A stretch of 50,437 bases of DNA. It comes from a bacterium (GTDB lineage Bacteria; Patescibacteriota; UBA1384; JAGGWG01). Position 1 is the stretch's first letter; the number at the start of each line of letters is the position of its first letter. The DNA is taken from contig JAGGWG010000011.1 of the NCBI GenBank assembly GCA_021157605.1, forward strand, positions 1 to 50,437, in the 5' to 3' direction. Made by a program: the position numbers and the translations under genes. This document shows, piece by piece, positions 1 to 50,437 of this stretch. Under the pieces are notes generated by a model. That model worked only from the letters and a program-made list of their open reading frames with translations. It did no database searches and was not told the origin of the DNA.

Positions 1-26
1 GAATCTGGTTTTGGTTGTTTGCTCAT
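1..26 (-). CDS. Possible start of a further gene, cut by the window edge
   Basis: On the minus strand an ATG at 24-26 opens a frame (MSKQPKPD...) that runs off the left edge, 12 bp after the stop of the methyltransferase gene. The spacing and orientation would make it the third gene of an HTH-methyltransferase operon, where a restriction endonuclease is often found. Only eight codons are visible and no SD is evident, so its reality and function are open. Confidence 0.3.
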
Positions 27-38
27 ACACTAATATAA

Positions 39-1321
<1,283 letters not shown>

Positions 1322-1400
1322 CTTCCATTATATAAAGATAAAAGATATTTAAAAAGAATATTGGTTAGCATACTATTTTTTATCTCCCTCAAAAAACACC

Positions 1401-1488
1401 TGGCGGAGGGGGTGGGAGTCGAACCCACAATCCCCTAAAGGGGAGCCGCTTTTCGAGAGCGGTGCCTTACCATTCAGCACACCCCTCC
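1401..1488 (-). tRNA. tRNA-Ser (anticodon CGA)
   Basis: Complete class II tRNA. The acceptor arm pairs GGAGGGG with CCCCUCC, discriminator is G, and CCA is encoded. The anticodon stem CCGCT/AGCGG holds loop CTCGAAA, giving CGA (reads UCG). A long variable arm and a normal T arm are present. A palindrome-filled relic of its 5' part lies 72 bp upstream. The 15 bp 5' of the gene recur upstream of tRNA-Ser(GCT) at the right end of the window. Confidence 0.95.
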
Positions 1489-1560
1489 ATTAAGCTGTTA
1501 ATCTAGTTAAAGAGCAGGAAATTGACCTAGAGGAGTTAAATACGGCAGAGTCTAAAAGCT

Positions 1561-1649
1561 CACCTTACTCCCGCCGTTGGCGGGACAAGACACCGCCTTT
1601 GGCGGGACAAGCCTGCCTGACGGCAGTCAGGCACTCGGGACACCCCTCC
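1561..1649 (-). pseudogene. Relic of tRNA-Ser 5' end with inserted palindromes
   Basis: Read on the minus strand, the first 10 nt (GGAGGGGTGT, from 1649) match tRNA-Ser. About 71 nt of GC-rich palindromes follow (1569-1639), and then GTAAGG (1563-1568), which continues the tRNA D-loop sequence. The tRNA match then stops. The inserted block replaces the middle of the D-loop. It holds three stem units: one built on CCTGACGGCAGTCAGG and two built on CCCGCC/GGCGG. The tRNA match is short, so taken alone the assignment is only moderate; the same layout at Leu and fMet strengthens it. Confidence 0.65.
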
Positions 1650-1743
1650 AAAAACCAAACTTTTACCTTGTACTATTTTGGCAACATTAACCTTTAAACA
1701 CAAGACACAAAAGGCTTGAGAAAAACCCGAGCCTTGAGAACAA

Positions 1744-3123
1744 TCAAAAAGCTTGCCGCCTCACTTCTTCTACATCCTCAGGGGTCACGACCTCTGGCCA
1801 AGGAGGAACTGTGGATCTCTCTCTGACTCTTACTAACCGCAACCCCCTTCCTGTCTCTTTATCTCTGAAAATAACCTTACCTTCAATAATGCCATAGAAA
1901 GGATTCTTTTCTAGATAATACTCCACACCTACCTCTCTAGTCCCTTCAGGATAATTATCCAATACCTTATATACAGTAACTATGCCATCTCCAAAACCAA
2001 ACCCTCTGTATCTCGGGTTATCTTGCTCTTCTAAAATTACATCTCTGACACTCACGCTCTCCCAACAATCTCTCTTTCCTATGCCTCCCTCCTCAACTAG
2101 GCCAATATTAAAAACATAAATCCGCTGGATAACTAGCAGGTGATTACCCACCTGATCCAAAACCCACAACTGAATCCCTATGGTTTCAGCCAAAAGGGGC
2201 AAACCAGGTCTTTCACCACAAAAATAACTATTCTCCAAATCCAAGAGAGGTTTTTGCATCTCTACTTCATAAAGAGAACGAGGCAAAACAACCTCTCCTG
2301 TCCAGATACGACTATCAGCAGACTCCACTTCAAGATTCAATTTTTGCTGCTGATCAGATAAGGGTAAAAACAGAGTTTTACCCTCGATTTCTGCCTCTGG
2401 ATTTGCACATTGCAAGTTAAAATTAAACACTATCTGCCAACGTCCCCCCTGCCTTTTTTGTTCAACTACCTGCAAGGGCTCAAAGCCAATAACCATTGAC
2501 CAGCCTTTAGCGGCCCTGTTGATGTCAACAAGAGGATAACGCACTTTATCTTGGGGATAATCAGGATCCTGACAAATTACCTCATCCCCCTCAATACCGC
2601 AGACAACTAAGAAGTGTCCGCCAGTATAGCCCTTATCATACCGCTGGGGTATTTTTCCATAGCTCAAACTAACAATCACAGGAGCAGACTTTTCTAGCTC
2701 CTGCAAAACTCTTTCCCATGAATAGCCAACCACCTCTATACCTTCAAATCCATAAAGCTGGGAAGCAATACGCGCCACTTCGCCACAGCTCGTATTCCTT
2801 CCGTGCCGCAAAAAGTAATCGTCATTAGCCCTTTCAGGCTCAAGCAAAGCATTGAATCTTTTTACATAGTCAAAACAAGGATCACGCTGCTGAAGATAAG
2901 CAGCACACATCTCCAGTGAACAAGGGCCACAAGTCATAGCCCCGCTGTACACTCCTATGTCAGCTCCATATTCCAAAAAATGAGGAACAGGTAGATCTAT
3001 GGGATTTTCAGTGGAGAAAGAGTCTACCTCCGGCTTGTTTATTATATCTTTTGTCATCTTGCCCCAACAAGGCAAAAGCAAGAACAAAAAAACTACTAAC
3101 ACCGCGGTCCGTGAGAACTTCAA
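1744..3123 (-). CDS. Exported C39-like (papain-fold) cysteine peptidase
   Basis: 459-aa protein with an N-terminal hydrophobic segment (residues 5-20). It then has a C39_2-type cysteine peptidase domain: probable nucleophile C65 in MTCGPCSLEM, H170 in GGHFLVVCGIEGDEVI, and D186 in CQDPDYP. The roughly 250-residue C-terminal part is beta-rich and not recognised. The start is TTG, supported by AGGAGG 7 nt upstream; no better ATG exists near it. It probably acts on the cell surface or outside, but the substrate is unknown; peptidoglycan-linked peptides or exported proteins are possible. The gene stands alone between two tRNA genes. C39 domains can also process bacteriocin leader peptides, but no ABC exporter is attached or adjacent. 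Confidence 0.8.
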   Translation of the reverse strand: MKFSRTAVLVVFLFLLLPCWGKMTKDIINKPEVDSFSTENPIDLPVPHFLEYGADIGVYSGAMTCGPCSLEMCAAYLQQRDPCFDYVKRFNALLEPERANDDYFLRHGRNTSCGEVARIASQLYGFEGIEVVGYSWERVLQELEKSAPVIVSLSYGKIPQRYDKGYTGGHFLVVCGIEGDEVICQDPDYPQDKVRYPLVDINRAAKGWSMVIGFEPLQVVEQKRQGGRWQIVFNFNLQCANPEAEIEGKTLFLPLSDQQQKLNLEVESADSRIWTGEVVLPRSLYEVEMQKPLLDLENSYFCGERPGLPLLAETIGIQLWVLDQVGNHLLVIQRIYVFNIGLVEEGGIGKRDCWESVSVRDVILEEQDNPRYRGFGFGDGIVTVYKVLDNYPEGTREVGVEYYLEKNPFYGIIEGKVIFRDKETGRGLRLVRVRERSTVPPWPEVVTPEDVEEVRRQAF

Positions 3124-3216
3124 CGATACCCCTCCTTTTCAAGGAGCGTCTATTTATATAAGACTGTTCTAAAAGAACTAATATTATAGATCCTCTTTTT
3201 CTTTTAAATTGAAATC

Positions 3217-3288
3217 TGCGCGCGGGAGGGTTCGAACCTCCGACCTCACCCTTATCAGGGGTGCGCTCTACCACTGAGCTACGCGCGC
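3217..3288 (-). tRNA. tRNA-Ile (anticodon GAT)
   Basis: Cloverleaf with acceptor GCGCGCG/CGCGCGC, discriminator A, and no encoded CCA. Anticodon stem CACCC/GGGTG has loop CTGATAA, giving GAT, which reads AUC and AUU. T arm GGAGG-TTCGAAC-CCTCC. A second tRNA-Ile with anticodon TAT lies at 49884-49956. Confidence 0.95.
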
Positions 3289-3297
3289 ATTTTGAAT

Positions 3298-3552
3298 TTA
3301 CAAAACTATTGATTTAACCCAAAACACTACCACCAGCCACCCAATCAACAAAAAACCCAAAACAAACCAGATCCAGAGGTAAGAATGTGGAGAAGAAGAC
3401 CTCTTCTCCTTCTTAGCCATAAAAGAATAACCACAATTCCAACAATTAATAGCATCTTCAGGATTAAGCTTGCCGCAGTGGGGACATTTTAAGGTGTAAA
3501 AAGAATACGGCTTTAAAGCTAATTTATCGGTTTTTTTGGCTAAAACAGCCAT
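3298..3552 (-). CDS. Zinc-ribbon membrane protein (84 aa)
   Basis: Small protein with a treble-clef/zinc-ribbon motif, CPHCGKLNPEDAINCWNCGYSF, followed by a basic linker and one strong C-terminal transmembrane helix (WIWFVLGFLLIGWLVVVFWV). The frame stays open to a TTG at 3609, but the ATG at 3552 has AAGG just upstream and gives a clean N-terminus, so I use it. The gene is divergent from the PH-domain gene at 3654. The zinc ribbon faces the cytoplasm if the C-terminus is outside. Function is unknown; such ribbon-plus-TM proteins are common in compact genomes. Confidence 0.65.
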   Translation of the reverse strand: MAVLAKKTDKLALKPYSFYTLKCPHCGKLNPEDAINCWNCGYSFMAKKEKRSSSPHSYLWIWFVLGFLLIGWLVVVFWVKSIVL

Positions 3553-3653
3553 TAACCTTAAGATAACTAAATAGAGGCGCAGGGTCAAGAAAGAAAAAAC
3601 TTTCCCCAACTAAAAACTTTGCCTTTAAATAGTTATATGACAAAATAAAACAA

Positions 3654-4160
3654 ATGCCGCAAAGAGTCTTTAGCACCAACACTTCTCCTCTGCCTTTTTT
3701 GGAAGGAGAAAAGATTATCTTCTCTGCCAAACCTCATCCTTTATTCGCCCTTCTTCTTATTATTTTAATTCTTATTGCTGGAGGTATAACTTTGTTTTTG
3801 CTCTGGATCTCCCAGATATGGCTCTACACTGAAAATTTGCTTCCCGGTTGGGTTTTGTTTGTTTTTATAATAGGTGTTTTTTTATTTGTGTCTTTTCTTG
3901 TTTTTCTTTACTGGCTAAACACTAAATACATTTTAACCTCGCAAAGAGTACAGACAGAAACCGGAATTATTGCTAAAAAAACTATTGGCATTGCTTTAGA
4001 TAATATCCAAAATCTTAAATCAGAAATCAGTTTTTGGGGCCGTATATTCAACTTTGGCACTATCACTATTGAACCAGCTGGGCTAGAAACAAAAATAGTT
4101 TTTGCCAATATTCCTAACCCTAAAAAAAGAATCTCAGAAATTAGAAAAGCAATCCCTTAA
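3654..4160 (+). CDS. Membrane protein with bacterial PH domain (bPH_2/DUF304, YdbS-like)
   Basis: 168 aa with two transmembrane helices (about residues 30-52 and 66-88). A bPH_2 domain follows, recognisable by NTKYILTSQRVQTETGIIAKKTIGIALDNIQNLKSE and the FNFGTITIEPAGLE strand pair. The domain sits at the inner face of the membrane and its partner is unknown. No SD is present; TGA-CAAAAT sits 7 nt before the ATG, a layout shared with several genes here. A paralogue with the same architecture is encoded at 19753-20532. Confidence 0.8.
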   Translation: MPQRVFSTNTSPLPFLEGEKIIFSAKPHPLFALLLIILILIAGGITLFLLWISQIWLYTENLLPGWVLFVFIIGVFLFVSFLVFLYWLNTKYILTSQRVQTETGIIAKKTIGIALDNIQNLKSEISFWGRIFNFGTITIEPAGLETKIVFANIPNPKKRISEIRKAIP

Positions 4161-4207
4161 AACTCCGGCTTTGCTACAATTTATAGTTTCTATCACCTAA
4201 AAATTAT

Positions 4208-4235
4208 ATTCTAACATTCTTAAGAACATTAGAAT
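4208..4235. repeat. 28-bp near-perfect palindrome
   Basis: Arms ATTCTAA and TTAGAAT enclose an inner palindrome TTCTTAAGAA. The element lies 48 bp after the stop of the PH-domain gene, in a 194-bp stretch leading to tRNA-His. It lacks a T run and is AT-rich, so it is a weak terminator at best. It could be a protein-binding site or a 3' end structure. Nothing else is seen in this stretch. Confidence 0.5.
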
Positions 4236-4354
4236 ACAGTCTTAGATAAATAAATCAAAAATACAACAATCTCAAAAAGCACCCACTTAACTTAACACCA
4301 TCTGAGACCTAAAAATATTCTTTATTTTGAAAACTTTTACTTTTGTTTATTTTA

Positions 4355-4430
4355 TGGGGTGACCGGCGGGACTTGAACCCGCAACCTCCAGGGCCACAAC
4401 CTGGTGCTCTACCATTAAGCTACGGCCACC
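4355..4430 (-). tRNA. tRNA-His (anticodon GTG)
   Basis: Carries the extra G-1 pairing with C73 that marks tRNA-His, here genome-encoded. Acceptor GTGGCCG/CGGTCAC has one G-U pair. Anticodon loop TTGTGGC gives GTG. CCA is encoded. Confidence 0.95.
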
Positions 4431-4516
4431 AGAAAAACTAAAAACTACTTCTTAAGATTATATCGACAGCACTGTTTTTTTGCAACTCTATATTTTTTAT
4501 TGTTAAAATAAGAAAA

Positions 4517-5416
4517 ATGAACAAACGACGTGTTTTGTTTTGGCTTTTTATTGGCTTATTACTTTTAATTGATGGTGCTCTTTTAATCTACCAGTTTAAA
4601 AAAGAAAAGCCAAAAGCAGATATTCAACCAACTCCTGCCTCTTCTCTTTCAAGAACCAATCTCTTTCCTACTCCTTTAAGTGCCATAAATGAAAACGCCC
4701 CGGAAATAAAATTTTCTCAGGAACAAACTATCTACAGCCTTGATAGCAATTACCACTATGACCATCCTGTTTTAATTCAAAGGACTAATGACTATCTTCT
4801 TTTCCTGGCTAGGGGAAAAAGTTCCCTACGTTTTAATGAAATAATATACCTTCGCTCTTTAGACCTAAAAAATTGGTCTAAAGCCGAAATAATCTGGTCA
4901 GATAAATACAAACATATTGCTGATATAGAGGGGCAAAAGACAAAAAAAGGTTTTTATCTCTTCTTTATTACAGAACAAAACCAAAAAACTTCTGCCCAAT
5001 ATCTTTATTCTGCTAAAGGCAGCAATTGGGAGCTCTTCAATTTGCCAAAAAGCGATACAGATTTAAGCCGCCTTTCTCTTTTTGAGGATAAAAATACTTT
5101 GCGCCTCTTGTCTTTATCAAAAGACCAAAAAATAATTCAGCAAACCTTTTCTCTGGATGGAAAAAAGTGGTCTAATTTTAAAGAAACTGTGAAACTTAAT
5201 CTAAAAGTTGATGACATAGGCTGTTTGAAGATAGATTCCTACTACATTCTTTTTATGACTATTAACAACGAACTCTACTACACCCCTTCTTTAGATTTTT
5301 ATTCCTTTAGTAAACCAACCAGTATTTTAAATTTAGCAACAAACAATTTTTTCCTTAATTCAATATCACTAGTTTACAAAAATGAAAAGGAGATTCTAAT
5401 TAGATCTCTGCTTTAA
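4517..5416 (+). CDS. Membrane-anchored beta-propeller-like protein (sialidase/glycosidase-like fold)
   Basis: 299 aa: signal-anchor helix at residues 6-24, a Pro/Ser linker, then a domain of repeated short units ending in patterns such as IYLRSLDLKNWSKAEIIW, QYLYSAKGSNWELFN and QQTFSLDGKKWSNF. These 'S-D/K-G-x-x-W' strand motifs resemble Asp-box or GH43-type propeller blades. Catalytic residues cannot be assigned, so enzymatic activity is unproven. It is probably anchored outside the membrane, perhaps binding glycans. No SD; TGT-TAAAAT lies 7 nt before the ATG. Monocistronic. Confidence 0.55.
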   Translation: MNKRRVLFWLFIGLLLLIDGALLIYQFKKEKPKADIQPTPASSLSRTNLFPTPLSAINENAPEIKFSQEQTIYSLDSNYHYDHPVLIQRTNDYLLFLARGKSSLRFNEIIYLRSLDLKNWSKAEIIWSDKYKHIADIEGQKTKKGFYLFFITEQNQKTSAQYLYSAKGSNWELFNLPKSDTDLSRLSLFEDKNTLRLLSLSKDQKIIQQTFSLDGKKWSNFKETVKLNLKVDDIGCLKIDSYYILFMTINNELYYTPSLDFYSFSKPTSILNLATNNFFLNSISLVYKNEKEILIRSLL

Positions 5417-5453
5417 TTTGCTATTTTTTTTCTTTTGTTCTATAGTTATTTTA

Positions 5454-5472
5454 TCTCTCGGGTCCGAGGGGA
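5454..5472 (+). promoter_or_regulatory. Hairpin upstream of the RRM gene
   Basis: CTCTCG-GGTC-CGAGGG can form a six-pair stem 35 nt before the RRM start codon, followed after about 11 nt by a U-rich stretch. It could be a weak terminator of the gene ending at 5416 or a leader structure controlling the RRM gene. No other support. Confidence 0.3.
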
Positions 5473-5506
5473 TGAAAACTAATTTTTTATTTTTAGGAAA
5501 AGAGTT

Positions 5507-5752
5507 ATGCGAATTTTTGTAGGCAACCTGCCCTGGGAAGCAACTGAAGAAGATCTGAAAAAGTTCTTTGAACCTATGGGTGAAGTAGCCGAAGCGGTTA
5601 TTATCACTCGCAACGGCAGAAGCCGCGGTTTTGGCTTTGTAGAGATGCCCAATGAGGAAGAAGCCAAAAAAGCTATCAAAGAGCTTAATGAAAAAGAGCT
5701 CGGGGGCAGAAAAGTCGTTGTCAATGAGGCTCGACCCAGAAAAGAAGAATAA
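5507..5752 (+). CDS. Single-RRM RNA-binding protein
   Basis: 81 aa consisting of one RNA recognition motif. RNP-2 is IFVGNL at residues 3-8 and RNP-1 is RGFGFVEM at about 43-50, with the aromatic residues used for RNA stacking in place. The C-terminus is short and charged, without the glycine-rich tail of cyanobacterial Rbp proteins. Such proteins act as RNA chaperones in the cytoplasm. It is a single gene with a 90-nt 5' gap and is convergent with the glycosyltransferase gene 25 bp away. Confidence 0.93.
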   Translation: MRIFVGNLPWEATEEDLKKFFEPMGEVAEAVIITRNGRSRGFGFVEMPNEEEAKKAIKELNEKELGGRKVVVNEARPRKEE

Positions 5753-5776
5753 GTAGAGAACTAGATAAGGTATAGT

Positions 5777-6499
5777 TTAACGATACTTACCTGTTAAAAG
5801 GTTCCACTTTATTAGCAGTAGGTCTTTTAGGGTGCGTAAAGCTGCTTTTGCAGCTTTAAGTTTAGATTGAGAAGCATTACGCCAAATAACTGGTACTTCT
5901 TTGATTTTAAAGCCTGCTTTTTTAGCAATGGCTAATATTTCCATATCAAAACTCCAGCGCATAAAACGTTGCTTAGGAAAAACTACCTCTGCTGCTTTCT
6001 GGCTAAACATTTTAAAACCGCATTGAGTATCTTGAATACCGGGCAAAACCAAAAGCTGGATCAAGATATTGCCTGCTCTTGAAATAAAACGCCGAATAAA
6101 TGGCTGTTTTTCTGTAATTTTGCTTCCTTGGATATAACGAGATCCAATAATTACTTCGTAATCTTTAATAAAAGGCCAAAATTCTTCTACTTCAGAAATA
6201 GGAGTAGAGTTATCTGCGTCCATAAACAAACGCCATTCGCCTTTAGCCTCTAACATACCCTGTTTAACTACAGCCCCTTTGCCCTGATTTATTTTGTTAT
6301 CAATTAACCTCACATTTGGATGGGATTGGGTAAAGTCAGCCACAATTTTGGCTGTATTGTCACTAGACCCATCATTAACTACTAAAACCTCCCAGCTGAA
6401 ATTTTGCTTTTTTAAATACTCCACCACTTCTTCAAGAGTAGGCGGCAAACGTTTTTCCTCATTGTAAGCAGGAATAACTACAGAAAGATAGATTGGCAT
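5777..6499 (-). CDS. ALG5/DPM1-like family 2 glycosyltransferase (polyprenyl-phosphate glucosyltransferase type)
   Basis: 240 aa soluble GT2 domain: SVVIPAYNEEKRL at the N-terminus, nucleotide-binding VVNDGSSDNT near residue 43, the DxD motif in MDADNSTP, and GSRYIQGS followed by TQCGFKMF. This set is closest to dolichyl/undecaprenyl-phosphate glucosyltransferase (ALG5-like). It would load a sugar from a nucleotide donor onto a lipid phosphate at the inner membrane face. It ends a cluster with a GT39/ArnT-like protein and GtrA, which would flip and use that lipid-linked sugar. Confidence 0.85.
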   Translation of the reverse strand: MPIYLSVVIPAYNEEKRLPPTLEEVVEYLKKQNFSWEVLVVNDGSSDNTAKIVADFTQSHPNVRLIDNKINQGKGAVVKQGMLEAKGEWRLFMDADNSTPISEVEEFWPFIKDYEVIIGSRYIQGSKITEKQPFIRRFISRAGNILIQLLVLPGIQDTQCGFKMFSQKAAEVVFPKQRFMRWSFDMEILAIAKKAGFKIKEVPVIWRNASQSKLKAAKAALRTLKDLLLIKWNLLTGKYR

Positions 6500-6521
6500 A
6501 GTATTCTAAATTTAACAAAAA

Positions 6522-8363
6522 TCAATGAACCTGCCAACTCTTTACCAACCCTTGACGCTCCGCCTCAGCTTGTTGGGGAGTAATCCTAATTTCCCCCAGA
6601 GGGCGGGGAGGATGCTTTTTTAAATCTTCAGTAGAGATATTAAAAACTAAAATTGAACCGCCAATAATTTTTTCCGGCTCAAAAGCCTCCAACCAATTAT
6701 AGCCCCACTTCCCCTCTTTTATTCCGTACATTTTCGAGAACTGAAAATAAGTAGCAGAAATAGCAAACCAGCCAGTAGCTGGACCCTGATCTGAATGCCA
6801 AGAGATTATTTTTTCTTCAGGAATATAATAAGAAGGAACAGTGCCGCCAAAATAATCAATTTTTATCTTTTTTATGTTGCGTTCCTGGATAAACTTAGCC
6901 AAACGCTTACAATCCTGCCCCCAGTCAAGATTAGAATCAACCAAAAAATCATGCTTTTCCTTGCCAAAAGTGATTTCATTAAAGTAAGCCAAATAATAAG
7001 GAAAAGAAAGCCAGCTGCTTAAAACATACCAAACAAAAAGAAAACCAACTAAAACCCTACTCAAAACAAGCGCCTCCTGCGAGAAAAATCTCTTATCTCC
7101 ATTAATAATTGGGTAAATTGTATCAGCAATAAAAAGATAAACAAAAGGAAAAGTGGGAAGCAAATGGCGTATACCGATATTAAGAGAGCCTTTAAGAGTA
7201 ACAGCCCAATAAGCCAAAAGGGGAATGAAAATATAAGTCAAGCGCCAATAATTCTCTTTTCTTAGTTTATAACGAAGAAGAAAGTAAAAGCCAAAAAGAA
7301 AAAGAATAGTCACAGGTAAAGGAATTTTTAAAAGCCAAGCTACTGGAAAATACCACTTAACCCCGTGATTGGAAAAATAACCTAAAATAAAGGTGTCATT
7401 TCCTCCGGCAGTACGACCAAAAACACAAAAAAGCCCCAATAAATAATGACCCACTGGACGAGTCAATTTAGAGTTTTCAAAAACATGAAGGAAATTTCTG
7501 ATAGGCAAAGTGCGGGCATCATCAGGTTTGAGATTTTGCTCTATAACTTGGTGCTCTATTGCTGGAGGCATATTCCAAGTAAAAGGAAGATAAATCAACC
7601 AAACAACAACAAAACCTATTAGCAACATTACTAAATAACGACCAAATAAAAATAAAAAATTAGGCCAAGCCCGATGCTTCTTTCTTTCTAAACACACCTT
7701 AACCAAAAAAATGAGAAAAAGAATGGGAATAAGGAGAAAACAGGAAAACTTAAGTGTTTGGGCAACACCAAAAAGAACGCCAGCCAAAACTAAATTTTGC
7801 CAATTTTTCTTTTCTAGAAAATTAACCCAACCCCAAACAGCAATAGTGAAACCTAAAGTTGCGGCAATATCAGTGGTAACCAAATGACCGTGAGCCAATA
7901 CCGTAGGCGCAAAGCTGTATAAAAAAAGAATTAAAAGCGCCACCTTTCTTCCATATAAAGATTTAACCCAGAAAAAAAGCACTAAACCCAAAACCACAGT
8001 CAATAACGCTATAGGTAAACGAGACCAAAAAAGCATCTGGTCAGCATCATTTCCCTGTTCGTAAAGAAAGTTCCAACCTGCTTCCCACTGATTAGCAGCT
8101 CCCCAACTCCAATCACCAAACGGGCCTTTAAGATTTTGAAAAAGTAAAGGTATACCAGATAAAACTTTAGCCAATGGAGGATGTTCAGGATTGAGACGAT
8201 AATCTAATTTTTTCACATAAGAATAACCGGCAGGTATATGCGCCACCTCATCAGTTGTGCCCGAATCCCAACGTGCTTGAAGTAAAAGAAAAACAAACAT
8301 TGCACCTAGCAAAACAAAAACCAAGAAAAAAGTAATTGCTTTTTTGAAATTTGCCCCTTGCAT
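6522..8363 (-). CDS. ArnT/PMT-like membrane glycosyltransferase (GT39/GT83 type)
   Basis: 613 aa with about 11-12 transmembrane helices. The first periplasmic loop holds the acidic pair in DEVAHIPAGYSY and the EHPPL motif typical of lipid-phosphate-sugar-dependent transferases. A C-terminal soluble segment contains LVDSNLDWGQD and a Pro-rich end. It would transfer a sugar from polyprenyl phosphate to an extracytoplasmic acceptor (protein or envelope polymer). It sits between the lipid-glycosylating GT2 and GtrA, which supplies the donor logic. The acceptor is unknown. Confidence 0.8.
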   Translation of the reverse strand: MQGANFKKAITFFLVFVLLGAMFVFLLLQARWDSGTTDEVAHIPAGYSYVKKLDYRLNPEHPPLAKVLSGIPLLFQNLKGPFGDWSWGAANQWEAGWNFLYEQGNDADQMLFWSRLPIALLTVVLGLVLFFWVKSLYGRKVALLILFLYSFAPTVLAHGHLVTTDIAATLGFTIAVWGWVNFLEKKNWQNLVLAGVLFGVAQTLKFSCFLLIPILFLIFLVKVCLERKKHRAWPNFLFLFGRYLVMLLIGFVVVWLIYLPFTWNMPPAIEHQVIEQNLKPDDARTLPIRNFLHVFENSKLTRPVGHYLLGLFCVFGRTAGGNDTFILGYFSNHGVKWYFPVAWLLKIPLPVTILFLFGFYFLLRYKLRKENYWRLTYIFIPLLAYWAVTLKGSLNIGIRHLLPTFPFVYLFIADTIYPIINGDKRFFSQEALVLSRVLVGFLFVWYVLSSWLSFPYYLAYFNEITFGKEKHDFLVDSNLDWGQDCKRLAKFIQERNIKKIKIDYFGGTVPSYYIPEEKIISWHSDQGPATGWFAISATYFQFSKMYGIKEGKWGYNWLEAFEPEKIIGGSILVFNISTEDLKKHPPRPLGEIRITPQQAEAERQGLVKSWQVH

Positions 8364-8366
8364 TTT

Positions 8367-8813
8367 TTACTTTTTATTTTTATAAGTCCACCACTTATTA
8401 GCGGAAAAGTTCCAAACAATAACCACAAAAGAAGCTAAAGCTAAAGAAAACAAACGCATCCAAAAACTATCTTCAGAAAAAAGATAAAGACGACAAGCTT
8501 TAAAAACGCCCATATTAAGCAAAAAACCAACACAACTTACCAACATAAATTTTATGTAATAAGCTGAGCCTTTGGCTGCTTTGCTCTTTGATTCTTCCAT
8601 ACCTTTAGTAAACTCCTCTCTAAAAGTCCATAAAGAATTCCAAACAAAACTATTAGTCGCTGAAATCCAAAAAGATAAACCCTTGGCTGCTACTTCAAAA
8701 ACAGCAAAAAAAGGAATCAAACGCAAAAGAAAAAAACTAACCCAATCCACTAATGTGTTTAAGACTCCGATAACAGCAAATTTAAGAAATTGAGAAAAAG
8801 TTTTTTTGTCCAT
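8367..8813 (-). CDS. GtrA family lipid-linked sugar flippase
   Basis: 148 aa with four transmembrane helices. It begins with the family signature FLKFAVIGVLNTLVDWVSFFLLRL and ends with the helix carrying NFSANKWWTYK. GtrA proteins translocate polyprenyl-phosphate sugars across the membrane. Gene gaps to both neighbours are 2-3 bp, so it belongs to the glycosylation operon. Confidence 0.88.
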   Translation of the reverse strand: MDKKTFSQFLKFAVIGVLNTLVDWVSFFLLRLIPFFAVFEVAAKGLSFWISATNSFVWNSLWTFREEFTKGMEESKSKAAKGSAYYIKFMLVSCVGFLLNMGVFKACRLYLFSEDSFWMRLFSLALASFVVIVWNFSANKWWTYKNKK

Positions 8814-8815
8814 AA

Positions 8816-10423
8816 TCAGTTTTTAGCTAATTCCTTTGGAGTTACCCAAAAGCCTAGGTATTTCCCCAACATTAACCGCGTTTGGGCACTAATAGCTGGG
8901 AAAGAGCCAAAAAAGATAGCGGTAATCGGGACAAATACCCAGCTAACAAAAACTCCCAACGTTTTTATTTTACCATAATTTTTAGGACGAGGAGGTAAGA
9001 GAAGTACAGAGACAAAACCTGAAATTATAAGACCTATCCATGTTAAGGCAAGCAGCCTTTGAGCCAAAAAAGGAAGGTAATAAGAAAGAACTGAAGTTTG
9101 AAAATAAGGATTAAGCAGAAACGGCCACCAACCACCCAAAGCAATTAACAAAGAAGTTGAAGCCCAAGAAACATGGCTTTCCAGAAGCCGAAAAACCAAA
9201 CTCCACTTAGACCAAAAATTAATCTCTTTGTGCTTTAAACACTTTTTCACTAAATAAGGAAAATGCTCTACTCCCCAAGCCCAACGACGCTTTTGCAAAT
9301 ACTGATTCTTTAATGTCTGCCAAATAGAAGGGGCATAAATAGCATCCATATAAACAGGTATAAATATAGGAATACAACTGTGCCTCCCCTGATAACGGAA
9401 AAAAACGCGGTAATAAGTGCGTGAGTCTTCAGAAACAATTTTTGTGTCCCAAAAATCAATATCTACCAAAGTTTTAAAACTTAATGATTGCGAAGAGAAA
9501 TTGATCAGACGATAAGGACGTGTTGATTCAATCAACTGCCAAAAAGAGGAACCAAAAGCCACCAGTCTCACCAATGGCGGCACCTGCCAAATATTATTGC
9601 TATATAAAGGTATGGGTTGGAAGCTATGATAGATTCTATCAGCATGAAGCAGGTATTTATAAGTCAGGGCAGAAAAAAATGAATGAGCTGGACGGGTATC
9701 AGCATCAAAAATAGAAACAACAACTTTTTCATACTCTATCCCCTGTCTATCAATAAACTCTTTTAGTCTTTTGCCTGCCCAAGTAGCATTAGCTCCTTTG
9801 GCTTTTAGTTCTCCGACAATATTATCAGGGTGAACAGTTATTAAAAATTTATAAAAAACATCCTTAAACTCAGCTTTAAGACGCCGGGCAATTTGTTGCC
9901 CCTCTTTTCCAGACCGAGCCTCAGTAGCTAAAACTAAAATAATTCTCTTATTAGGAAAATCAGAATCAGCGACCGCAGAAATTGATTTGTAAAGCACTTC
10001 AAAAGGTTCTTTATAAGTTGTATAAATTACAGCGTGAAAAACTTCTGAAGGAGAAATAACCCTTTGGGGATGCCTGAGTAAATCCTTAAGGACTAAAATC
10101 TCCTCACTAATCCGCCGCCTTTCCAAAAGTGAAGAGTTTTTAGCTTTTTGTTTTAACCGCAAAAGTAGTTGCTGAGGGTTTTTAAGATAACGCAATCTTT
10201 CAGACCAGTTAATACTTTCTTCATACTTTAGGTGCCAGTAAGCGGATAATAAATAAACACCCATTACAAGAGCACGGTTAAGCCAATAAAAATCAAAAAG
10301 AATAATAAAAATTGCCACACCCTCAGGACAAAACAAAGAAAGAACAATAGGAAAAAATAAAACTAAGTAGCTCAAGCTGGCAGGTAAAATCTCCAAAAAA
10401 CGTTCAAAACCTTTCTTTTTCAT
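8816..10423 (-). CDS. Processive-type GT2 glycosyltransferase with membrane domain
   Basis: 535 aa: two N-terminal helices, a cytosolic GT2 domain beginning at about residue 130, then four or so C-terminal helices. Key residues are the second catalytic aspartates in FDADTRPAHSF, the D of VSEDSRTYYR, and the QKRRWAWG motif (QxxRW), as in cellulose/hyaluronan synthase-like enzymes. It probably makes or extends an envelope polysaccharide. It is translationally coupled to the small membrane gene upstream (one-base overlap at 10423). Product sugar unknown. Confidence 0.8.
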   Translation of the reverse strand: MKKKGFERFLEILPASLSYLVLFFPIVLSLFCPEGVAIFIILFDFYWLNRALVMGVYLLSAYWHLKYEESINWSERLRYLKNPQQLLLRLKQKAKNSSLLERRRISEEILVLKDLLRHPQRVISPSEVFHAVIYTTYKEPFEVLYKSISAVADSDFPNKRIILVLATEARSGKEGQQIARRLKAEFKDVFYKFLITVHPDNIVGELKAKGANATWAGKRLKEFIDRQGIEYEKVVVSIFDADTRPAHSFFSALTYKYLLHADRIYHSFQPIPLYSNNIWQVPPLVRLVAFGSSFWQLIESTRPYRLINFSSQSLSFKTLVDIDFWDTKIVSEDSRTYYRVFFRYQGRHSCIPIFIPVYMDAIYAPSIWQTLKNQYLQKRRWAWGVEHFPYLVKKCLKHKEINFWSKWSLVFRLLESHVSWASTSLLIALGGWWPFLLNPYFQTSVLSYYLPFLAQRLLALTWIGLIISGFVSVLLLPPRPKNYGKIKTLGVFVSWVFVPITAIFFGSFPAISAQTRLMLGKYLGFWVTPKELAKN

Positions 10424-10722
10424 TAGGCTACAATTACATAATAGCTCAAAATAACTATCTCTAAGAGAGAGATAATAAAGTTAAAAAACAAAAGAAAAAA
10501 TCTTAAAAAATAGTTTCTGCCAAAAATAAAAAAAGCCAAACTCAAATTCAAAATCAAAAACAAAAATAAAGCTACAGGGAAAAACCAAACATCGCTAATA
10601 CCTAAATTGTTAAACACCGCTAGCCCTTCATTGGCTACAGCCCTATACCAAAGCAAAAAAACTACAAATTGAAGCGCTAACTGGAGAACTATCTGAAGTT
10701 TTTCAGTAAAAGTAATCTTCAT
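10423..10722 (-). CDS. Small three-helix membrane protein
   Basis: 99 aa, three predicted transmembrane helices and almost no loops; no motif recognised. First gene of the glycosylation operon and overlapping the GT2 gene by one base, so it may be a subunit or assembly partner of that enzyme. AAGGGAAG just before the ATG can serve as SD. Confidence 0.65.
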   Translation of the reverse strand: MKITFTEKLQIVLQLALQFVVFLLWYRAVANEGLAVFNNLGISDVWFFPVALFLFLILNLSLAFFIFGRNYFLRFFLLFFNFIISLLEIVILSYYVIVA

Positions 10723-10755
10723 CTTCCCTTATGATAAGAAAAAGCAGTTTTAAAG

Positions 10756-11697
10756 TCAAAAAGAAGCAAAAGAGCTTCGATAAAAAGAGTCAACAGCGAT
10801 TGCCCCTTCACTGGCGCTAATTAAAAGCTGTTGGAAATAGTTAGAGCCAGTAGTAATATCACCAGCAGCATATATCTTAGGATGAGAAGTTTGTTGGTTG
10901 TCTTTCACCTTAATATAACCCCTTTGATCTAAATCTAAACCTAATTTTTTAGCCAGCCTATTATTAGGTATTGAGCCAATCTCCACAAAAACACCATCAA
11001 CCTTAAGTTCTTTTGACCCAGAATATGGGTGAACTAAAGAAACTTTCTCTAACCTTTCTCCACCTTTGAAAGCTTTAACAGCGTTTGCCAATACTATATC
11101 TACATTTCTTTTTTGCTTAATTCTTTTTTGCCAGATAGGAGTAGCTCGCAGTTTGTCAGCTGCCTCAAGCAAATAGATTTTTTTGGCAATATCGCTCAAC
11201 ATCAAGGCCGCAGTAACTCCAGCATTGCCTCCACCAACCACTAAAACTTTTTTGTCCTTATAAAAATAACCATCACAGGCAGCGCAAAAATGAACACCTT
11301 TGCCTAAAAATTCTTTCTCTCCTTCAACATTGAGCTTTCTCCGCTTGGTCCCCAAAGCTAAAATCAAAAACTCTGCTTTTATTTTCTTTTGAGAGCTAAG
11401 AATAAGTTTAAATTCATTTTTTTCTTCCTTTATCTCTTTTACCTTTTCCTGATAAAAATCAGGATGATAAGAAAGAACCTGCTTTTTAACTCTCTGCATC
11501 AATTCAGCCCCAGAAATCTGTTCAAAGCCAGGATAGTTTTCAACCAAAATAGCATCTAAACCTTTACCACCCGGCACTGCACCAATAAGAGCATAACTAA
11601 GACCATAACGAGAAGCATAAAGAGAGGCGGTCAACCCCGCCATACCAGCACCAATAATAGCTAAAGGATATTTTTTCATTATGCTCATTAATGGCAA
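10756..11697 (-). CDS. trxB: Thioredoxin reductase (TrxB-like flavoprotein)
   Basis: About 307-313 aa, the usual low-molecular-weight TrxR length. FAD-binding GAGMAGLTAS is near residue 16, the redox pair is C138-x-x-C141 in HFCAACDGYF, NADPH-binding GGGNAG is at 155-160, and the FAD-ribityl region YAAGD is near the C-terminus. It would transfer electrons from NADPH to thioredoxin; no thioredoxin gene is in the window. Met4 or Met7 (11688, 11679) are alternative starts; the longest form overlaps the DUF458 gene stop. A ferredoxin-NADP reductase-like role is unlikely because the CxxC is present. Confidence 0.9.
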   Translation of the reverse strand: MPLMSIMKKYPLAIIGAGMAGLTASLYASRYGLSYALIGAVPGGKGLDAILVENYPGFEQISGAELMQRVKKQVLSYHPDFYQEKVKEIKEEKNEFKLILSSQKKIKAEFLILALGTKRRKLNVEGEKEFLGKGVHFCAACDGYFYKDKKVLVVGGGNAGVTAALMLSDIAKKIYLLEAADKLRATPIWQKRIKQKRNVDIVLANAVKAFKGGERLEKVSLVHPYSGSKELKVDGVFVEIGSIPNNRLAKKLGLDLDQRGYIKVKDNQQTSHPKIYAAGDITTGSNYFQQLLISASEGAIAVDSFYRSSFASF

Positions 11698-12182
11698 AAT
11701 TTATCAGCAACTATCGAAGCCCCAAAAGATTCCGGTTTTATCTTGGCTTTGAAACCATTTTGGGTTACATAACCTACCAGCTCTTTTATCATATCTTTAG
11801 TTTCACCGTGAGTGCCAACATCAACATGGATCTCTAAATTTTTTAAAATTGAAGAGTCAAAAAGATGTTTTTGTCCTAGAGCATTAATCACTTTTTGGGC
11901 TAAAAGAAGAGAAAAATTAACCTCTTGCCAAATGCGATGACGTAAAGTATGGATATTTCTTAAATAATGCTTTTGCCAATAAAATTTACCACCTTTGCCT
12001 ATACGATGAACAGCCAAAATACTAACAAAAACAACTCTACCGTTTTTTTGGTTCTTAGAGTCAGTACCCACAATTAAGCGAAAACTATCTTTTTTATGTT
12101 CAGACAAAAAAGAAAATATCTCGCCTAAAACCTTGGGGAAAGTCAATTCACCAAGAGTAGGGCTCTGAAAGTTATTCTTCAT
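11688..12182 (-). CDS. DUF458/YkuK-like ribonuclease H-fold protein
   Basis: 164 aa. Matches the YkuK family pattern: IVGTDSKN near residue 39, an HVDVGTHGETKDMIKELVGYV block near 116-135, and the ending KIKPESFGASIVADK. The family has an RNase H-like fold with conserved acidic residues, but its biological role is not established. In the same operon as trxB and the parvulin gene. Confidence 0.88.
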   Translation of the reverse strand: MKNNFQSPTLGELTFPKVLGEIFSFLSEHKKDSFRLIVGTDSKNQKNGRVVFVSILAVHRIGKGGKFYWQKHYLRNIHTLRHRIWQEVNFSLLLAQKVINALGQKHLFDSSILKNLEIHVDVGTHGETKDMIKELVGYVTQNGFKAKIKPESFGASIVADKFCH

Positions 12183-12195
12183 AAGAGTTAGTTAT

Positions 12196-13179
12196 TTAAA
12201 TAAATCGCAAGACAAAAGACTGCTCAATCTGATCTTGAAGCCAATCATCAAACTCTCTGTCTTCGGTGCCGCGAAAATCCAAAACCTTAACCACCTGCCA
12301 TCCTCTATTAGTATGGAACACTAAAACAGAGTTTTCTTTAGCAGACCAAACTTTTTTCTTAAAATCCTCGAGCTGTTTTTTATCTGCAGTCTTATCCTTG
12401 GCAATAACTCTGACTAGTTCATCCGGAGCAAAATAACCCAAATCTCCTCCTTTGGTTTTTGTCTCCTTATCAGTAGAGTTCTTTTTAGCTAGTTCTGAAA
12501 AATCAGCACCTTTTTTAGCCTGAGAAGCAATCTCTTTGGCTTTATTTTCTTCTGAAAGCAGTATATGAGCTAAATGAACTTTTTTTCGCAAGTTATCCTC
12601 GTAGTAATTAATAAGCTTTTCCTGTTTTAGGGAAAACCGCACTAAATTTTTTATTTCAGTCGGCGTAAAACCATAAAACTGCCACAGAATTTCTTCAAAA
12701 CTTTTTTGTCCTCCATTTTCTTCGTAAAGTTGATTCAATGCTTTATCCAATTCTTCTTGCCCAACCCGAAGATTATAAACTACTGCCAATTTCTCAACCA
12801 CCTTTTCCCTAATCAAAAGATCCAGAGTTCTCTGTTCCAAATCTTTATCATCAGGAAGCTGACTGCCTGTTTGACGGAAAAATTGAACAATATGTGTTTT
12901 TTGCTGAAAAAGCTTTGAAAAGGTAATTGGTTCTACATTGACCCAAGCTGCAGGATAAGGAATAACAGCTGTTGTTTTTTTAACCCAGATAGAGCGCCAA
13001 TTTAAAGCATATAAACCTATGCCAACAACAACCAGATAAATTAAAAAGAGACTCCATAAAGTAGTCAGGGCTATTAAAATTGTAAAAAAACCTTTTTTAG
13101 AAAGCTGTATCTTGACTTTGGGTTCTGCTAATAAAGACGAACTGCTTTCCTTCTTTGGCAAAGCGGATTTTTCTTCCAT
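12196..13179 (-). CDS. Membrane-anchored parvulin-type peptidyl-prolyl isomerase (PrsA/SurA-like)
   Basis: 327 aa: Ser/Lys-rich cytosolic start, one transmembrane helix (about residues 33-58), an alpha-helical SurA_N-like chaperone region (about 90-190), then a PpiC domain with VHLAHILLSEE, GADFSELAKKNSTDKETKTKGGDLGYF and a final VxFHTNRGWQVVKVLD strand. It should fold exported proteins on the outer face of the membrane. Neighbours include the LCP protein and membrane proteins. Confidence 0.9.
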   Translation of the reverse strand: MEEKSALPKKESSSSLLAEPKVKIQLSKKGFFTILIALTTLWSLFLIYLVVVGIGLYALNWRSIWVKKTTAVIPYPAAWVNVEPITFSKLFQQKTHIVQFFRQTGSQLPDDKDLEQRTLDLLIREKVVEKLAVVYNLRVGQEELDKALNQLYEENGGQKSFEEILWQFYGFTPTEIKNLVRFSLKQEKLINYYEDNLRKKVHLAHILLSEENKAKEIASQAKKGADFSELAKKNSTDKETKTKGGDLGYFAPDELVRVIAKDKTADKKQLEDFKKKVWSAKENSVLVFHTNRGWQVVKVLDFRGTEDREFDDWLQDQIEQSFVLRFI

Positions 13180-13194
13180 TATTTATAAATTAGT

Positions 13195-14025
13195 TTAGAA
13201 ACCAGTTAATGTAAAGGGTCTAAAAAACAGAAAAACTATTCCCCCCAACAATAAAATTAAAGTTGTTAAGCGAATAATATCTTTTTGGCGAATAAATTGA
13301 TAGCGGAAAAAGATATTGAGGTTCTCCAGAAAAAAGTAAAGTAGCAAAACAAACAAAAGACTACCGCCTATAGGAGACATTTTATAAAAACCCCAAAGTA
13401 GTAAAAATTCAGCCAAAACTAAGTCAAAAACAAAGCCATAAAAAATTATCTCCTGATAATGACGATTGCGGGCCCACAAACTAAAAATAACTAAATAAAA
13501 GCTAAAAACCAAAAGCGAAATAGAAAAAGCAAAATAACGCCAATTTTCAGAAAAATTAAGAAGATAAAAGAAAAAGTAGTAAAGGACTAAGAAAGAGAGA
13601 AAAGCAACCCAATAAATAACCATATCAAGCCAGTAATAAGTAACCGCCTCTCTTACATGGAAAGGCAAAGGAATTTTAAGCCGAGAAGCAAAAAAATAAA
13701 ATCCAATCGCAGAAAATAAAATAACACCCACAGACCAAAAAGAAAGCGGAAAAATCATTGCATAGCCACTAGTAAGCACAACTAAGCTAAAAGGTAAGGA
13801 ATATTTAGCTATTCTCCTCCGATAATTTTCTTTCTTTTCCAACCAAAAAAAGGAGGCAATAACAAATAAAACCAATACTACTACAAAAATAATTTTTAAC
13901 AGCTCTGTCTGTGAATAAAGAGCTATTAACCCCAAAACAAAAAACAAAAAACTAACTACTGCTGCTTTGTGCCATCGTTTAAGAATAAAGTTAAATCTGA
14001 GCATTGAAGAAAGCGGAGTCGTCAA
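13195..14025 (-). CDS. Polytopic membrane protein of unknown function
   Basis: About 276 aa with eight or nine transmembrane helices and no charged motif that I recognise. The preferred start is the internal ATG at 14004 (MLRFNF), since the longer frame overlaps the LCP gene by 35 bp. It lies between the LCP ligase and the parvulin genes, so an envelope role is likely but unproven. Confidence 0.6.
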   Translation of the reverse strand: MTTPLSSMLRFNFILKRWHKAAVVSFLFFVLGLIALYSQTELLKIIFVVVLVLFVIASFFWLEKKENYRRRIAKYSLPFSLVVLTSGYAMIFPLSFWSVGVILFSAIGFYFFASRLKIPLPFHVREAVTYYWLDMVIYWVAFLSFLVLYYFFFYLLNFSENWRYFAFSISLLVFSFYLVIFSLWARNRHYQEIIFYGFVFDLVLAEFLLLWGFYKMSPIGGSLLFVLLLYFFLENLNIFFRYQFIRQKDIIRLTTLILLLGGIVFLFFRPFTLTGF

Positions 14026-15379
14026 AATCTTGTCCTAAAGTTATCACAAAATCCGCTTCTTTGTCCATACCAGCAGAACAAGCAATAATCTTTGCCTGAA
14101 GAAATCTCTTTTTTAACAATTCTAAAGAGTAAGGTTTTTCCCCTGAAGAACAATCAAGAATCTTAGTTGTAGCCGTTAAACTTTTAGCTGTCCGATAAGA
14201 CAAAACCTTATAACCTCTGGCTTTTAAGAAATTAGCTACTTTAAAAGCTAAACCATTAACTCCGGCTCCATTTTCAATAACAATCTCTGCCTGCTCTTTT
14301 TCCAAAAACGGTTCAATAAAAATAGAGTGGGCTAAGGCTCTAATCCCCTCCCAACTTGGATCTCTGGGCTTTAAAACATAAGCACCATTAACCCTGTCAG
14401 CATAAAGCAAACCTTGAGGTGAAGAATCTAAAACCTTGGTAGCAATTTCATCTTCACCAAGATCTTTTATTAATTCAAAAGTTTTCACTATTTCCTCAGC
14501 TGTAAGATCAGTATGAACATTACTGGCAAGACTATTAAGCAATTGCGCTACTTTAGCGGGGTTACTCCACAAACCCAAGGAAGTCATTTTGTCTTTTAAA
14601 GCTAAAATAATCTTTTGCTGGCGGCGAGCCCGGTCAAAATCCGAAGTTGTATAACGAGAACGAGCATACTGCAAAGCCTCCTCGCCATTAAAATGATGCC
14701 AGCCTTTTTTAACTTGGTAAACCATATTTCCCCCTTTCCCATCAGGAAAATAAGGATCATAAATATCTTTTTCCACATACACATCCACACCACCAACTAA
14801 ATCAATTGCCTGACGAAAACCTTCAAAATTTATATTCAAATAGTAATGAATAGGCAGATCCAGAATAAAGTTAACTGTTTTTTTGACCAGCTCTTCTCCA
14901 CTCAATCCATCCTTCTCATTGCTTTTGCCAAGAGAATAAGCGGCATTAATCTTACTATATCCTCCTGTAGGCAAAGGCACATACAGATCTCTGGGGATTG
15001 AGAGCAAAGCACATTTTTTGTTGTAAGGATCAATGCTGGCGACAATAACTGTATCAGTGAGGTAGGTGCCCGGGTGATTGCCGCCAGCATAACCTAAAAT
15101 CAAAAAATTAATCCGCCCGTCACCTTCACCCCGTAAGTGAGCAGGCTCAACTTGTTGTAAAAAACGGAAAAACGGCGCCTGCCATCCTTGGTTTTTGTGA
15201 AAAATGTCCTTAAAAGAATAAACAATCATCCCTGCACAAACTGCTATTACCACACCTATAAAAACCAAAGAAAAACGAAATATCTTTTGGCGGCGGGCTA
15301 ATTTACGCCTAATTTTTGTGTCTTGTTTTTTCATTTCTTTTTCTTTGAGAAAAACCTCTTTTTTCTGACTTGAAGGCAT
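13991..15379 (-). CDS. LytR-CpsA-Psr (LCP) family wall-polymer ligase with LytR_C domain
   Basis: 462 aa from the ATG at 15379. One transmembrane helix (about residues 35-58), an LCP catalytic domain beginning NFLILGYAGG with YLTDTVIVASIDP, ALLSIPRDLYV, INAAYSLG, and the arginine motif YARSRYTTSDFDRARRQQ. A LytR_C domain follows (VIENGAGVNGLAFKVANFLKARGY). LCP enzymes transfer polyprenyl-linked glycopolymers to peptidoglycan outside the membrane. The frame is open to 15409, but the start used here has an extended -10 box (TGC-TATAAT, 15387-15395) exactly 7 nt upstream and no SD. Confidence 0.9.
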   Translation of the reverse strand: MPSSQKKEVFLKEKEMKKQDTKIRRKLARRQKIFRFSLVFIGVVIAVCAGMIVYSFKDIFHKNQGWQAPFFRFLQQVEPAHLRGEGDGRINFLILGYAGGNHPGTYLTDTVIVASIDPYNKKCALLSIPRDLYVPLPTGGYSKINAAYSLGKSNEKDGLSGEELVKKTVNFILDLPIHYYLNINFEGFRQAIDLVGGVDVYVEKDIYDPYFPDGKGGNMVYQVKKGWHHFNGEEALQYARSRYTTSDFDRARRQQKIILALKDKMTSLGLWSNPAKVAQLLNSLASNVHTDLTAEEIVKTFELIKDLGEDEIATKVLDSSPQGLLYADRVNGAYVLKPRDPSWEGIRALAHSIFIEPFLEKEQAEIVIENGAGVNGLAFKVANFLKARGYKVLSYRTAKSLTATTKILDCSSGEKPYSLELLKKRFLQAKIIACSAGMDKEADFVITLGQDFDDSAFFNAQI

Positions 15380-15386
15380 AGATTTT

Positions 15387-15395
15387 ATTATAGCA
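15387..15395 (-). promoter_or_regulatory. Extended -10 promoter of the LCP gene (leaderless)
   Basis: TGC-TATAAT on the minus strand, 7 nt before the ATG at 15379. A transcript starting at the normal distance from the -10 box would begin at or next to the start codon. Confidence 0.6.
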
Positions 15396-15417
15396 AAGAT
15401 GAAAAACAAAAAAAGAA

Positions 15418-15801
15418 CTAACCGATTTTAGGAGGAGAAGGATATTTGGGAAGAATAAAATTTTCCACTCTTTTCCACTTTTCTCTTTCTGCTAACTCAA
15501 CAAAATCTTCTACTCCTTTAGCAATAATCTGATTTAGTTTTAGAGCAGGAAAAACAATTTTAAGAGCATTGGCTACTACAGAAGAAAGCCGCAAACCAGA
15601 AAAACTCCCTGCTCCCTGATGAACCACTACTCCTGACAACTGAAGAATATCCTTGTTGGAAATAAACTCTTTCCAGACTTCAAAAAACCTTTCTGATTGA
15701 GAAGCCTTAAATTTTTTGCGCTTAAGCCAGCGCTTTTCCCAAATACCTAAAAAATTATTATCTGGATCAGAAGTAGAAATTATTAAGTATTTTTCAGCCA
15801 T
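15418..15801 (-). CDS. tsaB: TsaB-like protein (t6A tRNA modification), short form
   Basis: 127 aa. The N-terminal strand LIISTSDPDNNFLGIW, a SERFF motif, and VVVHQGAGSFSGLRLSSVVANALK match the TsaB signature (usually GPGSFTGLRxG). TsaB supports TsaD in making N6-threonylcarbamoyladenosine at position 37 of ANN-decoding tRNAs. The protein lacks the C-terminal half found in 220-230-aa homologues, so it may be a minimal dimerisation module. Adjacent tsaE supports the call; tsaD and tsaC are not in the window. Confidence 0.8.
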   Translation of the reverse strand: MAEKYLIISTSDPDNNFLGIWEKRWLKRKKFKASQSERFFEVWKEFISNKDILQLSGVVVHQGAGSFSGLRLSSVVANALKIVFPALKLNQIIAKGVEDFVELAEREKWKRVENFILPKYPSPPKIG

Positions 15802-16223
15802 TTTCCAAGATTAGAAGACAAAGAAAGCAAACGCTTGCTTTTGGTTGCAGTTTTAAACTTGATTTTAAAATACTTTTTTCCTTTTAAAAAAGGCTCTATC
15901 TTTTCCCCCCACTCAATAAAACTTACATATTCCGGATGAAACAAATAATCAGGCCACTCAAAACAGGAAACTTCCCCTACAGAAAAACGATAAAAATCAA
16001 AGTGAGCGATCTTAAAATCCTTCTGGGTAGAATGCACTTCCAAGACCACAAAAGAAGGACTTTTAACTGCTTTGGCTCCTAAAAACTTCCCTATTTGTTG
16101 TACAAAAAAAGTCTTTCCTGAACCTAATTCGCCTTCAAGCAAAAAAACCTCTCCCCCTTTTAGTTGGGAAGCAATCCTGCCAGCCAAAGCAGAAATCTCT
16201 TTTTTGCCGCAAAGAGTTTTCAT
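15783..16223 (-). CDS. tsaE: TsaE/YjeE ATPase of the t6A complex
   Basis: 146 aa. P-loop GELGSGKTFFVQQIGKFLG, followed by SPSFVVLEVH and the HFDFYRF motif, all typical of TsaE. It hydrolyses ATP to reset the TsaBD complex. The ATG at 16223 is chosen because the longer frame (to 16304) would run into the upstream LTD gene and adds a hydrophobic tail not found in the family. Overlaps tsaB by 19 bp, so the two are translationally linked. Confidence 0.9.
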   Translation of the reverse strand: MKTLCGKKEISALAGRIASQLKGGEVFLLEGELGSGKTFFVQQIGKFLGAKAVKSPSFVVLEVHSTQKDFKIAHFDFYRFSVGEVSCFEWPDYLFHPEYVSFIEWGEKIEPFLKGKKYFKIKFKTATKSKRLLSLSSNLGKWLKNT

Positions 16224-16234
16224 TGTTCTTAAAT

Positions 16235-18280
16235 CTAGGGGAAAAAGAGCATCTTCGCAAGCCCTAAAAAAGAAAGCAAAACAAAGTAGTAAGGAAAAAG
16301 CCAAAAATACGAAAACAAATCAGAATTTGATGTTTTTTGCCGAAAATCTTCACATTTTAAACTGACCCCCGACACCTTTGTTTCTAATTTTTCTGGCCTT
16401 AAAAAAACATCTTTTGAGCTCTTAGAACCTTCCATCTCTTTATTAGAATTCCCTTCAGACAAAATCGAGACTTGATCTTCAGATTTAGCCATATATTTTA
16501 TCCACTGCGGCAGATATATAAAAAGCTGTCTATACTTTGAACCTGAACCAACCAGAGCTTTTATTGATCCTTGGCTCTTTTTCAATTTAAAAGGAGCCCT
16601 TACTTTTAAGTCTGTGTCTTTTATAAAATACCCTCCTCTTTTAGATTCGATTTCAGCCTTAATAGATACTAACTGCCCTAAAACCAAAGACCCAAGATTA
16701 GCTTTTTTAAAATAAAAATCAGGACAATCTATAGCTGGCTGAAAATAAAGAAGTTTAAGATAAGGTTCCTGACCCTGCTTTATCTTTCCTCGCCATAAAA
16801 AGCAGGAATTAAAAGCAAAACTCTGTTTCGAAGGAATTTTAACCTTAAGAGCCCAATTATCTTGGGCAATATAAAGGTAAGAAGAGGCAAAAACATTATT
16901 AGGGATTACCACCTTAGCCTTAAGCTCAACCCAATCATCCAGCTGACGAGCCTCTCTTACAGAGGAAGGCAAGAATTGAGGCTTAAAAACATTTTCTGCA
17001 CCTGGAGTTATTTCACGCGACCACTCCCATTTTGAGCCAAAACGAGAATAAGAAAAAGTACTCAAAGCTTGCTCATAAGAAACAGAATCACTTTTTTCCT
17101 TATTGGGATCAAAGAGTATAAGTTCTTCTTGGTTATTGTTCAGAACAAAATTAGGATAAAAAACCAAAAAATTTTTAGCCTTAATCACTCCGGAAAGAAA
17201 AAAGATATTTTTAGCCTTGTCCTGAAGCTGCCAGCCATCTAAATCTACAGAAAAATTATTGGGATTATAAAGCTCCACAAATTCCTTTTCACCACTTTTT
17301 GGCGCTGGATAAAGTTCATTAAGCCAAATAAGAGGATAGTGTTTCTTTGTTTTAAAAAATATCTCTCTTTGGAAACAAAAATAATTATCGCAAGCCTCAA
17401 GTACTAATCTGTAATCTGTATCTTCTTTAAGTTGGCTAAAACCAATCCTATCTAAACCAACAAAGCTTTGAGAAACAAGTGTCTTATTGTCCTGATAAAG
17501 ACTAACTTGTTCATAAGCAAGAGGACCACCCAAACGTTCAAAAGAAAGATTGACACTTTGAAAACCTATATCTAAATCTACTTCAATAAACTCTGGCAAA
17601 GCAACAAAAGGTGTGGGGGCAAAAGAAACAAAGGGCAAATTTTGACTATAAACAGGCTTTTGCCAAGAGCTCTCTTTCTCTGCTTCCTGCCAAACAAAAC
17701 TATCAACTATTTCCCCCGATTTAGTAATTATATAAAGAAAACCATCTTTGTCCGAGAGATAGGCTCGGCTCAAAGACAAATTCTCCAAATTAGGCACTCT
17801 TTCTTCAATAAGAGAAGACTCGCCTGTTTCTTTAAGCTCAAAAAGATAGCCTCCAAATATGTCTTTCAGGTTAGACCCACTTTCCATCTCCTCTTTTACC
17901 ACATCCAACTCAAAACCATTTTCCGACAAAAACCAAAAAGCAGAATAAGCCACTATTGCCACTTCTTTGGGACCAAGACTGAAGGAAGGAAAACAATTTT
18001 TAGGTTCTCTTAACCCTCTCTGGATATCAACAACATAGTCACTGTCATTAAGCAGACAAAAATCTCCCAGATCAAGTTTCTCATCAGTTGTATTCATTAT
18101 TTCCAACCATTCACCATAATGAGAGGGGGTAAGGGAACTTTTTGCTTTTACCTCTTGTATAGAGAGACCACCTAAAGTTTTAAGTTTTGTTGATAAATCA
18201 AGATTTGCTTTTGCTAATGAAAAATTAGGTGTTAAAAACACTAAAGCAGCAAAAACCGCAAGCCACTTTCTGCTTGCCAT
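16235..18280 (-). CDS. Exported lamin-tail-domain (LTD) surface protein
   Basis: 681 aa: signal peptide (residues 1-25), a first LTD-like domain (HYGEWLEIMNTTDEKLDLGDFCL), a beta-rich middle, a second clear LTD (IWLNELYPAPKSGEKEFVELYNPNNFSVDLDGWQLQD, near residues 323-360), an OB-like region, and a hydrophobic C-terminal segment that could anchor it. Bacterial LTD proteins are secreted or surface-attached, often with adhesion or nuclease roles; no nuclease motif is seen. TGG-TATAAT lies 7 nt before the ATG. Confidence 0.8.
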   Translation of the reverse strand: MASRKWLAVFAALVFLTPNFSLAKANLDLSTKLKTLGGLSIQEVKAKSSLTPSHYGEWLEIMNTTDEKLDLGDFCLLNDSDYVVDIQRGLREPKNCFPSFSLGPKEVAIVAYSAFWFLSENGFELDVVKEEMESGSNLKDIFGGYLFELKETGESSLIEERVPNLENLSLSRAYLSDKDGFLYIITKSGEIVDSFVWQEAEKESSWQKPVYSQNLPFVSFAPTPFVALPEFIEVDLDIGFQSVNLSFERLGGPLAYEQVSLYQDNKTLVSQSFVGLDRIGFSQLKEDTDYRLVLEACDNYFCFQREIFFKTKKHYPLIWLNELYPAPKSGEKEFVELYNPNNFSVDLDGWQLQDKAKNIFFLSGVIKAKNFLVFYPNFVLNNNQEELILFDPNKEKSDSVSYEQALSTFSYSRFGSKWEWSREITPGAENVFKPQFLPSSVREARQLDDWVELKAKVVIPNNVFASSYLYIAQDNWALKVKIPSKQSFAFNSCFLWRGKIKQGQEPYLKLLYFQPAIDCPDFYFKKANLGSLVLGQLVSIKAEIESKRGGYFIKDTDLKVRAPFKLKKSQGSIKALVGSGSKYRQLFIYLPQWIKYMAKSEDQVSILSEGNSNKEMEGSKSSKDVFLRPEKLETKVSGVSLKCEDFRQKTSNSDLFSYFWLFPYYFVLLSFLGLAKMLFFP

Positions 18281-18287
18281 TTTCTGT

Positions 18288-18296
18288 ATTATACCA
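18288..18296 (-). promoter_or_regulatory. Extended -10 promoter of the LTD gene (leaderless)
   Basis: TGG-TATAAT on the minus strand, with 7 nt between the box and the ATG at 18280 and no SD in between. The remaining gap to queA (18297-18484) shows no gene or clear structure. Confidence 0.6.
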
Positions 18297-18484
18297 TCTT
18301 TTCTTACTTTTAAAAAACTTAATTTTTAAGTATAAGGGGGAAGGGTAGGGGACATTACATTACCCTAAACATTAAAAAACAGGGATAAAAAACCAAGATT
18401 AAAAGGACGGAATCTTCTTAAGAAATAACTCAGAAAGAGCAATTTTATTTATACAAAGAAAATAAAAAAGACCAAAAGAGTGCC

Positions 18485-19513
18485 CTATCTAATCAACATC
18501 GCATCCCCAAAACTAAAAAATCGATACTTCTTTTTGACAGCCTCCCTATAAGCCCGAAGGATATTTTTGCTGCCAGCAAAAGCAGAGACCAAAGCCAAAA
18601 GAGAGCTTTTAGGCAAATGAAAATTGGTAATCATGCTTTTTACAATTTTGAACTGAAAAGGCGGGTAGATAAAAAGAGAGGTTTCTTTTTTACAAGCTTG
18701 CACAATACCTTTTTTAGTGACCGCTGATTCCAAAGACCTTACTGCCGTAGTACCTACAGCTAAAACCTTTTTTCCTTCTTTAATTTTTTGGTTTAAAAAT
18801 CCAGCCGCTTCTTCTGAAATCTCTATCCACTCAGAATGAATCCTGTGATCTTTGATTTTTTTTGTTCTAATAGGAGCAAAAGTGCCCCAACCAATATGCA
18901 AAGTAATAAAGACAGACTCTACCCCTTTCTGGCGCAATTTTTTAAGTAGTCTTTGGGTAAAATGAAAAGAAGCAGTAGGGGCAGCTACAGAGCCAGGATT
19001 TTGCGCAAAAATCGACTGATACCATTTTTGAGCTTTGGCTTCAGGTATTTTAGTTTTGATATACGGCGGCAAGGGAGTTCGTCCTTTCCCAAGAAGAAAA
19101 TTTAATAATTTTTTGTCTGAGCAGTTTACTCTTACTTCCCAAACCTTTTCTTTATTTAGAAAATTTTGGAACTCAAGCTCAATACCTTGGCCAAGAAAAA
19201 CTTTGGCCTGAGAATTAAGTTTACCTTTAGCTAGAACATGCCATAAACGCTTGTCTGCTTCTTTAAGGAATAAGACCTCTACTCTTCCGCCTGTTTCTTT
19301 TTCCCCGTGAACGCGAAAAGGTAAAACTTTACTATTGTTAAAAACAAATACATAACTATCGTCAACAAACTCAACCAAATCAAAAAATCGCCGATGCTCA
19401 ATTTCTCCTGTTTTTTTATTCAAAATCATCAAACGTGAATAATCTCTAGGTCTAACAGGTTTTTGGGCTATCAAATTTTGGGGCAAAAAATAATTAAGGT
19501 CTTTTAAATGCAT
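18485..19513 (-). CDS. queA: QueA, S-adenosylmethionine:tRNA ribosyltransferase-isomerase
   Basis: 342 aa, full length. Family blocks: LPQNLIAQKPVRPRDYSRLMIL at the N-terminus, FNNSKVLPFRV, PLPPYIK, GSVAAPTASFHFT, THIGWGTFAPIR-like (TLHIGWGTF), HSEWIEIS, AVGTTAVRSLES and NFHLPKSSLLALVSAFAG. It makes epoxyqueuosine in tRNA from preQ1 using the ribose of SAM. The next step, epoxyqueuosine reduction, is encoded by queH 1.2 kb away. TGT-TAATCT lies 7 nt before the ATG; no SD. Confidence 0.96.
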   Translation of the reverse strand: MHLKDLNYFLPQNLIAQKPVRPRDYSRLMILNKKTGEIEHRRFFDLVEFVDDSYVFVFNNSKVLPFRVHGEKETGGRVEVLFLKEADKRLWHVLAKGKLNSQAKVFLGQGIELEFQNFLNKEKVWEVRVNCSDKKLLNFLLGKGRTPLPPYIKTKIPEAKAQKWYQSIFAQNPGSVAAPTASFHFTQRLLKKLRQKGVESVFITLHIGWGTFAPIRTKKIKDHRIHSEWIEISEEAAGFLNQKIKEGKKVLAVGTTAVRSLESAVTKKGIVQACKKETSLFIYPPFQFKIVKSMITNFHLPKSSLLALVSAFAGSKNILRAYREAVKKKYRFFSFGDAMLIR

Positions 19514-19551
19514 AATTTTTAGATTAACATCTCTTATTTTTTAGAGCAAAA

Positions 19552-19689
19552 CTATGCTTTTATTACCCCTAAAGGTCTTAGTCTTACCAATGGCTGGGCC
19601 AAACCTGACTTGTGTATTATTTGAATCCTTTCCTTGGTGTCTTTATAAGTAAAAAATATTGAGCAGAACGAATAATCAGCTTTTGCCAA
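19552..19689 (-). CDS. Possible 45-aa peptide in the queA-PH protein gap
   Basis: A TTG-started frame ending at TAG encodes a soluble basic peptide (including KDTKERIQIIHKSGLA). Codon use is like that of the neighbours and the composition is protein-like, but there is no homologue that I know and only a weak SD (GGGG). It could be a decayed gene end. The rest of the 239-bp gap shows nothing. Confidence 0.2.
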   Translation of the reverse strand: MAKADYSFCSIFFTYKDTKERIQIIHKSGLAQPLVRLRPLGVIKA

Positions 19690-19752
19690 TTCTTACCCCT
19701 AAGTTTAATTTTTTAATCCGCTGGACGCGGCAGAATTTTACAAAAAACTATA

Positions 19753-20532
19753 TTAGGTTAAATCAATTTCTCCTGACTGAGCATCCTCACTTTTTTCTCT
19801 ATCCCGACTCTCTTCTTTATTCTCAACCTCTTCCTTACCACTAATATTAACTCCCTCGCTTCTACTTTGTCTTTCCTTTTTAGAAAAATTGCTACTTGGG
19901 ACTAGTTTCCCTCCACTCATAGAAGAAAAAACCTCCTCTTCATGTCTTTTAATTAACTCTTCTCCAGAAGAAACTTGGGTTGAAGTTTTACCCTGGGCAG
20001 TAACCAAAATCTGACGAGCTACAGCTGAAGGATGGGGTATGTTTTCCAAGATGAAATTTGGACGTTCACCCGCAGTTTGTACAACAACCCGTCCATAATC
20101 CAATAAAGAGGGCAAAAAACCTTTAACCTCAGAACTCACATCCTGAATATAGACTAAATCAGTGGAAGCCACTTGACGTTGGAAAATGTTCACCTGCTCT
20201 ATATCTACTAAACGCCGATTAGTCAAAATAGTAACGTCTAAATAATACTGAATCCAGGCAACCAAACAAAAGAAATCCAAAAAAAGAAAATAAACAGCAA
20301 AAAAGAAAGCTAAAATTTTACTTGGAGAAACTAACAAACCCCACTCTTCTAACAAAAGAGAAAGATCAAAATAAGAATAAGCCACAAAAACCAAAATAGG
20401 AAAAAGAATCAACACTAAAACCGCTAAAAACACTGGCAACATTGCCAACCAATGCCGGTGCAGAAAAATAACAATCTCCTCTCCTTCTTCTAACCTCTGC
20501 TGGGCATCACCTTGAAACATACTCTTAAACAT
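19753..20532 (-). CDS. Membrane protein with bacterial PH domain and charged tail
   Basis: 259 aa from the ATG at 20532: two transmembrane helices (about residues 28-58 and 72-100), a bPH_2 domain (LTNRRLVDIEQVNIFQRQVASTDLVYIQDVSSEVKG, LDYGRVVVQTAGERPNF), then a long Ser/Glu/Lys-rich disordered tail. The longer frame to 20721 adds 63 residues that are the shadow of the overlapping 62-aa gene, so it is rejected. Same architecture as the protein at 3654. Last gene of the ruvA-ruvB-queH operon. Confidence 0.82.
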   Translation of the reverse strand: MFKSMFQGDAQQRLEEGEEIVIFLHRHWLAMLPVFLAVLVLILFPILVFVAYSYFDLSLLLEEWGLLVSPSKILAFFFAVYFLFLDFFCLVAWIQYYLDVTILTNRRLVDIEQVNIFQRQVASTDLVYIQDVSSEVKGFLPSLLDYGRVVVQTAGERPNFILENIPHPSAVARQILVTAQGKTSTQVSSGEELIKRHEEEVFSSMSGGKLVPSSNFSKKERQSRSEGVNISGKEEVENKEESRDREKSEDAQSGEIDLT

Positions 20533-20537
20533 AGCTA

Positions 20538-20726
20538 TTAACTTAAAATTATTGCTAAAAAACCAGAAATAATAATTAAAACAGAAACAAAAAGATAAAT
20601 TCTTCTTGCCTTTAAGGTGGCGTCTCCCACAAAACCAAATTGGTGCAAGGCTCTCATAGCAAAAAAACTGGCTATACTCCATAGCACTACAACTAATAGA
20701 TAAAACAATAAAAGCAGCCAAATCAT
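20538..20726 (-). CDS. 62-aa two-helix membrane protein
   Basis: Two transmembrane helices joined by a short loop (HQFGFVGDATLKARR). The start overlaps the queH stop by 4 bp (ATGA type) and the stop lies 5 bp before the PH-protein start, which strongly supports translation. Function unknown; it may pair with the PH-domain protein. Confidence 0.7.
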   Translation of the reverse strand: MIWLLLLFYLLVVVLWSIASFFAMRALHQFGFVGDATLKARRIYLFVSVLIIISGFLAIILS

Positions 20727-21310
20727 AGTTTACCTTTTTCTTTCTCTTTTAAACTATAAGCACATCCACAGTAAGTTGGCAAATAAAAACCTCTTTTCTT
20801 GGCTTTGTGCAATGCTTCCCAATAAATTTTTCTTAAATCTCGAAAATAAAAAGGGATATGAAAATGCTCACCCAGCTCTATACCTATACGCCAAATAACA
20901 GATTGCTGTTGGTAAGGAGAGATTAAAAGGGTGGTGGTGAAAAAATCAGCCTTTATCTTTTGCGCATACTTAGCTGTAGTTTCTAAACGCAAACGATAAC
21001 ACACGGGACAGCGCTTTGTGGAATTATCTTCAATTTTACAGTAGTGCTTTTTCTCATAATCATAAATAGCAGAAAAATACTCCTGCATATTATAATCCGG
21101 TATCTCTAATTTGATATTTTCTTTTTGACAAAGTCGCCTCACATCTTTAAGACGCTTTTGGTACTCTTTTTCACCATGAATATTGGGATTATAGAAAAAA
21201 CCAATAATGCTAAACCCCTGCTCCTTTAAAAAAGGCAAAATCCCCACAGCACAAGGAGCACAACAGATATGAACAAGAATAACCTTATCTTTTAAATCTT
21301 TCTGGTTCAT
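20723..21310 (-). CDS. queH: QueH, epoxyqueuosine reductase (DUF208)
   Basis: 195 aa. Conserved cysteines: ICCAPC (C17, C18, C20), KRCPVCYRLR (C101, C104) and YCGC (180-183), the pattern of QueH, which binds Fe-S clusters and completes queuosine synthesis in tRNA. It is the non-cobalamin alternative to QueG. Overlaps ruvB by 4 bp. Together with queA this shows that the cell finishes queuosine from an imported or salvaged base; tgt is not in the window. Confidence 0.94.
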   Translation of the reverse strand: MNQKDLKDKVILVHICCAPCAVGILPFLKEQGFSIIGFFYNPNIHGEKEYQKRLKDVRRLCQKENIKLEIPDYNMQEYFSAIYDYEKKHYCKIEDNSTKRCPVCYRLRLETTAKYAQKIKADFFTTTLLISPYQQQSVIWRIGIELGEHFHIPFYFRDLRKIYWEALHKAKKRGFYLPTYCGCAYSLKEKEKGKL

Positions 21311-22302
21311 AAGTGTTTAAATAAGGAACTATTTTGCAAATGTCTCAAACCCCTTTCCGTAACTACCCTTCCTTTGGGTGTCCGATTCAAAAATCCAATC
21401 TGAATTAAATAGGGTTCATACACTTCCTCTAAAGTAGCTCTTTCTTCCCCTACTGCAGAAGCTAAAGCATTAATCCCTACTGGCCCTCCAGCAAACTTAT
21501 TAGAAATTACTTCCAAAATTTTTCTGTCAAGCTCATCTAAACCAAAATCATCGATTTCAAGAGCATCAAGAGCTTTCTGAGCTAAAACATTATCAATTGC
21601 CTTTTTGTTTTCCACTTGGGCAAAATCTCTTATTCTCTTTAATAAACGGTTAGCAATACGAGGAGTGCGCCGGGAACGCTGGGCAATAATTTTTACAGCC
21701 TTGTCTTTTATACCTATTTTTAAAATCTTGGCAGAGCGCTTAATAATTGTTTCAATATCTTTTGGTTCATAAAATCCTAAACGATAAACAATGCCAAATC
21801 TATCCCGTAAAGGCGAAGAAAGACTGGCATATTGGGTAGTGGCACCAATTAAAGTAAAGGGGTTAAGATCTAAACGCATTACCTGAGCAGAAGGACCTTT
21901 GCCTAAAACAAGATCAATTTTTCCTTCTTCTAAGGCAGGGTAAAGAACCTCTTCAATCTGGCGGCGTAAACGATGGATTTCATCAATAAAAAGAATTTCC
22001 CCTTCTTCTAAACTGGAAAGAACAGCAGCCAAATCCCCTACCCTCTCAAGCGCTGGCCCTGAGGTAATTTTAATAGGAACATTTAATTCTTTGGCAATAA
22101 TATGAGCTAAAGTAGTTTTACCAATGCCCGGTGGCCCGTGCAAAAGCAAGTGTTCCAAAGGCTCTCCCCTTTGTTGCGCCGCCTGTAGAAAAACAGCCAG
22201 ACTATGTTTAATTTTAGGCTGACCTATAAATTCATCGAGAGTTTTAGGACGCAGGGTCCTGTCAATTTGAGTTTCTTTATCTTTGAATATATCTTCAGGC
22301 AT
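21307..22302 (-). CDS. ruvB: RuvB, Holliday junction branch-migration ATPase
   Basis: 331 aa, normal length. Walker A GPPGIGKT at 56-63, Walker B FIDEIH at 105-110, sensor 1 LIGATTQ, arginine finger region SPLRDRFG, and the C-terminal winged helix with IGFLNRTPKGRVVT. Overlaps ruvA by 8 bp. Works with RuvA at recombination junctions; RuvC is encoded separately at 28884. Confidence 0.97.
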   Translation of the reverse strand: MPEDIFKDKETQIDRTLRPKTLDEFIGQPKIKHSLAVFLQAAQQRGEPLEHLLLHGPPGIGKTTLAHIIAKELNVPIKITSGPALERVGDLAAVLSSLEEGEILFIDEIHRLRRQIEEVLYPALEEGKIDLVLGKGPSAQVMRLDLNPFTLIGATTQYASLSSPLRDRFGIVYRLGFYEPKDIETIIKRSAKILKIGIKDKAVKIIAQRSRRTPRIANRLLKRIRDFAQVENKKAIDNVLAQKALDALEIDDFGLDELDRKILEVISNKFAGGPVGINALASAVGEERATLEEVYEPYLIQIGFLNRTPKGRVVTERGLRHLQNSSLFKHL

Positions 22303-22840
22303 TTTTCCCTTTTTCTTTTAAAATACGACGCACTTTCTCAGCAAGAGTTTTTTCTTTGCCGCTTAAGTACTGTAAACTCTTTTGAGCTTCTTGCCGGGAA
22401 AAACCTAAACTTTCTAAAGCCTCAAGCAGATCCTCTTCGCCAGACTGCTTAAACATTTCCGAGGCAGAAAGTTCAGCTAAAACCTTGCGAGCAGTTTTTT
22501 TACCAATACCCGGGGCTACCTCTAACTTAGCCAGATTTCCCTCTTGGATAAAAGCTAAAACTTCTTCCGGCCGGTAAAGGGAAAGAAGCGCCAAAGCCCC
22601 CTTGGGACCCAAGCCGGAAATTTTAATCAGCTTGCCAAAAAGTTCTCTTTCCTTAAAAGTAGCAAATCCATATAAAGACTCACTCTTTTCTGTCTGGTAG
22701 TGATAAATAAAGAGACGAGCTATCTTTTGGGAGATTAATCTGGGAGGAACATTAACCAAATATCCTAACCCACTTTTGGTAACCAAAACAATAAAATTTG
22801 CTCCCCTAATTTTAACCTCTCCCTCCAGATAAGCGATCAT
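22295..22840 (-). CDS. ruvA: RuvA, Holliday junction DNA-binding protein
   Basis: 181 aa: OB-fold domain I (MIAYLEGEVKIRG...GYLVNV), domain II with helix-hairpin-helix motifs (LIKISGLGPKGALALL and LEVAPGIGKKTARKVLAEL), and a C-terminal domain III (LLEALESLGFSRQEAQKSL) that contacts RuvB. First gene of the operon; its promoter faces that of the DUF1704 gene across an 83-bp gap. Confidence 0.96.
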   Translation of the reverse strand: MIAYLEGEVKIRGANFIVLVTKSGLGYLVNVPPRLISQKIARLFIYHYQTEKSESLYGFATFKERELFGKLIKISGLGPKGALALLSLYRPEEVLAFIQEGNLAKLEVAPGIGKKTARKVLAELSASEMFKQSGEEDLLEALESLGFSRQEAQKSLQYLSGKEKTLAEKVRRILKEKGKNA

Positions 22841-22885
22841 AGCTTAATAATAAGCGCTAAAAACTTCTTTATCAACCAAACTCCA

Positions 22886-22913
22886 TTTGCTAAAAGAAAA
22901 AATGTTATATAAT
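22886..22913 (+). promoter_or_regulatory. Promoter of the DUF1704 gene
   Basis: TATAAT at 22908-22913 with a weak -35 (TTTGCT, 22886-22891, 16-bp spacer). Only 10 nt separate the -10 box from the ATG, and AAAGGAG touches the start codon too closely to act as a normal SD, so the message is leaderless or nearly so. Confidence 0.55.
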
Positions 22914-22923
22914 AGAAAGGAGC

Positions 22924-24348
22924 ATGGAAAGAGAAAGTTCTTTTGCGCCAAACCAACCAGAGCCAGAGAAAAAAGGAATGCAGACAACTACAGCCTTAGA
23001 AGTAAGAACCTACGATTCGCAGTGGTGGGAGGAATTCCAAAAGATCGGCCTTTTTGAAGCCTATGAGTTTTTGGAAGGAAACAAGGAATACAGGAATCAA
23101 CAAAAAGAAGCCTTTTTGCAAGACAAAATTGAAAACCCTACTTTTGACTACCCCCACCTCAGTGCAGAAGATTTGCAAAGACGCGAAAATGAGCTTTTGG
23201 AATTAAAAAAGAAGATTATTGAGCAAGAAAGTAATCCGGTGGTCAAACAGGCCTATCGCTGGAAAATCAACGAAAAAATCGCCACCCTAAGAATGCTCCA
23301 AGCCACTTTAGCAGGTGATATGCGGCGATTCAGACGTTGGTCAGAATTTATCTATGGCAAACCCTCTTCTGAAATTTTTGCCTTTACTATTGGAGAAACA
23401 CGTCAAGAGGCGCAAAAGATTCTTGAAGACCCAGAAGCATCTGAAACCTTAAAAGAAGCCGCAGAAAACTTAACCCGCCTCCTGCCGCAAGTAAACAATA
23501 TCTCCCTCTCTTTACCAGAAGAGGAAACAGTAACTCAGGCTCGAGAGGCTTCAAAAAAACTTCTACAAAAGCTTATACCTGAACTACCTGAATTAGATAA
23601 ATTTGATGCCCCTCTTATCCGAGAAGCCTTTACCCAAGCCCTGCAGCGCCTCCAAGCAGAAGGATGGAAAGTGGTTATTGACGAAGAAAGCAGCAAAACA
23701 GGTATTGCTGTTAGTCAAGAATCACAGGAGGTACGTATACCTGCAACACGCAAAACCTCCAAAGAAAAACTGGTAGCCCTGATTCTCCACGAAATAGGCA
23801 CCCATGTGCAACGCCGGCTTAAAGGAGAACGAAGCCGTCTGCTGCTATTAGGAGCTGGACTTGATCGTTATGAAAAAGCAGAGGAAGGTATCGCTACTAT
23901 GAGAGAACAAATTACCAAAGAGAAAATAGAAAAATACGCCGGCTTAGAAGGTCACTTGGCTATATCTCTGGCTATGGGTTTAGATGGACAACCTCGCGAT
24001 TTCCGAAAAGTCTTTCAAATTCTGGAGGCTTTGTTTTATATGCGCAACTTAAAGAGGGGAAAAACACCAGAAGAAGCCCGCAAAAAGGCTCAAAGTTCTG
24101 CTTGGACAAGATGTGTAAGAACTTTTCGCGGAACAGATTGTAAAACCCGCGGCGCCTGCTTTACCAAAGACATTATTTACCGGGAAGGCAATATTAGTAT
24201 TTGGAAATTAGTGAGAGAGCATCCAGAGGCAATGGTAAAATTTGATATCGGCAAATATGACCCTACCAACTGGCGCCATCTTTACATTCTGATGGTATTG
24301 GGCATTACCGATGAAGACCTAGAAAGAGAATCGCAACAGCCCCAATAA
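22924..24348 (+). CDS. DUF1704-family metallopeptidase (MATCAP-related)
   Basis: 474 aa. A helical N-terminal half leads to the zinc motif HEIGTH (HExxxH, residues 289-294) in LVALILHEIGTHVQRR, followed by LGAGLDRYEKAEEGIA (glutamates 320-321), the expected third-ligand region of the family. DUF1704 proteins are predicted or shown to be metallopeptidases, including eukaryotic tyrosine carboxypeptidases, and bacterial members are often near ATP-grasp amidoligases. That holds here: it converges on the double ATP-grasp gene 58 bp away. A role in removing or trimming ligase-added peptide tags is plausible but inferred. No signal peptide. Confidence 0.85.
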   Translation: MERESSFAPNQPEPEKKGMQTTTALEVRTYDSQWWEEFQKIGLFEAYEFLEGNKEYRNQQKEAFLQDKIENPTFDYPHLSAEDLQRRENELLELKKKIIEQESNPVVKQAYRWKINEKIATLRMLQATLAGDMRRFRRWSEFIYGKPSSEIFAFTIGETRQEAQKILEDPEASETLKEAAENLTRLLPQVNNISLSLPEEETVTQAREASKKLLQKLIPELPELDKFDAPLIREAFTQALQRLQAEGWKVVIDEESSKTGIAVSQESQEVRIPATRKTSKEKLVALILHEIGTHVQRRLKGERSRLLLLGAGLDRYEKAEEGIATMREQITKEKIEKYAGLEGHLAISLAMGLDGQPRDFRKVFQILEALFYMRNLKRGKTPEEARKKAQSSAWTRCVRTFRGTDCKTRGACFTKDIIYREGNISIWKLVREHPEAMVKFDIGKYDPTNWRHLYILMVLGITDEDLERESQQPQ

Positions 24349-24406
24349 TGCCATCTCTTAAATTTGACGTTTTTTATCGTAAAGACGAAAGCAAAAAAAG
24401 TAAATT

Positions 24407-27172
24407 TTATAGCTCCACTTTAGCTCTCAGAATTTTTACTAATTGACGCGCCCACGGATTAAGACACTTCAAACTCTTATCTAAAACTGAATTCTTAGTA
24501 ATTATGCGGCACAAAGTGAACCCAGGCTTCAGATAAGTACCTTTAGCAGGAACCCCATCAGTAATAATAATCTCGTCCTTAGCAAGCTTAGAAAAATTAT
24601 GATCAGCGCGGCGATAAATTAACTTACGACCGTTAAAAAAATAGACTCCAGCTTTGAGACCTTTAGTCACATAAGCAGGCTTACGACCTAAATAATGCAG
24701 TACTAAATGAGCGCCTCGTCGAGGACGCAAATATTGAGTCTGTATTCTTTTTTGATTCACTGAATAAGAAGCTTTTAAGAACCCCATCAAATGCCAAGCT
24801 AAAAGAGGAATCTGCTTATGGGCTAACTGAATCCAGAGCTGAACAGGCAAAGTGCCGGTAAGCCGAGGATTAAGCTCAATAAGGTATACCTTTCCATCAG
24901 GAGCCCAAATACAATCTAAGCTAAAAAGCCCCTTAAAACCTTCTCGCCGCAAAACCTCCCCTATCTTTTCCACATACTCAAAACAAATCTTCTGTATCTC
25001 TTCCGGAATAAGAGAAGAATTAAAGTCGTGACCACAAAAACGGCCAAAAGTGTTCTTCCCCACCAACTCTTCCTGATCAACAACTTGAATTTGGGGTGGA
25101 AGATAAAAAACATCTTTTTTAAGAACACATCCCTCTATAGAAAGAGGCACCCCTTCCTTTTTTTCGCTAACAAGCAAGGGCCATTTTTCTTCTTTTGCTA
25201 ATATTTTTACAAGCTCCTCCTTGTTTTTTACCATTCTGCTTCCCCTTCCTCCCATCCCAGACAACTCTTGAACCACAACAGGAAAGGTTAACTTTCCTTT
25301 TTTTCTATTCCAATCTGCTGGCGAAGAAAGAAGTTTAGAACTAGGAGCAGGCAGATTTAATTTGGAAGCTACTTTTCGCAAAAAAACCTTATTATCTAGT
25401 CTTTCGAACAGCTGAGGAGAAACAGCTAAAACCTTAGCTCCAAATTCTGTGGCAACCTTTTTTATTTTTTCACTAGGAGCATAAACCATCCAAGCAGTAG
25501 GGGAATGTAATGACTCTAAAAAACTTTTAAATTCTTTAGAGGCAACAACTGTTTTAGAATTCCATTGCATTTTCTCAATCTTGCTCTTTTTGCTTGTATT
25601 AGCAGCTACAGAAAAAATATTCAGTCCCTCTTTTCCAAGAAGCAAATCTTCAGTATTTTTTCTTAAAGCCGCTACCAAATACTTATTAAGAAATTTTTCA
25701 GGACCGGCGCGACGCACAGCATTAACACTCAGACCAATAATACGCCGTGGATAAAGAGCAAAAAAAGCCCTTACCTCATCTAAACTCTTTACGGCAAAAG
25801 GACGCAATCGGCTAGTGTATTTTAAGGGATCAACAATAAAATCTCTTGCTGTAAGACGTCCTAAAATAACAGGATATTTTAAGTGTCGCCGATTACTTAA
25901 ATGCGCTTTAGCTTTAATAAGTTTTCCTGCGATCCTTAGCTTAACTTTAATCAAGGGCCGGACTTCCTTTCCTAAACTAGAACGAACTTTTTTAAATCTT
26001 ATTACTTCTGGAAATTTCTTAATTTCCCGCTGCAACTTTTCGATCTTTACTTTATCTTTTTCTCGAAAAGCCCGATGCAACTCTCTAGATTTATCCACTA
26101 ATTCCTCAAGCCCCATCTGCTTAGCAATGGAAAAATCTAAGGAGCAAGAGTAAGCACCTGTGTCTATCTTGGCTAAAGTCTTAATCCGATGTTTTTTCCC
26201 AAAAAACTCCACTACTTCTACTAAACCAATCACCGGCCTCTCTTCTTCTCCGAGATATCCCCTATAAACCCTAAAAAGCTCTTTTCCTAACTTTACTCCT
26301 TTTTCTGGCCGCTCTATCCCTATTTTCTTTAGTCTTTCAAGCCTCTCTCTTAAGCCAGCCTTGTTAACATTTTGGATACTTAACCCCGGCCTAGCATTTA
26401 ATTCTAAAATTAAAGGCCCTCTTTCAGTTAAAGCAATATCTACTCCTAAAAAATCACCTCCTGCTGCTGCTTGAGCTTCTGAAGCCAAAAGTAAAATCTC
26501 CTCCCAAAACTTAATTTTTTTCCCTCTAAGTTTTGTTTTTGATCGAGGAAGAACCTTATATCTTTTCCCATTGCGAAATCCATCTAAAGTTACTCCTGAT
26601 CCCAAATCAATCCCTACTCCAATTGCCCCCTCGTGAAGATTAGCTCTTCCTCTTGATTCCACAGTAGGCAATCTTAGCATTGCCATAATCGGCACAAGAC
26701 GAAAAACAATCACCCTAATATCTGGAAGCCCCCGATAAGCCAACCGTTTTAGGGTTCTGTCTGGCTTTATTCTTTCTTCTATATAAGCTACATCAGGTAA
26801 ACCACTCAAAGAGTAGGTGCCTTCTAAAATATTAAGAATGTGAAGCTTTAATTGCTCTTCAGTAATATCACCTCCATCTGATCTGAGAAAACCCCTTTTA
26901 GTCCTGCCAAAAACTACTAAAATACCCTTGCCGCCAAAACCAGAGTTGGGCTTAACCACAAAACTGTTCGGAAGGCTTTTAAAATCAAATTTTCTTACCT
27001 GCTCTGGCCGACGGAATACTTTATATGTTTCGGGAACAGGCAAACCAGCATTTTTCAAAACTCGCTTAGTTTTTAGTTTATTATCAACCAAACGTATAAC
27101 CTCCCTAGGATTGCAAGCTCGAATATAGGAAAAATTACGAGCATTAACTCCCAATACATCTTCCAGAGCCAT
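24407..27172 (-). CDS. Three-domain fusion: ATPgrasp_ST ligase, retropepsin-like (PF05618) domain, second ATP-grasp
   Basis: 921 aa. Domain 1 (about 1-290) is an alpha-L-glutamate ligase-like ATP-grasp: FVVKPNSGFGGKGI at 71-84, DIRVIVF at 151-157, LGVDIALTERGPLILELNARPGLSIQ at 242-267. Domain 2 (about 312-455) is the RimK-associated aspartyl-protease-like fold: AKIDTGAYSCSLD at 334-346 with catalytic-type D337, and VILGRLTARDFIVDP near 435-449. Domain 3 (about 575-800) is another ATP-grasp: VVVQELSGMGGRGSR and FSLDCIWAPDGKVYLIELNPRLTG at 750-773. The tail of about 120 residues is beta-rich. Elsewhere domains 1 and 2 are separate neighbouring genes. It overlaps the 7TM gene as TAATG. Predicted to build and perhaps process a peptide; substrate unknown. 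Confidence 0.85.
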   Translation of the reverse strand: MALEDVLGVNARNFSYIRACNPREVIRLVDNKLKTKRVLKNAGLPVPETYKVFRRPEQVRKFDFKSLPNSFVVKPNSGFGGKGILVVFGRTKRGFLRSDGGDITEEQLKLHILNILEGTYSLSGLPDVAYIEERIKPDRTLKRLAYRGLPDIRVIVFRLVPIMAMLRLPTVESRGRANLHEGAIGVGIDLGSGVTLDGFRNGKRYKVLPRSKTKLRGKKIKFWEEILLLASEAQAAAGGDFLGVDIALTERGPLILELNARPGLSIQNVNKAGLRERLERLKKIGIERPEKGVKLGKELFRVYRGYLGEEERPVIGLVEVVEFFGKKHRIKTLAKIDTGAYSCSLDFSIAKQMGLEELVDKSRELHRAFREKDKVKIEKLQREIKKFPEVIRFKKVRSSLGKEVRPLIKVKLRIAGKLIKAKAHLSNRRHLKYPVILGRLTARDFIVDPLKYTSRLRPFAVKSLDEVRAFFALYPRRIIGLSVNAVRRAGPEKFLNKYLVAALRKNTEDLLLGKEGLNIFSVAANTSKKSKIEKMQWNSKTVVASKEFKSFLESLHSPTAWMVYAPSEKIKKVATEFGAKVLAVSPQLFERLDNKVFLRKVASKLNLPAPSSKLLSSPADWNRKKGKLTFPVVVQELSGMGGRGSRMVKNKEELVKILAKEEKWPLLVSEKKEGVPLSIEGCVLKKDVFYLPPQIQVVDQEELVGKNTFGRFCGHDFNSSLIPEEIQKICFEYVEKIGEVLRREGFKGLFSLDCIWAPDGKVYLIELNPRLTGTLPVQLWIQLAHKQIPLLAWHLMGFLKASYSVNQKRIQTQYLRPRRGAHLVLHYLGRKPAYVTKGLKAGVYFFNGRKLIYRRADHNFSKLAKDEIIITDGVPAKGTYLKPGFTLCRIITKNSVLDKSLKCLNPWARQLVKILRAKVEL

Positions 27173-27891
27173 TATTCAAAAATTAGTTTTCTAAAACGCA
27201 AGAATTCAGTCAATCTTAAACCAGTATAACGACCTAAAATAAAGTTAATAACTATCAAAATAACTACCACTTCTGGATATTGCCAAGTAAAATTCTGTAA
27301 AACACTCCAACGCATTAGAAATACTGCGGCAATCACCACTGTTAAAGTTTGCAGGGTATAAGAAAGGGCTTTACCAAAAGGAAGACGCAGTTGCGAAGTA
27401 ATAAAGCGTTCTGAAGCAACAATAATAATTAAAACCGGAAACACTGCTACTGGAGCCAAACGGGCCAAAAAGTACCCCTGATTTACACTAAATATCAAAA
27501 GCCAGACAATCACTAAAGCCACACTAATCATTACCATCGCTCTTCGGGGTAAATCCAAAATCCGCCATCCAGACAACAAATAGCGGACAACTGTACCTAC
27601 TGCTAAAGCAGCTGAAAGAAACAAAAGACCAAAACGCAAACCAATAGCAAACAAAGCTACAGCTAATACAGAAGGAATATAGATACCATAAGTTTTAAAA
27701 CCAATTAGCTGTCTTGAAATAACCAATATTGTCACTGCCCAAGGAAAAAGCAAAAGCCAGAGAAAGGTTTTATAATCTGCCCCCTCGGCAACTGCTACTG
27801 ACAACCAATAATGAAATTGGTGGTTATAGGCCAAAACAGCAAAAAGTACTATTGCTATGAGCACAGATAACATCCGGAAAAATCTTGCCAT
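27172..27891 (-). CDS. 7TM_transglut-type membrane protein
   Basis: 239 aa from the ATG at 27891, with seven transmembrane helices. Matches the membrane domain usually fused to an inactive transglutaminase (PF14402): FKTYGIYIPSVLAVAL, a LPRRAMVMISVALVIV helix, VAVFPVLIIIVASERFI, and the closing ILGRYTGLRLTEFLRFRKLIF. The transglutaminase-like extracellular domain is absent. Its stop overlaps the start of the ATP-grasp fusion (TAATG), so the two are made together. The longer frame to 28020 is rejected because it runs through galT. Confidence 0.8.
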   Translation of the reverse strand: MARFFRMLSVLIAIVLFAVLAYNHQFHYWLSVAVAEGADYKTFLWLLLFPWAVTILVISRQLIGFKTYGIYIPSVLAVALFAIGLRFGLLFLSAALAVGTVVRYLLSGWRILDLPRRAMVMISVALVIVWLLIFSVNQGYFLARLAPVAVFPVLIIIVASERFITSQLRLPFGKALSYTLQTLTVVIAAVFLMRWSVLQNFTWQYPEVVVILIVINFILGRYTGLRLTEFLRFRKLIFE

Positions 27892-27937
27892 AATGAATTT
27901 TAGATAGTTTGAAGTATACGCTAAAATACCTCTTTTT

Positions 27938-28897
27938 TCAATCTTGACGCAAAAACCAAGCTGCTTTTTCTGGAGAAACCACATCAACCACAATACCTCC
28001 CCCCAACTCATAACCGCCAAATTTGCTTAAACGAGGCAGTATTTCAATATGCCAATGGTAGTAATTTTCTGCTCCTGCTTCTTTGGCCGGGGTAGTATGA
28101 ATAAAAAAATTAAAATCAGGATCACCCAACTTCTTATCTAAAATCTTTAAAACAGAAGAAAAAATCTCTGCCAAGCTCACTCTTTTGCTTTTATTCATTT
28201 TCTCAAAATAGTTTCTATGTTTTTTAGGCAAAATCCAAATCTCAAAAGGAAAACGGGCTGCAAAGAAAGTAAAAGCAACAAAATCCTTATTTTCTAAAAT
28301 TACCCTCTCGCCCTTTCTCAACTCTTCTGCAACCAAAGAACAGAAAACACATCTTTTTTCTTTTTGAAAATATCTCTGCGCTCCTTTTAGTTCTTTGCGA
28401 ATCCGGGAAGGCAAAACTGAAGAAGAAAAAATCTGCGAATGGGGATGCTCAATAGAAGCCCCTGAAGACTCACCATGGTTATGAATAAGTAAAGAGTATT
28501 CAACTGCCGGATCTTGAAGATGTTTTTTCATCCTTTCTTGATAAACATAAAAAAGTTCATCTAATACAGCTAAAGATAACCCGCTAAGATCCGGCCGGTG
28601 TTTTTTTAAATTAACAACTTCATGGTAACCTAAAGCCCGGTAAGCCGGGTAAAGCTTTCCTCCCCGCTCTAAAACCGCGTCTTCGGGAATGTAGCTGGGG
28701 TATTTATTAGGAATAACATAGATATTTTTTGTCTCATAAACCCTTGTAGGATAAGCCGGACCAGGAATACAAAAAGGGCAATCTTTGGTCTTCTTTTTTT
28801 TGGGCTTTTTCCTAATGTAATCCTCTGGCCTTTTAGCTCTTTCAGGGGCAATAATTACCCACTCACCAGTAATAATATTTTTTCTAAGACTTGGCAT
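27938..28897 (-). CDS. galT: Galactose-1-phosphate uridylyltransferase (GalT-like)
   Basis: 319 aa. CPFC (40-43) supplies zinc ligands and CVFC (183-186) is a second cysteine pair; HPHSQ (151-155) contains the uridylylated histidine. A second HxH-like site (YHWHIEILPR) is near the C-terminus. It exchanges UMP between hexose-1-phosphates, feeding nucleotide sugars to the glycosyltransferases. The ATG at 28897 has an excellent SD (GGAGGGG, 5 nt upstream), which decides the start. Overlaps the end of ruvC by 14 bp. Relatives include other nucleotidyltransferases of the HIT group. Confidence 0.9.
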   Translation of the reverse strand: MPSLRKNIITGEWVIIAPERAKRPEDYIRKKPKKKKTKDCPFCIPGPAYPTRVYETKNIYVIPNKYPSYIPEDAVLERGGKLYPAYRALGYHEVVNLKKHRPDLSGLSLAVLDELFYVYQERMKKHLQDPAVEYSLLIHNHGESSGASIEHPHSQIFSSSVLPSRIRKELKGAQRYFQKEKRCVFCSLVAEELRKGERVILENKDFVAFTFFAARFPFEIWILPKKHRNYFEKMNKSKRVSLAEIFSSVLKILDKKLGDPDFNFFIHTTPAKEAGAENYYHWHIEILPRLSKFGGYELGGGIVVDVVSPEKAAWFLRQD

Positions 28898-29378
28898 AAA
28901 ACCCCTCCTTTTTTTGCAAACAAGACAATGCCCAAAAAGCAACTGCCAAAGCATCAGCAGCATCATCAGGTTTGGGCAACTCTTTAAGCTTTAAAATTTT
29001 CTGAATCATCATTTGAATCTGCTGTTTAGAAGCCCGACCATAACCGGTTAATGCCTGTTTAACTTCTAAGGGGGTGGGAGCAAGCACTTGGCAACCATTT
29101 TCCGCACCCGCTAAAACTATTACTCCCCGTGCTTCACTAACAGCAAAAGCTGTTTTTTGGTTTTTAAAAAAATAAAGTTTTTCTACTGCCAAAATATCAG
29201 GCTGATGCTTTTTAATTATAGCACGGACTTTAGTAAAAATCTCTTTAAGTCTGGTGCTACCAAGACGTGCTTTGGGTTGTAAACATCCATAACAACCAAC
29301 AACAAAACTGCTTTTGTTTTTTTCAAGCAAAGCATAGCCTATTCGATGAGTACCTGGGTCAATACCTAATACTTTCAT
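28884..29378 (-). CDS. ruvC: RuvC, Holliday junction resolvase
   Basis: 164 aa from the ATG at 29378. Acidic active site: D7 in LGIDPGTHRIGYA, E66 in LAVEKLYF, and D138/D139 with D142 in KPDDAADALAVA. Cuts junctions moved by RuvAB. Located next to yebC, the common bacterial order yebC-ruvC, while ruvAB sit 6 kb away. Confidence 0.96.
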   Translation of the reverse strand: MKVLGIDPGTHRIGYALLEKNKSSFVVGCYGCLQPKARLGSTRLKEIFTKVRAIIKKHQPDILAVEKLYFFKNQKTAFAVSEARGVIVLAGAENGCQVLAPTPLEVKQALTGYGRASKQQIQMMIQKILKLKELPKPDDAADALAVAFWALSCLQKKEGFYAKS

Positions 29379-29421
29379 CCCCAATATTATAAGCCACAAA
29401 AAAGTAAACTCAAAATATTAT

Positions 29422-30138
29422 TTAGCCTAAATTTGCATAAACCTCACTCACTTCTTCTAAATTTTCCAACTTTTCCAAAAGCTGAATAATTTTTTCTTTA
29501 ACTTTATCTGAAACTTCAACTGAATTTTCTGGCTCATAACCTAAAGCAAGAGTTTCAATTTCTATACCTGCTTTTTCGAGGTTCAAACGAGTCTGCTCTA
29601 ACTTTTCAGGATGAGTATAAACAACAATAATCCCCTCCCCTTGCTCATAATCCTCTGCGCCAGACTCAATTATCGCCATCTCCACCTCTTCTTCTTTTTT
29701 GTCTTGATCTCGAGAAAGCACGATTCTGCCTTTGGGCTTAAACATCCATTTTACTGATCCAGCTTCAGCTAACTTGCCTCCATATTGGCTAAGCAAATGC
29801 CTAACTTCTGAGAGAGCACGATTCTTGTTGTCAGAAACACACTTTATTAAAAGAGCCGCTCCGCCAGGACCATAACCTTCTAATAAAAACTCTTCTAACT
29901 CTCCTGCTCCTTCACCACTTCCTCTTTTTATTGCCCGCTCAATATTGCCTTTAGGAAGATTAGCTGCTTTAGCTGCTTGAAGAGCAATCCTCAGACGAGA
30001 GTTGGAGTCCGGATCAGGACCACCTAATTTTACAGCAATAGAAATATCGCGAGCCAATTTAGAAAAAAGTTTGCCCTTGCGCTTGTCTTTAATTTCCTTT
30101 CTAAATCTAATATTTGCCCACTTTGAGTGTCCAGCCAT
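29422..30138 (-). CDS. yebC: YebC/PmpR-family protein (TACO1-like)
   Basis: 238 aa. Starts MAGHSKWANIRFRK, followed by LARDISIAVKLGGPDPDSNSRLRIALQAAKAANLPKGNIERAIKRG and EGYGPGGAALLIKCVSDNKNRA, all family hallmarks. Family members have been described as transcription regulators and, more recently, as translation factors easing ribosome stalling. The ATG at 30138 is preferred to the frame start at 30153. Upstream of ruvC. Confidence 0.95.
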   Translation of the reverse strand: MAGHSKWANIRFRKEIKDKRKGKLFSKLARDISIAVKLGGPDPDSNSRLRIALQAAKAANLPKGNIERAIKRGSGEGAGELEEFLLEGYGPGGAALLIKCVSDNKNRALSEVRHLLSQYGGKLAEAGSVKWMFKPKGRIVLSRDQDKKEEEVEMAIIESGAEDYEQGEGIIVVYTHPEKLEQTRLNLEKAGIEIETLALGYEPENSVEVSDKVKEKIIQLLEKLENLEEVSEVYANLG

Positions 30139-30217
30139 AATAATTTTTAGCAAAGATAAGCATAACGGATAAATAATATATTTTCAATGTCTTTATCTTT
30201 GCTCAAAATCCACTTAA

Positions 30218-31021
30218 TTAATAATAAACAATATCCTGTTCTTTGTCTGTCCGCCTCACCCTGATGTTATTTTTCTCTAAAAGAGCTAAAACCTCTTTGT
30301 GAGGATGACCATAAGTATTTTTACCTACAGAAATTACTGCTTCTTGAGGCTTGATTTTTTCTAAAAGCAAAGGGCTTAAGCCATTGCGACTGCCATGGTG
30401 AGACACTTTAAATATATCAGCTCCTAAATAGACATTATGCTTGAAAAGATCGTTCCAGTGGGAATTTTCCAAATCTCCAGCTAAAACAAAACTCTTATCT
30501 AAAAAATGAAGCTTCATTGCTAAAGAAAGATTACGGCTTGAATAGTCTGTGTCATAAAAAGGATAAAGAACCTCTATATAGCCAGAGTTTAGGTGAATAA
30601 CGCGGCCATATATTAAACGCTCTTCTTTTAAGCCTAAATTTCTCAATTCTCTCTGCCAGCGCTCATAGGTTTTTGTCTTTTTTTGAACCTCAACCAATCC
30701 GTATACTCTACCCACTTCAAAAGCAGAAAAAATATCAGAAAAACCGCCAATATGATCAGCATCATAGTGAGAAGCAAATACAAACTCAATTTTTCGGTCA
30801 AAAAAAGGCAGAAAACGATTTAAACAATTTTTCATCTTTTCATTATCCGGACCAGCATCAACCACTGCTTCAATCAAACCATCTTTAATCAAAATACCGT
30901 CTCCCTGCCCCACATCACAAAAAACTACTAAACGGCTATTAGCCTGAAACCAAAGATAAACAAAAACCCCTAAAAACACCAAAACAATAAAAAGAAAATA
31001 GCTACGGCTGGAGTTCTTCAT
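30218..31021 (-). CDS. ComEC-type metallo-beta-lactamase domain protein
   Basis: 267 aa: one N-terminal transmembrane helix, then an MBL-fold domain with FCDVGQGDGILI, VVDAGPD, the metal motif SHYDADHIGGF (HxDxDH type), LAGDLE and KVSHHGSRNG. It equals the C-terminal domain of ComEC, thought to degrade the non-transported DNA strand. Here it is a separate gene overlapping the membrane part by 20 bp. Confidence 0.88.
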   Translation of the reverse strand: MKNSSRSYFLFIVLVFLGVFVYLWFQANSRLVVFCDVGQGDGILIKDGLIEAVVDAGPDNEKMKNCLNRFLPFFDRKIEFVFASHYDADHIGGFSDIFSAFEVGRVYGLVEVQKKTKTYERWQRELRNLGLKEERLIYGRVIHLNSGYIEVLYPFYDTDYSSRNLSLAMKLHFLDKSFVLAGDLENSHWNDLFKHNVYLGADIFKVSHHGSRNGLSPLLLEKIKPQEAVISVGKNTYGHPHKEVLALLEKNNIRVRRTDKEQDIVYY

Positions 31022-32420
31022 TTTGCCACCTTGTTTGCCAAAGATAAAAAACTAAAAAACCCAAAAATAAATAATAGAGAAAAAGCCAACCAAAATGGGA
31101 TATTTCTAAATTCAAAACTGTCCAAGAAAAACGGCCAAAAAACTCTATGATTTTTAAGATATAAAACAAAAACACTTCAGCTAAATAAGAAAAAACACGA
31201 CTAAGAAACAGGGAAAAATAACCAAAAACCGCTGTTGCTAAAATAAGATAAGTAGCCAAAGGAACCACTGCTACCACCAAAACATTGACTAAAAATGCAA
31301 TCCAACTAATAGAACCAAAGTAGTAAGCCACAAGGGGCAAAGTGAACAAAATAGCACCAATAGTCTCTGCTAAAATCCCTCCTAAAAAACCAAACTTCTG
31401 CAAAGGGGGACTTAACAAAGGACTTAAAGCCAATAAACCCACAAAGGCAAAAAAGGAAAGCTGAAGTGATATATCCCAAACTAAACTAAAAGGATTCAAT
31501 AAAGCCATTATAAATAAAGAAAAAGATAGAATTAAAACACTATCCCTCTGCCGCCCCAATATTTGCGCACTTAGTAAAAAAACACCCATAATGCCAGCTC
31601 TCACAATTGAAGCAGAAGCTCCGGTCATTAACACAAAGGCCAAAATAGCCAAACAAGTGGTGCCAAAAGCAAATAACGGCGAAAGAAATTTTAAAGTCCC
31701 AAAAAGAGAAAAGATCAAAATTGAGATATTAAAACCAGACAAAGCTACTAAATGAGAAGTACCTGTTCTTTTTAGAGCCTCCTTAAAATTACTATCAAAA
31801 TTCTGTTTTTCTCCCAAAACCAAACCTTGAGCAAAAGATCTATTGCCTTCAGACATCACTTTTTTAAGTTGTTTTTTAAAACTCTCTTTGATTAAATAAA
31901 GCTTCCGCTTTACTGCTAAAAACAAAGGTGGATTTTCAGCTATTAGTTTCAGTTCAGAAACCTTTATAGCCCCGCTAATTCTTTTAGCAAATCTTTCTGA
32001 AGAATAAACAGAAATAGACTTGCCCTTGGCCTCAACCAGATTACCCGGCAAACAAAAAGAGGGATCAAATCTTTCAGGACTAAACACTAACTTTATCCTC
32101 AAACCTCCGCTTTTGACTACACAAGTACATCTTTGCTTAAAACACATCACTTCATCTACCCTACCCACAATCTCCTCTCCCTGAAAAAATAAAGGCACGC
32201 CCCACAAAGAAAGGTATGCCCAGCCCAAAGTAAATCCTAAAACCAAACAAGAACAAAGACGCCACCATTTTTTAGCCAAAACTAAAGCAACTAAACTAAA
32301 AAACACAGGCAAAACAACCATTTTATCCACAAAAATCTGCCAATAGCTAAAAAGAGCCACTCCTATACAAAAACTTAAGAGAAAAACTATCAGATACAAA
32401 GAACGCTCTCGCTTCAGCAC
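31002..32420 (-). CDS. comEC: ComEC/Rec2 DNA-uptake channel, membrane part only
   Basis: 472 aa: N-terminal helices with a DUF4131-like OB segment (EEIVGRVDEVMCFKQRCTCVV), then the Competence domain (RSFAQGLVLGEKQNFDSNFKEALKRTGTSHLVALSGFNISIL) and about ten helices. Forms the inner-membrane pore for single-stranded DNA uptake. The start codon is GTG, with TATTAT 7 nt upstream. The MBL domain is encoded by the next gene. Other uptake genes (comEA, pili) are not in the window. Confidence 0.9.
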   Translation of the reverse strand: MLKRERSLYLIVFLLSFCIGVALFSYWQIFVDKMVVLPVFFSLVALVLAKKWWRLCSCLVLGFTLGWAYLSLWGVPLFFQGEEIVGRVDEVMCFKQRCTCVVKSGGLRIKLVFSPERFDPSFCLPGNLVEAKGKSISVYSSERFAKRISGAIKVSELKLIAENPPLFLAVKRKLYLIKESFKKQLKKVMSEGNRSFAQGLVLGEKQNFDSNFKEALKRTGTSHLVALSGFNISILIFSLFGTLKFLSPLFAFGTTCLAILAFVLMTGASASIVRAGIMGVFLLSAQILGRQRDSVLILSFSLFIMALLNPFSLVWDISLQLSFFAFVGLLALSPLLSPPLQKFGFLGGILAETIGAILFTLPLVAYYFGSISWIAFLVNVLVVAVVPLATYLILATAVFGYFSLFLSRVFSYLAEVFLFYILKIIEFFGRFSWTVLNLEISHFGWLFLYYLFLGFLVFYLWQTRWQNEELQP

Positions 32421-32444
32421 TTTTTTTATAATATACTAAAAAAG

Positions 32445-33137
32445 ATGCGATCAAGCTCATCTTTTTTAAAGTTGGCCGGTATTGGGATTTTGGTTTTGAT
32501 TTTAGCTGTAGTTGGAGTTTTGCTTTTGCTCAGAAACAGAAACTCCTCAACCACTTCCACACCTGAGGCAACAGAAACAACTACTGAAAGCTCTTCAGAA
32601 CAAAACAATCTTAATATTACCTCCTCCCCCACTATTTTAGATCAAGCTAATGCGGTCAGTAGCCAATTTCAGCAATTCGAACAACAGGCTTATGAATTTG
32701 CTTCCAAATGGAAAAAAAGCGCTTCGCTTTGCGCTACCTCTATTAAAATGACAGCTGACCTTAATCCCAACAATCTTACTTATTCTTATATATACTGTAC
32801 GCCGGAAGATAAAAGCTATTATTTTAATATCAACTTCAATACTCAAGGCCAATTCCTAAGAGCTTTAGTTTGGCAAACAGATTACTTAAAACCCAATCTA
32901 TTAAAAATCAACCGTCAATATCTTAAACTTAATCTAACTGAAGCCTTGAGTTTGGCTGAGCAAAATGGAGGCTCAGCTTTCCGTTCTTCCCATCCAGAAG
33001 GCATTATTACTCTAAATCTTTATCGGGCTGATCCAAAAAACTATCTTTACTGGTTTGTCCAATATGAAGACACCACCAGCCCTGATCAGTTAATTAAAAA
33101 AATTGACGCCTTCTCAGGCAAATTAGTTAGTGAATAA
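32445..33137 (+). CDS. Signal-anchored protein of unknown function
   Basis: 230 aa: one transmembrane helix (residues 10-28), a Ser/Thr/Glu-rich linker (about 30-60), then an alpha/beta domain ending YWFVQYEDTTSPDQLIKKIDAFSGKLVSE. The last strand pair (...IDAFSGKL) resembles a PepSY repeat, only loosely. The N-terminus should be inside and the domain outside. TATAAT lies 12 nt before the ATG. Divergent from comEC. Confidence 0.65.
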   Translation: MRSSSSFLKLAGIGILVLILAVVGVLLLLRNRNSSTTSTPEATETTTESSSEQNNLNITSSPTILDQANAVSSQFQQFEQQAYEFASKWKKSASLCATSIKMTADLNPNNLTYSYIYCTPEDKSYYFNINFNTQGQFLRALVWQTDYLKPNLLKINRQYLKLNLTEALSLAEQNGGSAFRSSHPEGIITLNLYRADPKNYLYWFVQYEDTTSPDQLIKKIDAFSGKLVSE

Positions 33138-33165
33138 AGAGTTTTTATGGTAAAATAAGAAAGAT

Positions 33166-33702
33166 ATGCCAACAGATGGAGTATTAATAGTGCCGAAGTG
33201 GGATTTAATTATTGTAGGGATTCTTGTCTTTTTTGCTGTTTATAGTCTGATTTTACAAAAAGAAAAAATTTTGGCCAGTATTGTTGCTCTTTATGTAGCT
33301 ATTGTTGTTACTGAAGTTTGGGGAGATAAAGTAGCTGCTTTTTTTATGGGACAAAACTTTATTGGCAGTTTTTGGGTTAAAGCTAATCTTGATCCTTTTT
33401 GGGTTAAGCTCACTATATTTCTAGGTATTATTGTCTTTTTTGCTGTTAGAAGTGATTTGGTAAGCAGCATGGCTAAAGATACCCCCTCTTCTTTTCTTAT
33501 GATCCTCCTTTACAGCGCCTCATATACTGCTCTTTTAGCTACTTCAATTTTAAAACTTTTGCCTCAACCAACACTTAATCTCTTTATCCTTCAGTCTAAA
33601 TTAGCCTCCTTTCTCTATACTCATCTATCGTGGTGGGTGATTTTGCCAGTGGCTCTGATTATTATTGGCGGCTATTCAAACAAACCAAACCACAGAGATT
33701 AA
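33166..33702 (+). CDS. Five-helix membrane protein of unknown function
   Basis: 178 aa with about five transmembrane helices; the layout loosely recalls CvpA-like proteins but no signature is firm. TGG-TAAAAT sits 9 nt before the ATG without an SD, so it has its own promoter although only 28 bp follow the preceding gene. Confidence 0.6.
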   Translation: MPTDGVLIVPKWDLIIVGILVFFAVYSLILQKEKILASIVALYVAIVVTEVWGDKVAAFFMGQNFIGSFWVKANLDPFWVKLTIFLGIIVFFAVRSDLVSSMAKDTPSSFLMILLYSASYTALLATSILKLLPQPTLNLFILQSKLASFLYTHLSWWVILPVALIIIGGYSNKPNHRD

Positions 33703-33781
33703 GCTAGCTCTTGAAATAAAACAATCTTTTATCTAAAATTAAACAGCTAAACAGATTCTTTTTGGTTTAAACTGCTTTTAA

Positions 33782-33853
33782 GCGGGTGTAGTTCAATGGT
33801 AGAACGCCTCCTTGCCAAGGAGGAGGTTGCCGGTTCAAATCCGGTCACCCGCT
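33782..33853 (+). tRNA. tRNA-Gly (anticodon GCC)
   Basis: Acceptor GCGGGTG/CACCCGC, discriminator T, no encoded CCA. Anticodon loop TTGCCAA gives GCC. First gene of a plus-strand tRNA island with relics (to 34577). Confidence 0.95.
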
Positions 33854-33914
33854 AAGAAATAGGACCCAACTTTAAATCTTTGAGAATAAACAGATCCCTC
33901 TGATAAATAACTCT

Positions 33915-33970
33915 GGAGCGGTAGTTCAGTTGGATAGAACGTCCCGACCTATGCGTCGGGAAGGTCGCGA
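33915..33970 (+). pseudogene. 5' relic of tRNA-Asp with palindrome in place of the anticodon arm
   Basis: GGAGCGG, TAGTTCAGTTGGATAGAACG and AGGTCGCG match the acceptor, D arm and variable loop of the intact tRNA-Asp at 34014. Between them the 17-nt anticodon stem-loop is replaced by the 20-bp palindrome TCCCGACCTATGCGTCGGGA (33942-33961). The match ends inside the T stem. A matching 3' relic lies beyond the intact gene at 34376. Confidence 0.85.
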
Positions 33971-34013
33971 GCCTACTTCTGTTTAACAACCTATAATAAC
34001 TTAAAAAGTAAAT

Positions 34014-34090
34014 GGGGCGGTAGTTCAGTTGGATAGAACGCCGGCCTGTCACGCCGGAGGTCGCGGGTTCAAATCCCGTCCGCCCCGCCA
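34014..34090 (+). tRNA. tRNA-Asp (anticodon GTC)
   Basis: Acceptor GGGGCGG/CCGCCCC, discriminator G, CCA encoded. Anticodon stem CCGGC/GCCGG with loop CTGTCAC gives GTC. Intact, and flanked by two relics of itself and a GIY-YIG remnant. Confidence 0.95.
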
Positions 34091-34107
34091 TTTTCTACCA
34101 TTCCATC

Positions 34108-34368
34108 ATGTAGGGTGGCTGGCTTTACATTCTTTACAGTCAATCGCGCAATCAGTACTACATTGGAAGCACTACTGATTTGAAACGCCGCCTAAAAGAA
34201 CACAAGAAGGGGAAACACCGCTTTTCTAAAACTCTGGGGAAATTTAATCTAGTCTTTGTTCAGCACTTTAAAAACATTAGAATCGCGCGCCGAAAAGAGA
34301 AACAGCTAAAAAAATGGAAACGCCGAGATTATATTGAGAAAATCATCAGGAAAGGAAAAATCCACTGA
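34108..34368 (+). pseudogene. GIY-YIG endonuclease, start disrupted
   Basis: The frame GGWLYILYSQSRNQYYIGSTTDLKRRLKEHKKG...EKQLKKWKRR is a complete single-domain GIY-YIG (UvrC N-terminal fold) protein of about 84 aa: WLYIL and YYIG strands, catalytic-type R and a KEKQLKKWKR helix. The only upstream ATG (34108) is followed at once by TAG in the same frame, so the full domain has no normal start codon; the first usable start is a TTG at 34180, which loses both signature strands. Probably an inactivated mobile endonuclease. It lies between intact tRNA-Asp and its 3' relic; a sister gene sits at tRNA-fMet (42931). Confidence 0.75.
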
Positions 34369-34375
34369 AAAGCTT

Positions 34376-34442
34376 TTCAGTTAGATAGAACGTCCCGACC
34401 TATGCGTCGGGAAGGTCGCGGGTTCAAATCCCGTCCGCCCCG
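34376..34442 (+). pseudogene. 3' relic of tRNA-Asp with the same palindrome
   Basis: Begins in the D arm (TTCAGTTAGATAGAACG), carries TCCCGACCTATGCGTCGGGA at 34393-34412 instead of the anticodon arm, and keeps a perfect variable loop, T arm and CCGCCCCG acceptor end. The first 45 bp (34376-34420) repeat 33925-33969 with one mismatch, so the intact tRNA plus GIY-YIG segment is flanked by 45-bp direct repeats. It cannot be a working tRNA: no acceptor 5' strand and an anticodon arm of wrong length. Confidence 0.85.
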
Positions 34443-34504
34443 AAGTAAAGGATTGAAAATTTAGTGAACGCGTAATAAACTGAAAATAGAAAATAAGCCC
34501 ATAA

Positions 34505-34577
34505 GGGCCCGTAGCTCAGTTGGTAGAGCGCCAGCCTTTTAAGCTGGGCGTCGCGGGTTCGAGTCCCGCCGGGCCCT
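34505..34577 (+). tRNA. tRNA-Lys (anticodon TTT)
   Basis: Acceptor GGGCCCG/CGGGCCC, discriminator T, no encoded CCA. Anticodon stem CCAGC/GCTGG with loop CTTTTAA. Ends the island; purN begins 31 bp later and may be read from the same transcript. Confidence 0.95.
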
Positions 34578-34608
34578 TTTTAAAAACCAAGACAAAACTA
34601 AACAAACA

Positions 34609-35292
34609 ATGGGAAGCAAAATAGCCCGTATTGCTGTCGGCGCAGACGGCAGAGGATCAACTTTTAAACAAATAGTTTTAGCCTGCAAAAAAAAGAAAAT
34701 ACCAGCCAATGTGGTTTTGCTTTTCTCCTCTAATCCTCAAGCAAGAGCTATCCAATTAGCCAAAAAATTTAATATCCCTGCCAAAATAATCAAACACCCT
34801 TCTGAATTAGATAAAATTCTAGATCCTAACAAAATAGACCTTATTTGCTTAGCTGGTTTTCTTAAGTTAGTACCTGCAACTGTTTGTAAAAAATTTAAAA
34901 ATCGTATCCTTAATTCCCACCCCGGACCTATACCTGAATTTGGTGGTAAAGGGATGTACGGAGAAAGAGTCCATCAAGTAAGGTTGGAGTTTGTAAAAAG
35001 AACAAATAGGAATTTTAAAACTGCAGCCACTATCCATTTTGTTGACGAAATCTATGATCACGGGAAACGCGTCAAAGAAAAATGGATTAAAATTAAAGCA
35101 AACGATACCCCAGAGAGCTTAAGTCAACGTCTTTTACCGTTTGAGCACAAAATATACCTTGAAGCTATAAAAAACTTCTGCCAAGGAAATCTTAAACCTT
35201 TGCCACCACGGAAAAAATCTCTGGTTAAAAATAAAGAGAGAAAAATCTTGCAAACTATAAAGAAAGAGATCTTGCAAAAAAAGCCCAAATAG
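34609..35292 (+). CDS. purN: PurN-like phosphoribosylglycinamide formyltransferase
   Basis: 227 aa. Formyltransferase fold with SSNPQARAIQLAKKFNIPAKII, DLICLAGFLKLVPA, the active-site ILNSHPGPIPEFGGKGMYG (N102, H104) and TIHFVDEIYDHGKRV (likely catalytic D150). It adds a formyl group from formyl-THF in purine synthesis. The C-terminal 35 residues are a basic extension beyond the E. coli length. No other purine genes are nearby, so salvage or a related formyl transfer should be kept in mind. Confidence 0.85.
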   Translation: MGSKIARIAVGADGRGSTFKQIVLACKKKKIPANVVLLFSSNPQARAIQLAKKFNIPAKIIKHPSELDKILDPNKIDLICLAGFLKLVPATVCKKFKNRILNSHPGPIPEFGGKGMYGERVHQVRLEFVKRTNRNFKTAATIHFVDEIYDHGKRVKEKWIKIKANDTPESLSQRLLPFEHKIYLEAIKNFCQGNLKPLPPRKKSLVKNKERKILQTIKKEILQKKPK

Positions 35293-35300
35293 CTGCCTTT

Positions 35301-37082
35301 TTATTTGGAAAGCTTCTGAAAAAACTCAGGAGGTAAATGTAAATTACCAATCTGTTTGAGTTTTTTCTTGCCTTCTTTTTGTTTTTTTAGCAGTTTATCT
35401 TTACGTGTTCTATCACCACCATAAAGCTTTGCTAAGACATCTTTGCGTAAAGGAGAAAGTTTGGCTTTGGCAATTACCCGACTGCCCACTTGCGCCCTAA
35501 TGTGCACCTCAAATAACTGCCTAGGTAGCACCTCTTTAATTTTATCCACCTTCTCTCTTGCCTCCTTATAAGCCTCATTTTTGTGAGCCAAAAAACTTAA
35601 AGCAGGAAAAATCTTATCAGCAATAGAGATATCCACTTTGACTAATTCTTCTTTTTTATAGCCAGAAAAACTATAGTCTAAAGAGGCAAAACCAGAACTC
35701 AAAGAGAGAATTTTAGAAAAAAGACCTCTAACCACCAAAACCAAAGGCACCTCATACTCCAAAAACAACCTTTGCGAATTGCCTAAATATTGGGTATTAA
35801 TCATTGTGCCTCTTTGCTGATGTAGATACTCCATAATCTTCCCTTGAAATTCTGCCGGAACAATTACCTTAATTTTTGCTTTAGGTTCAAATACCTCACT
35901 AACCAAAGAAAAATCTATTTTTTCTATTTGATCTGTTGTTTGCCAAGAACCATCTCTGAACTTGAATTTGTATTTCACTCTTGGAGCAGTCAATAATGTC
36001 TCTAGAGAAAACTCTTTCTCTAATCTCTCCCTGATAATCTGTAGATGTAAACTGCCTAAAGCGCCCAAGCGAAACCCTCTGCCCAGTAGCCCCGAAAGTT
36101 CAGGACGGAACTCAAAAGAGGAATCAGAAAGAGAAAGAAGCTCTAAAGACTCGCGAAGACGCACATAATCATTCTCATCAACTGGATAAAGAGAAGCAAA
36201 AACCTTGGGCTTTGGTTTCTTAAACCCAGATAAAACCGAAAAATTAGGTTTTAGGGTAGGGGAATGGGTGAGTGTGTCGCCAACTAAAACCTTGTGTATA
36301 TCTTTGAGATTAGTCAAAACAAAACCAATTTCTCCTGCCTTAAGAACTCTTTCAGATGTTAAATGAGGCTTAAAAATACCTACTTTTTCAGCTTTAGCCT
36401 CTGTTTTTGTGCCAACTAAATATATCTTTTCTCCTTGAGATATTTGGCCAGAAAAAATACGCACATGAGCTACTACACCAGAGTGGGTATCATAATGAGC
36501 ATCAAAAACTAAAGATTTTAATTCTTTTTGCGGCAAAGACTGAGGCGAGGGTGTCTCTTTGATAACCCTTTCTAAAAGACTACTTACCCCCTCCCCTGTC
36601 TTGGCAGAAACAAAACTAATCTCTGTTTGAGGAGACAAAACTTCCTTAATCTCTTCAGCTGTTTTCTTTGGATCAGCCTGAGAAAGGTCAATCTTATTTA
36701 CCGCTGGTATAATCCTTAACCCCTCTTTTTTAGCCATCTCCAACACACTCAATGTCTGAGCCTGTACCCCTGAAACAGCATCAACCAATAAAATAGCTCC
36801 CTCTACTGCCTTTAAAGCCCGCGAAACCTCATAAGCAAAATCAATATGGCCCGGGGTATCAATCAAATTTAAAACAACCCCCTTAAACTTCATTTGCACC
36901 GGCTGCATCTTTATAGTAATACCATGCTCTCTTTCTGCCTCCAGTCTATCTAAAAATTGGGGCTTGAACTTTTTTTCAGGAACTGTTTTTGTTATCTGTA
37001 AAAACCTATCAGCCAAGGTAGATTTGCCGTGATCAATATGGGCAATAATACAAAAATTACGGATTTTAGAAGAATTTGTCAT
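35301..37082 (-). CDS. lepA: LepA (elongation factor 4)
   Basis: 593 aa, full length. GTPase motifs AHIDHGKST (G1), DTPGHIDF (G3) and NKIDL (G4), and the LepA-specific C-terminal domain (LSPLRKDVLAKLYGGDRTRKDKLLKKQKEGKKKLKQIG). Acts on the ribosome during initiation or under stress. Own promoter in the 46-bp gap from nfo. Confidence 0.96.
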   Translation of the reverse strand: MTNSSKIRNFCIIAHIDHGKSTLADRFLQITKTVPEKKFKPQFLDRLEAEREHGITIKMQPVQMKFKGVVLNLIDTPGHIDFAYEVSRALKAVEGAILLVDAVSGVQAQTLSVLEMAKKEGLRIIPAVNKIDLSQADPKKTAEEIKEVLSPQTEISFVSAKTGEGVSSLLERVIKETPSPQSLPQKELKSLVFDAHYDTHSGVVAHVRIFSGQISQGEKIYLVGTKTEAKAEKVGIFKPHLTSERVLKAGEIGFVLTNLKDIHKVLVGDTLTHSPTLKPNFSVLSGFKKPKPKVFASLYPVDENDYVRLRESLELLSLSDSSFEFRPELSGLLGRGFRLGALGSLHLQIIRERLEKEFSLETLLTAPRVKYKFKFRDGSWQTTDQIEKIDFSLVSEVFEPKAKIKVIVPAEFQGKIMEYLHQQRGTMINTQYLGNSQRLFLEYEVPLVLVVRGLFSKILSLSSGFASLDYSFSGYKKEELVKVDISIADKIFPALSFLAHKNEAYKEAREKVDKIKEVLPRQLFEVHIRAQVGSRVIAKAKLSPLRKDVLAKLYGGDRTRKDKLLKKQKEGKKKLKQIGNLHLPPEFFQKLSK

Positions 37083-37110
37083 AAGTTATACAATTAGCCT
37101 CAACTCTTAT

Positions 37111-37116
37111 ATTATA
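37111..37116 (-). promoter_or_regulatory. -10 box of the lepA promoter
   Basis: TATAAT on the minus strand, preceded by TGG (extended -10). It is 28 nt before the lepA start, giving a leader of about 20 nt, unlike the leaderless genes nearby. Confidence 0.5.
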
Positions 37117-37128
37117 CCATAAAATTCC

Positions 37129-37980
37129 TTATTTTTCCAGCTTGAGAGAGCGTAAAATATTTAAATTTTCGCGATCGCTCAAAAGCCTATCTTCACCCTT
37201 TGGGGTTTCTATTACTCCCGGAGTTTCTCTAAATAAAGAGTGGTTCACAAGCATTCTAAAAATCTCCAAGCCTAAAAATCCCTTACCAATCCCTGCATGT
37301 CTGTCCCTGTTAGAACCTAAAGGGCTGGCTGAATCATTAAGATGCCAAAGAACAACTTTATTTAAACCAAGTAATTTATCTGCTAAAAAAATAAACTTGT
37401 CCAATCCTTTTTTAGTACGCAAATCATAACCAGCAGCAAAAGCATGAGCTGTATCTAAACAGAAACAAATCTTTGTTTGTGCTGTCTTAGAAAGAGATCT
37501 ATACACAAATACTAATTCCTCAATTTTATCTCCTATTAAATTTCCAGCACCAGCTGAATTTTCAAAAATTAAAAAAGATTCTGCTTTTTCTGCTATTTCC
37601 TCTATAACTAAACAGCTTTGCTTTATCTGTTTTTCAGCAGAACCACCGGTTAAAGACCCTAAATGGAAAACCACTCCTTTAGCTTTAATCTGTTTGGCTT
37701 TAAAAAGATAACTCTCAAGCATTTGTTTTGAATTATGAAGAATCAAGGGATTGGAAGAAAAAAAGTTCAAAAGATAAGAAGCGTGAATAAAGTAATCTTT
37801 AATACCCAGTTTTTTCACGCCTGATAAAAACAAATTTATCTCTTTTTTGGACCATTTTTTGATTTGCCGTGATCTCGGACTGTCAGAAAAAAACTGAAAA
37901 CTCTCGCACTCTAAAAACTCTGCTTCCTGAATTAAATTCTTGAGTGATCCTTTTTTGGAAAGATGAGCACCGAGTTTCAT
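37129..37980 (-). CDS. nfo: Endonuclease IV (AP endonuclease)
   Basis: 283 aa TIM-barrel repair enzyme. Zinc-site segments: KLGAHLSKKGS, the FIHASYLLN strand, VFHLGSLTGGS, ENSAGAGN, CLDTAHAFAAGYD, WHLNDSASPLGSNRDRHAGIGKG and the closing VIETPKG. It cuts DNA 5' of abasic sites. Monomeric-length gene upstream of lepA. Confidence 0.95.
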   Translation of the reverse strand: MKLGAHLSKKGSLKNLIQEAEFLECESFQFFSDSPRSRQIKKWSKKEINLFLSGVKKLGIKDYFIHASYLLNFFSSNPLILHNSKQMLESYLFKAKQIKAKGVVFHLGSLTGGSAEKQIKQSCLVIEEIAEKAESFLIFENSAGAGNLIGDKIEELVFVYRSLSKTAQTKICFCLDTAHAFAAGYDLRTKKGLDKFIFLADKLLGLNKVVLWHLNDSASPLGSNRDRHAGIGKGFLGLEIFRMLVNHSLFRETPGVIETPKGEDRLLSDRENLNILRSLKLEK

Positions 37981-37994
37981 TATATCTGTCCTCT

Positions 37995-38588
37995 TTATTC
38001 AAAGGAAAAATCTTGAAGCATCTTATCCCAATCCAAATCTAAAACCAACTCCCTGTCTTTAAGTTCTAAACTACGCAACTGCAAACCTTGTTCAGCAAAA
38101 ACCTCTTTAAAAGAAATAACCCCTTTACCGGGCAAAAAACTTTTGACTAATAAAAGAGGCAGAGGCAAATATCCTACTTTCACCTTTTCAATCTCTAAAT
38201 TGCTGCTCTCATCATCTTGAGGCTTGAGAGAAAAAGTAAAATAAACAGGTGGTTTTGCCTCTAAAACTGCCAACACAAGAACCTTATCAGTAAAAATGTT
38301 AACTTTTATATCTTGAAGATGATCTTTGGTAGCATCTTTTAAAAAAACAGATACTTCTCCCTCTGTGAGTTTAAGCTTTTGTTTGTTGCTTAAAGCATCA
38401 GCCAGTTTTGCCTCTAAATCTAAAGAGGCAGTTGTTGAGCGAGGCAAAGCTGGCGGCTTTTTATAAAGCAATGGGGAAAGAAAAGGGATCTCTTTAACTC
38501 CGCTCAAAGAAACAGCTATAAGCCCAACTAAAACCAAAAAACAAAAGCCAAGCAACAAAAATCCCAAACAACTTAAAAATTTCTTCAT
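37995..38588 (-). CDS. Membrane-anchored protein, possibly DUF2140/YpmS-like
   Basis: 197 aa: N-terminal transmembrane helix (residues 5-28) and an extracytoplasmic alpha/beta domain. The pattern LTEGEVSVFLKD..., then VKVGYLPLPLLLVKSF and RSLELKDRELVLDLDWD at the end resembles YpmS-type proteins, but only weakly. Lies 3 bp after murJ, so an envelope role is likely. Confidence 0.6.
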   Translation of the reverse strand: MKKFLSCLGFLLLGFCFLVLVGLIAVSLSGVKEIPFLSPLLYKKPPALPRSTTASLDLEAKLADALSNKQKLKLTEGEVSVFLKDATKDHLQDIKVNIFTDKVLVLAVLEAKPPVYFTFSLKPQDDESSNLEIEKVKVGYLPLPLLLVKSFLPGKGVISFKEVFAEQGLQLRSLELKDRELVLDLDWDKMLQDFSFE

Positions 38589-38591
38589 CAG

Positions 38592-40178
38592 CTATATTAT
38601 TTTAGCACTAATTCCCTTAAATTCCTTTAGTTCAGATAGATCAAAAAGTTTAGCCAAAAGCAAAAATACTATTGCGCCAACAACAAAAGCTGCTCCTCCT
38701 TGAATTAACACATTTAATCCATATTGAAGATCTAAAACCTCACCCAAAAAAGTCTTTATCACTTGGACAAAAACAGCAGCTAATAAAGAAAGAACCAAAA
38801 CTTTAAAACCAAAACTCCAAAGTTCAGAAACAAAATCCCCAATCTTGCCTTTAAGTTTCAAAATCAATAAACAAGCCTGGAAAAAAGCAGCTAAAGAAAA
38901 AGCTAAAGCTACACCCTCAGGACCAAGCCGAGGCAAAAACTCAAGGCGGGCAGTGAATAAAAAAATTAAAACAGAATTAACAATAAAAGAGAGAAAAGAA
39001 ATTTTAAATGGGGTCCAAGTATCTTTTAGAGCAAAAAAGACTTGGTTAAGCAATAAAATAAAACACTGGGCAAAAAGAGAAACAGCAAAATAACCAACCA
39101 CTTTAGCAGTAAGATAGGTATCTAACCAGTCAAAATGACCTGCTCCCAATATCACCCTTACTGCTTGCGCCCTAAGAACAATTAAAAATAAAGTGAGAGG
39201 CAAAATTATAAATAAGATCATCCGTAAAGCTTTAATGATTTTTAGACGCATCTTTTCCCTTTGGCCATAAAAAGCAATCTCGGTCAAAGTAGGAAAAATA
39301 GCAGACGAGAGAGCAACACCCACTAAACCGACTGGTAAACTTTGTATGTTTTGGCCAAAATTAAGAACTGAAATCGCACCTCCTGCCATATAAGAAGCAG
39401 CAAAAGTCTGAATCCAAAGATTAAGTTGATAAACTGAAGTAGCCAACATTCTGGGAATTGCCAAAAAAATTACCTCTTTAGCCTTAGGATGCCAGAAATT
39501 AAAATCAAAAAAATAACGAAACCTAAGCTGAAACAAACCAATCCACTGAACAAGAAAGTGCAGCACAGCTCCTAAAATAACACCCCAAGCCAAACCAATC
39601 ACACCCTTAGAAGGAGCAAAAACTAAAGCTCCAATAATAATTCCTAAATTATAAAGAGAAGGTGCCAAAGCAGTAAGAAAAAAGCGTTTATATGCATTCA
39701 GAGTAGAACCAGCAACATTAGAAAGACCCAAGAACAAAGGTGAAAGTAAAAGAATTCTGGTAAGATGTGCTGTCAAACTCAATTGTTCGCCAGAAAAACC
39801 GGGAACAATTAATTTAACAAAATAAGGAGCAAAAATAAAAACCACTAAAGCACAAGCAATCCACAAAAAAATAAGCAGATTCAAAAGGATACTCACCAAA
39901 CGCCACCCTTCTTTCTCATCTTTTTTCAGCTTTACCTCCATAAAAACAGGAATAAAAGCAGCTGAAAACGAACCTATAATAACTAAATTAAAAATTAAGT
40001 CAGGTAAGCGAAAAGCAGCAAAAAAAGTATCAAGTTCTGATCCAGCCCCAAACTGAGCTGCAAAAAGACGGTCCCTGATTAATCCCAAAATACGAGCCAC
40101 AAGAATAAAGAAAGAAAGAATTAACGAGGCTTGAAAAACAGTATTCTCTCCAAAGAGGCGTTTAATTCTTCCCCGCAT
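38592..40178 (-). CDS. murJ: MurJ (MviN) lipid II flippase
   Basis: 528 aa with 13-14 transmembrane helices. Typical start (ILSFFILVARILGLIRDRLFAAQFGAGSELDTFFAAFRLPDLI), then FSAAFIPVF, and NFGQNIQSLPVGLVGVALSSAIFPTL in the middle. Moves lipid II to the outside for peptidoglycan synthesis. Third gene in an ftsH-murJ-(37995) run with 2-4-bp gaps. Confidence 0.95.
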   Translation of the reverse strand: MRGRIKRLFGENTVFQASLILSFFILVARILGLIRDRLFAAQFGAGSELDTFFAAFRLPDLIFNLVIIGSFSAAFIPVFMEVKLKKDEKEGWRLVSILLNLLIFLWIACALVVFIFAPYFVKLIVPGFSGEQLSLTAHLTRILLLSPLFLGLSNVAGSTLNAYKRFFLTALAPSLYNLGIIIGALVFAPSKGVIGLAWGVILGAVLHFLVQWIGLFQLRFRYFFDFNFWHPKAKEVIFLAIPRMLATSVYQLNLWIQTFAASYMAGGAISVLNFGQNIQSLPVGLVGVALSSAIFPTLTEIAFYGQREKMRLKIIKALRMILFIILPLTLFLIVLRAQAVRVILGAGHFDWLDTYLTAKVVGYFAVSLFAQCFILLLNQVFFALKDTWTPFKISFLSFIVNSVLIFLFTARLEFLPRLGPEGVALAFSLAAFFQACLLILKLKGKIGDFVSELWSFGFKVLVLSLLAAVFVQVIKTFLGEVLDLQYGLNVLIQGGAAFVVGAIVFLLLAKLFDLSELKEFKGISAKII

Positions 40179-40181
40179 AGA

Positions 40182-41999
40182 TTATTTTTTAGGACTTTTT
40201 ACCCCAAATTTGTTTAGTAAAGCCAAGAAGTCTTTCCGATCCAACTCCTCTTTCTTTAGCAATTCCTGTGATATTGCTGCCAATAAAGAACGGTGTTTTT
40301 CTAAAATCTTTTTTGCTTCTGAAAAAGCCTCTTCAATAATTCTCTTTATCTCTCTATCAATCAAAGACGCTGTTCTCTCAGAAGCAACCTTATGTTCAGC
40401 CAACTCTCGCCCTAAAAACACCAGTTCTTCCCTTTCCCCATAAACTACAGGACCTAACTTTTCACTCATCCCATAGTTAACTACCATTTCCCGAGCAATC
40501 TTAGTAGCTTGACGTAAATCATTTTCAGCACCAGTAGTTGATTCTTTGAAAACAACCTCCTCAGCTGCTCTGCCACCAAGAAGAGAAACAAGTTGAGCCT
40601 TAAAACGGCTTTTAGTAGTTAACAATTTGTCCTCTTCGGGAAGATTCCAAGTATATCCTAAAGCTTCTCCCCGGGAAATAAGAGAAATTTTATGCACTGG
40701 ATCAGCTTCTTTTAAAAGCTCGGTCACTAAAGCATGACCTGCCTCGTGGTAAGCAGAGATCTCTTTTTCTTTGCCTTTTAAAATCTTACTTTTGCGCGCT
40801 GGCCCAAGCATTACTTTTTCCAAAGCCTCCTCCAACTCCTTTTGTCTAATTGTTTTTTGGTTGTGGCGAGCAGCTAAAATTGCTGCCTCATTAAGCAGAT
40901 TCTTTAGATCTGCTCCAGAAAAACCAGCTGTTGTAGCAGCAATTTTATCCAGCTTTACATCTTGAGCTAAATACTTATTGCGGGAATGAATCTTGAGAAT
41001 AGCCAATCGCTCCTCACGGGTAGGCAAATTCAGCACTATACGGCGATCAAATCTGCCGGGACGCAAAAGTGCTGGGTCCAAAACATCAGGCCTATTAGTT
41101 GCTGCCATAACAATAACGCTAGTATCAGTATCAAAACCATCCATCTCCACTAAAATTTGGTTTAAGGTCTGCTCTCTTTCGTCATGAGTGCCCCCCAAAC
41201 CTGTTCCCCTTTGGCGGCCAACTGCATCTAACTCATCAATAAAAACAATTGCCGGAGCATTGCGTTTGGCTTTATTAAAAAGATCTCTTACTCTTGCTGC
41301 TCCCACACCAACAAAAAGTTCCACAAACTCTGAACCAGAAATAGAAAAAAAGGAAACATTGGCTTCGCCGGCTACTGCTTTAGCTAAAAGAGTTTTCCCG
41401 CACCCCGGAGGTCCCACCAAAAGCACTCCTTTAGGAACCTCTGCCCCTAAACGACGGAATTTTTCCGGATACTTAAGAAACTCTACCACTTCTTGAAGCT
41501 CTTCTTTTACCTCCTCTAAACCAGCCACATCTTTAAAAGTAATTTTTTTCTTACCGCCCAAGAATACTCTTGCTTGGGACTGGGTAAAGGTAAAAGCTTT
41601 AGTAGCTCCTCCCTGAGCAGAACGCATCATAAAATAAAGGAAAAAAGCAAAAACTATAATCGGACCTAAAGAAAACAATATATTAAACCACAAATTAGCA
41701 CTACTTGTATCTTCCACCTCAACCTTAACTTTGGTCAAATCTATACCATAATCAGCTAAAGAGGTGTCAGCTTCTTTGATAGTCCTTTGCTCAACTCCAT
41801 TTTTAAGCTTAACTTCTAAAACATTACCCTTAATATGTACTTGCTCTACCTGTTCGTTTTTTATCTCTTCAATCACTTGGCTTAAAGGAACGCTTTTGAC
41901 TTGAGAATACTGGCTGTTAAAAAGAACAAAAAGAAGAACAAAAAAAAGAGCAATAAATATTAAGTAAGCTATTTGGCGAGTGCGTTTAAAATCAAACAT
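40182..41999 (-). CDS. ftsH: FtsH membrane AAA+ zinc protease
   Basis: 605 aa: two transmembrane helices (about 9-27 and 104-125) enclosing a small extracytoplasmic domain, AAA+ module with Walker A GPPGCGKT (196-203) and [15 protein letters not shown] with RPGRFDRR, and the peptidase HEAGH (418-422). Degrades membrane and regulatory proteins. First gene of its operon. Confidence 0.97.
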
Positions 42000-42105
42000 A
42001 AAGATAGAATAGCATAAGTCTTAATAAAAATAAAGGGGCAAATCGGCCTGAAAACCAAAAAATATTTCAGTGGGATAAGTTTTTGCGGCAAAATTTTAAT
42101 AAAAA

Positions 42106-42178
42106 TGCCAGTGGGAGGATTTGAACCTCCGACCTCCGCCTTATGAAGGCGTCGCTCTAACCGCTGAGCTACACTGGC
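42106..42178 (-). tRNA. tRNA-Met, elongator type (anticodon CAT)
   Basis: Acceptor GCCAGTG/CACTGGC, discriminator A, no CCA. Loop TTCATAA gives CAT; position 27-43 is an A-G mismatch. It lacks the GGG/CCC anticodon-stem pairs of the initiator. A lysidine-type tRNA-Ile(CAT) is the alternative, made less likely by tRNA-Ile(TAT) at 49884. Confidence 0.85.
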
Positions 42179-42234
42179 TGAACCCTACTTTTGAAGCCTA
42201 ATTATTATAAAAAGATATTTAGCTAAAGGCAAGA

Positions 42235-42262
42235 TTGACCTAAAAAAAGTTTAGGTTATAAA
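42235..42262 (+). promoter_or_regulatory. Strong promoter with operator-like inverted repeat
   Basis: -35 TTGACC (42235-42240), 16-bp spacer, -10 TATAAA (42257-42262). A perfect inverted repeat ACCTAAA-5-TTTAGGT (42238-42256) fills the spacer and overlaps the -35 box, the classical position of a repressor site. Confidence 0.7.
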
Positions 42263-42303
42263 ATGAGATAGAAGCAACATACCTTGAAAAGGAGGTAAAG
42301 GTT

Positions 42304-42750
42304 ATGGAAAAGAGAGAGATTCTGCAAGAGCAAAAAGCTCTACAGCTACTTTCCCTGTTGCAAACAGAGGGACCGTTGTCAGAGGAAGGACTCAGAAGGA
42401 TATTGGCCAGCGAAAATATCTGTCCCCTGGGAGAAAAAGGAAATAATATCTTTACTGAGCTTGTTAATACTCTTCGGGGAAATGATCTGATCTCTATCTC
42501 GACGGAGGGCATCTTCAGCATCAGCAGAAATGGCCGCATTTTTCTAGAAGAAAACGATTTCATCCTAGCTCGAGTTATCTCTCCTTTTAAAGAACAAATT
42601 GAAGAACAGATTCAAAGAATCCAAGCCATAATTGAACTTCTTTCAGAACAAATAGAAATAGCTCAAGAAATAGCTGAAAAATTAGGTAAAGACCGCGAGA
42701 GACTTGAGGAGACCCTCTCTACTCTTGAAGAAGTGCAAAGCCGGCTCTAA
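42304..42750 (+). CDS. Small winged-helix-like protein with coiled coil
   Basis: 148 aa. Residues about 8-82 read as a winged helix (ALQLLSLLQTEGPLSEEGLRRIL..., then a wing-like ISISTEGIFSISRNGRIFLEE); residues about 95-148 form a long coiled coil (ISPFKEQIEEQIQRIQAIIELLSEQIEIAQEIAEKL). No family recognised. It has a near-perfect SD (AAAAGGAGGT, 7 nt spacing), a strong promoter with an operator and its own terminator, so it is highly expressed under control, perhaps its own. No cysteine-rich or enzymatic motif. Confidence 0.75.
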   Translation: MEKREILQEQKALQLLSLLQTEGPLSEEGLRRILASENICPLGEKGNNIFTELVNTLRGNDLISISTEGIFSISRNGRIFLEENDFILARVISPFKEQIEEQIQRIQAIIELLSEQIEIAQEIAEKLGKDRERLEETLSTLEEVQSRL

Positions 42751-42760
42751 GAACTCCCTA

Positions 42761-42787
42761 TCCCCTGCCCTATCGGCAGGGGATTTT
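42761..42787 (+). terminator. Rho-independent terminator
   Basis: Nine-pair stem TCCCCTGCC/GGCAGGGGA with a 5-nt loop, followed by TTTT, 11 bp after the stop of the winged-helix gene. Confidence 0.88.
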
Positions 42788-42895
42788 AATAAGAACCATT
42801 CTTTTTTCCCTCTTATTCAGAAGTATTATACAGCTAGTAGTAATAATCCCCACTAGCCAATAAGGCTAAACTCTGCAGAAAATTATTTTAAAAAA

Positions 42896-42967
42896 TTGCG
42901 GGGGAAGGATTTGAACCTCCGACCTCCGGGTTATGAGCCCGGCGAGCTACCACTGCTCCACCCCGCA
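42896..42967 (-). tRNA. Initiator tRNA-fMet (anticodon CAT)
   Basis: Close to bacterial initiators (GGGGTGGAGCAG..., loop CTCATAA, three G-C pairs GGG/CCC in the anticodon stem, T arm GGAGG). Discriminator A; no CCA. The first pair is U1-A72 instead of the usual C1-A72 mismatch. Its 5' half overlaps the end of the GIY-YIG gene on the same strand and is duplicated at 43221-43279. Confidence 0.93.
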
Positions 42968-43218
42968 TTAATCTTTGGCCTCTTGCCCCTGTAAATCTGC
43001 TCTCTATAATAACCCGACTTTAACTTTTTTTCCAGTTTTCTTGCCTCTCGCCGCGAGCAACAACTCCAGTAAGCTATTAGTTTGTAAGGAGCAAAAGCCT
43101 TGGTAGATTTATTCTGCTCAGAATTATGCTCTTTTATTCTTCTTGCAAGATTGTTGGTCAAACCAATATAAAAATATTTCTTCTTTATGCTTTTTAAAAT
43201 ATACACAAAATAACGCAT
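42931..43218 (-). CDS. Single-domain GIY-YIG endonuclease inserted at tRNA-fMet
   Basis: 95 aa from the ATG at 43218: MRYFVYILKSIKKKYFYIGLTNNLARRIKEHN, with the VYI and YIG strands, catalytic-type R26 and a basic SRREARKLEKKLKSG helix. Single-domain GIY-YIG proteins of this type cut DNA and are related to homing endonucleases. The frame continues through the 5' flank and D arm of intact tRNA-fMet and ends at a TAA made of the last anticodon base plus the two following A's, so its last 12-13 residues are tRNA-encoded. The longer frame to 43263 runs through the palindrome and is rejected. Both ends abut copies of the fMet 5' half. Confidence 0.85.
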   Translation of the reverse strand: MRYFVYILKSIKKKYFYIGLTNNLARRIKEHNSEQNKSTKAFAPYKLIAYWSCCSRREARKLEKKLKSGYYREQIYRGKRPKINAGWSSGSSPGS

Positions 43219-43220
43219 AA

Positions 43221-43279
43221 TTATGAGCCCGGCGAGCCCTGCCTGCCGGCAGGCAGGTACCACTCTGCTCCACCCCGCA
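43221..43279 (-). pseudogene. 5' relic of tRNA-fMet with a palindrome in the D-loop
   Basis: Reading from 43279, TGCGGGGTGGAGCAG then (AG)TGGTA, a 20-bp palindrome CCTGCCTGCCGGCAGGCAGG (43238-43257), then GCTCGCCGGGCTCATAA, identical to the intact gene up to the end of the anticodon loop. After that the GIY-YIG start region follows at once. The 10 bp 5' of both copies (CAAAGATTAA) also match. Confidence 0.9.
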
Positions 43280-43346
43280 TTAATCTTTGATATAACACAG
43301 CAAGTGTAAGTTAAAAACTTTCCTTTTTCAAGGGAATTACTTCATC

Positions 43347-43736
43347 TTAACTAGATCCAGATAAAAAATCCCACCATTTTTTATAGTTTGGCCGCGTATC
43401 TACTTTTTTGTCCTGAAATTTAAATTCTTCTTTCTGGGGGGGTTGATAAGGAAAAGCAATAACTTTTTCCTCAGGTTTTTTATAATTAAGCAAAGCCCGA
43501 GCCATCCTCTCTTTATAAGAATCAGAGCGGTAGTAAGCTACTAAATTCTTAAGTCTTAAATTTTCCTCCTGAGCAAGCTCTACCTCTTTTTGTAGACGAT
43601 ATATTTTCCTATTAATAACAAAATTGCGGTAAGAGGTTCTAGCAAAAATAAAAATTATATAGCCAATAGCCGCTAATGCAAATAACCACCCCCAAAATTT
43701 TTTAATCCAACCGTAACGTCCAAAATTAACCATCAT
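43347..43736 (-). CDS. DivIC/FtsB-like septum formation initiator
   Basis: 129 aa bitopic protein: transmembrane helix (about residues 13-30), then a coiled coil (INRKIYRLQKEVELAQEENLRLKNLVAYYRSDSYKERMARALLNYKKPEEKVI) with the family ending in which the helix breaks before a charged tail. Part of the divisome core with FtsL-type partners. Start is probably the second ATG (43733), which puts TGC-TATAAT exactly 7 nt upstream. Confidence 0.8.
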   Translation of the reverse strand: MMVNFGRYGWIKKFWGWLFALAAIGYIIFIFARTSYRNFVINRKIYRLQKEVELAQEENLRLKNLVAYYRSDSYKERMARALLNYKKPEEKVIAFPYQPPQKEEFKFQDKKVDTRPNYKKWWDFLSGSS

Positions 43737-43740
43737 TATA

Positions 43741-43749
43741 ATTATAGCA
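43741..43749 (-). promoter_or_regulatory. Extended -10 promoter of the DivIC-like gene (leaderless)
   Basis: TGC-TATAAT on the minus strand, 4 nt from the first and 7 nt from the second ATG; no SD. Confidence 0.6.
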
Positions 43750-43753
43750 CTAT

Positions 43754-44461
43754 CTACTCTTTCCTGGTCCTCTTATAAACTAACCAGCTCAATAAGGTAA
43801 TAATCATTAAAAGCAAAAGCCAACAGTACCAATATCTCACAAAAACACTCCCTTCTTTACACTGACTTTTACTTTCACCTTTTACTTCTTCTTTTTGGTT
43901 ATCACTTGGTTTTGTTTGGGTAGCTACTCCTTCTGCTCTACCTGAACTGGAGCCTAATGTCTCAGTACTGGCTAAAGAAACCGGAGGAGCAAAACTTTCT
44001 CCAATAAAACCAAAACGAAAGTTTACGGGTTGACTAACCTGCCCCTGTAGTTCATTGGGCAAATCCTTATTTATCTGGAGACAGATTTTAAAATCCTCTT
44101 TAGTCTGCGGTGCAACTGCAAAAAGAAATTCAGCTTCATCAGTGCTGGGACTAATCAATTGAGTCAGTTTTTTAAAAATCTCTTCATCTTTTTTAATTAC
44201 ACTCAAATCAACATAACGAAAGAAATTATCATCTTTAAAACCTTCTGTTGCCAAACCTAATTTTTGATTTTTGTTGGAAAAATTTTCTACTACTAAAGAC
44301 GCGCAACTTTTTTCGTGAGGATTAAGTACGGTTTTGGTAAAAAGGCGCTCACCCTCAAAATAAATACCTAAACTTTTTCCCTTGTAAACAAAAGCTTCAG
44401 TCTTTTGAGGTGCCAACAAAACCACTAAAAAACAGGCAAGTAAAAAAATAATTTTTTTCAT
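43754..44461 (-). CDS. Membrane-anchored surface protein, DUF916-like fold possible
   Basis: 235 aa: signal peptide (residues 1-23), a beta-rich domain in which SLGIYFEGERLFTKTVLNPHEKSCASLVVENFSNKNQKLGLATEG suggests an immunoglobulin-like strand order, a Ser/Thr/Lys linker, and a C-terminal helix (WYCWLLLLMIITLLSWLVY) with a positive tail. It is oriented outward. It closes the SipW/TasA-like operon, so it may anchor or shape the fibre proteins. Function not known. Confidence 0.6.
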   Translation of the reverse strand: MKKIIFLLACFLVVLLAPQKTEAFVYKGKSLGIYFEGERLFTKTVLNPHEKSCASLVVENFSNKNQKLGLATEGFKDDNFFRYVDLSVIKKDEEIFKKLTQLISPSTDEAEFLFAVAPQTKEDFKICLQINKDLPNELQGQVSQPVNFRFGFIGESFAPPVSLASTETLGSSSGRAEGVATQTKPSDNQKEEVKGESKSQCKEGSVFVRYWYCWLLLLMIITLLSWLVYKRTRKE

Positions 44462-45018
44462 TATAAATGATTACTTGTACCCAAACTAGGAGTCATTTTG
44501 ACAAAATCGTTGCTGTCCACACCAGTGTCTTTGCCATTCGGATAGCGACCAATAGTCTCTCCTTGATCAGGATTAGGAGCATTATCACTTAAATTGCCAT
44601 CATCCCAATCACCCCAAGCAACCTTATCTTTTACCTGATTATCACAGATAAAGCGCAGTTCATCACCGGAGTTATTCAAAATAGATATAGGCAAAGATAA
44701 AACCAGATAACCATTTACCGGAATTGTAAAAGAGGAGATTTGGATAAGATGATTAGCTCCATCAAGCAAAGAACAGTTGCTCAAGGAAACAGAAACAGTA
44801 GTAGGATTAAAAAGCTCTATCTGTTCTTTACTGTCAGCAAAAGCATAAGGATAAACTTCATTGATCTTCACAAAATCCTCTGGATGAACAAAGTAATCGC
44901 TAGCAGCAGAAAAACGATTGCTGGAAACAATCGAATCATTAAAAAAAGCAAAAACAACAGCAGAATTTAAACCAATTAATCCCAATAAAAATAATAAACG
45001 AGCAAAGTGCTTAAGCAT
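44461..45018 (-). CDS. SipW-type signal protein with lamin-tail domain
   Basis: 185 aa from the ATG at 45018. The leader is of the SipW/camelysin type: hydrophobic core, then AVVFAFFNDSIVSSNRFSAASDYF, parallel to AYFSDQVTSEGNTFAAGTL of the TasA-like protein. An LTD domain follows (KINEVYPYAFADSKEQIELFNPTTVSVSLSNCSLLDG) ending in GETIGRYPNGKD. Probably cleaved by the adjacent signal peptidase and displayed on the surface. One-base overlap with the next gene (44461). Confidence 0.75.
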   Translation of the reverse strand: MLKHFARLLFLLGLIGLNSAVVFAFFNDSIVSSNRFSAASDYFVHPEDFVKINEVYPYAFADSKEQIELFNPTTVSVSLSNCSLLDGANHLIQISSFTIPVNGYLVLSLPISILNNSGDELRFICDNQVKDKVAWGDWDDGNLSDNAPNPDQGETIGRYPNGKDTGVDSNDFVKMTPSLGTSNHL

Positions 45019-45580
45019 TTTTCTTTTTATTTTTTCTTTTTTGCCAACGGCGCCACTCTTCTTTAAGCTTAAAGCCTTCATCAATAATAATAATTAAACT
45101 GGGAACAACTATCAAAAGCATAATACCAATAAAACTTTGCGCAAAAGCAATAATATAGCCAACACAGGGAACAGAACCAATAACTTTACCCACTATCTTA
45201 TCAGCAGCAATCTTTAATGAGTCAGGGGCATTATTTGCATCTCCTTTAGTTTGGTAAAAAACCGTATCTCCCTCTTCTTGTATCTCTACCACTCTGTGAG
45301 TAATAGTGTTGTTTTTAAAACCAGTATAAAAAGTAATAATATCACCTTTTTGAATGGAAATATCTTCTTTAACCAATACCAAACTCCCTTTGGGTAAAGC
45401 AGGCTCCATAGAGCCGCTGCGCACGCTATAAAGCCTAAAACCTAATAAACCATATCTGGAACTCAAAACAACCAAAGCAAAAATAACGATAACAAGATAA
45501 AGAAGCAACCACCCCCACTTTTTGCTAAAGTAAGCTTTTGCTTTGTTTTTAATTTTTGGCCATCTTTTTTTACTAGACAT
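45011..45580 (-). CDS. sipW: SipW-type signal peptidase I (Ser-His, ER/archaeal type)
   Basis: 189 aa from the ATG at 45580. Catalytic S57 in VRSGSMEPALPKG and H95 in TITHRVVEI (His replaces the Lys of normal bacterial SPase I), GDANNAPD and VGKVIG boxes, with transmembrane helices at both ends. It cleaves the TasA-like and LTD preproteins encoded next to it. The frame opens further to a TTG at 45604, but that lies inside a hairpin, so the ATG is used. Confidence 0.9.
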   Translation of the reverse strand: MSSKKRWPKIKNKAKAYFSKKWGWLLLYLVIVIFALVVLSSRYGLLGFRLYSVRSGSMEPALPKGSLVLVKEDISIQKGDIITFYTGFKNNTITHRVVEIQEEGDTVFYQTKGDANNAPDSLKIAADKIVGKVIGSVPCVGYIIAFAQSFIGIMLLIVVPSLIIIIDEGFKLKEEWRRWQKRKNKKKNA

Positions 45581-45594
45581 AAAAGGGCTTACCA

Positions 45595-45619
45595 GGGCCG
45601 CCAAATAAATTGGCAGCCC
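45595..45619 (-). promoter_or_regulatory. Intercistronic hairpin between TasA-like and sipW genes
   Basis: Ten-pair stem GGGCTGCCAA/TTGGCGGCCC (one G-U) with a short AU loop and no following U run. It fits between the TasA-like stop (45632) and the sipW ATG (45580). Likely a 3' stabiliser or processing site that lets the structural protein be made in excess over its protease. Confidence 0.6.
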
Positions 45620-45631
45620 CCAAAACCCTTT

Positions 45632-46249
45632 TTACTGATTAGCGGTTTGAGCCAGCTCAAAGGTAAGGTCCAATGTGAAAGAGTCTCCTTGAGCTAAATT
45701 ATCACTGCCTGTAGTCCACCAATCAAAAATAGCAGTAATAGTAGTGCTGGAACCAGCAGCAATAGGTTCATTTAAATCGCTAAAGCTTGAAGGCAGATCC
45801 TTGACTTTACCATTGTAAAACTTAGTATCGCCAGCACCAAACCAACCATCACCATCACGATCAATAAAGAGCGTGATATTCAAAACATCCTGAAGTTCAC
45901 CCTCACCTACACCGGGATTACCGCAAGTAGTATCACCAGCTAAAGTCTCTGCAGCATTACAAGCATTTTCTTGGCTGGTAACTGAAATGTTCTCAATGTC
46001 TAAATAACCATTAATAGTACCAACATTAGAAACTGTGTAACTGCCTTTAGGCTGTGAACCCGGACGCAGATTGGCAACATTGAACTTTGCTACATTTGAG
46101 TGTTGGCCATCAACATTTAAAACCAAAGTTCCAGCAGCAAATGTATTGCCCTCGCTGGTGACTTGATCTGAAAAGTAGGCACTAGTGGCCCCTACTGCCA
46201 AAACGCTGACAGCAGTGATAACAATTAAGCTTTTAATAATTCTTAACAT
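45632..46249 (-). CDS. TasA/camelysin-like SipW-dependent fibre protein
   Basis: 205 aa. Signal peptide ending ...VGATSAYFSDQVTSEGNTFAAGTLVLNV, the hallmark of SipW-dependent secreted proteins (TasA, CalY). The mature part is beta-rich and acidic with NLRPGSQPKGSYTVSNVGTINGYLDIENISV and an acidic DRDGDGWFGAGD loop that could bind calcium. Two cysteine pairs may form disulfides. Excellent SD (GAGGAGG). Probably the main surface filament or matrix protein of this operon. Confidence 0.85.
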   Translation of the reverse strand: MLRIIKSLIVITAVSVLAVGATSAYFSDQVTSEGNTFAAGTLVLNVDGQHSNVAKFNVANLRPGSQPKGSYTVSNVGTINGYLDIENISVTSQENACNAAETLAGDTTCGNPGVGEGELQDVLNITLFIDRDGDGWFGAGDTKFYNGKVKDLPSSFSDLNEPIAAGSSTTITAIFDWWTTGSDNLAQGDSFTLDLTFELAQTANQ

Positions 46250-46263
46250 CTTTCCTCCTCAAT

Positions 46264-46279
46264 CTAATAAATTTATTAG
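46264..46279. promoter_or_regulatory. 16-bp perfect palindrome upstream of the TasA-like gene
   Basis: CTAATAAATTTATTAG lies directly 5' of the SD of the TasA-like gene. It could be an operator or an RNA hairpin in the leader. On the plus strand it is followed by a T7 run, which would make a terminator for antisense reading. Confidence 0.5.
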
Positions 46280-46338
46280 TTTTTTTCACTCCCCTTAATC
46301 GCGTCGGCCCCAAAAGGGGGAATCATTATTTTTTTAAC

Positions 46339-48249
46339 TTAAATTTCATCCTCTTCACGGGTATACCACCAGTACATTCCTCCACCCACAACTAAAACTA
46401 TGCCTAATATTATGGCTACTAATAACGCCCAGTTAAAACCTTTTGCCTCTTCTTCTCCTCGCACTTGACCCTCTGGCTCTATAGATTGATCCTCTTCAGT
46501 TTTAGGCGGAACTTGAGTTTTAGCTTGGACTTCAGGGACAAGAACAGAGGGTGTATAACTTACTGCCGGCTGCTGATAACTAGTGCTGGAAACTCTTGGC
46601 TCAGGAATATAAATATCTACGCTATTGCTTGGCCGACTGCGATTACCTGCTTGATCAACAGCTACAACCCAATAGGTGTACTTAGTGCCTTGTGGCAGAT
46701 TTTCTTCCACAAACATCAAAGAATTGGTATAGGCAACTAATTTGTTGTCTCGATAAACTTCATAATAAATACCATCTTCAACTGCCTGCCAAGAAACAAC
46801 AATCTTTCCTTCTCGCAGCTCAAGGGAGACCAAAGGCGCTGAAGGCGCTTTGGTGTCCAAACGGTAAAGCTCGTCAAACACAATCCAATCCTTTAGCTCA
46901 CTGCTATTAGCCACACCATCTAAAGCAAAAGCCACCACTTTATAAATACCATCTTTAAGATACTTTGCTTCTTGCCAGTTATCTTCCTTTGCCTGCTGAA
47001 GTGAGACTTGAGATAAACTGGTAGCAGTTAAACCTTTGCCGTAAAAAAGCAAGGTATTAGGATCAAGGGAATCAAAACCATCATTTTTGCGGGGGATAAA
47101 ATAGAAATAGCCCTCGTCTAAACCTGTATTTAAAAAGCTGACAACTGCCACCACTGAATCACTATCTTTTGCCTCAAATTTACCCCAAATATGAGGTTTG
47201 TTTATATTATTAAACTTCTTTGAAGGAGAAGGATCTATTCTTACCTCAGAGAGAGCTGGCGGAGAAGTAATATCAATTGAAAACTCATAACTATCGCTCC
47301 ACTGATAATTTAGGCCACCATCATCTGAAACTCCTACACGCCAACAGTACAAACCTTCAGCCAAATCACTTTGGGGTTGATACTCAGTTTCCACAATCAG
47401 CTCTTTGTCTAAAAGAGGAGTAGAAAAGTCGCAAACAAAATCTTTTTTCTCTACTAATTGCCAACGGGAAACAAGCTGGTCTCCGTCAGGATCACTCACC
47501 TGCCACTTAAAAACAGGGCGAGAAGCCGGATAACCCTCCTCTTCTTCGGTATAAACGCCAAAACCTGTCTTATCTTCTGGCTGAATTAGCTCAATTGAAG
47601 GAAGGCGGTTGTAAGAAACAGAAAGAGTTAAAAGATCGTGGGTAGTTTTGGCTACCTCCTCTTCTAGGGTTTCTTCACTTTGGACTTGGAATTTTACTGC
47701 CAGTGGCTGTAAATCAATTAAAGAAGTGATCACTGAGGTTAAATCAATTTTTTGGACGATCTCTTCCCCTGTAGGAGAAGCACTAATATCAACTGGTGCT
47801 GGCATCTGCCAATCAGTATGCCAAGTGTCATTATAAGCCTTATCTAAAGAATAAGTGCTTTGGATTAAATTTTTAGTGTTGGCCGCATCTTTCCAAAAAA
47901 TATGAGTCAGCTTTACTTCTTGGATAGCTATATTTTTAGGCAAACTATTTAAAGAAAAAACCGCCAAAAGATAATCTTCTCCTTTTGAATCCCAACTTTC
48001 TTGGGTGGTATAGGTTTTTACTTCCCCAATTTCTTGTGAAGAACGATTATAAAGCGCCACAACCTCTTCATTATTTAGACTATAGCTTTTATTTCCGGTT
48101 AAATCTAAAACTGAGGTTGGACCAAAATCTTGAGACAAACTGCTTAATTTTATTCTCTCTTTAGCTTTAACAGTTTGAAAGGGGACTAAGAGAGAAAAAA
48201 GGAAAATACTGATAAAAATTTTTACTCCCAATCTAAAAGTTTTTCCCAT
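46339..48249 (-). CDS. Large exported surface protein with FN3 domain and C-terminal anchor
   Basis: 636 aa from the ATG at 48249: signal peptide, N-terminal beta-sandwich with a DNRLRE-like pattern (TYTTQESWDSKGEDYLLAVFSLNSLPKNIAIQEVKLTHIFW), an Ig-like domain (SIELIQPEDKTGFG...FKWQVSDPDGDQLVSRWQLVE), and an FN3 domain (APSAPLVSLELREGKIVVSWQAVEDGIYYEVYRDNKLVAYTNS...YTYWVVAVDQAGNRS). It ends with a Pro/Glu linker, a TM helix and WYTREEDEI. Likely a stalked adhesin or the anchor of the fibre system. It has its own promoter and a leader of about 175 nt. Confidence 0.75.
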   Translation of the reverse strand: MGKTFRLGVKIFISIFLFSLLVPFQTVKAKERIKLSSLSQDFGPTSVLDLTGNKSYSLNNEEVVALYNRSSQEIGEVKTYTTQESWDSKGEDYLLAVFSLNSLPKNIAIQEVKLTHIFWKDAANTKNLIQSTYSLDKAYNDTWHTDWQMPAPVDISASPTGEEIVQKIDLTSVITSLIDLQPLAVKFQVQSEETLEEEVAKTTHDLLTLSVSYNRLPSIELIQPEDKTGFGVYTEEEEGYPASRPVFKWQVSDPDGDQLVSRWQLVEKKDFVCDFSTPLLDKELIVETEYQPQSDLAEGLYCWRVGVSDDGGLNYQWSDSYEFSIDITSPPALSEVRIDPSPSKKFNNINKPHIWGKFEAKDSDSVVAVVSFLNTGLDEGYFYFIPRKNDGFDSLDPNTLLFYGKGLTATSLSQVSLQQAKEDNWQEAKYLKDGIYKVVAFALDGVANSSELKDWIVFDELYRLDTKAPSAPLVSLELREGKIVVSWQAVEDGIYYEVYRDNKLVAYTNSLMFVEENLPQGTKYTYWVVAVDQAGNRSRPSNSVDIYIPEPRVSSTSYQQPAVSYTPSVLVPEVQAKTQVPPKTEEDQSIEPEGQVRGEEEAKGFNWALLVAIILGIVLVVGGGMYWWYTREEDEI

Positions 48250-48430
48250 AAACCACCATTTAGTTTCCGCAAAAAAATAACAAAAAGACCTTTGCTCAAT
48301 GAGAGCGATATAAAGAGATAATAATCTCAAAATTTAGGAACCGCCTGACTAACCTGTTTTGCTAATTTGTTTATCTTCTGTCTCTCCCTAATCTCACAAA
48401 AGACTAAGAAGAGAAATAGTAAACACTAAA

Positions 48431-48460
48431 ATTTTAGCTTGCCGTGAAAAAAGGTGTCAA
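48431..48460 (-). promoter_or_regulatory. Sigma70-type promoter of the FN3 surface gene
   Basis: TTGACA (48455-48460), 18-bp spacer, TAAAAT (48431-48436) on the minus strand. The start codon is at 48249, leaving a leader of about 175 nt in which I see no known riboswitch. Confidence 0.65.
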
Positions 48461-48533
48461 GCATAACAATAATTTATCCGCGAACGCTAACATTTCAACC
48501 TGACCTTCTGAAAATCTAGTTAGAGAATAAAAC

Positions 48534-49205
48534 TTAAGAGCTAAAAGGAGAAAAGGAAAACAAGCGAGATCGAAGCCAAAAAAGAAAATTCTTAATGCCT
48601 TCTGCTAAAGTAGACCAAAATCCTTTATTTTCAGCTTGTTTCTCCGCGGGAGAAGTAGAAGTAATAGATTCATTAGATTTTGTCTCCTGCTCATTAATAC
48701 CAGCCACTTGAGATTCTACCTGAATTGCTTTTTTAGGAGCACCAAACATTTGTACGACAATAATGGTTTCATGGTTTTTGAAAAAACCTTTAGCTACACC
48801 AACACCAATTTCCTTAAAATTAGGATTTAAAATATTTTGACGATGAGTAGGAGAATCCATCCAAGCTTTTATCATTGGTTCAACTTCTAAAAAATCAATA
48901 GCCAAGTTCTCTCCTGCAGCTTTAAACTCATAACCAGCTTCATGCATCCAATCCCAAGGAGACTTTCCATTGTGATAGTGCTCCCAATAACCGTTAGCTA
49001 TCATATCATTAGCCTTATTCTGGGCTGCTAAGTTGAGCTTATAATTGGACCAAAGTATAGGAAGGCCGGCTTTTACCCTTTCCTGATTAGTATATTCTAC
49101 TATATTAGCTTTGGTTATAGGGGAAGCAAAAGCCACTCCTTGAGGTGCAAAAACTAAAGATAAAGTAAATACCCCTAGAAAAAGAAGTTTTACCCTTTTA
49201 AACAT
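48534..49205 (-). CDS. Exported CAP/SCP-domain protein (YkwD-like)
   Basis: 223 aa from the ATG at 49205, fixed by GGAGGGG just upstream. Signal peptide (residues 1-27), CAP domain: VEYTNQERVKAGLPIL, NGYWEHYHNG (metal-site type His), AAGENLA, and IKAWMDSPTHRQNILNPNFKEIGVGVA. A Ser/Glu linker and a C-terminal amphipathic/hydrophobic helix follow. CAP proteins are secreted; their activity in bacteria is uncertain. Strong promoter 5'. Confidence 0.9.
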   Translation of the reverse strand: MFKRVKLLFLGVFTLSLVFAPQGVAFASPITKANIVEYTNQERVKAGLPILWSNYKLNLAAQNKANDMIANGYWEHYHNGKSPWDWMHEAGYEFKAAGENLAIDFLEVEPMIKAWMDSPTHRQNILNPNFKEIGVGVAKGFFKNHETIIVVQMFGAPKKAIQVESQVAGINEQETKSNESITSTSPAEKQAENKGFWSTLAEGIKNFLFWLRSRLFSFSPFSS

Positions 49206-49241
49206 AACCCCTCCTTTTTGTTTTTTCATTGTACAAACACT

Positions 49242-49270
49242 ATTATAACAAAAATAAAAAAAGCAGTCAA
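49242..49270 (-). promoter_or_regulatory. Consensus promoter of the CAP gene
   Basis: TTGACT (49265-49270), 17-bp spacer, TATAAT (49242-49247) on the minus strand; the leader is about 30 nt and contains a strong SD. Confidence 0.8.
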
Positions 49271-49274
49271 TAGT

Positions 49275-49294
49275 TTTTAAGCGACCGCTTAAAA
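49275..49294. promoter_or_regulatory. 20-bp operator-like palindrome next to the CAP promoter
   Basis: Perfect arms TTTTAAGCG and CGCTTAAAA with a 2-nt centre, 5 bp upstream of the -35 box. Position suits an activator or repressor site; the alternative is a 3' end hairpin of the PPC gene, but its centre is too tight for an RNA loop and no U run follows. Confidence 0.6.
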
Positions 49295-49336
49295 TTCTAA
49301 TTCAATTAAATAAGCAAAAACGCGAGCGCTAAAAAA

Positions 49337-49771
49337 TTAACTATCAATCTCTAAACCTTCTAATTGGCTTTTGGGATTAAACTTTCGGTAAATTTTATTG
49401 TTTGAGTCTACTTTTAATAGAGCAAGCTCTAAAACATTGTGGACCTTGCCTGTTATTAGATGACCTCCAACTGTTTTCTTGTTCTTTTTGCCTAAAACTG
49501 TATGAATATGAGCTTTAAACTCTCCTTTATCATTAAAACAAAGATTGCCGGAAAAACTTACAATTTCAAAACAAGAACGGTATTTATTCTGTTTGTATTT
49601 TCCTTGACCAATAAAATAACCTAATTTTACTTTTCTCAACATCCCTACCCCTGAAAGAATAACAGCAAAATCCATTTTTTGACTGCGAAAGATCTTTTCT
49701 AAAGATTTAAAAAGATCTTCACCATCTTCTAACTTTGCTAGAATCAGTTTTCCATTTTTAAGTGTTTTCAT
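49337..49771 (-). CDS. PPC/DUF296-domain protein
   Basis: 144 aa. Whole length is one PPC domain: KLEDGEDLFKSLEKIFRSQ, DFAVILSGVGMLRKVKLGYF, FEIVSFSGNLC, AHIHTVLGKKNKKTVGGHLITGKVHNVLELAL. The plant homologues follow an AT-hook and bind DNA; bacterial stand-alone forms are of unknown role and have conserved histidines (HIH...GGH) that could bind metal. Single gene. Confidence 0.9.
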   Translation of the reverse strand: MKTLKNGKLILAKLEDGEDLFKSLEKIFRSQKMDFAVILSGVGMLRKVKLGYFIGQGKYKQNKYRSCFEIVSFSGNLCFNDKGEFKAHIHTVLGKKNKKTVGGHLITGKVHNVLELALLKVDSNNKIYRKFNPKSQLEGLEIDS

Positions 49772-49793
49772 AAAAACTATTATTTTTTAACTA

Positions 49794-49867
49794 TACCCCC
49801 GGCAGGACTCGAACCTGCAACCTTCTCCTTAGAAGGGAGCTGCTCTAGCCAATTGAGCTACGGGGGC
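49794..49867 (-). tRNA. tRNA-Arg (anticodon TCT)
   Basis: Acceptor GCCCCCG/CGGGGGT (G1-U72 wobble), discriminator A, no CCA. Loop CTTCTAA gives TCT, reading AGA/AGG. Pair 27-43 is G-A. Confidence 0.92.
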
Positions 49868-49883
49868 GAGCTATTAAAACTAA

Positions 49884-49956
49884 TGGGCGCGGGAGGATTC
49901 GAACCTCCGACCTACGGCTTATAAGGCCGTCGCTCTAACCCCTGAGCTACGCGCCC
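49884..49956 (-). tRNA. tRNA-Ile (anticodon TAT)
   Basis: Acceptor GGGCGCG/CGCGCCC, discriminator A, no CCA. Anticodon stem ACGGC/GCCGT, loop CTTATAA, so the anticodon is TAT, directly reading AUA. Most bacteria use a lysidine-modified CAT tRNA instead. Confidence 0.93.
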
Positions 49957-49969
49957 GATTTCTATCTTC

Positions 49970-50053
49970 TGCCCGGGGAGGGAGTCGAACCCTCAAGGGT
50001 TTAGGCCCACTGGATCCTAAGTCCAGCGCGTCTACCAATTCCGCCACCCGGGC
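49970..50053 (-). tRNA. tRNA-Leu (anticodon TAG)
   Basis: Class II tRNA: acceptor GCCCGGG/CCCGGGC, discriminator A, anticodon stem CTGGA/TCCAG with loop CTTAGGA, long variable arm, T arm GAGGG/CCCTC. No CCA. A 5' relic with palindromes lies 66 bp upstream. Confidence 0.95.
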
Positions 50054-50119
50054 CAATTAATACTATTTATAAACTACTTTACTTGCCACAAGAAACAACC
50101 AAGACGCCAAGTGAAACTT

Positions 50120-50199
50120 GCGCGTCTACCCCTGCCTGCCCTGACTGCCGTCAGGCAGGCGGCAGGCAACCCCGCTGCAGGCGCGGGCGCCACCCGGGC
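50120..50199 (-). pseudogene. 5' relic of tRNA-Leu with palindromes in the D-loop
   Basis: From 50199, GCCCGGGTGGCG matches tRNA-Leu, then about 57 bp of GC-rich palindromic sequence (50131-50187), then GGTAGACGCGC, which continues the tRNA up to the anticodon stem, where the match stops. The insert contains the same 21-bp core (50140-50160) as the tRNA-Ser relic (1611-1631), in inverse orientation relative to the window. Confidence 0.85.
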
Positions 50200-50217
50200 T
50201 TTTAAAGCCCTCTTTTT
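50196..50217 (+). terminator. Terminator-like hairpin on the plus strand
   Basis: GGGCT-TTTAA-AGCCC followed by TCTTTTT. No plus-strand gene precedes it, so it may stop antisense transcription or belong to the palindrome cluster of the tRNA-Leu relic. Confidence 0.35.
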
Positions 50218-50227
50218 ATGCTTACTA

Positions 50228-50315
50228 CGGAGGGGGTGGGAGTCGAACCCACGGTTCGCGGAAAGCGAACACCTGTTTTCAAGACAGGCCCGTTCAACCG
50301 CTCCGGCACCCCTCC
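50228..50315 (-). tRNA. tRNA-Ser (anticodon TGA)
   Basis: Class II: acceptor GGAGGGG/CCCCTCC, discriminator G, anticodon stem CCTGT/ACAGG with loop CTTGAAA, long variable arm. No CCA. Confidence 0.95.
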
Positions 50316-50336
50316 CTAAAACCAATAATAACCATA

Positions 50337-50422
50337 CGGAGGGGGCGGGACTCGAACCCACAAGCCCGCAAAGCGGGCTACGCCTTAGCAGGGCGTTGCC
50401 TTACCATTCGGCACACCCCTCC
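50337..50422 (-). tRNA. tRNA-Ser (anticodon GCT)
   Basis: Class II: acceptor GGAGGGG/CCCCTCC, discriminator G, anticodon stem ACGCC/GGCGT with loop CTGCTAA, long GC-rich variable arm. No CCA. Its 5' 18 nt and the 15-bp 5' flank repeat those of tRNA-Ser(CGA) at 1471-1503 with one mismatch. Confidence 0.95.
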
Positions 50423-50437
50423 ATTAAGCTGTTAATC

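Follow-up and report, generated by a model that had tools for sequence, protein, structure and literature searches.

Hairpin-bearing tRNA gene relics accompany single-domain GIY-YIG nuclease genes in bacteria: a candidate homing-type element with a replacement tRNA

The stretch of DNA analysed here (the window; 50,437 nucleotides) is one contig, C11, of a 575-kb bacterial genome, G000, that is estimated to be about 96% complete. Its complete genes for tRNA-Ser(cga), tRNA-Asp(gtc), tRNA-fMet and tRNA-Leu(tag) are accompanied by broken copies of the same genes in which short hairpins are set (Table 1). Reading frames for single-domain GIY-YIG nucleases are found at tRNA-Asp and tRNA-fMet, both flanked by a tRNA relic and a complete tRNA. 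The frame at tRNA-fMet extends into the complete tRNA gene, which lies 3' of it, has the same 5' flank as the relic and provides the stop codon of the nuclease gene with the TAA of its anticodon loop. The frame at tRNA-Asp, when followed from 34093 to 34368, holds an in-frame TAG and lacks an ATG ahead of its catalytic domain; perhaps its 5' end has decayed or another start is used.

Table 1. Broken and complete tRNA genes, hairpins and GIY-YIG reading frames in the window.
Feature	Position	Strand	Remarks
tRNA-Ser 5' relic	1541..1650	-	upstream of complete tRNA-Ser(cga); GGAGGGGTGTCCCGAGTG(hairpins)GTAAGGTGAGC...; 1632-1650 matches tRNA-Ser positions 1-19
P3 hairpin copy 1 (TCCCGCCGTTGGCGGGA)	1569..1585 (palindrome 1571..1589)	.	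in tRNA-Ser relic
P3 hairpin copy 2 (CCGCCTTTGGCGGG)	1593..1606 (palindrome 1593..1611)	.	in tRNA-Ser relic
P1 hairpin	1611..1633	.	in tRNA-Ser relic
Complete tRNA-Ser(cga)	1401..1488	-	
tRNA-Asp relic A	33915..33969	+	5' part, P2 in place of anticodon arm; 45-bp direct repeat with relic B
P2 copy 1	33942..33961	.	in tRNA-Asp relic A
Complete tRNA-Asp(gtc)	34014..34090	+	
Asp-linked GIY-YIG reading frame	34114..34368	+	84 aa; has the catalytic residues; in-frame TAG not followed by an ATG
tRNA-Asp relic B	34376..34443	+	partial 5' part, P2, full 3' half
P2 copy 2	34393..34412	.	in tRNA-Asp relic B
tRNA-fMet 5' relic	43221..43279	-	gene start to anticodon loop (CTCATAA)
P1 hairpin of fMet relic	43238..43257	.	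at D-loop 3' border
Single-domain GIY-YIG gene at fMet	42931..43218	-	begins just past relic anticodon loop
Complete tRNA-fMet	42896..42967	-	
tRNA-Leu(tag) 5' relic	50120..50199	-	GCCCGGGTGGCG(hairpins)GGTAGACGCGC
Nested hairpins with P1 core	50131..50187	.	shared 21 bp at 50140-50160; in tRNA-Leu(tag) relic
Complete tRNA-Leu(tag)	49970..50053	-	

The hairpins of these relics include three types, P1, P2 and P3. The 21-bp core of P1 at 1611-1631 returns, inverted and without a mismatch, at 50140-50160, and the palindrome of the tRNA-fMet relic (CCTGCCTGCCGGCAGGCAGG) is a variant of it, both as the first-pass annotation had stated. P2 (TCCCGACCTATGCGTCGGGA) was claimed to occur twice at tRNA-Asp and has only these two occurrences, but the copies are not independent because they are parts of one 45-bp direct repeat that flanks the complete tRNA-Asp and the GIY-YIG frame. 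Likewise, both annotated copies of P3 (CCGCC-NNN-GGCGGGACAAG) were found at tRNA-Ser, but in a single relic. A strict scan of the 50-kb window for hairpins (G+C-rich arms of at least 7, loops of 3-8) yielded seven, against about 0.1 in Markov sequences, and five of the seven are situated in tRNA relics. The other two are the variable arm of a tRNA-Ser at 50363 and a G+C-rich hairpin at 42760-42784, which is followed by TTTAATAA, stands after an ORF at 42304-42750 and is probably a plain terminator.

Our genome-wide statements rely on pattern searches and on inspected stretches around tRNA genes. With up to two mismatches allowed, the P1 core occupies five places in G000, three within the window (at 1611 in tRNA-Ser, at 43238 in tRNA-fMet and at 50140 in tRNA-Leu(tag)) and one each at loci L001 (tRNA-Leu(gag)) and L004 (5' end of 16S rRNA). 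All five are broken copies of RNA genes (four tRNA, one 16S rRNA), each upstream of a complete copy. The claim that the hairpins are confined to tRNA relics consequently describes the window copies, but P1 in this genome reaches beyond tRNA. The 16S relic (L004:1430-1640, contig C16) comprises the first ~46 nucleotides of 16S rRNA and holds two hairpins, P1 and one other, the latter with TTTTT after it; the functional 16S gene lies directly downstream. Scanning of stretches around other tRNA genes added one further hairpin relic, that of tRNA-Glu(ctc), with a different hairpin; there, CCGTAAATTG-TTTT-CAATTTACGG is placed between the D and anticodon arms, and the complete gene follows downstream (L175:5503-5587, contig C2). 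Seven RNA genes in G000 have hairpin relics, and five of them (tRNA-Ser, two tRNA-Leu, tRNA-Glu and 16S) are without a nuclease gene; a search for nuclease remnants at these five relics found none.

The genome has three matches to PF01541, two of them the single-domain proteins encoded in the window, while the third, in a 424-residue frame, is taken as UvrC; the GIY-YIG domain is recognised with E values of 1e-14 to 1e-17. The GIY-YIG frames stand alone. Rfam detected only tRNAs and no intron in the window, and a mobile group I intron was rejected on this ground. GTDB contigs scanned with a two-protein profile gave 80 loci of one subfamily, chosen by similarity; these relatives of one window protein span about 30 named phyla and dozens of species. 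Residues Y6, Y17, G19, R27 and H31 of the catalytic site are present in all 80 proteins, and E63 in 79. A tRNA gene lies within 300 bp of the nuclease gene in 71 of the 80 loci; the 82 tRNAs within this distance, which represent 17 types, are without exception co-oriented with it, and tRNA density amounts to 1.77/kb within 300 bp versus 0-0.21/kb farther out. In a wider PF01541 sample, the best 30 loci in relatives, 13 have a tRNA within 300 bp, again always co-oriented (13/13). A partial copy of the same tRNA is present across the nuclease gene in 49 of the 71 loci, compared with 1.0% in a mis-paired control in which tRNAs were tested against the flanks of other loci. The presumed link between the hairpins and single-domain GIY-YIG genes is thereby far stronger than had been supposed.

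Most of these loci stem from metagenome-assembled genomes; isolates of Flavobacterium, Halpernia, Leeuwenhoekiella and Salegentibacter also show the tRNA linkage. An origin from phages or plasmids was discarded, as the nuclease found no match in plasmids and 11 weak ones in phages; the elements sampled here are chromosomal. At one Omnitrophota locus (L306:1966-2501), the GIY-YIG gene is positioned downstream of a tmRNA gene, and from this case the targets may include other tRNA-like RNAs.

Relics beside nuclease genes contain 42 inserts of at least 9 nucleotides, with lengths that cluster at 19-21 and 31-32 nucleotides; 35 of these inserts, in 29 loci, fold at -7 kcal/mol or better. By hand count, 14 of the 28 inserts in 5' relics fall on the 3' border of the D-loop (index 21-23), where P1 also resides in the fMet relic of the window. 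P1 itself recurs in relics of Omnitrophota, Bacteroidota, Chlorobiota and several Patescibacteria, and upstream of the nuclease gene its density is 1.75/kb within 100 bp (14 places), 0.13/kb at 100-200 bp and zero beyond. Since the end points of the relics are spread, from about 21 to 84, the anticodon loop would be a tendency and not a fixed site. In a locus of Desulfobacteraceae (L269), tRNA-Asp relics carry a P2-like anticodon hairpin (TCCCGCATATCATGCGGGA), and its nuclease is among those nearest to the Asp copy of the window in the tree.

Such regularities could mean that the hairpins are selected and not mobile, serving to disarm the relic either by denying it a tRNA-like fold in a shared transcript or by blocking its re-cutting by the nuclease. 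The tRNA-Glu relics of G027 and L310, whose hairpins agree in position and form and differ in stem sequence, would be well accommodated by selection, as would the single D-loop border that received half of the counted inserts and the constant co-orientation of nuclease gene and tRNA. Nevertheless, the presence of identical P1 in distant phyla at unrelated sites argues for copying, and many hairpin-free relics persist; we regard selection as a rather unlikely explanation.

Evidence for movement of the nuclease gene comes from two congeneric genomes. In G027 (L225), tRNA-Lys and a spacer are followed by a tRNA-Glu 5' half that has a double hairpin in its anticodon loop, then by the GIY-YIG gene and finally by a complete tRNA-Glu, whose acceptor stem is different. 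G017, in which PF01541 has no match, also possesses tRNA-Lys and a similar spacer; its single tRNA-Glu there is intact and at the 5' end resembles the G027 relic. The two appear to represent an empty and a filled site, one clean pair, and with this empty allele and their preponderance at tRNA genes, the nuclease genes have the marks of a free-standing homing endonuclease. In G045 (L215, identical to the Berkelbacteria locus L239), the halves of a native tRNA-Leu, with P1-type hairpins in the D, anticodon and T arms, flank the GIY-YIG gene together with a complete but different, foreign tRNA-Leu(caa). Two different tRNA-Ser genes, one in G011 and the other in G023, are accompanied by similar elements (86% DNA identity); as one of the two contigs breaks off at this position, the case is no more than suggestive. 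The DNA that adjoins this element (L211:1890-2190) matches a repeat found over 100 times in G011 and 200 times in G023, often with a shared core of about 45 nucleotides. Comparison with G001, a genome of the same family, as a means of distinguishing native from foreign tRNAs was given up, as the sequences are too diverged.

On the nuclease tree, which is poorly resolved (80 columns, four starred branches), tRNA type changes 32 times versus 53.8 times with shuffled labels (0 of 200 shuffles), and 28 versus 41.1 times with the Bacteroidota left out. Host phylum changes 39 times versus 43.1, and tRNA type is hence the trait that the tree follows more. Homing on specific targets, combined with transfer between phyla, would produce such sorting. 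These data also bear on another account of the relics, ordinary tandem duplication of tRNA genes followed by decay, with the hairpins as terminators or products of chance and the GIY-YIG genes lodged in safe sites. Tandem tRNA copies are common, and G001 holds a hairpin-free 3' fragment of tRNA-Thr. Many loci, moreover, show stretches of tens of bases without a difference between relic and complete tRNA; simple tandem duplication would produce the same, and the case for an element is weakened by it. However, duplication and decay would account neither for seven hairpins where 0.1 are expected nor for the repeated position of the inserts, and identical P1 in several phyla, a nuclease tree sorted by tRNA type and the empty site speak against it as well, so that we consider it highly improbable.

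Among 99 related genomes searched with CCTGCCTGNCGGCAG at no more than one mismatch, 57 contain P1, with 419 matches versus 17 for the reversed pattern used as a control, which bears out the annotated view of P1 as a dispersed hairpin family. A preference for tRNA genes does not hold as a rule. The genome-wide distance check that had been proposed finds all five places of G000 in RNA-gene relics, but in the relatives 12 of 110 places, against 2.7% expected, have a tRNA no more than 150 bp away and the other 98 do not; P1 is a dispersed hairpin that is enriched near tRNAs, not a tRNA-only family. Many of its copies in the relatives nest in other palindromes or in dispersed repeats, and the nesting in palindromes suggests a preference for hairpin loops. 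Dispersal and nesting would suit a sequence of events in which the hairpins came first: REP/RPE-like palindromes would enter tRNA and rRNA genes, the survivors would be those cells with a prior duplication, and the GIY-YIG genes would be incidental. The five hairpin relics of G000 without a nuclease gene point in the same direction. Yet relics with no detected hairpin adjoin nuclease genes at L244, L249, L253, L262 and L285, and this order of events would explain neither the tRNA linkage of 71 of the 80 loci nor the full co-orientation, nor yet why G027 and G045 have a replacement tRNA; that hairpins led the way is, in our estimation, improbable.

Rickettsia palindromic elements are insertions of roughly 100-150 bp in Rickettsia genes, and identity with them was dismissed, as the inserts described here are mostly 15-42 nucleotides long and lie in dead tRNA copies. 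The suggested likeness to REP sequences did not hold up either. P1 shares with REP sequences and their RAYT genes the format of a dispersed palindrome of 20-40 bp (PMC3733652) but lacks their GTAG/CGTC tag: on 144 flank sides beside P1, GTAG was found twice and CGTC not at all, with about 2.8 expected by chance, which rules out a tagged REP. No match to the RAYT family (Y1_Tnp, PF01797) was found in the 96% complete G000, and with a weak correlation elsewhere (rho 0.31), RAYT was rejected as the mover of the hairpins. GIY-YIG proteins, which the first-pass annotation had proposed as movers acting in trans, are putative at most in this role. Their copy number correlates with the P1 count over 61 genomes (rho 0.51), which is not decisive since GIY-YIG and Y1 counts correlate as well (0.52), and G035 has 16 P1 matches with a single PF01541 match, whose weak score points to UvrC. 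As makers of the relics, and not as movers of the hairpins, the GIY-YIG proteins would be better cast.

Collectively, we favor, at a probability of roughly 0.68, a free-standing element of the homing type, by which a tRNA gene is broken and a replacement provided, with hairpins collecting later in the dead halves. This element would consist essentially of one free-standing GIY-YIG nuclease gene plus tRNA sequence. Its nuclease would cut a tRNA gene of the preferred type, often near the anticodon loop, and repair from element-bearing DNA would then insert the nuclease gene in the same orientation and leave on one side a complete tRNA that could serve as a rescue. This tRNA would be a different one of the same type, or one made whole again by a repeat of half the gene. 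The outcome of this step is directly visible in the single pair of empty and filled sites, and the 49 loci with a partial copy show it as a sequence pattern. The displaced half would remain as a relic, whose loop borders short G+C-rich hairpins, P1 included, would enter without harm; that they arrived after the relic was formed is suggested by the relics without detected hairpins that adjoin nuclease genes. Subsequently, the nuclease gene could decay and be lost, so that relic, hairpins and a good tRNA remain, the end state that we propose for tRNA-Ser, the two tRNA-Leu, tRNA-Glu and 16S of G000. This loss is the weakest part of the model because no nuclease remnant was found at these five relics, and the five duplications, being without nuclease gene or trace, might have another origin.

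The element would act as a natural cleave-and-rescue system on genes that the cell cannot lose. A more far-reaching version strikes us as doubtful: a widespread element whose nuclease, about 80 residues long, destroys an essential tRNA gene and comes with the replacement, spreads between phyla while keeping its specificity for a tRNA, and is also the source of the hairpins, by creating or inserting them. Annotated single-domain GIY-YIG genes that have no assigned role occur in many bacterial genomes, and the subfamily sampled here appears, from its genomic surroundings, to consist of tRNA parasites. If this is true, an element of about 300 bp is able to enter an essential RNA gene and leave the cell alive, as a natural counterpart of engineered cleave-and-rescue drives, and it would offer a route for horizontal tRNA gene replacement and an origin for hairpin-bearing tRNA relics.

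Our searches of the open-access literature brought up no description of such elements from the chromosomes of bacteria. Elements with tyrosine integrases also insert at tRNA genes and leave a functional tRNA, whereas in the loci that we inspected the interval between relic and tRNA holds a GIY-YIG gene only; by reading, this is the case for the fMet and Asp loci, and identity with integrase elements was rejected. The ORF360 insertion at atp6 in Allomyces mitochondria combines a nuclease gene with a duplicated part of the host gene, and Allomyces also has mobile G+C-rich single and double hairpins. It resembles our loci in both respects and differs from them in affecting a protein gene of an organelle, in contrast to bacterial tRNA genes across many phyla. 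These double-hairpin elements are cited in passages of PMC2800124.

The closest known system is SegB of the T-even phages T4 and T6, described in passages of PMC13096335 as a free-standing GIY-YIG homing endonuclease of tRNA regions, for which cutting within tRNA-containing sequence has been implicated (PMC13096335, citing Brok-Volchanskaya 2008). It has in common with the elements studied here the free-standing nuclease and a strong co-localisation with many tRNA types, but it is described from phage genomes, and the passages on SegB contain nothing on tRNA relics, on hairpins or on a tRNA that acts as replacement (PMC13096335). With regard to the hairpins, the GC clusters of yeast mitochondria (PMC4478555) and the RHE of sponges (PMC2800124) are, according to the passages on them, likewise short mobile palindromes that merge and occur also in rRNA genes. 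The yeast clusters differ by their flanking AG/ACT duplications (PMC4478555), and a tie to a nuclease gene and a tRNA relic is not mentioned in these passages of either source (PMC4478555, PMC2800124). As the hairpins share features with mobile palindromes of organelles, an old puzzle could become testable in cultured bacteria, for instance in Flavobacterium.

Follow-up and report, generated by a model that had tools for sequence, protein, structure and literature searches.

Small GIY-YIG nuclease genes within tRNA genes of Patescibacteria: a candidate minimal mobile element that supplies a tRNA

A gene for a small GIY-YIG nuclease lies between a truncated and an intact copy of tRNA-fMet in a 50,437-nucleotide stretch of patescibacterial DNA (contig JAGGWG010000011.1), referred to here in its entirety as the window. 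An earlier note had proposed that an element entered the tRNA gene directly after its anticodon loop and brought a new 5′ half, so that the tRNA stayed functional. The question is what sort of element, if any, gives rise to such an arrangement, and how it relates to the tRNA gene in which it resides.

Results

Anatomy of the tRNA-fMet locus

On the minus strand, the truncated tRNA-fMet 5′ half, the GIY-YIG ORF and the intact tRNA-fMet follow one another in tandem, with the following features.

43280..43289, minus strand: left copy of the 10-bp 5′ flank CAAAGATTAA, within a 25-bp exact direct repeat (43265-43289 / 42953-42977)
43221..43279, minus strand: old, dead tRNA-fMet 5′ half, nt 1-37, with an interrupted D-loop (TGCGGGGTGGAGCAGAGTGGTA-CCTGCCTGCCGGCAGGCAGG-GCTCGCCGGGCTCATAA), ending after the anticodon loop
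43238..43257, minus strand: perfect 20-bp palindrome CCTGCCTGCCGGCAGGCAGG in the D-loop of the old half (0 expected in shuffles)
42931..43218, minus strand: GIY-YIG nuclease ORF of 95 aa, ATG at 43218-43216 (PF01541)
42968..42977, minus strand: right copy of the 10-bp flank CAAAGATTAA, in the 25-bp exact direct repeat
42896..42967, minus strand: intact tRNA-fMet(CAT), tRNA call of 71 bits

These coordinates, together with direct repeats between the old half and the intact tRNA region that are exact across 25 bp and 17 bp, confirm the order and the common 10-bp flank given in the earlier note. That description had left out the D-loop palindrome, the end of the ORF inside the intact tRNA and further units at tRNA-Asp, tRNA-Leu and tRNA-Ser in the window. 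The old half received neither an ARAGORN nor an Rfam call. It differs from the intact tRNA-fMet by two nucleotides and the palindrome only, and its D-loop is 2 nt longer. Just TT separates its end (43221) from the ATG of the ORF (43218). At its other end the ORF overlaps the intact tRNA: the tRNA 5′ half provides its last codons, and the TAA of CTCATAA serves as its stop. In the genome (22 contigs, 575 kb in all), 43 tRNAs were found, one of which is of the initiator type. This is the intact tRNA-fMet, and since it is the sole initiator tRNA found, this copy must work. A consensus promoter scan returned weak -35/-10-like pairs ahead of the old half (43331-43303) and inside the ORF (43034-43006), and was not decisive.

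The predicted protein matches PF01541 with E = 3.1e-14 and 53.5 bits against a cut-off of 22.6, which places it in the GIY-YIG superfamily. Nine columns are invariant across 15 tRNA-linked relatives and include Y6, Y17, G19, R27, H31 and E63 of the fMet-locus protein. Among solved structures, the best sequence matches are UPF0213 proteins (1zg2, 1ywl), followed by SLX1 structure-specific nucleases (7cq2); hairpin or cruciform DNA, such as tRNA genes and palindromes might form, may thus be what is recognised. The closest relative found, at 54% identity, belongs to a tRNA-Leu unit of genome G045 that carries an identical palindrome. A third GIY-YIG match in the window genome is uvrC, judged by length and sequence.

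Other units in the window and its genome

A second unit, at tRNA-Asp, and two units consisting of a palindrome alone were found in the window.

33915..33969, plus strand: broken tRNA-Asp 5′ piece, its anticodon arm replaced by the palindrome TCCCGACCTATGCGTCGGGA (33942-33961)
34014..34090, plus strand: intact tRNA-Asp(GTC), from tRNA calls
34114..34368, plus strand: GIY-YIG reading frame directly behind the intact tRNA-Asp
34376..34442, plus strand: 3′ piece of a broken tRNA-Asp, its anticodon arm palindromic as in the 5′ piece
50120..50199, minus strand: broken tRNA-Leu(TAG) 5′ piece (nt 1-12, palindromes, D-stem 3′ strand), without GIY-YIG gene
1612..1649, minus strand: broken tRNA-Ser 5′ piece (1649-1632) and palindrome (1631-1612), without GIY-YIG gene

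The tRNA-Asp and its GIY-YIG frame are together flanked by a 45-bp direct repeat, one copy of which is at 33925-33969 and the other in the Asp 3′ piece. This second GIY-YIG gene is probably decaying, since its ATG (34108) is immediately followed by TAG and no further canonical start precedes the domain. Intact genes lie downstream of both palindrome-only remnants, tRNA-Leu at 49970-50053 and tRNA-Ser(CGA) at 1401-1488, and palindrome-only broken tRNAs occur elsewhere in the genome as well. The fMet-type palindrome (allowing ≤3 mismatches) has five copies genome-wide, four of them inside broken tRNA remnants. DNA folding of the remnants gave no stability above that of shuffled sequences, except for the Asp 3′ piece. 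As a separate observation, tRNA-Asp and tRNA-fMet are neighbours in genome G001, while in the window genome they are 8.9 kb apart (34014-34442 and 42896-43289) and each has its own GIY-YIG unit.

Recurrence of GIY-YIG genes beside tRNA genes

An unbiased sample was drawn of 95 non-UvrC Patescibacteria GIY-YIG genes with their surroundings from 99 genomes, using Pfam score as the sole ranking. With adjacency defined as a same-strand tRNA ≤75 nt behind or ≤155 nt ahead of the GIY-YIG gene, 34 of the 95 genes, in 26 genomes and at 22 anticodons, were adjacent to a tRNA (expected 0.86% each; binomial p = 2e-45). The orientation was strongly biased: among 210 distinct GIY-YIG domains, downstream tRNAs lay on the same strand in 53 cases and on the opposite strand in none, and upstream tRNAs in 21 cases versus 1. 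We scored a remnant where at least 12 exact bases of the same tRNA's 5′ end, mostly from nt 1, preceded the GIY-YIG start. Such remnants accompanied 24 of 46 tRNAs with a GIY-YIG gene just upstream, compared with 6 of 98 control tRNAs (Fisher p = 1e-9), several of the control positives being palindrome-only remnants; in the other 22 of the 46 tRNA-adjacent cases no 12-nt remnant was found. Direct repeats flanked 39% of GIY-YIG genes, and mismatched controls of two kinds gave 6%.

When named genomes were scanned with a single GIY-YIG subfamily (80 loci), many Patescibacteria loci showed a common plan. It runs from tRNA nt 1 to ~12-20, through a palindrome of type CCCGCCTGCAACGCTATGCGTAGCATTGCGGGCAGG and a few tRNA bases, to the ATG of the GIY-YIG gene; its stop is followed, usually after 3-14 nt, by an intact tRNA of the same isotype. 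This plan was seen with His, Ser, Asn, Thr, Gln, Gly, Leu, Lys, Phe, Ile, Arg and Val tRNAs, and at several loci, like the fMet one, the stop codon is provided by the tRNA. The pattern of tRNA 5′ part, GIY-YIG gene and intact tRNA for which the earlier note had proposed a search hence recurs across many isotypes and lineages, and because the same arrangement recurs in other genomes, chance is excluded for the fMet locus. The anticodon loop, which the note had taken as the site, did not hold as a standard: most remnants break at nt 22-37 with the palindrome in the D-arm. In the units examined the GIY-YIG ORF is the sole gene between the tRNA pieces, as had been suggested for the fMet unit, and no recombinase gene lies in the insertion; the repeats vary from 12 to 59 bp among units. 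At two loci, L148 (2741-2840) and L107 (680-790), an inverted repeat (TAGCAATTCTGC..GCAGAATTGCTA and TTTGCCTGCCAACGC..GCGTTGGCAGGCAAA, respectively) encloses the intact tRNA that follows the GIY-YIG gene and extends the acceptor stem of this tRNA.

In a tree of the 210 domains, one clade of 23 genes consists entirely of members just upstream of a tRNA, with the isotypes mixed; the tree was built on few columns and its support is moderate, at 84% for this clade. A neighbouring 60-row clade has no tRNA link. Over the whole tree the tRNA label required 36 changes versus 63 when shuffled, a clustering that exceeds every shuffle. A large sister clade (L145-L223; tail KSYLTG/KSYFTG) from Bacteroidota, Thermodesulfobacteriota, Cloacimonadota, Myxococcota and others is without a tRNA link. 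About 64% of the sampled GIY-YIG genes lie away from tRNAs, which corresponds in part to what the earlier note had named as counting against its idea. Since the linkage is specific to a clade, this result limits the idea rather than refuting it.

Empty and split sites in related genomes

Comparisons between close relatives revealed the presence and absence of the unit at the same site. In G018, a remnant, palindromes, a GIY-YIG gene and tRNA-Arg follow one another. In G004, of the same genus, a lone tRNA-Arg stands between the gene that also precedes the G018 unit and the tRNA-His that also follows it, a clean empty site that is contiguous on both sides. In G027, tRNA-Lys is followed by a 5′ remnant of the resident-type tRNA-Glu, a GIY-YIG gene and lastly a tRNA-Glu whose acceptor stem differs. 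The same-genus sister G017, in which a search detected no GIY-YIG gene, has tRNA-Lys directly followed by the resident-type tRNA-Glu; this comparison is limited to the upstream junction because the downstream side is unconserved. At the fMet locus itself, the comparison was with G001, the one genome from the same family. Its syntenic locus has the same neighbours and neither a GIY-YIG gene nor an fMet remnant, but tRNA-fMet is inverted there. The empty site that the note had called for is thus clean at tRNA-Arg and complicated by an inversion at tRNA-fMet. Taken with the fMet locus, the clean site supports an insertion into a tRNA gene after which an intact tRNA is still present.

At the tRNA-Leu locus of G045, the resident gene, as judged from its sequence in the same-genus genome G053, is in two pieces, with a GIY-YIG gene and a foreign, intact tRNA-Leu between the 5′ and 3′ pieces. 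The dead tRNA-Leu contains three palindromes; its 3′ piece carries them in the anticodon loop and the T-arm. The rescue tRNAs of G045 and G027 differ clearly in sequence from the residents, and at G045 a foreign replacement accompanies a native dead remnant. The splitting of the resident tRNA-Leu around a foreign one indicates that complete foreign tRNAs are brought in. Rebuilding of the 5′ half alone, as the note had it, is therefore one of two outcomes. At the fMet locus, delivery of a whole tRNA and of a 5′ half would both fit, the remnant and the intact copy being too alike; since they are nearly identical, protection by recoding is not evident there.

We consider it probable that these units are a minimal mobile element. 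Its only gene would encode a free-standing GIY-YIG nuclease of small size with tRNA genes as its special target, and the element would supply either a tRNA or its 5′ half. Mobility and cutting are both inferred from sequence. The nuclease would cut a resident tRNA gene in the stretch from the D-arm to the anticodon arm, and repair from an element-bearing copy would insert the GIY-YIG ORF along with a functional tRNA that matches the resident in isotype, either a complete element-borne copy or a new 5′ half joined to the resident 3′ half. What persists of the old copy would be its 5′ part, in some cases also its 3′ part, broken up by a palindrome typical of the nuclease lineage; this palindrome might destroy the cut site and hinder recombinational loss of the element. 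Because the spacing is 0-14 nt or the ORF overlaps the tRNA, transcription of the new tRNA probably starts at the promoter of the old one and reads through the GIY-YIG gene. Loss of the element would then cost the cell an essential tRNA.

Palindromes and GIY-YIG genes

Palindromes were found in the D-, anticodon- and T-arms of broken tRNAs. For palindromes chosen by eye, their similarity tracked that of the GIY-YIG proteins (Mantel r = 0.47, 0/2000 permutations), and it did so less closely outside the main clade, again with palindromes chosen by eye (r = 0.22, 14/2000 permutations). Across 55 genomes the copy number of one palindrome type correlated with the number of GIY-YIG genes (rho = 0.56, p = 1e-5), and the correlation held for 25 family means (rho = 0.47, p = 0.02); these correlations are confounded by the repeat content of the host. 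In other genomes, CCCGCCTGC-type palindromes are for the most part found near neither tRNAs nor GIY-YIG genes, and many are far from tRNAs, which speaks against a general tRNA specificity of the palindromes. GIY-YIG genes off tRNAs often carry the same palindromic repeat on both flanks, up to 100 bp exact. An example is found in G001 (L065, G001:C70, 2540-3040), where the gene lies between two exact 100-bp direct repeats containing a palindrome; a second GIY-YIG gene 1.4 kb away is flanked by a different palindromic repeat. These loci suggest that GIY-YIG/palindrome elements exist independently of tRNAs.

Two further loci have palindromes and tRNA fragments alone. At L078 (G050:C26), a block made up of tRNA-Val nt 1-13, palindrome and nt 14-23 occurs twice in tandem directly before an intact tRNA-Val, with no GIY-YIG gene between, as might result from repeated palindrome-only insertions that left an intact tRNA each time. 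At L035 (G001), a palindrome-only broken 5′ copy of elongator tRNA-Met lies ~90 nt upstream of the elongator tRNA-Met, and its palindrome is of the type found in the GIY-YIG/tRNA-Arg unit of the same genome (L137). Palindrome-only remnants imply that remnant formation needs no local GIY-YIG gene.

These observations raise the alternative that what actually moves is the palindromes, as REP-like elements targeting hairpin loops, those of tRNA arms included, with the GIY-YIG protein acting as a structure-specific helper in trans. The tRNA duplications would then be tolerated or selected by-products, and the palindrome-only units a non-autonomous form. We regard both parts of this alternative as rather unlikely. 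They would account for the palindrome-only broken tRNAs, among them the window Leu and Ser pieces, others elsewhere in its genome and the tandem pair at L078; for palindromes in three different arms, with three in the one dead tRNA-Leu of G045; for GIY-YIG genes off tRNAs between copies of the same repeat, as with the exact 100-bp pair in G001; and for the correlation of palindrome types and copy numbers with GIY-YIG genes. The position of SLX1 structure-specific nucleases next after UPF0213 among solved structures also agrees with them. Against this, CCCGCCTGC-type palindromes of other genomes mostly lie away from tRNAs and GIY-YIG genes, the correlations could stem from genome-wide repeat content, and insertion of a palindrome alone explains neither the 0-14 nt spacing to the intact tRNA nor the same-strand rule.

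Other origins of the arrangement

Ordinary tRNA duplication and decay, in which the dead copy collects repeats and small GIY-YIG genes accumulate in neutral DNA, is distinctly improbable. Pseudo-tRNAs with a palindrome and no GIY-YIG gene, and adjacent GIY-YIG genes that have no remnant, would fit such a process. Neutral drift, however, does not give a 53:0 same-strand placement, nor ORFs whose start adjoins the remnant and whose stop lies 0-14 nt ahead of the next tRNA, nor a clade whose 23 members all go with tRNAs, of many different isotypes, nor a resident tRNA split around a foreign one.

Islands that integrate at tRNA genes typically restore the tRNA at insertion. Site-specific recombination with the GIY-YIG gene as a passenger would explain this feature, yet it is highly improbable here, given that the GIY-YIG ORF is the sole gene between the tRNA pieces of the units examined, that the restored part is mostly the 5′ side and that the repeats differ in length from unit to unit. 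Equally hard to credit is a group I intron in the fMet anticodon loop that has degenerated, with its homing endonuclease gene as what is left: a relative, G007, has a group I intron in tRNA-fMet after CTCA, and CTCATAA is a known intron site, but an Rfam check of the window locus gave no group I intron (RF00028), a complete tRNA rather than a 3′ exon follows the GIY-YIG gene, other isotypes break in the D-arm, and the nearby GIY-YIG gene of G007 lies outside the intron. The G007 locus, a patescibacterial one (L094, 1140-1346), has an RF00028 match of 61 bits in tRNA-fMet after CTCA, then a GIY-YIG gene and then elongator tRNA-Met. It was considered as a further case of the fMet pattern and rejected, being a group I intron plus a GIY-YIG gene adjoining elongator tRNA-Met.

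Discussion

Group I introns of tRNA-fMet, such as that of G007, share the gene and the CTCATAA loop with the window unit, which differs in having no intron or splicing and in restoring the tRNA at the DNA level. REP/RAYT-like systems pair palindromes with a small nuclease lineage, and some copies occur without the gene. Their nuclease fold is another one, and a tRNA-restoring structure is not part of them.

Among free-standing nucleases, SegB of phages T4 and T6, a GIY-YIG enzyme, cuts within phage tRNA genes and promotes tandem amplification of a tRNA together with segB (PMC13096335; also PMC2988022). It provides a precedent for the cutting step proposed here. Its cut motif is RAWTSGAAC (PMC2988022, PMC13096335), which by eye appears to be the complement of the T-loop sequence GTTCGAWTY. 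The window ORF resembles SegB in being a GIY-YIG gene that is free-standing, intron-free and placed among tRNA genes, here inserted in one. SegB belongs to phages and multi-tRNA arrays, in contrast, and neither a palindrome-bearing partial tRNA remnant nor an obligatory restored tRNA behind the ORF has been described for it. The survey proteins also differ from it in their size of ~80 aa and in having UPF0213/SLX1 as best structure matches. In mitochondrial mORFs (Allomyces atp6; Glomus atp6/atp9/cox2/nad3), an endonuclease ORF splits an essential gene and comes with a foreign replacement part, leaving a native dead remnant (PMC3630166). The combination of nuclease, replacement part and dead native part is the same. 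The mORFs, however, concern protein genes of fungal mitochondria, replace the C-terminus and, in the atp6 case, encode a LAGLIDADG enzyme (PMC3630166), whereas the GIY-YIG units concern bacterial tRNA genes and replace the 5′ part or the whole gene. The GIY-YIG/tRNA unit is best read as a cellular, tRNA-directed variant of these known gene-restoring, free-standing endonuclease elements. In searches confined to open-access papers, we found GIY-YIG genes described neither beside tRNAs of cellular bacteria nor in connection with REP-type palindromes, and met with no tRNA-linked mobile arrangement for UPF0213/SLX1-type nucleases.

Synthetic cleave-and-rescue drives combine a nuclease directed against an essential gene with a linked functional copy of that gene. 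The GIY-YIG units differ in being natural and bacterial, and their cutting is predicted from the arrangement of the loci. A bolder form of our reading, which we put forward tentatively, is that they amount to a natural bacterial cleave-and-rescue system. An ~80-residue nuclease would attack tRNA genes as a class, switch between isotypes, replace essential tRNAs by linked copies and mobilise its cognate palindrome in trans.

If the units are indeed minimal mobile elements directed at tRNA genes, then the smallest free-standing nuclease elements would resist loss by supplying an essential tRNA, and would offer a natural, testable counterpart of the synthetic drives. Such elements may account for pseudo-tRNAs of candidate-phyla bacteria, for the replacement of their tRNAs by foreign ones and for many of their palindromic repeats. 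They would also give a role to small GIY-YIG proteins, a large group to which databases assign no specific function.

Follow-up and report, generated by a model that had tools for sequence, protein, structure and literature searches.

The locus lies in a window of 50,437 nt (the whole stretch of DNA that was analysed) and is composed of an intact tRNA-fMet gene, a GIY-YIG endonuclease gene, and a displaced 5′ half of the same tRNA gene that is split by a palindrome (Table 1). The GIY-YIG reading frame matched PF01541 above the cut-off (E 2.1e-14). Its ATG is situated 2 nt past the fMet relic, and at the other end its last codons and TAA stop fall inside the intact tRNA-fMet, with the stop in the anticodon loop. 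The minus-strand sequence of the relic is CAAAGATTAATGCGGGGTGGAGCAGAGTGGTA [CCTGCCTGCCGGCAGGCAGG] GCTCGCCGGGCTCATAA, and its alignment to the intact gene showed that the two are identical once the bracketed palindrome and one AG, 22 extra bases in all, are set aside. The duplicated block of 49 nt begins 10 nt upstream of the tRNA and stops in the anticodon loop after CATAA. When the 22 extra bases are subtracted from the distance between the relic and the intact copy, 290 bp remain, which are filled by the GIY-YIG reading frame; this frame is the sole content of the insert, in which no tyrosine integrase was found. The locus contains a minimal element, consisting of a GIY-YIG gene and a 49-nt copy of the tRNA 5′ half (290 bp in total), that inserted at tRNA-fMet, regenerated the tRNA, and left the displaced half behind. 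The end points of the element are a regenerated tRNA and a displaced fragment, as in a tRNA island. A group I intron with a GIY-YIG reading frame was ruled out, since only tRNA models scored above the Rfam gathering score and the intact tRNA is continuous.

Table 1. Positions of the tRNA genes, tRNA relics, GIY-YIG genes, and palindrome in the window.
Feature	Position	Strand	Remarks
Intact Ser-CGA	1401-1488		Partner of the Ser relic
tRNA-Ser 5′ relic	1612..1649	-	Palindrome variant 1612-1631 in D-loop; further hairpin 1569-1585
tRNA-Asp 5′ relic	33915..33970	+	Anticodon-loop lesion, without an inserted palindrome
Intact tRNA-Asp	34014..34090	+	Between both Asp relics
Second GIY-YIG domain	34117..34326	+	No in-frame ATG before the domain; nearest ATG followed directly by TAG
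tRNA-Asp 3′ relic	34378..34443	+	Same anticodon-loop lesion as the Asp 5′ relic, likewise without an insert
Intact tRNA-fMet (CAT)	42896..42967	-	Regenerated copy
GIY-YIG endonuclease ORF	42931..43218	-	95 codons + stop; PF01541
tRNA-fMet relic, 5′ half	43221..43289	-	10 nt leader + tRNA 1-38, split by the palindrome
Perfect 20-bp palindrome CCTGCCTGCCGGCAGGCAGG	43238..43257	.	Inserted at tRNA position 21/22
Intact Leu-TAG	49970-50053		Partner of the Leu relic
tRNA-Leu relic	50121..50200	-	D-loop holds nested palindromes, 20-mer inside 20-mer

An earlier note on this DNA had described a perfect 20-bp palindrome placed exactly between GGTA and GCTC of the fMet relic, and both the sequence and the alignment confirmed it. 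The insertion of CCTGCCTGCCGGCAGGCAGG into the dead tRNA half is clean, as that note had held, with no tRNA base lost. The 2-nt insertion reported nearby probably represents, judging from the sequences of relatives, a normal D-loop length difference: the D-loop length of the relic (GGAGCAG, 2 nt, and TGGTAGCTC) is common to three of five relatives with a pattern-matching fMet, and the short form of the intact gene occurs in one other of the same five. Two further readings of the relic were dropped. T runs were absent on both sides of the palindrome, which removed an intrinsic terminator from consideration, and there was no evidence for split or trans-acting tRNA halves, as the relic halves adjoin intact genes.

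Across the 575,489-bp genome, matches to the palindrome with up to 3 mismatches were located in five places, compared with none for the reversed control pattern; within the window, no such site is expected by chance. All five correspond to partial copies of stable-RNA genes, namely the fMet relic, the Ser (1612) and Leu (50140) relics, a Leu-GAG relic on contig C7, and a relic of the 16S rRNA 5′ end on contig C16, and nested palindromes were present in both Leu relics and in the 16S relic. The placement of five of five copies in relics has a p of about 1e-9 when a generous 1000 nt of relic is assumed, even with only 10% of the genome available. Additionally, seven strong GC hairpins were counted in the whole window: tRNA relics account for five, the variable arm of a tRNA-Ser for one, and a terminator at 42760 for the last; five of seven thus fell inside 362 nt of relic, or 0.7% of the window (binomial p about 1e-10, variable arm excluded). 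Based on these match counts and enrichment statistics, a chance origin of the placement was dropped. A census of the stretches around tRNAs, covering 43 neighbourhoods of which 5 were incomplete, revealed two further tRNA relics with hairpins of other families, Glu (C2) and Ala (C9).

Several of these relics show features of their own. The 16S relic (G000:C16, L005, approximately 1464-1650) is a 5′ fragment of the 16S rRNA gene duplicated just upstream of the intact gene, with the nested palindromes between GGTGAGC and GCTGGCGG. In the tRNA-Glu region (G000:C2, approximately 9800-10100; L215), the displaced copy has the anticodon TTC and the adjacent intact copy CTC, a possible anticodon change at replacement. 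Regarding tRNA-Asp, the GIY-YIG gene beside it (34105-34368) may be decaying.

Among relatives, the palindrome (at most 2 mismatches) was detected in 23 of the 61 genomes searched, with up to 63 copies per genome and none for the reversed control, and exact copies of the 20-mer were also found in Bacteroidota, Omnitrophota, Nitrospirae, and others. The 213 unique copies divide into 18 that cross a tRNA junction, 7 that touch a tRNA or lie nearby, and 188 with no tRNA similarity. Because most copies lie outside tRNA sequence, the palindrome is a dispersed repeat, some copies of which come to lie in tRNA relics, and the segment in the fMet relic is a copy of this REP-like repeat, precisely inserted in the D-loop of the displaced half. 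The suggestion of the earlier note that the palindrome might serve as the end of the element did not hold, given these 188 copies and the unrelated hairpins carried by other GIY-YIG/tRNA elements. For its other suggestion, that the palindrome may mark used targets, no separate evidence emerged. At the borders of 160 exact sites, neither a target-site duplication or strict target motif nor a fixed flanking tetranucleotide of the GTAG/CGTC type was found; A was depleted at the first outward base, with some excess of T. A Y1/RAYT transposase was not found in this genome, which is 96% complete. Y1 transposases were present in 17 of the 23 palindrome-bearing genomes, with 6 lacking them, and in 15 of the 38 others (p 0.016, uncorrected for phylogeny), which weakly suggests RAYT as the hairpin source. 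GIY-YIG and Y1 (RAYT-like) genes were situated about 0.4-1.1 kb apart in three genomes (G038:C15 58761-60275, G003:C8 1118-1954, and G036:C42 303-1820). A phage origin of the palindrome was dropped, as only 33 stretches were found among 2.9 million viral contigs.

The association of GIY-YIG genes with tRNAs was common among relatives. GIY-YIG genes were identified in 375 of the 379 genomes sampled from the phylum, and 90 of 214 unique GIY-YIG genes had a tRNA within 400 bp, the tRNAs lying predominantly on the same strand (115 versus 5 on the opposite strand, p 3e-28). For 38 tRNAs, the start was located 35-80 nt past the end of the GIY-YIG domain. Fourteen isotypes were represented 3′ of the GIY-YIG gene, and an association specific to fMet was consequently dropped. 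When alignments permitting one long insert were used, about 29 of the 42 elements with a 3′ tRNA were found to have a 5′ relic upstream of the GIY-YIG gene, and in many elements only 0-14 nt separate the relic end from the start of the GIY-YIG domain. About 24 of these 29 relics contained hairpin inserts, mostly in the D-arm; in L249, L271, L280, and L406, an altered anticodon arm instead of an insert may account for the hairpin, and one relic (L265) had no hairpin. Hairpin scores of at least 14 were reached by 25 of 29 relics and 33 of 384 control windows (p 4e-20), and scores of at least 16 by 22 of 29 and 15 of 384, respectively (p 6e-21). The relic hairpins belong to many unrelated sequence families. 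Ten gap-free relics differed from the intact copy by 3 mismatches in 289 nt. The alignments favour identity; a pristine insert-free relic would nevertheless be the easiest to find, and none was seen among the 29. Since the relics are otherwise nearly identical to the intact copy, the hairpins arrive early, and their presence in nearly every displaced tRNA half across many relatives indicates a recurrent process and not a one-off accident.

Hairpins were likewise found in 3′ relics (L024, with two; L329; L384; L232, with two) and in relics without a GIY-YIG gene. The same layout was identified in a Flavobacteriales MAG (L163) and probably also occurs in Agriterribacter humi (L107). L163 (2083-2385) contains two tRNA-Leu relics in tandem, both with the palindrome at 15/16 and with identical spacer ends, a pattern suggesting that one small element inserted repeatedly. 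In L232 (G045:C9, 1440-1975), an old tRNA-Leu-CAA is split by a GIY-YIG gene together with a complete new tRNA-Leu whose acceptor stem differs, and palindromes, three in total, are located in both dead halves. L458 contains a near-complete dead tRNA-Leu-TAG with the palindrome in the D-loop, adjoining an intact Leu-TAG of different sequence. The proposal that the palindrome kills the old copy is moot at fMet, where the 3′ half is already absent; the proposal is applicable to near-complete 3′ relics, L024 and L458 among them. Finally, in L459 (1491-1750), an old dead tRNA-Arg-CCT bears a palindrome at about 10/11, and a complete new tRNA-Arg-CCT is situated between inverted arms at 21/22 (D-loop) of the old one; this insert resembles a hairpin element that carries a rescuing tRNA as its cargo.

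When the positions of about 45 hairpin inserts were read by hand, approximately 34 were assigned to the D-arm, 6 to the anticodon loop or its edge, 2 to the variable loop, and 3 to the T loop or its edge. The acceptor, anticodon, and T stems yielded no inserts, with the reservation that detection is difficult within about 8 nt of the relic ends and that one L246 hairpin may lie near 7/8. Insertion positions are thus not scattered at random with respect to tRNA structure; random scatter was the outcome that the earlier note had named as refuting its proposal. The site between GGTA and GCTC, true for the fMet relic, is only one among several insert positions, which include 9/10, 12/13, 17/18, 21/22, 23/24, 31/32, 53/54, and others, and the same palindrome occupies different tRNA positions in different elements; a fixed address at 21/22 was consequently dropped. 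As the relics are mostly 5′ halves with the D-arm in their middle, and as end inserts are hard to detect, targeting of loops and insertion in the middle of the repeat are inseparable here.

The explanation that we tentatively prefer is that the GIY-YIG element makes a tRNA copy redundant and that REP-like mobile hairpins enter tRNA-like DNA and survive only there. We infer the insertion mechanism of the hairpins as follows. By analogy with SegB in phages, the GIY-YIG protein would cut or nick tRNA genes, and repair would place its gene beside the restored tRNA, with a redundant half left over. Foldable DNA, including tRNA genes, the 5′ end of 16S, and other palindromes, would be the preferred target of short mobile hairpins, and a hairpin would then finish off the redundant tRNA copy. 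Because a hit in the sole functional tRNA would be lethal, hits would survive only in the redundant copy, and the palindromes nested in palindromes in the Leu and 16S relics fit insertion into foldable DNA. The palindrome would accordingly be a passenger that records where mobile hairpins strike. Counting against this explanation, no hairpin-moving enzyme was found in this genome; furthermore, the preference for tRNAs may in part be peculiar to this genome, as most copies in relatives lie outside tRNA relics. The same location of most copies elsewhere would suit a dispersed repeat that simply landed in expendable DNA, a very unlikely account in view of the enrichment of all five copies in relics (p about 1e-9) and of the recurrence over genomes and hairpin families. 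A further version, a tRNA-replacement system founded on mobile hairpins that target tRNA loops, some of them with a complete replacement tRNA in their own loop (L459), and with GIY-YIG genes as hitch-hikers that pass between phyla, is considered unlikely.

Survivorship could also produce interrupted relics. Slippage or recombination between the relic and the intact copy would delete the element, and a hairpin in the middle of the relic would break the direct repeat around the GIY-YIG gene, so that only interrupted relics persist long enough. The virtual absence of pristine hairpin-free relics among the 29, the interior position of the inserts within the duplicated block, and the two inserts in the longer relics (L024, L232) are all consistent with this lock-in, which would suit 5′ relics, 3′ relics, and relics without GIY-YIG genes alike. 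However, L129 retains 32 uninterrupted identical nt despite its hairpin, and lock-in explains neither why the lesions are hairpins rather than substitutions nor the near absence of hairpins elsewhere in the window and of the palindrome elsewhere in the genome; we regard it as somewhat unlikely. Relics nearly free of other mutations, yet nearly all with hairpins, would also be expected if a single break-repair event laid down the hairpin, installed the GIY-YIG gene, and duplicated the tRNA half, by filler synthesis or template switching where a nuclease had cut the D-arm or anticodon loop. The clustering of inserts in these two regions and the cutting within tRNA genes by phage SegB (PMC13096335) point in the same direction. 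Such a concurrent origin is nevertheless distinctly unlikely, given that the palindrome precisely matches a dispersed family common to several genomes, with clean borders on both sides, that it occupies different tRNA positions in different elements, and that relics without GIY-YIG genes also bear hairpins. The short distance between relic and GIY-YIG domain in many elements would fit a functional 5′-UTR hairpin, with the relic giving a tRNA promoter and the hairpin stabilising or regulating the GIY-YIG transcript; the hairpins in 3′ relics behind the GIY-YIG gene and in relics without such a gene make this role highly improbable.

If the preferred explanation, a redundant tRNA copy entered by mobile hairpins, is right, tiny nuclease elements replace tRNA genes in place in bacteria with very small genomes, each leaving a readable scar. 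These scars would amount to a catalogue of target sites, a time-ordered record of tRNA turnover, and a natural assay for the insertion sites of mobile hairpins, a question that bears on REP-like repeats generally. They would also account for odd annotations, for example, GIY-YIG proteins with their last residues encoded by a tRNA gene.

No earlier description combining a tRNA-island layout, a SegB-type nuclease, and REP-like hairpins in the displaced half was found in the open-access literature; the separate parts resemble several known systems. REP/RAYT repeats are dispersed palindromes of 20-40 bp that show no target duplication and whose mobility is deduced (PMC3733652). The palindrome described here is likewise short, dispersed, free of target duplication, and mobile by inference; in contrast, it has no conserved GTAG or CGTC border tag, has no RAYT gene in this genome, and occurs in relics of tRNA and 16S genes. 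Selfish hairpins that invade genes, RNA genes included, are also represented by the Rickettsia palindromic elements, which are longer and lie in frame within proteins, and by the double-hairpin elements of Allomyces mitochondria. To our knowledge, no hairpin element of the Rickettsia or Allomyces type is tied to GIY-YIG/tRNA duplications.

In CPR bacteria, insertions with LAGLIDADG nucleases occur in rRNA genes (PMC11270868). They too are homing-nuclease elements of stable-RNA genes, and their hosts are small uncultured bacteria broadly similar to the present one, which its genome size and the composition of its relatives suggest to be a CPR (Patescibacteria) member. Those insertions are intron-like and interrupt the gene, whereas in the present case the tRNA is regenerated and no match to an intron model was obtained. 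SegB of phages T4/T6 and its relatives are free-standing GIY-YIG homing endonucleases that are tied to tRNA genes and cut inside them (PMC13096335). The elements described here share a GIY-YIG gene adjoining tRNAs of many isotypes and a tRNA 5′ end homologous to the 3′ end of the nuclease gene; they differ in their location on bacterial chromosomes, in the size of the protein (about 95 aa), and in the recurrent tRNA half relics with hairpin inserts. The closest parallel in layout is with integrative elements of the Islander type, which split the target tRNA, restore it, and leave the displaced fragment to mark the other end (PMC4383910). Here too the target tRNA is regenerated and the displaced fragment lies at the other end; in contrast to Islanders, the element measures about 290 bp, a GIY-YIG reading frame replaces the integrase, and the displaced fragment is usually the 5′ half and bears hairpins.
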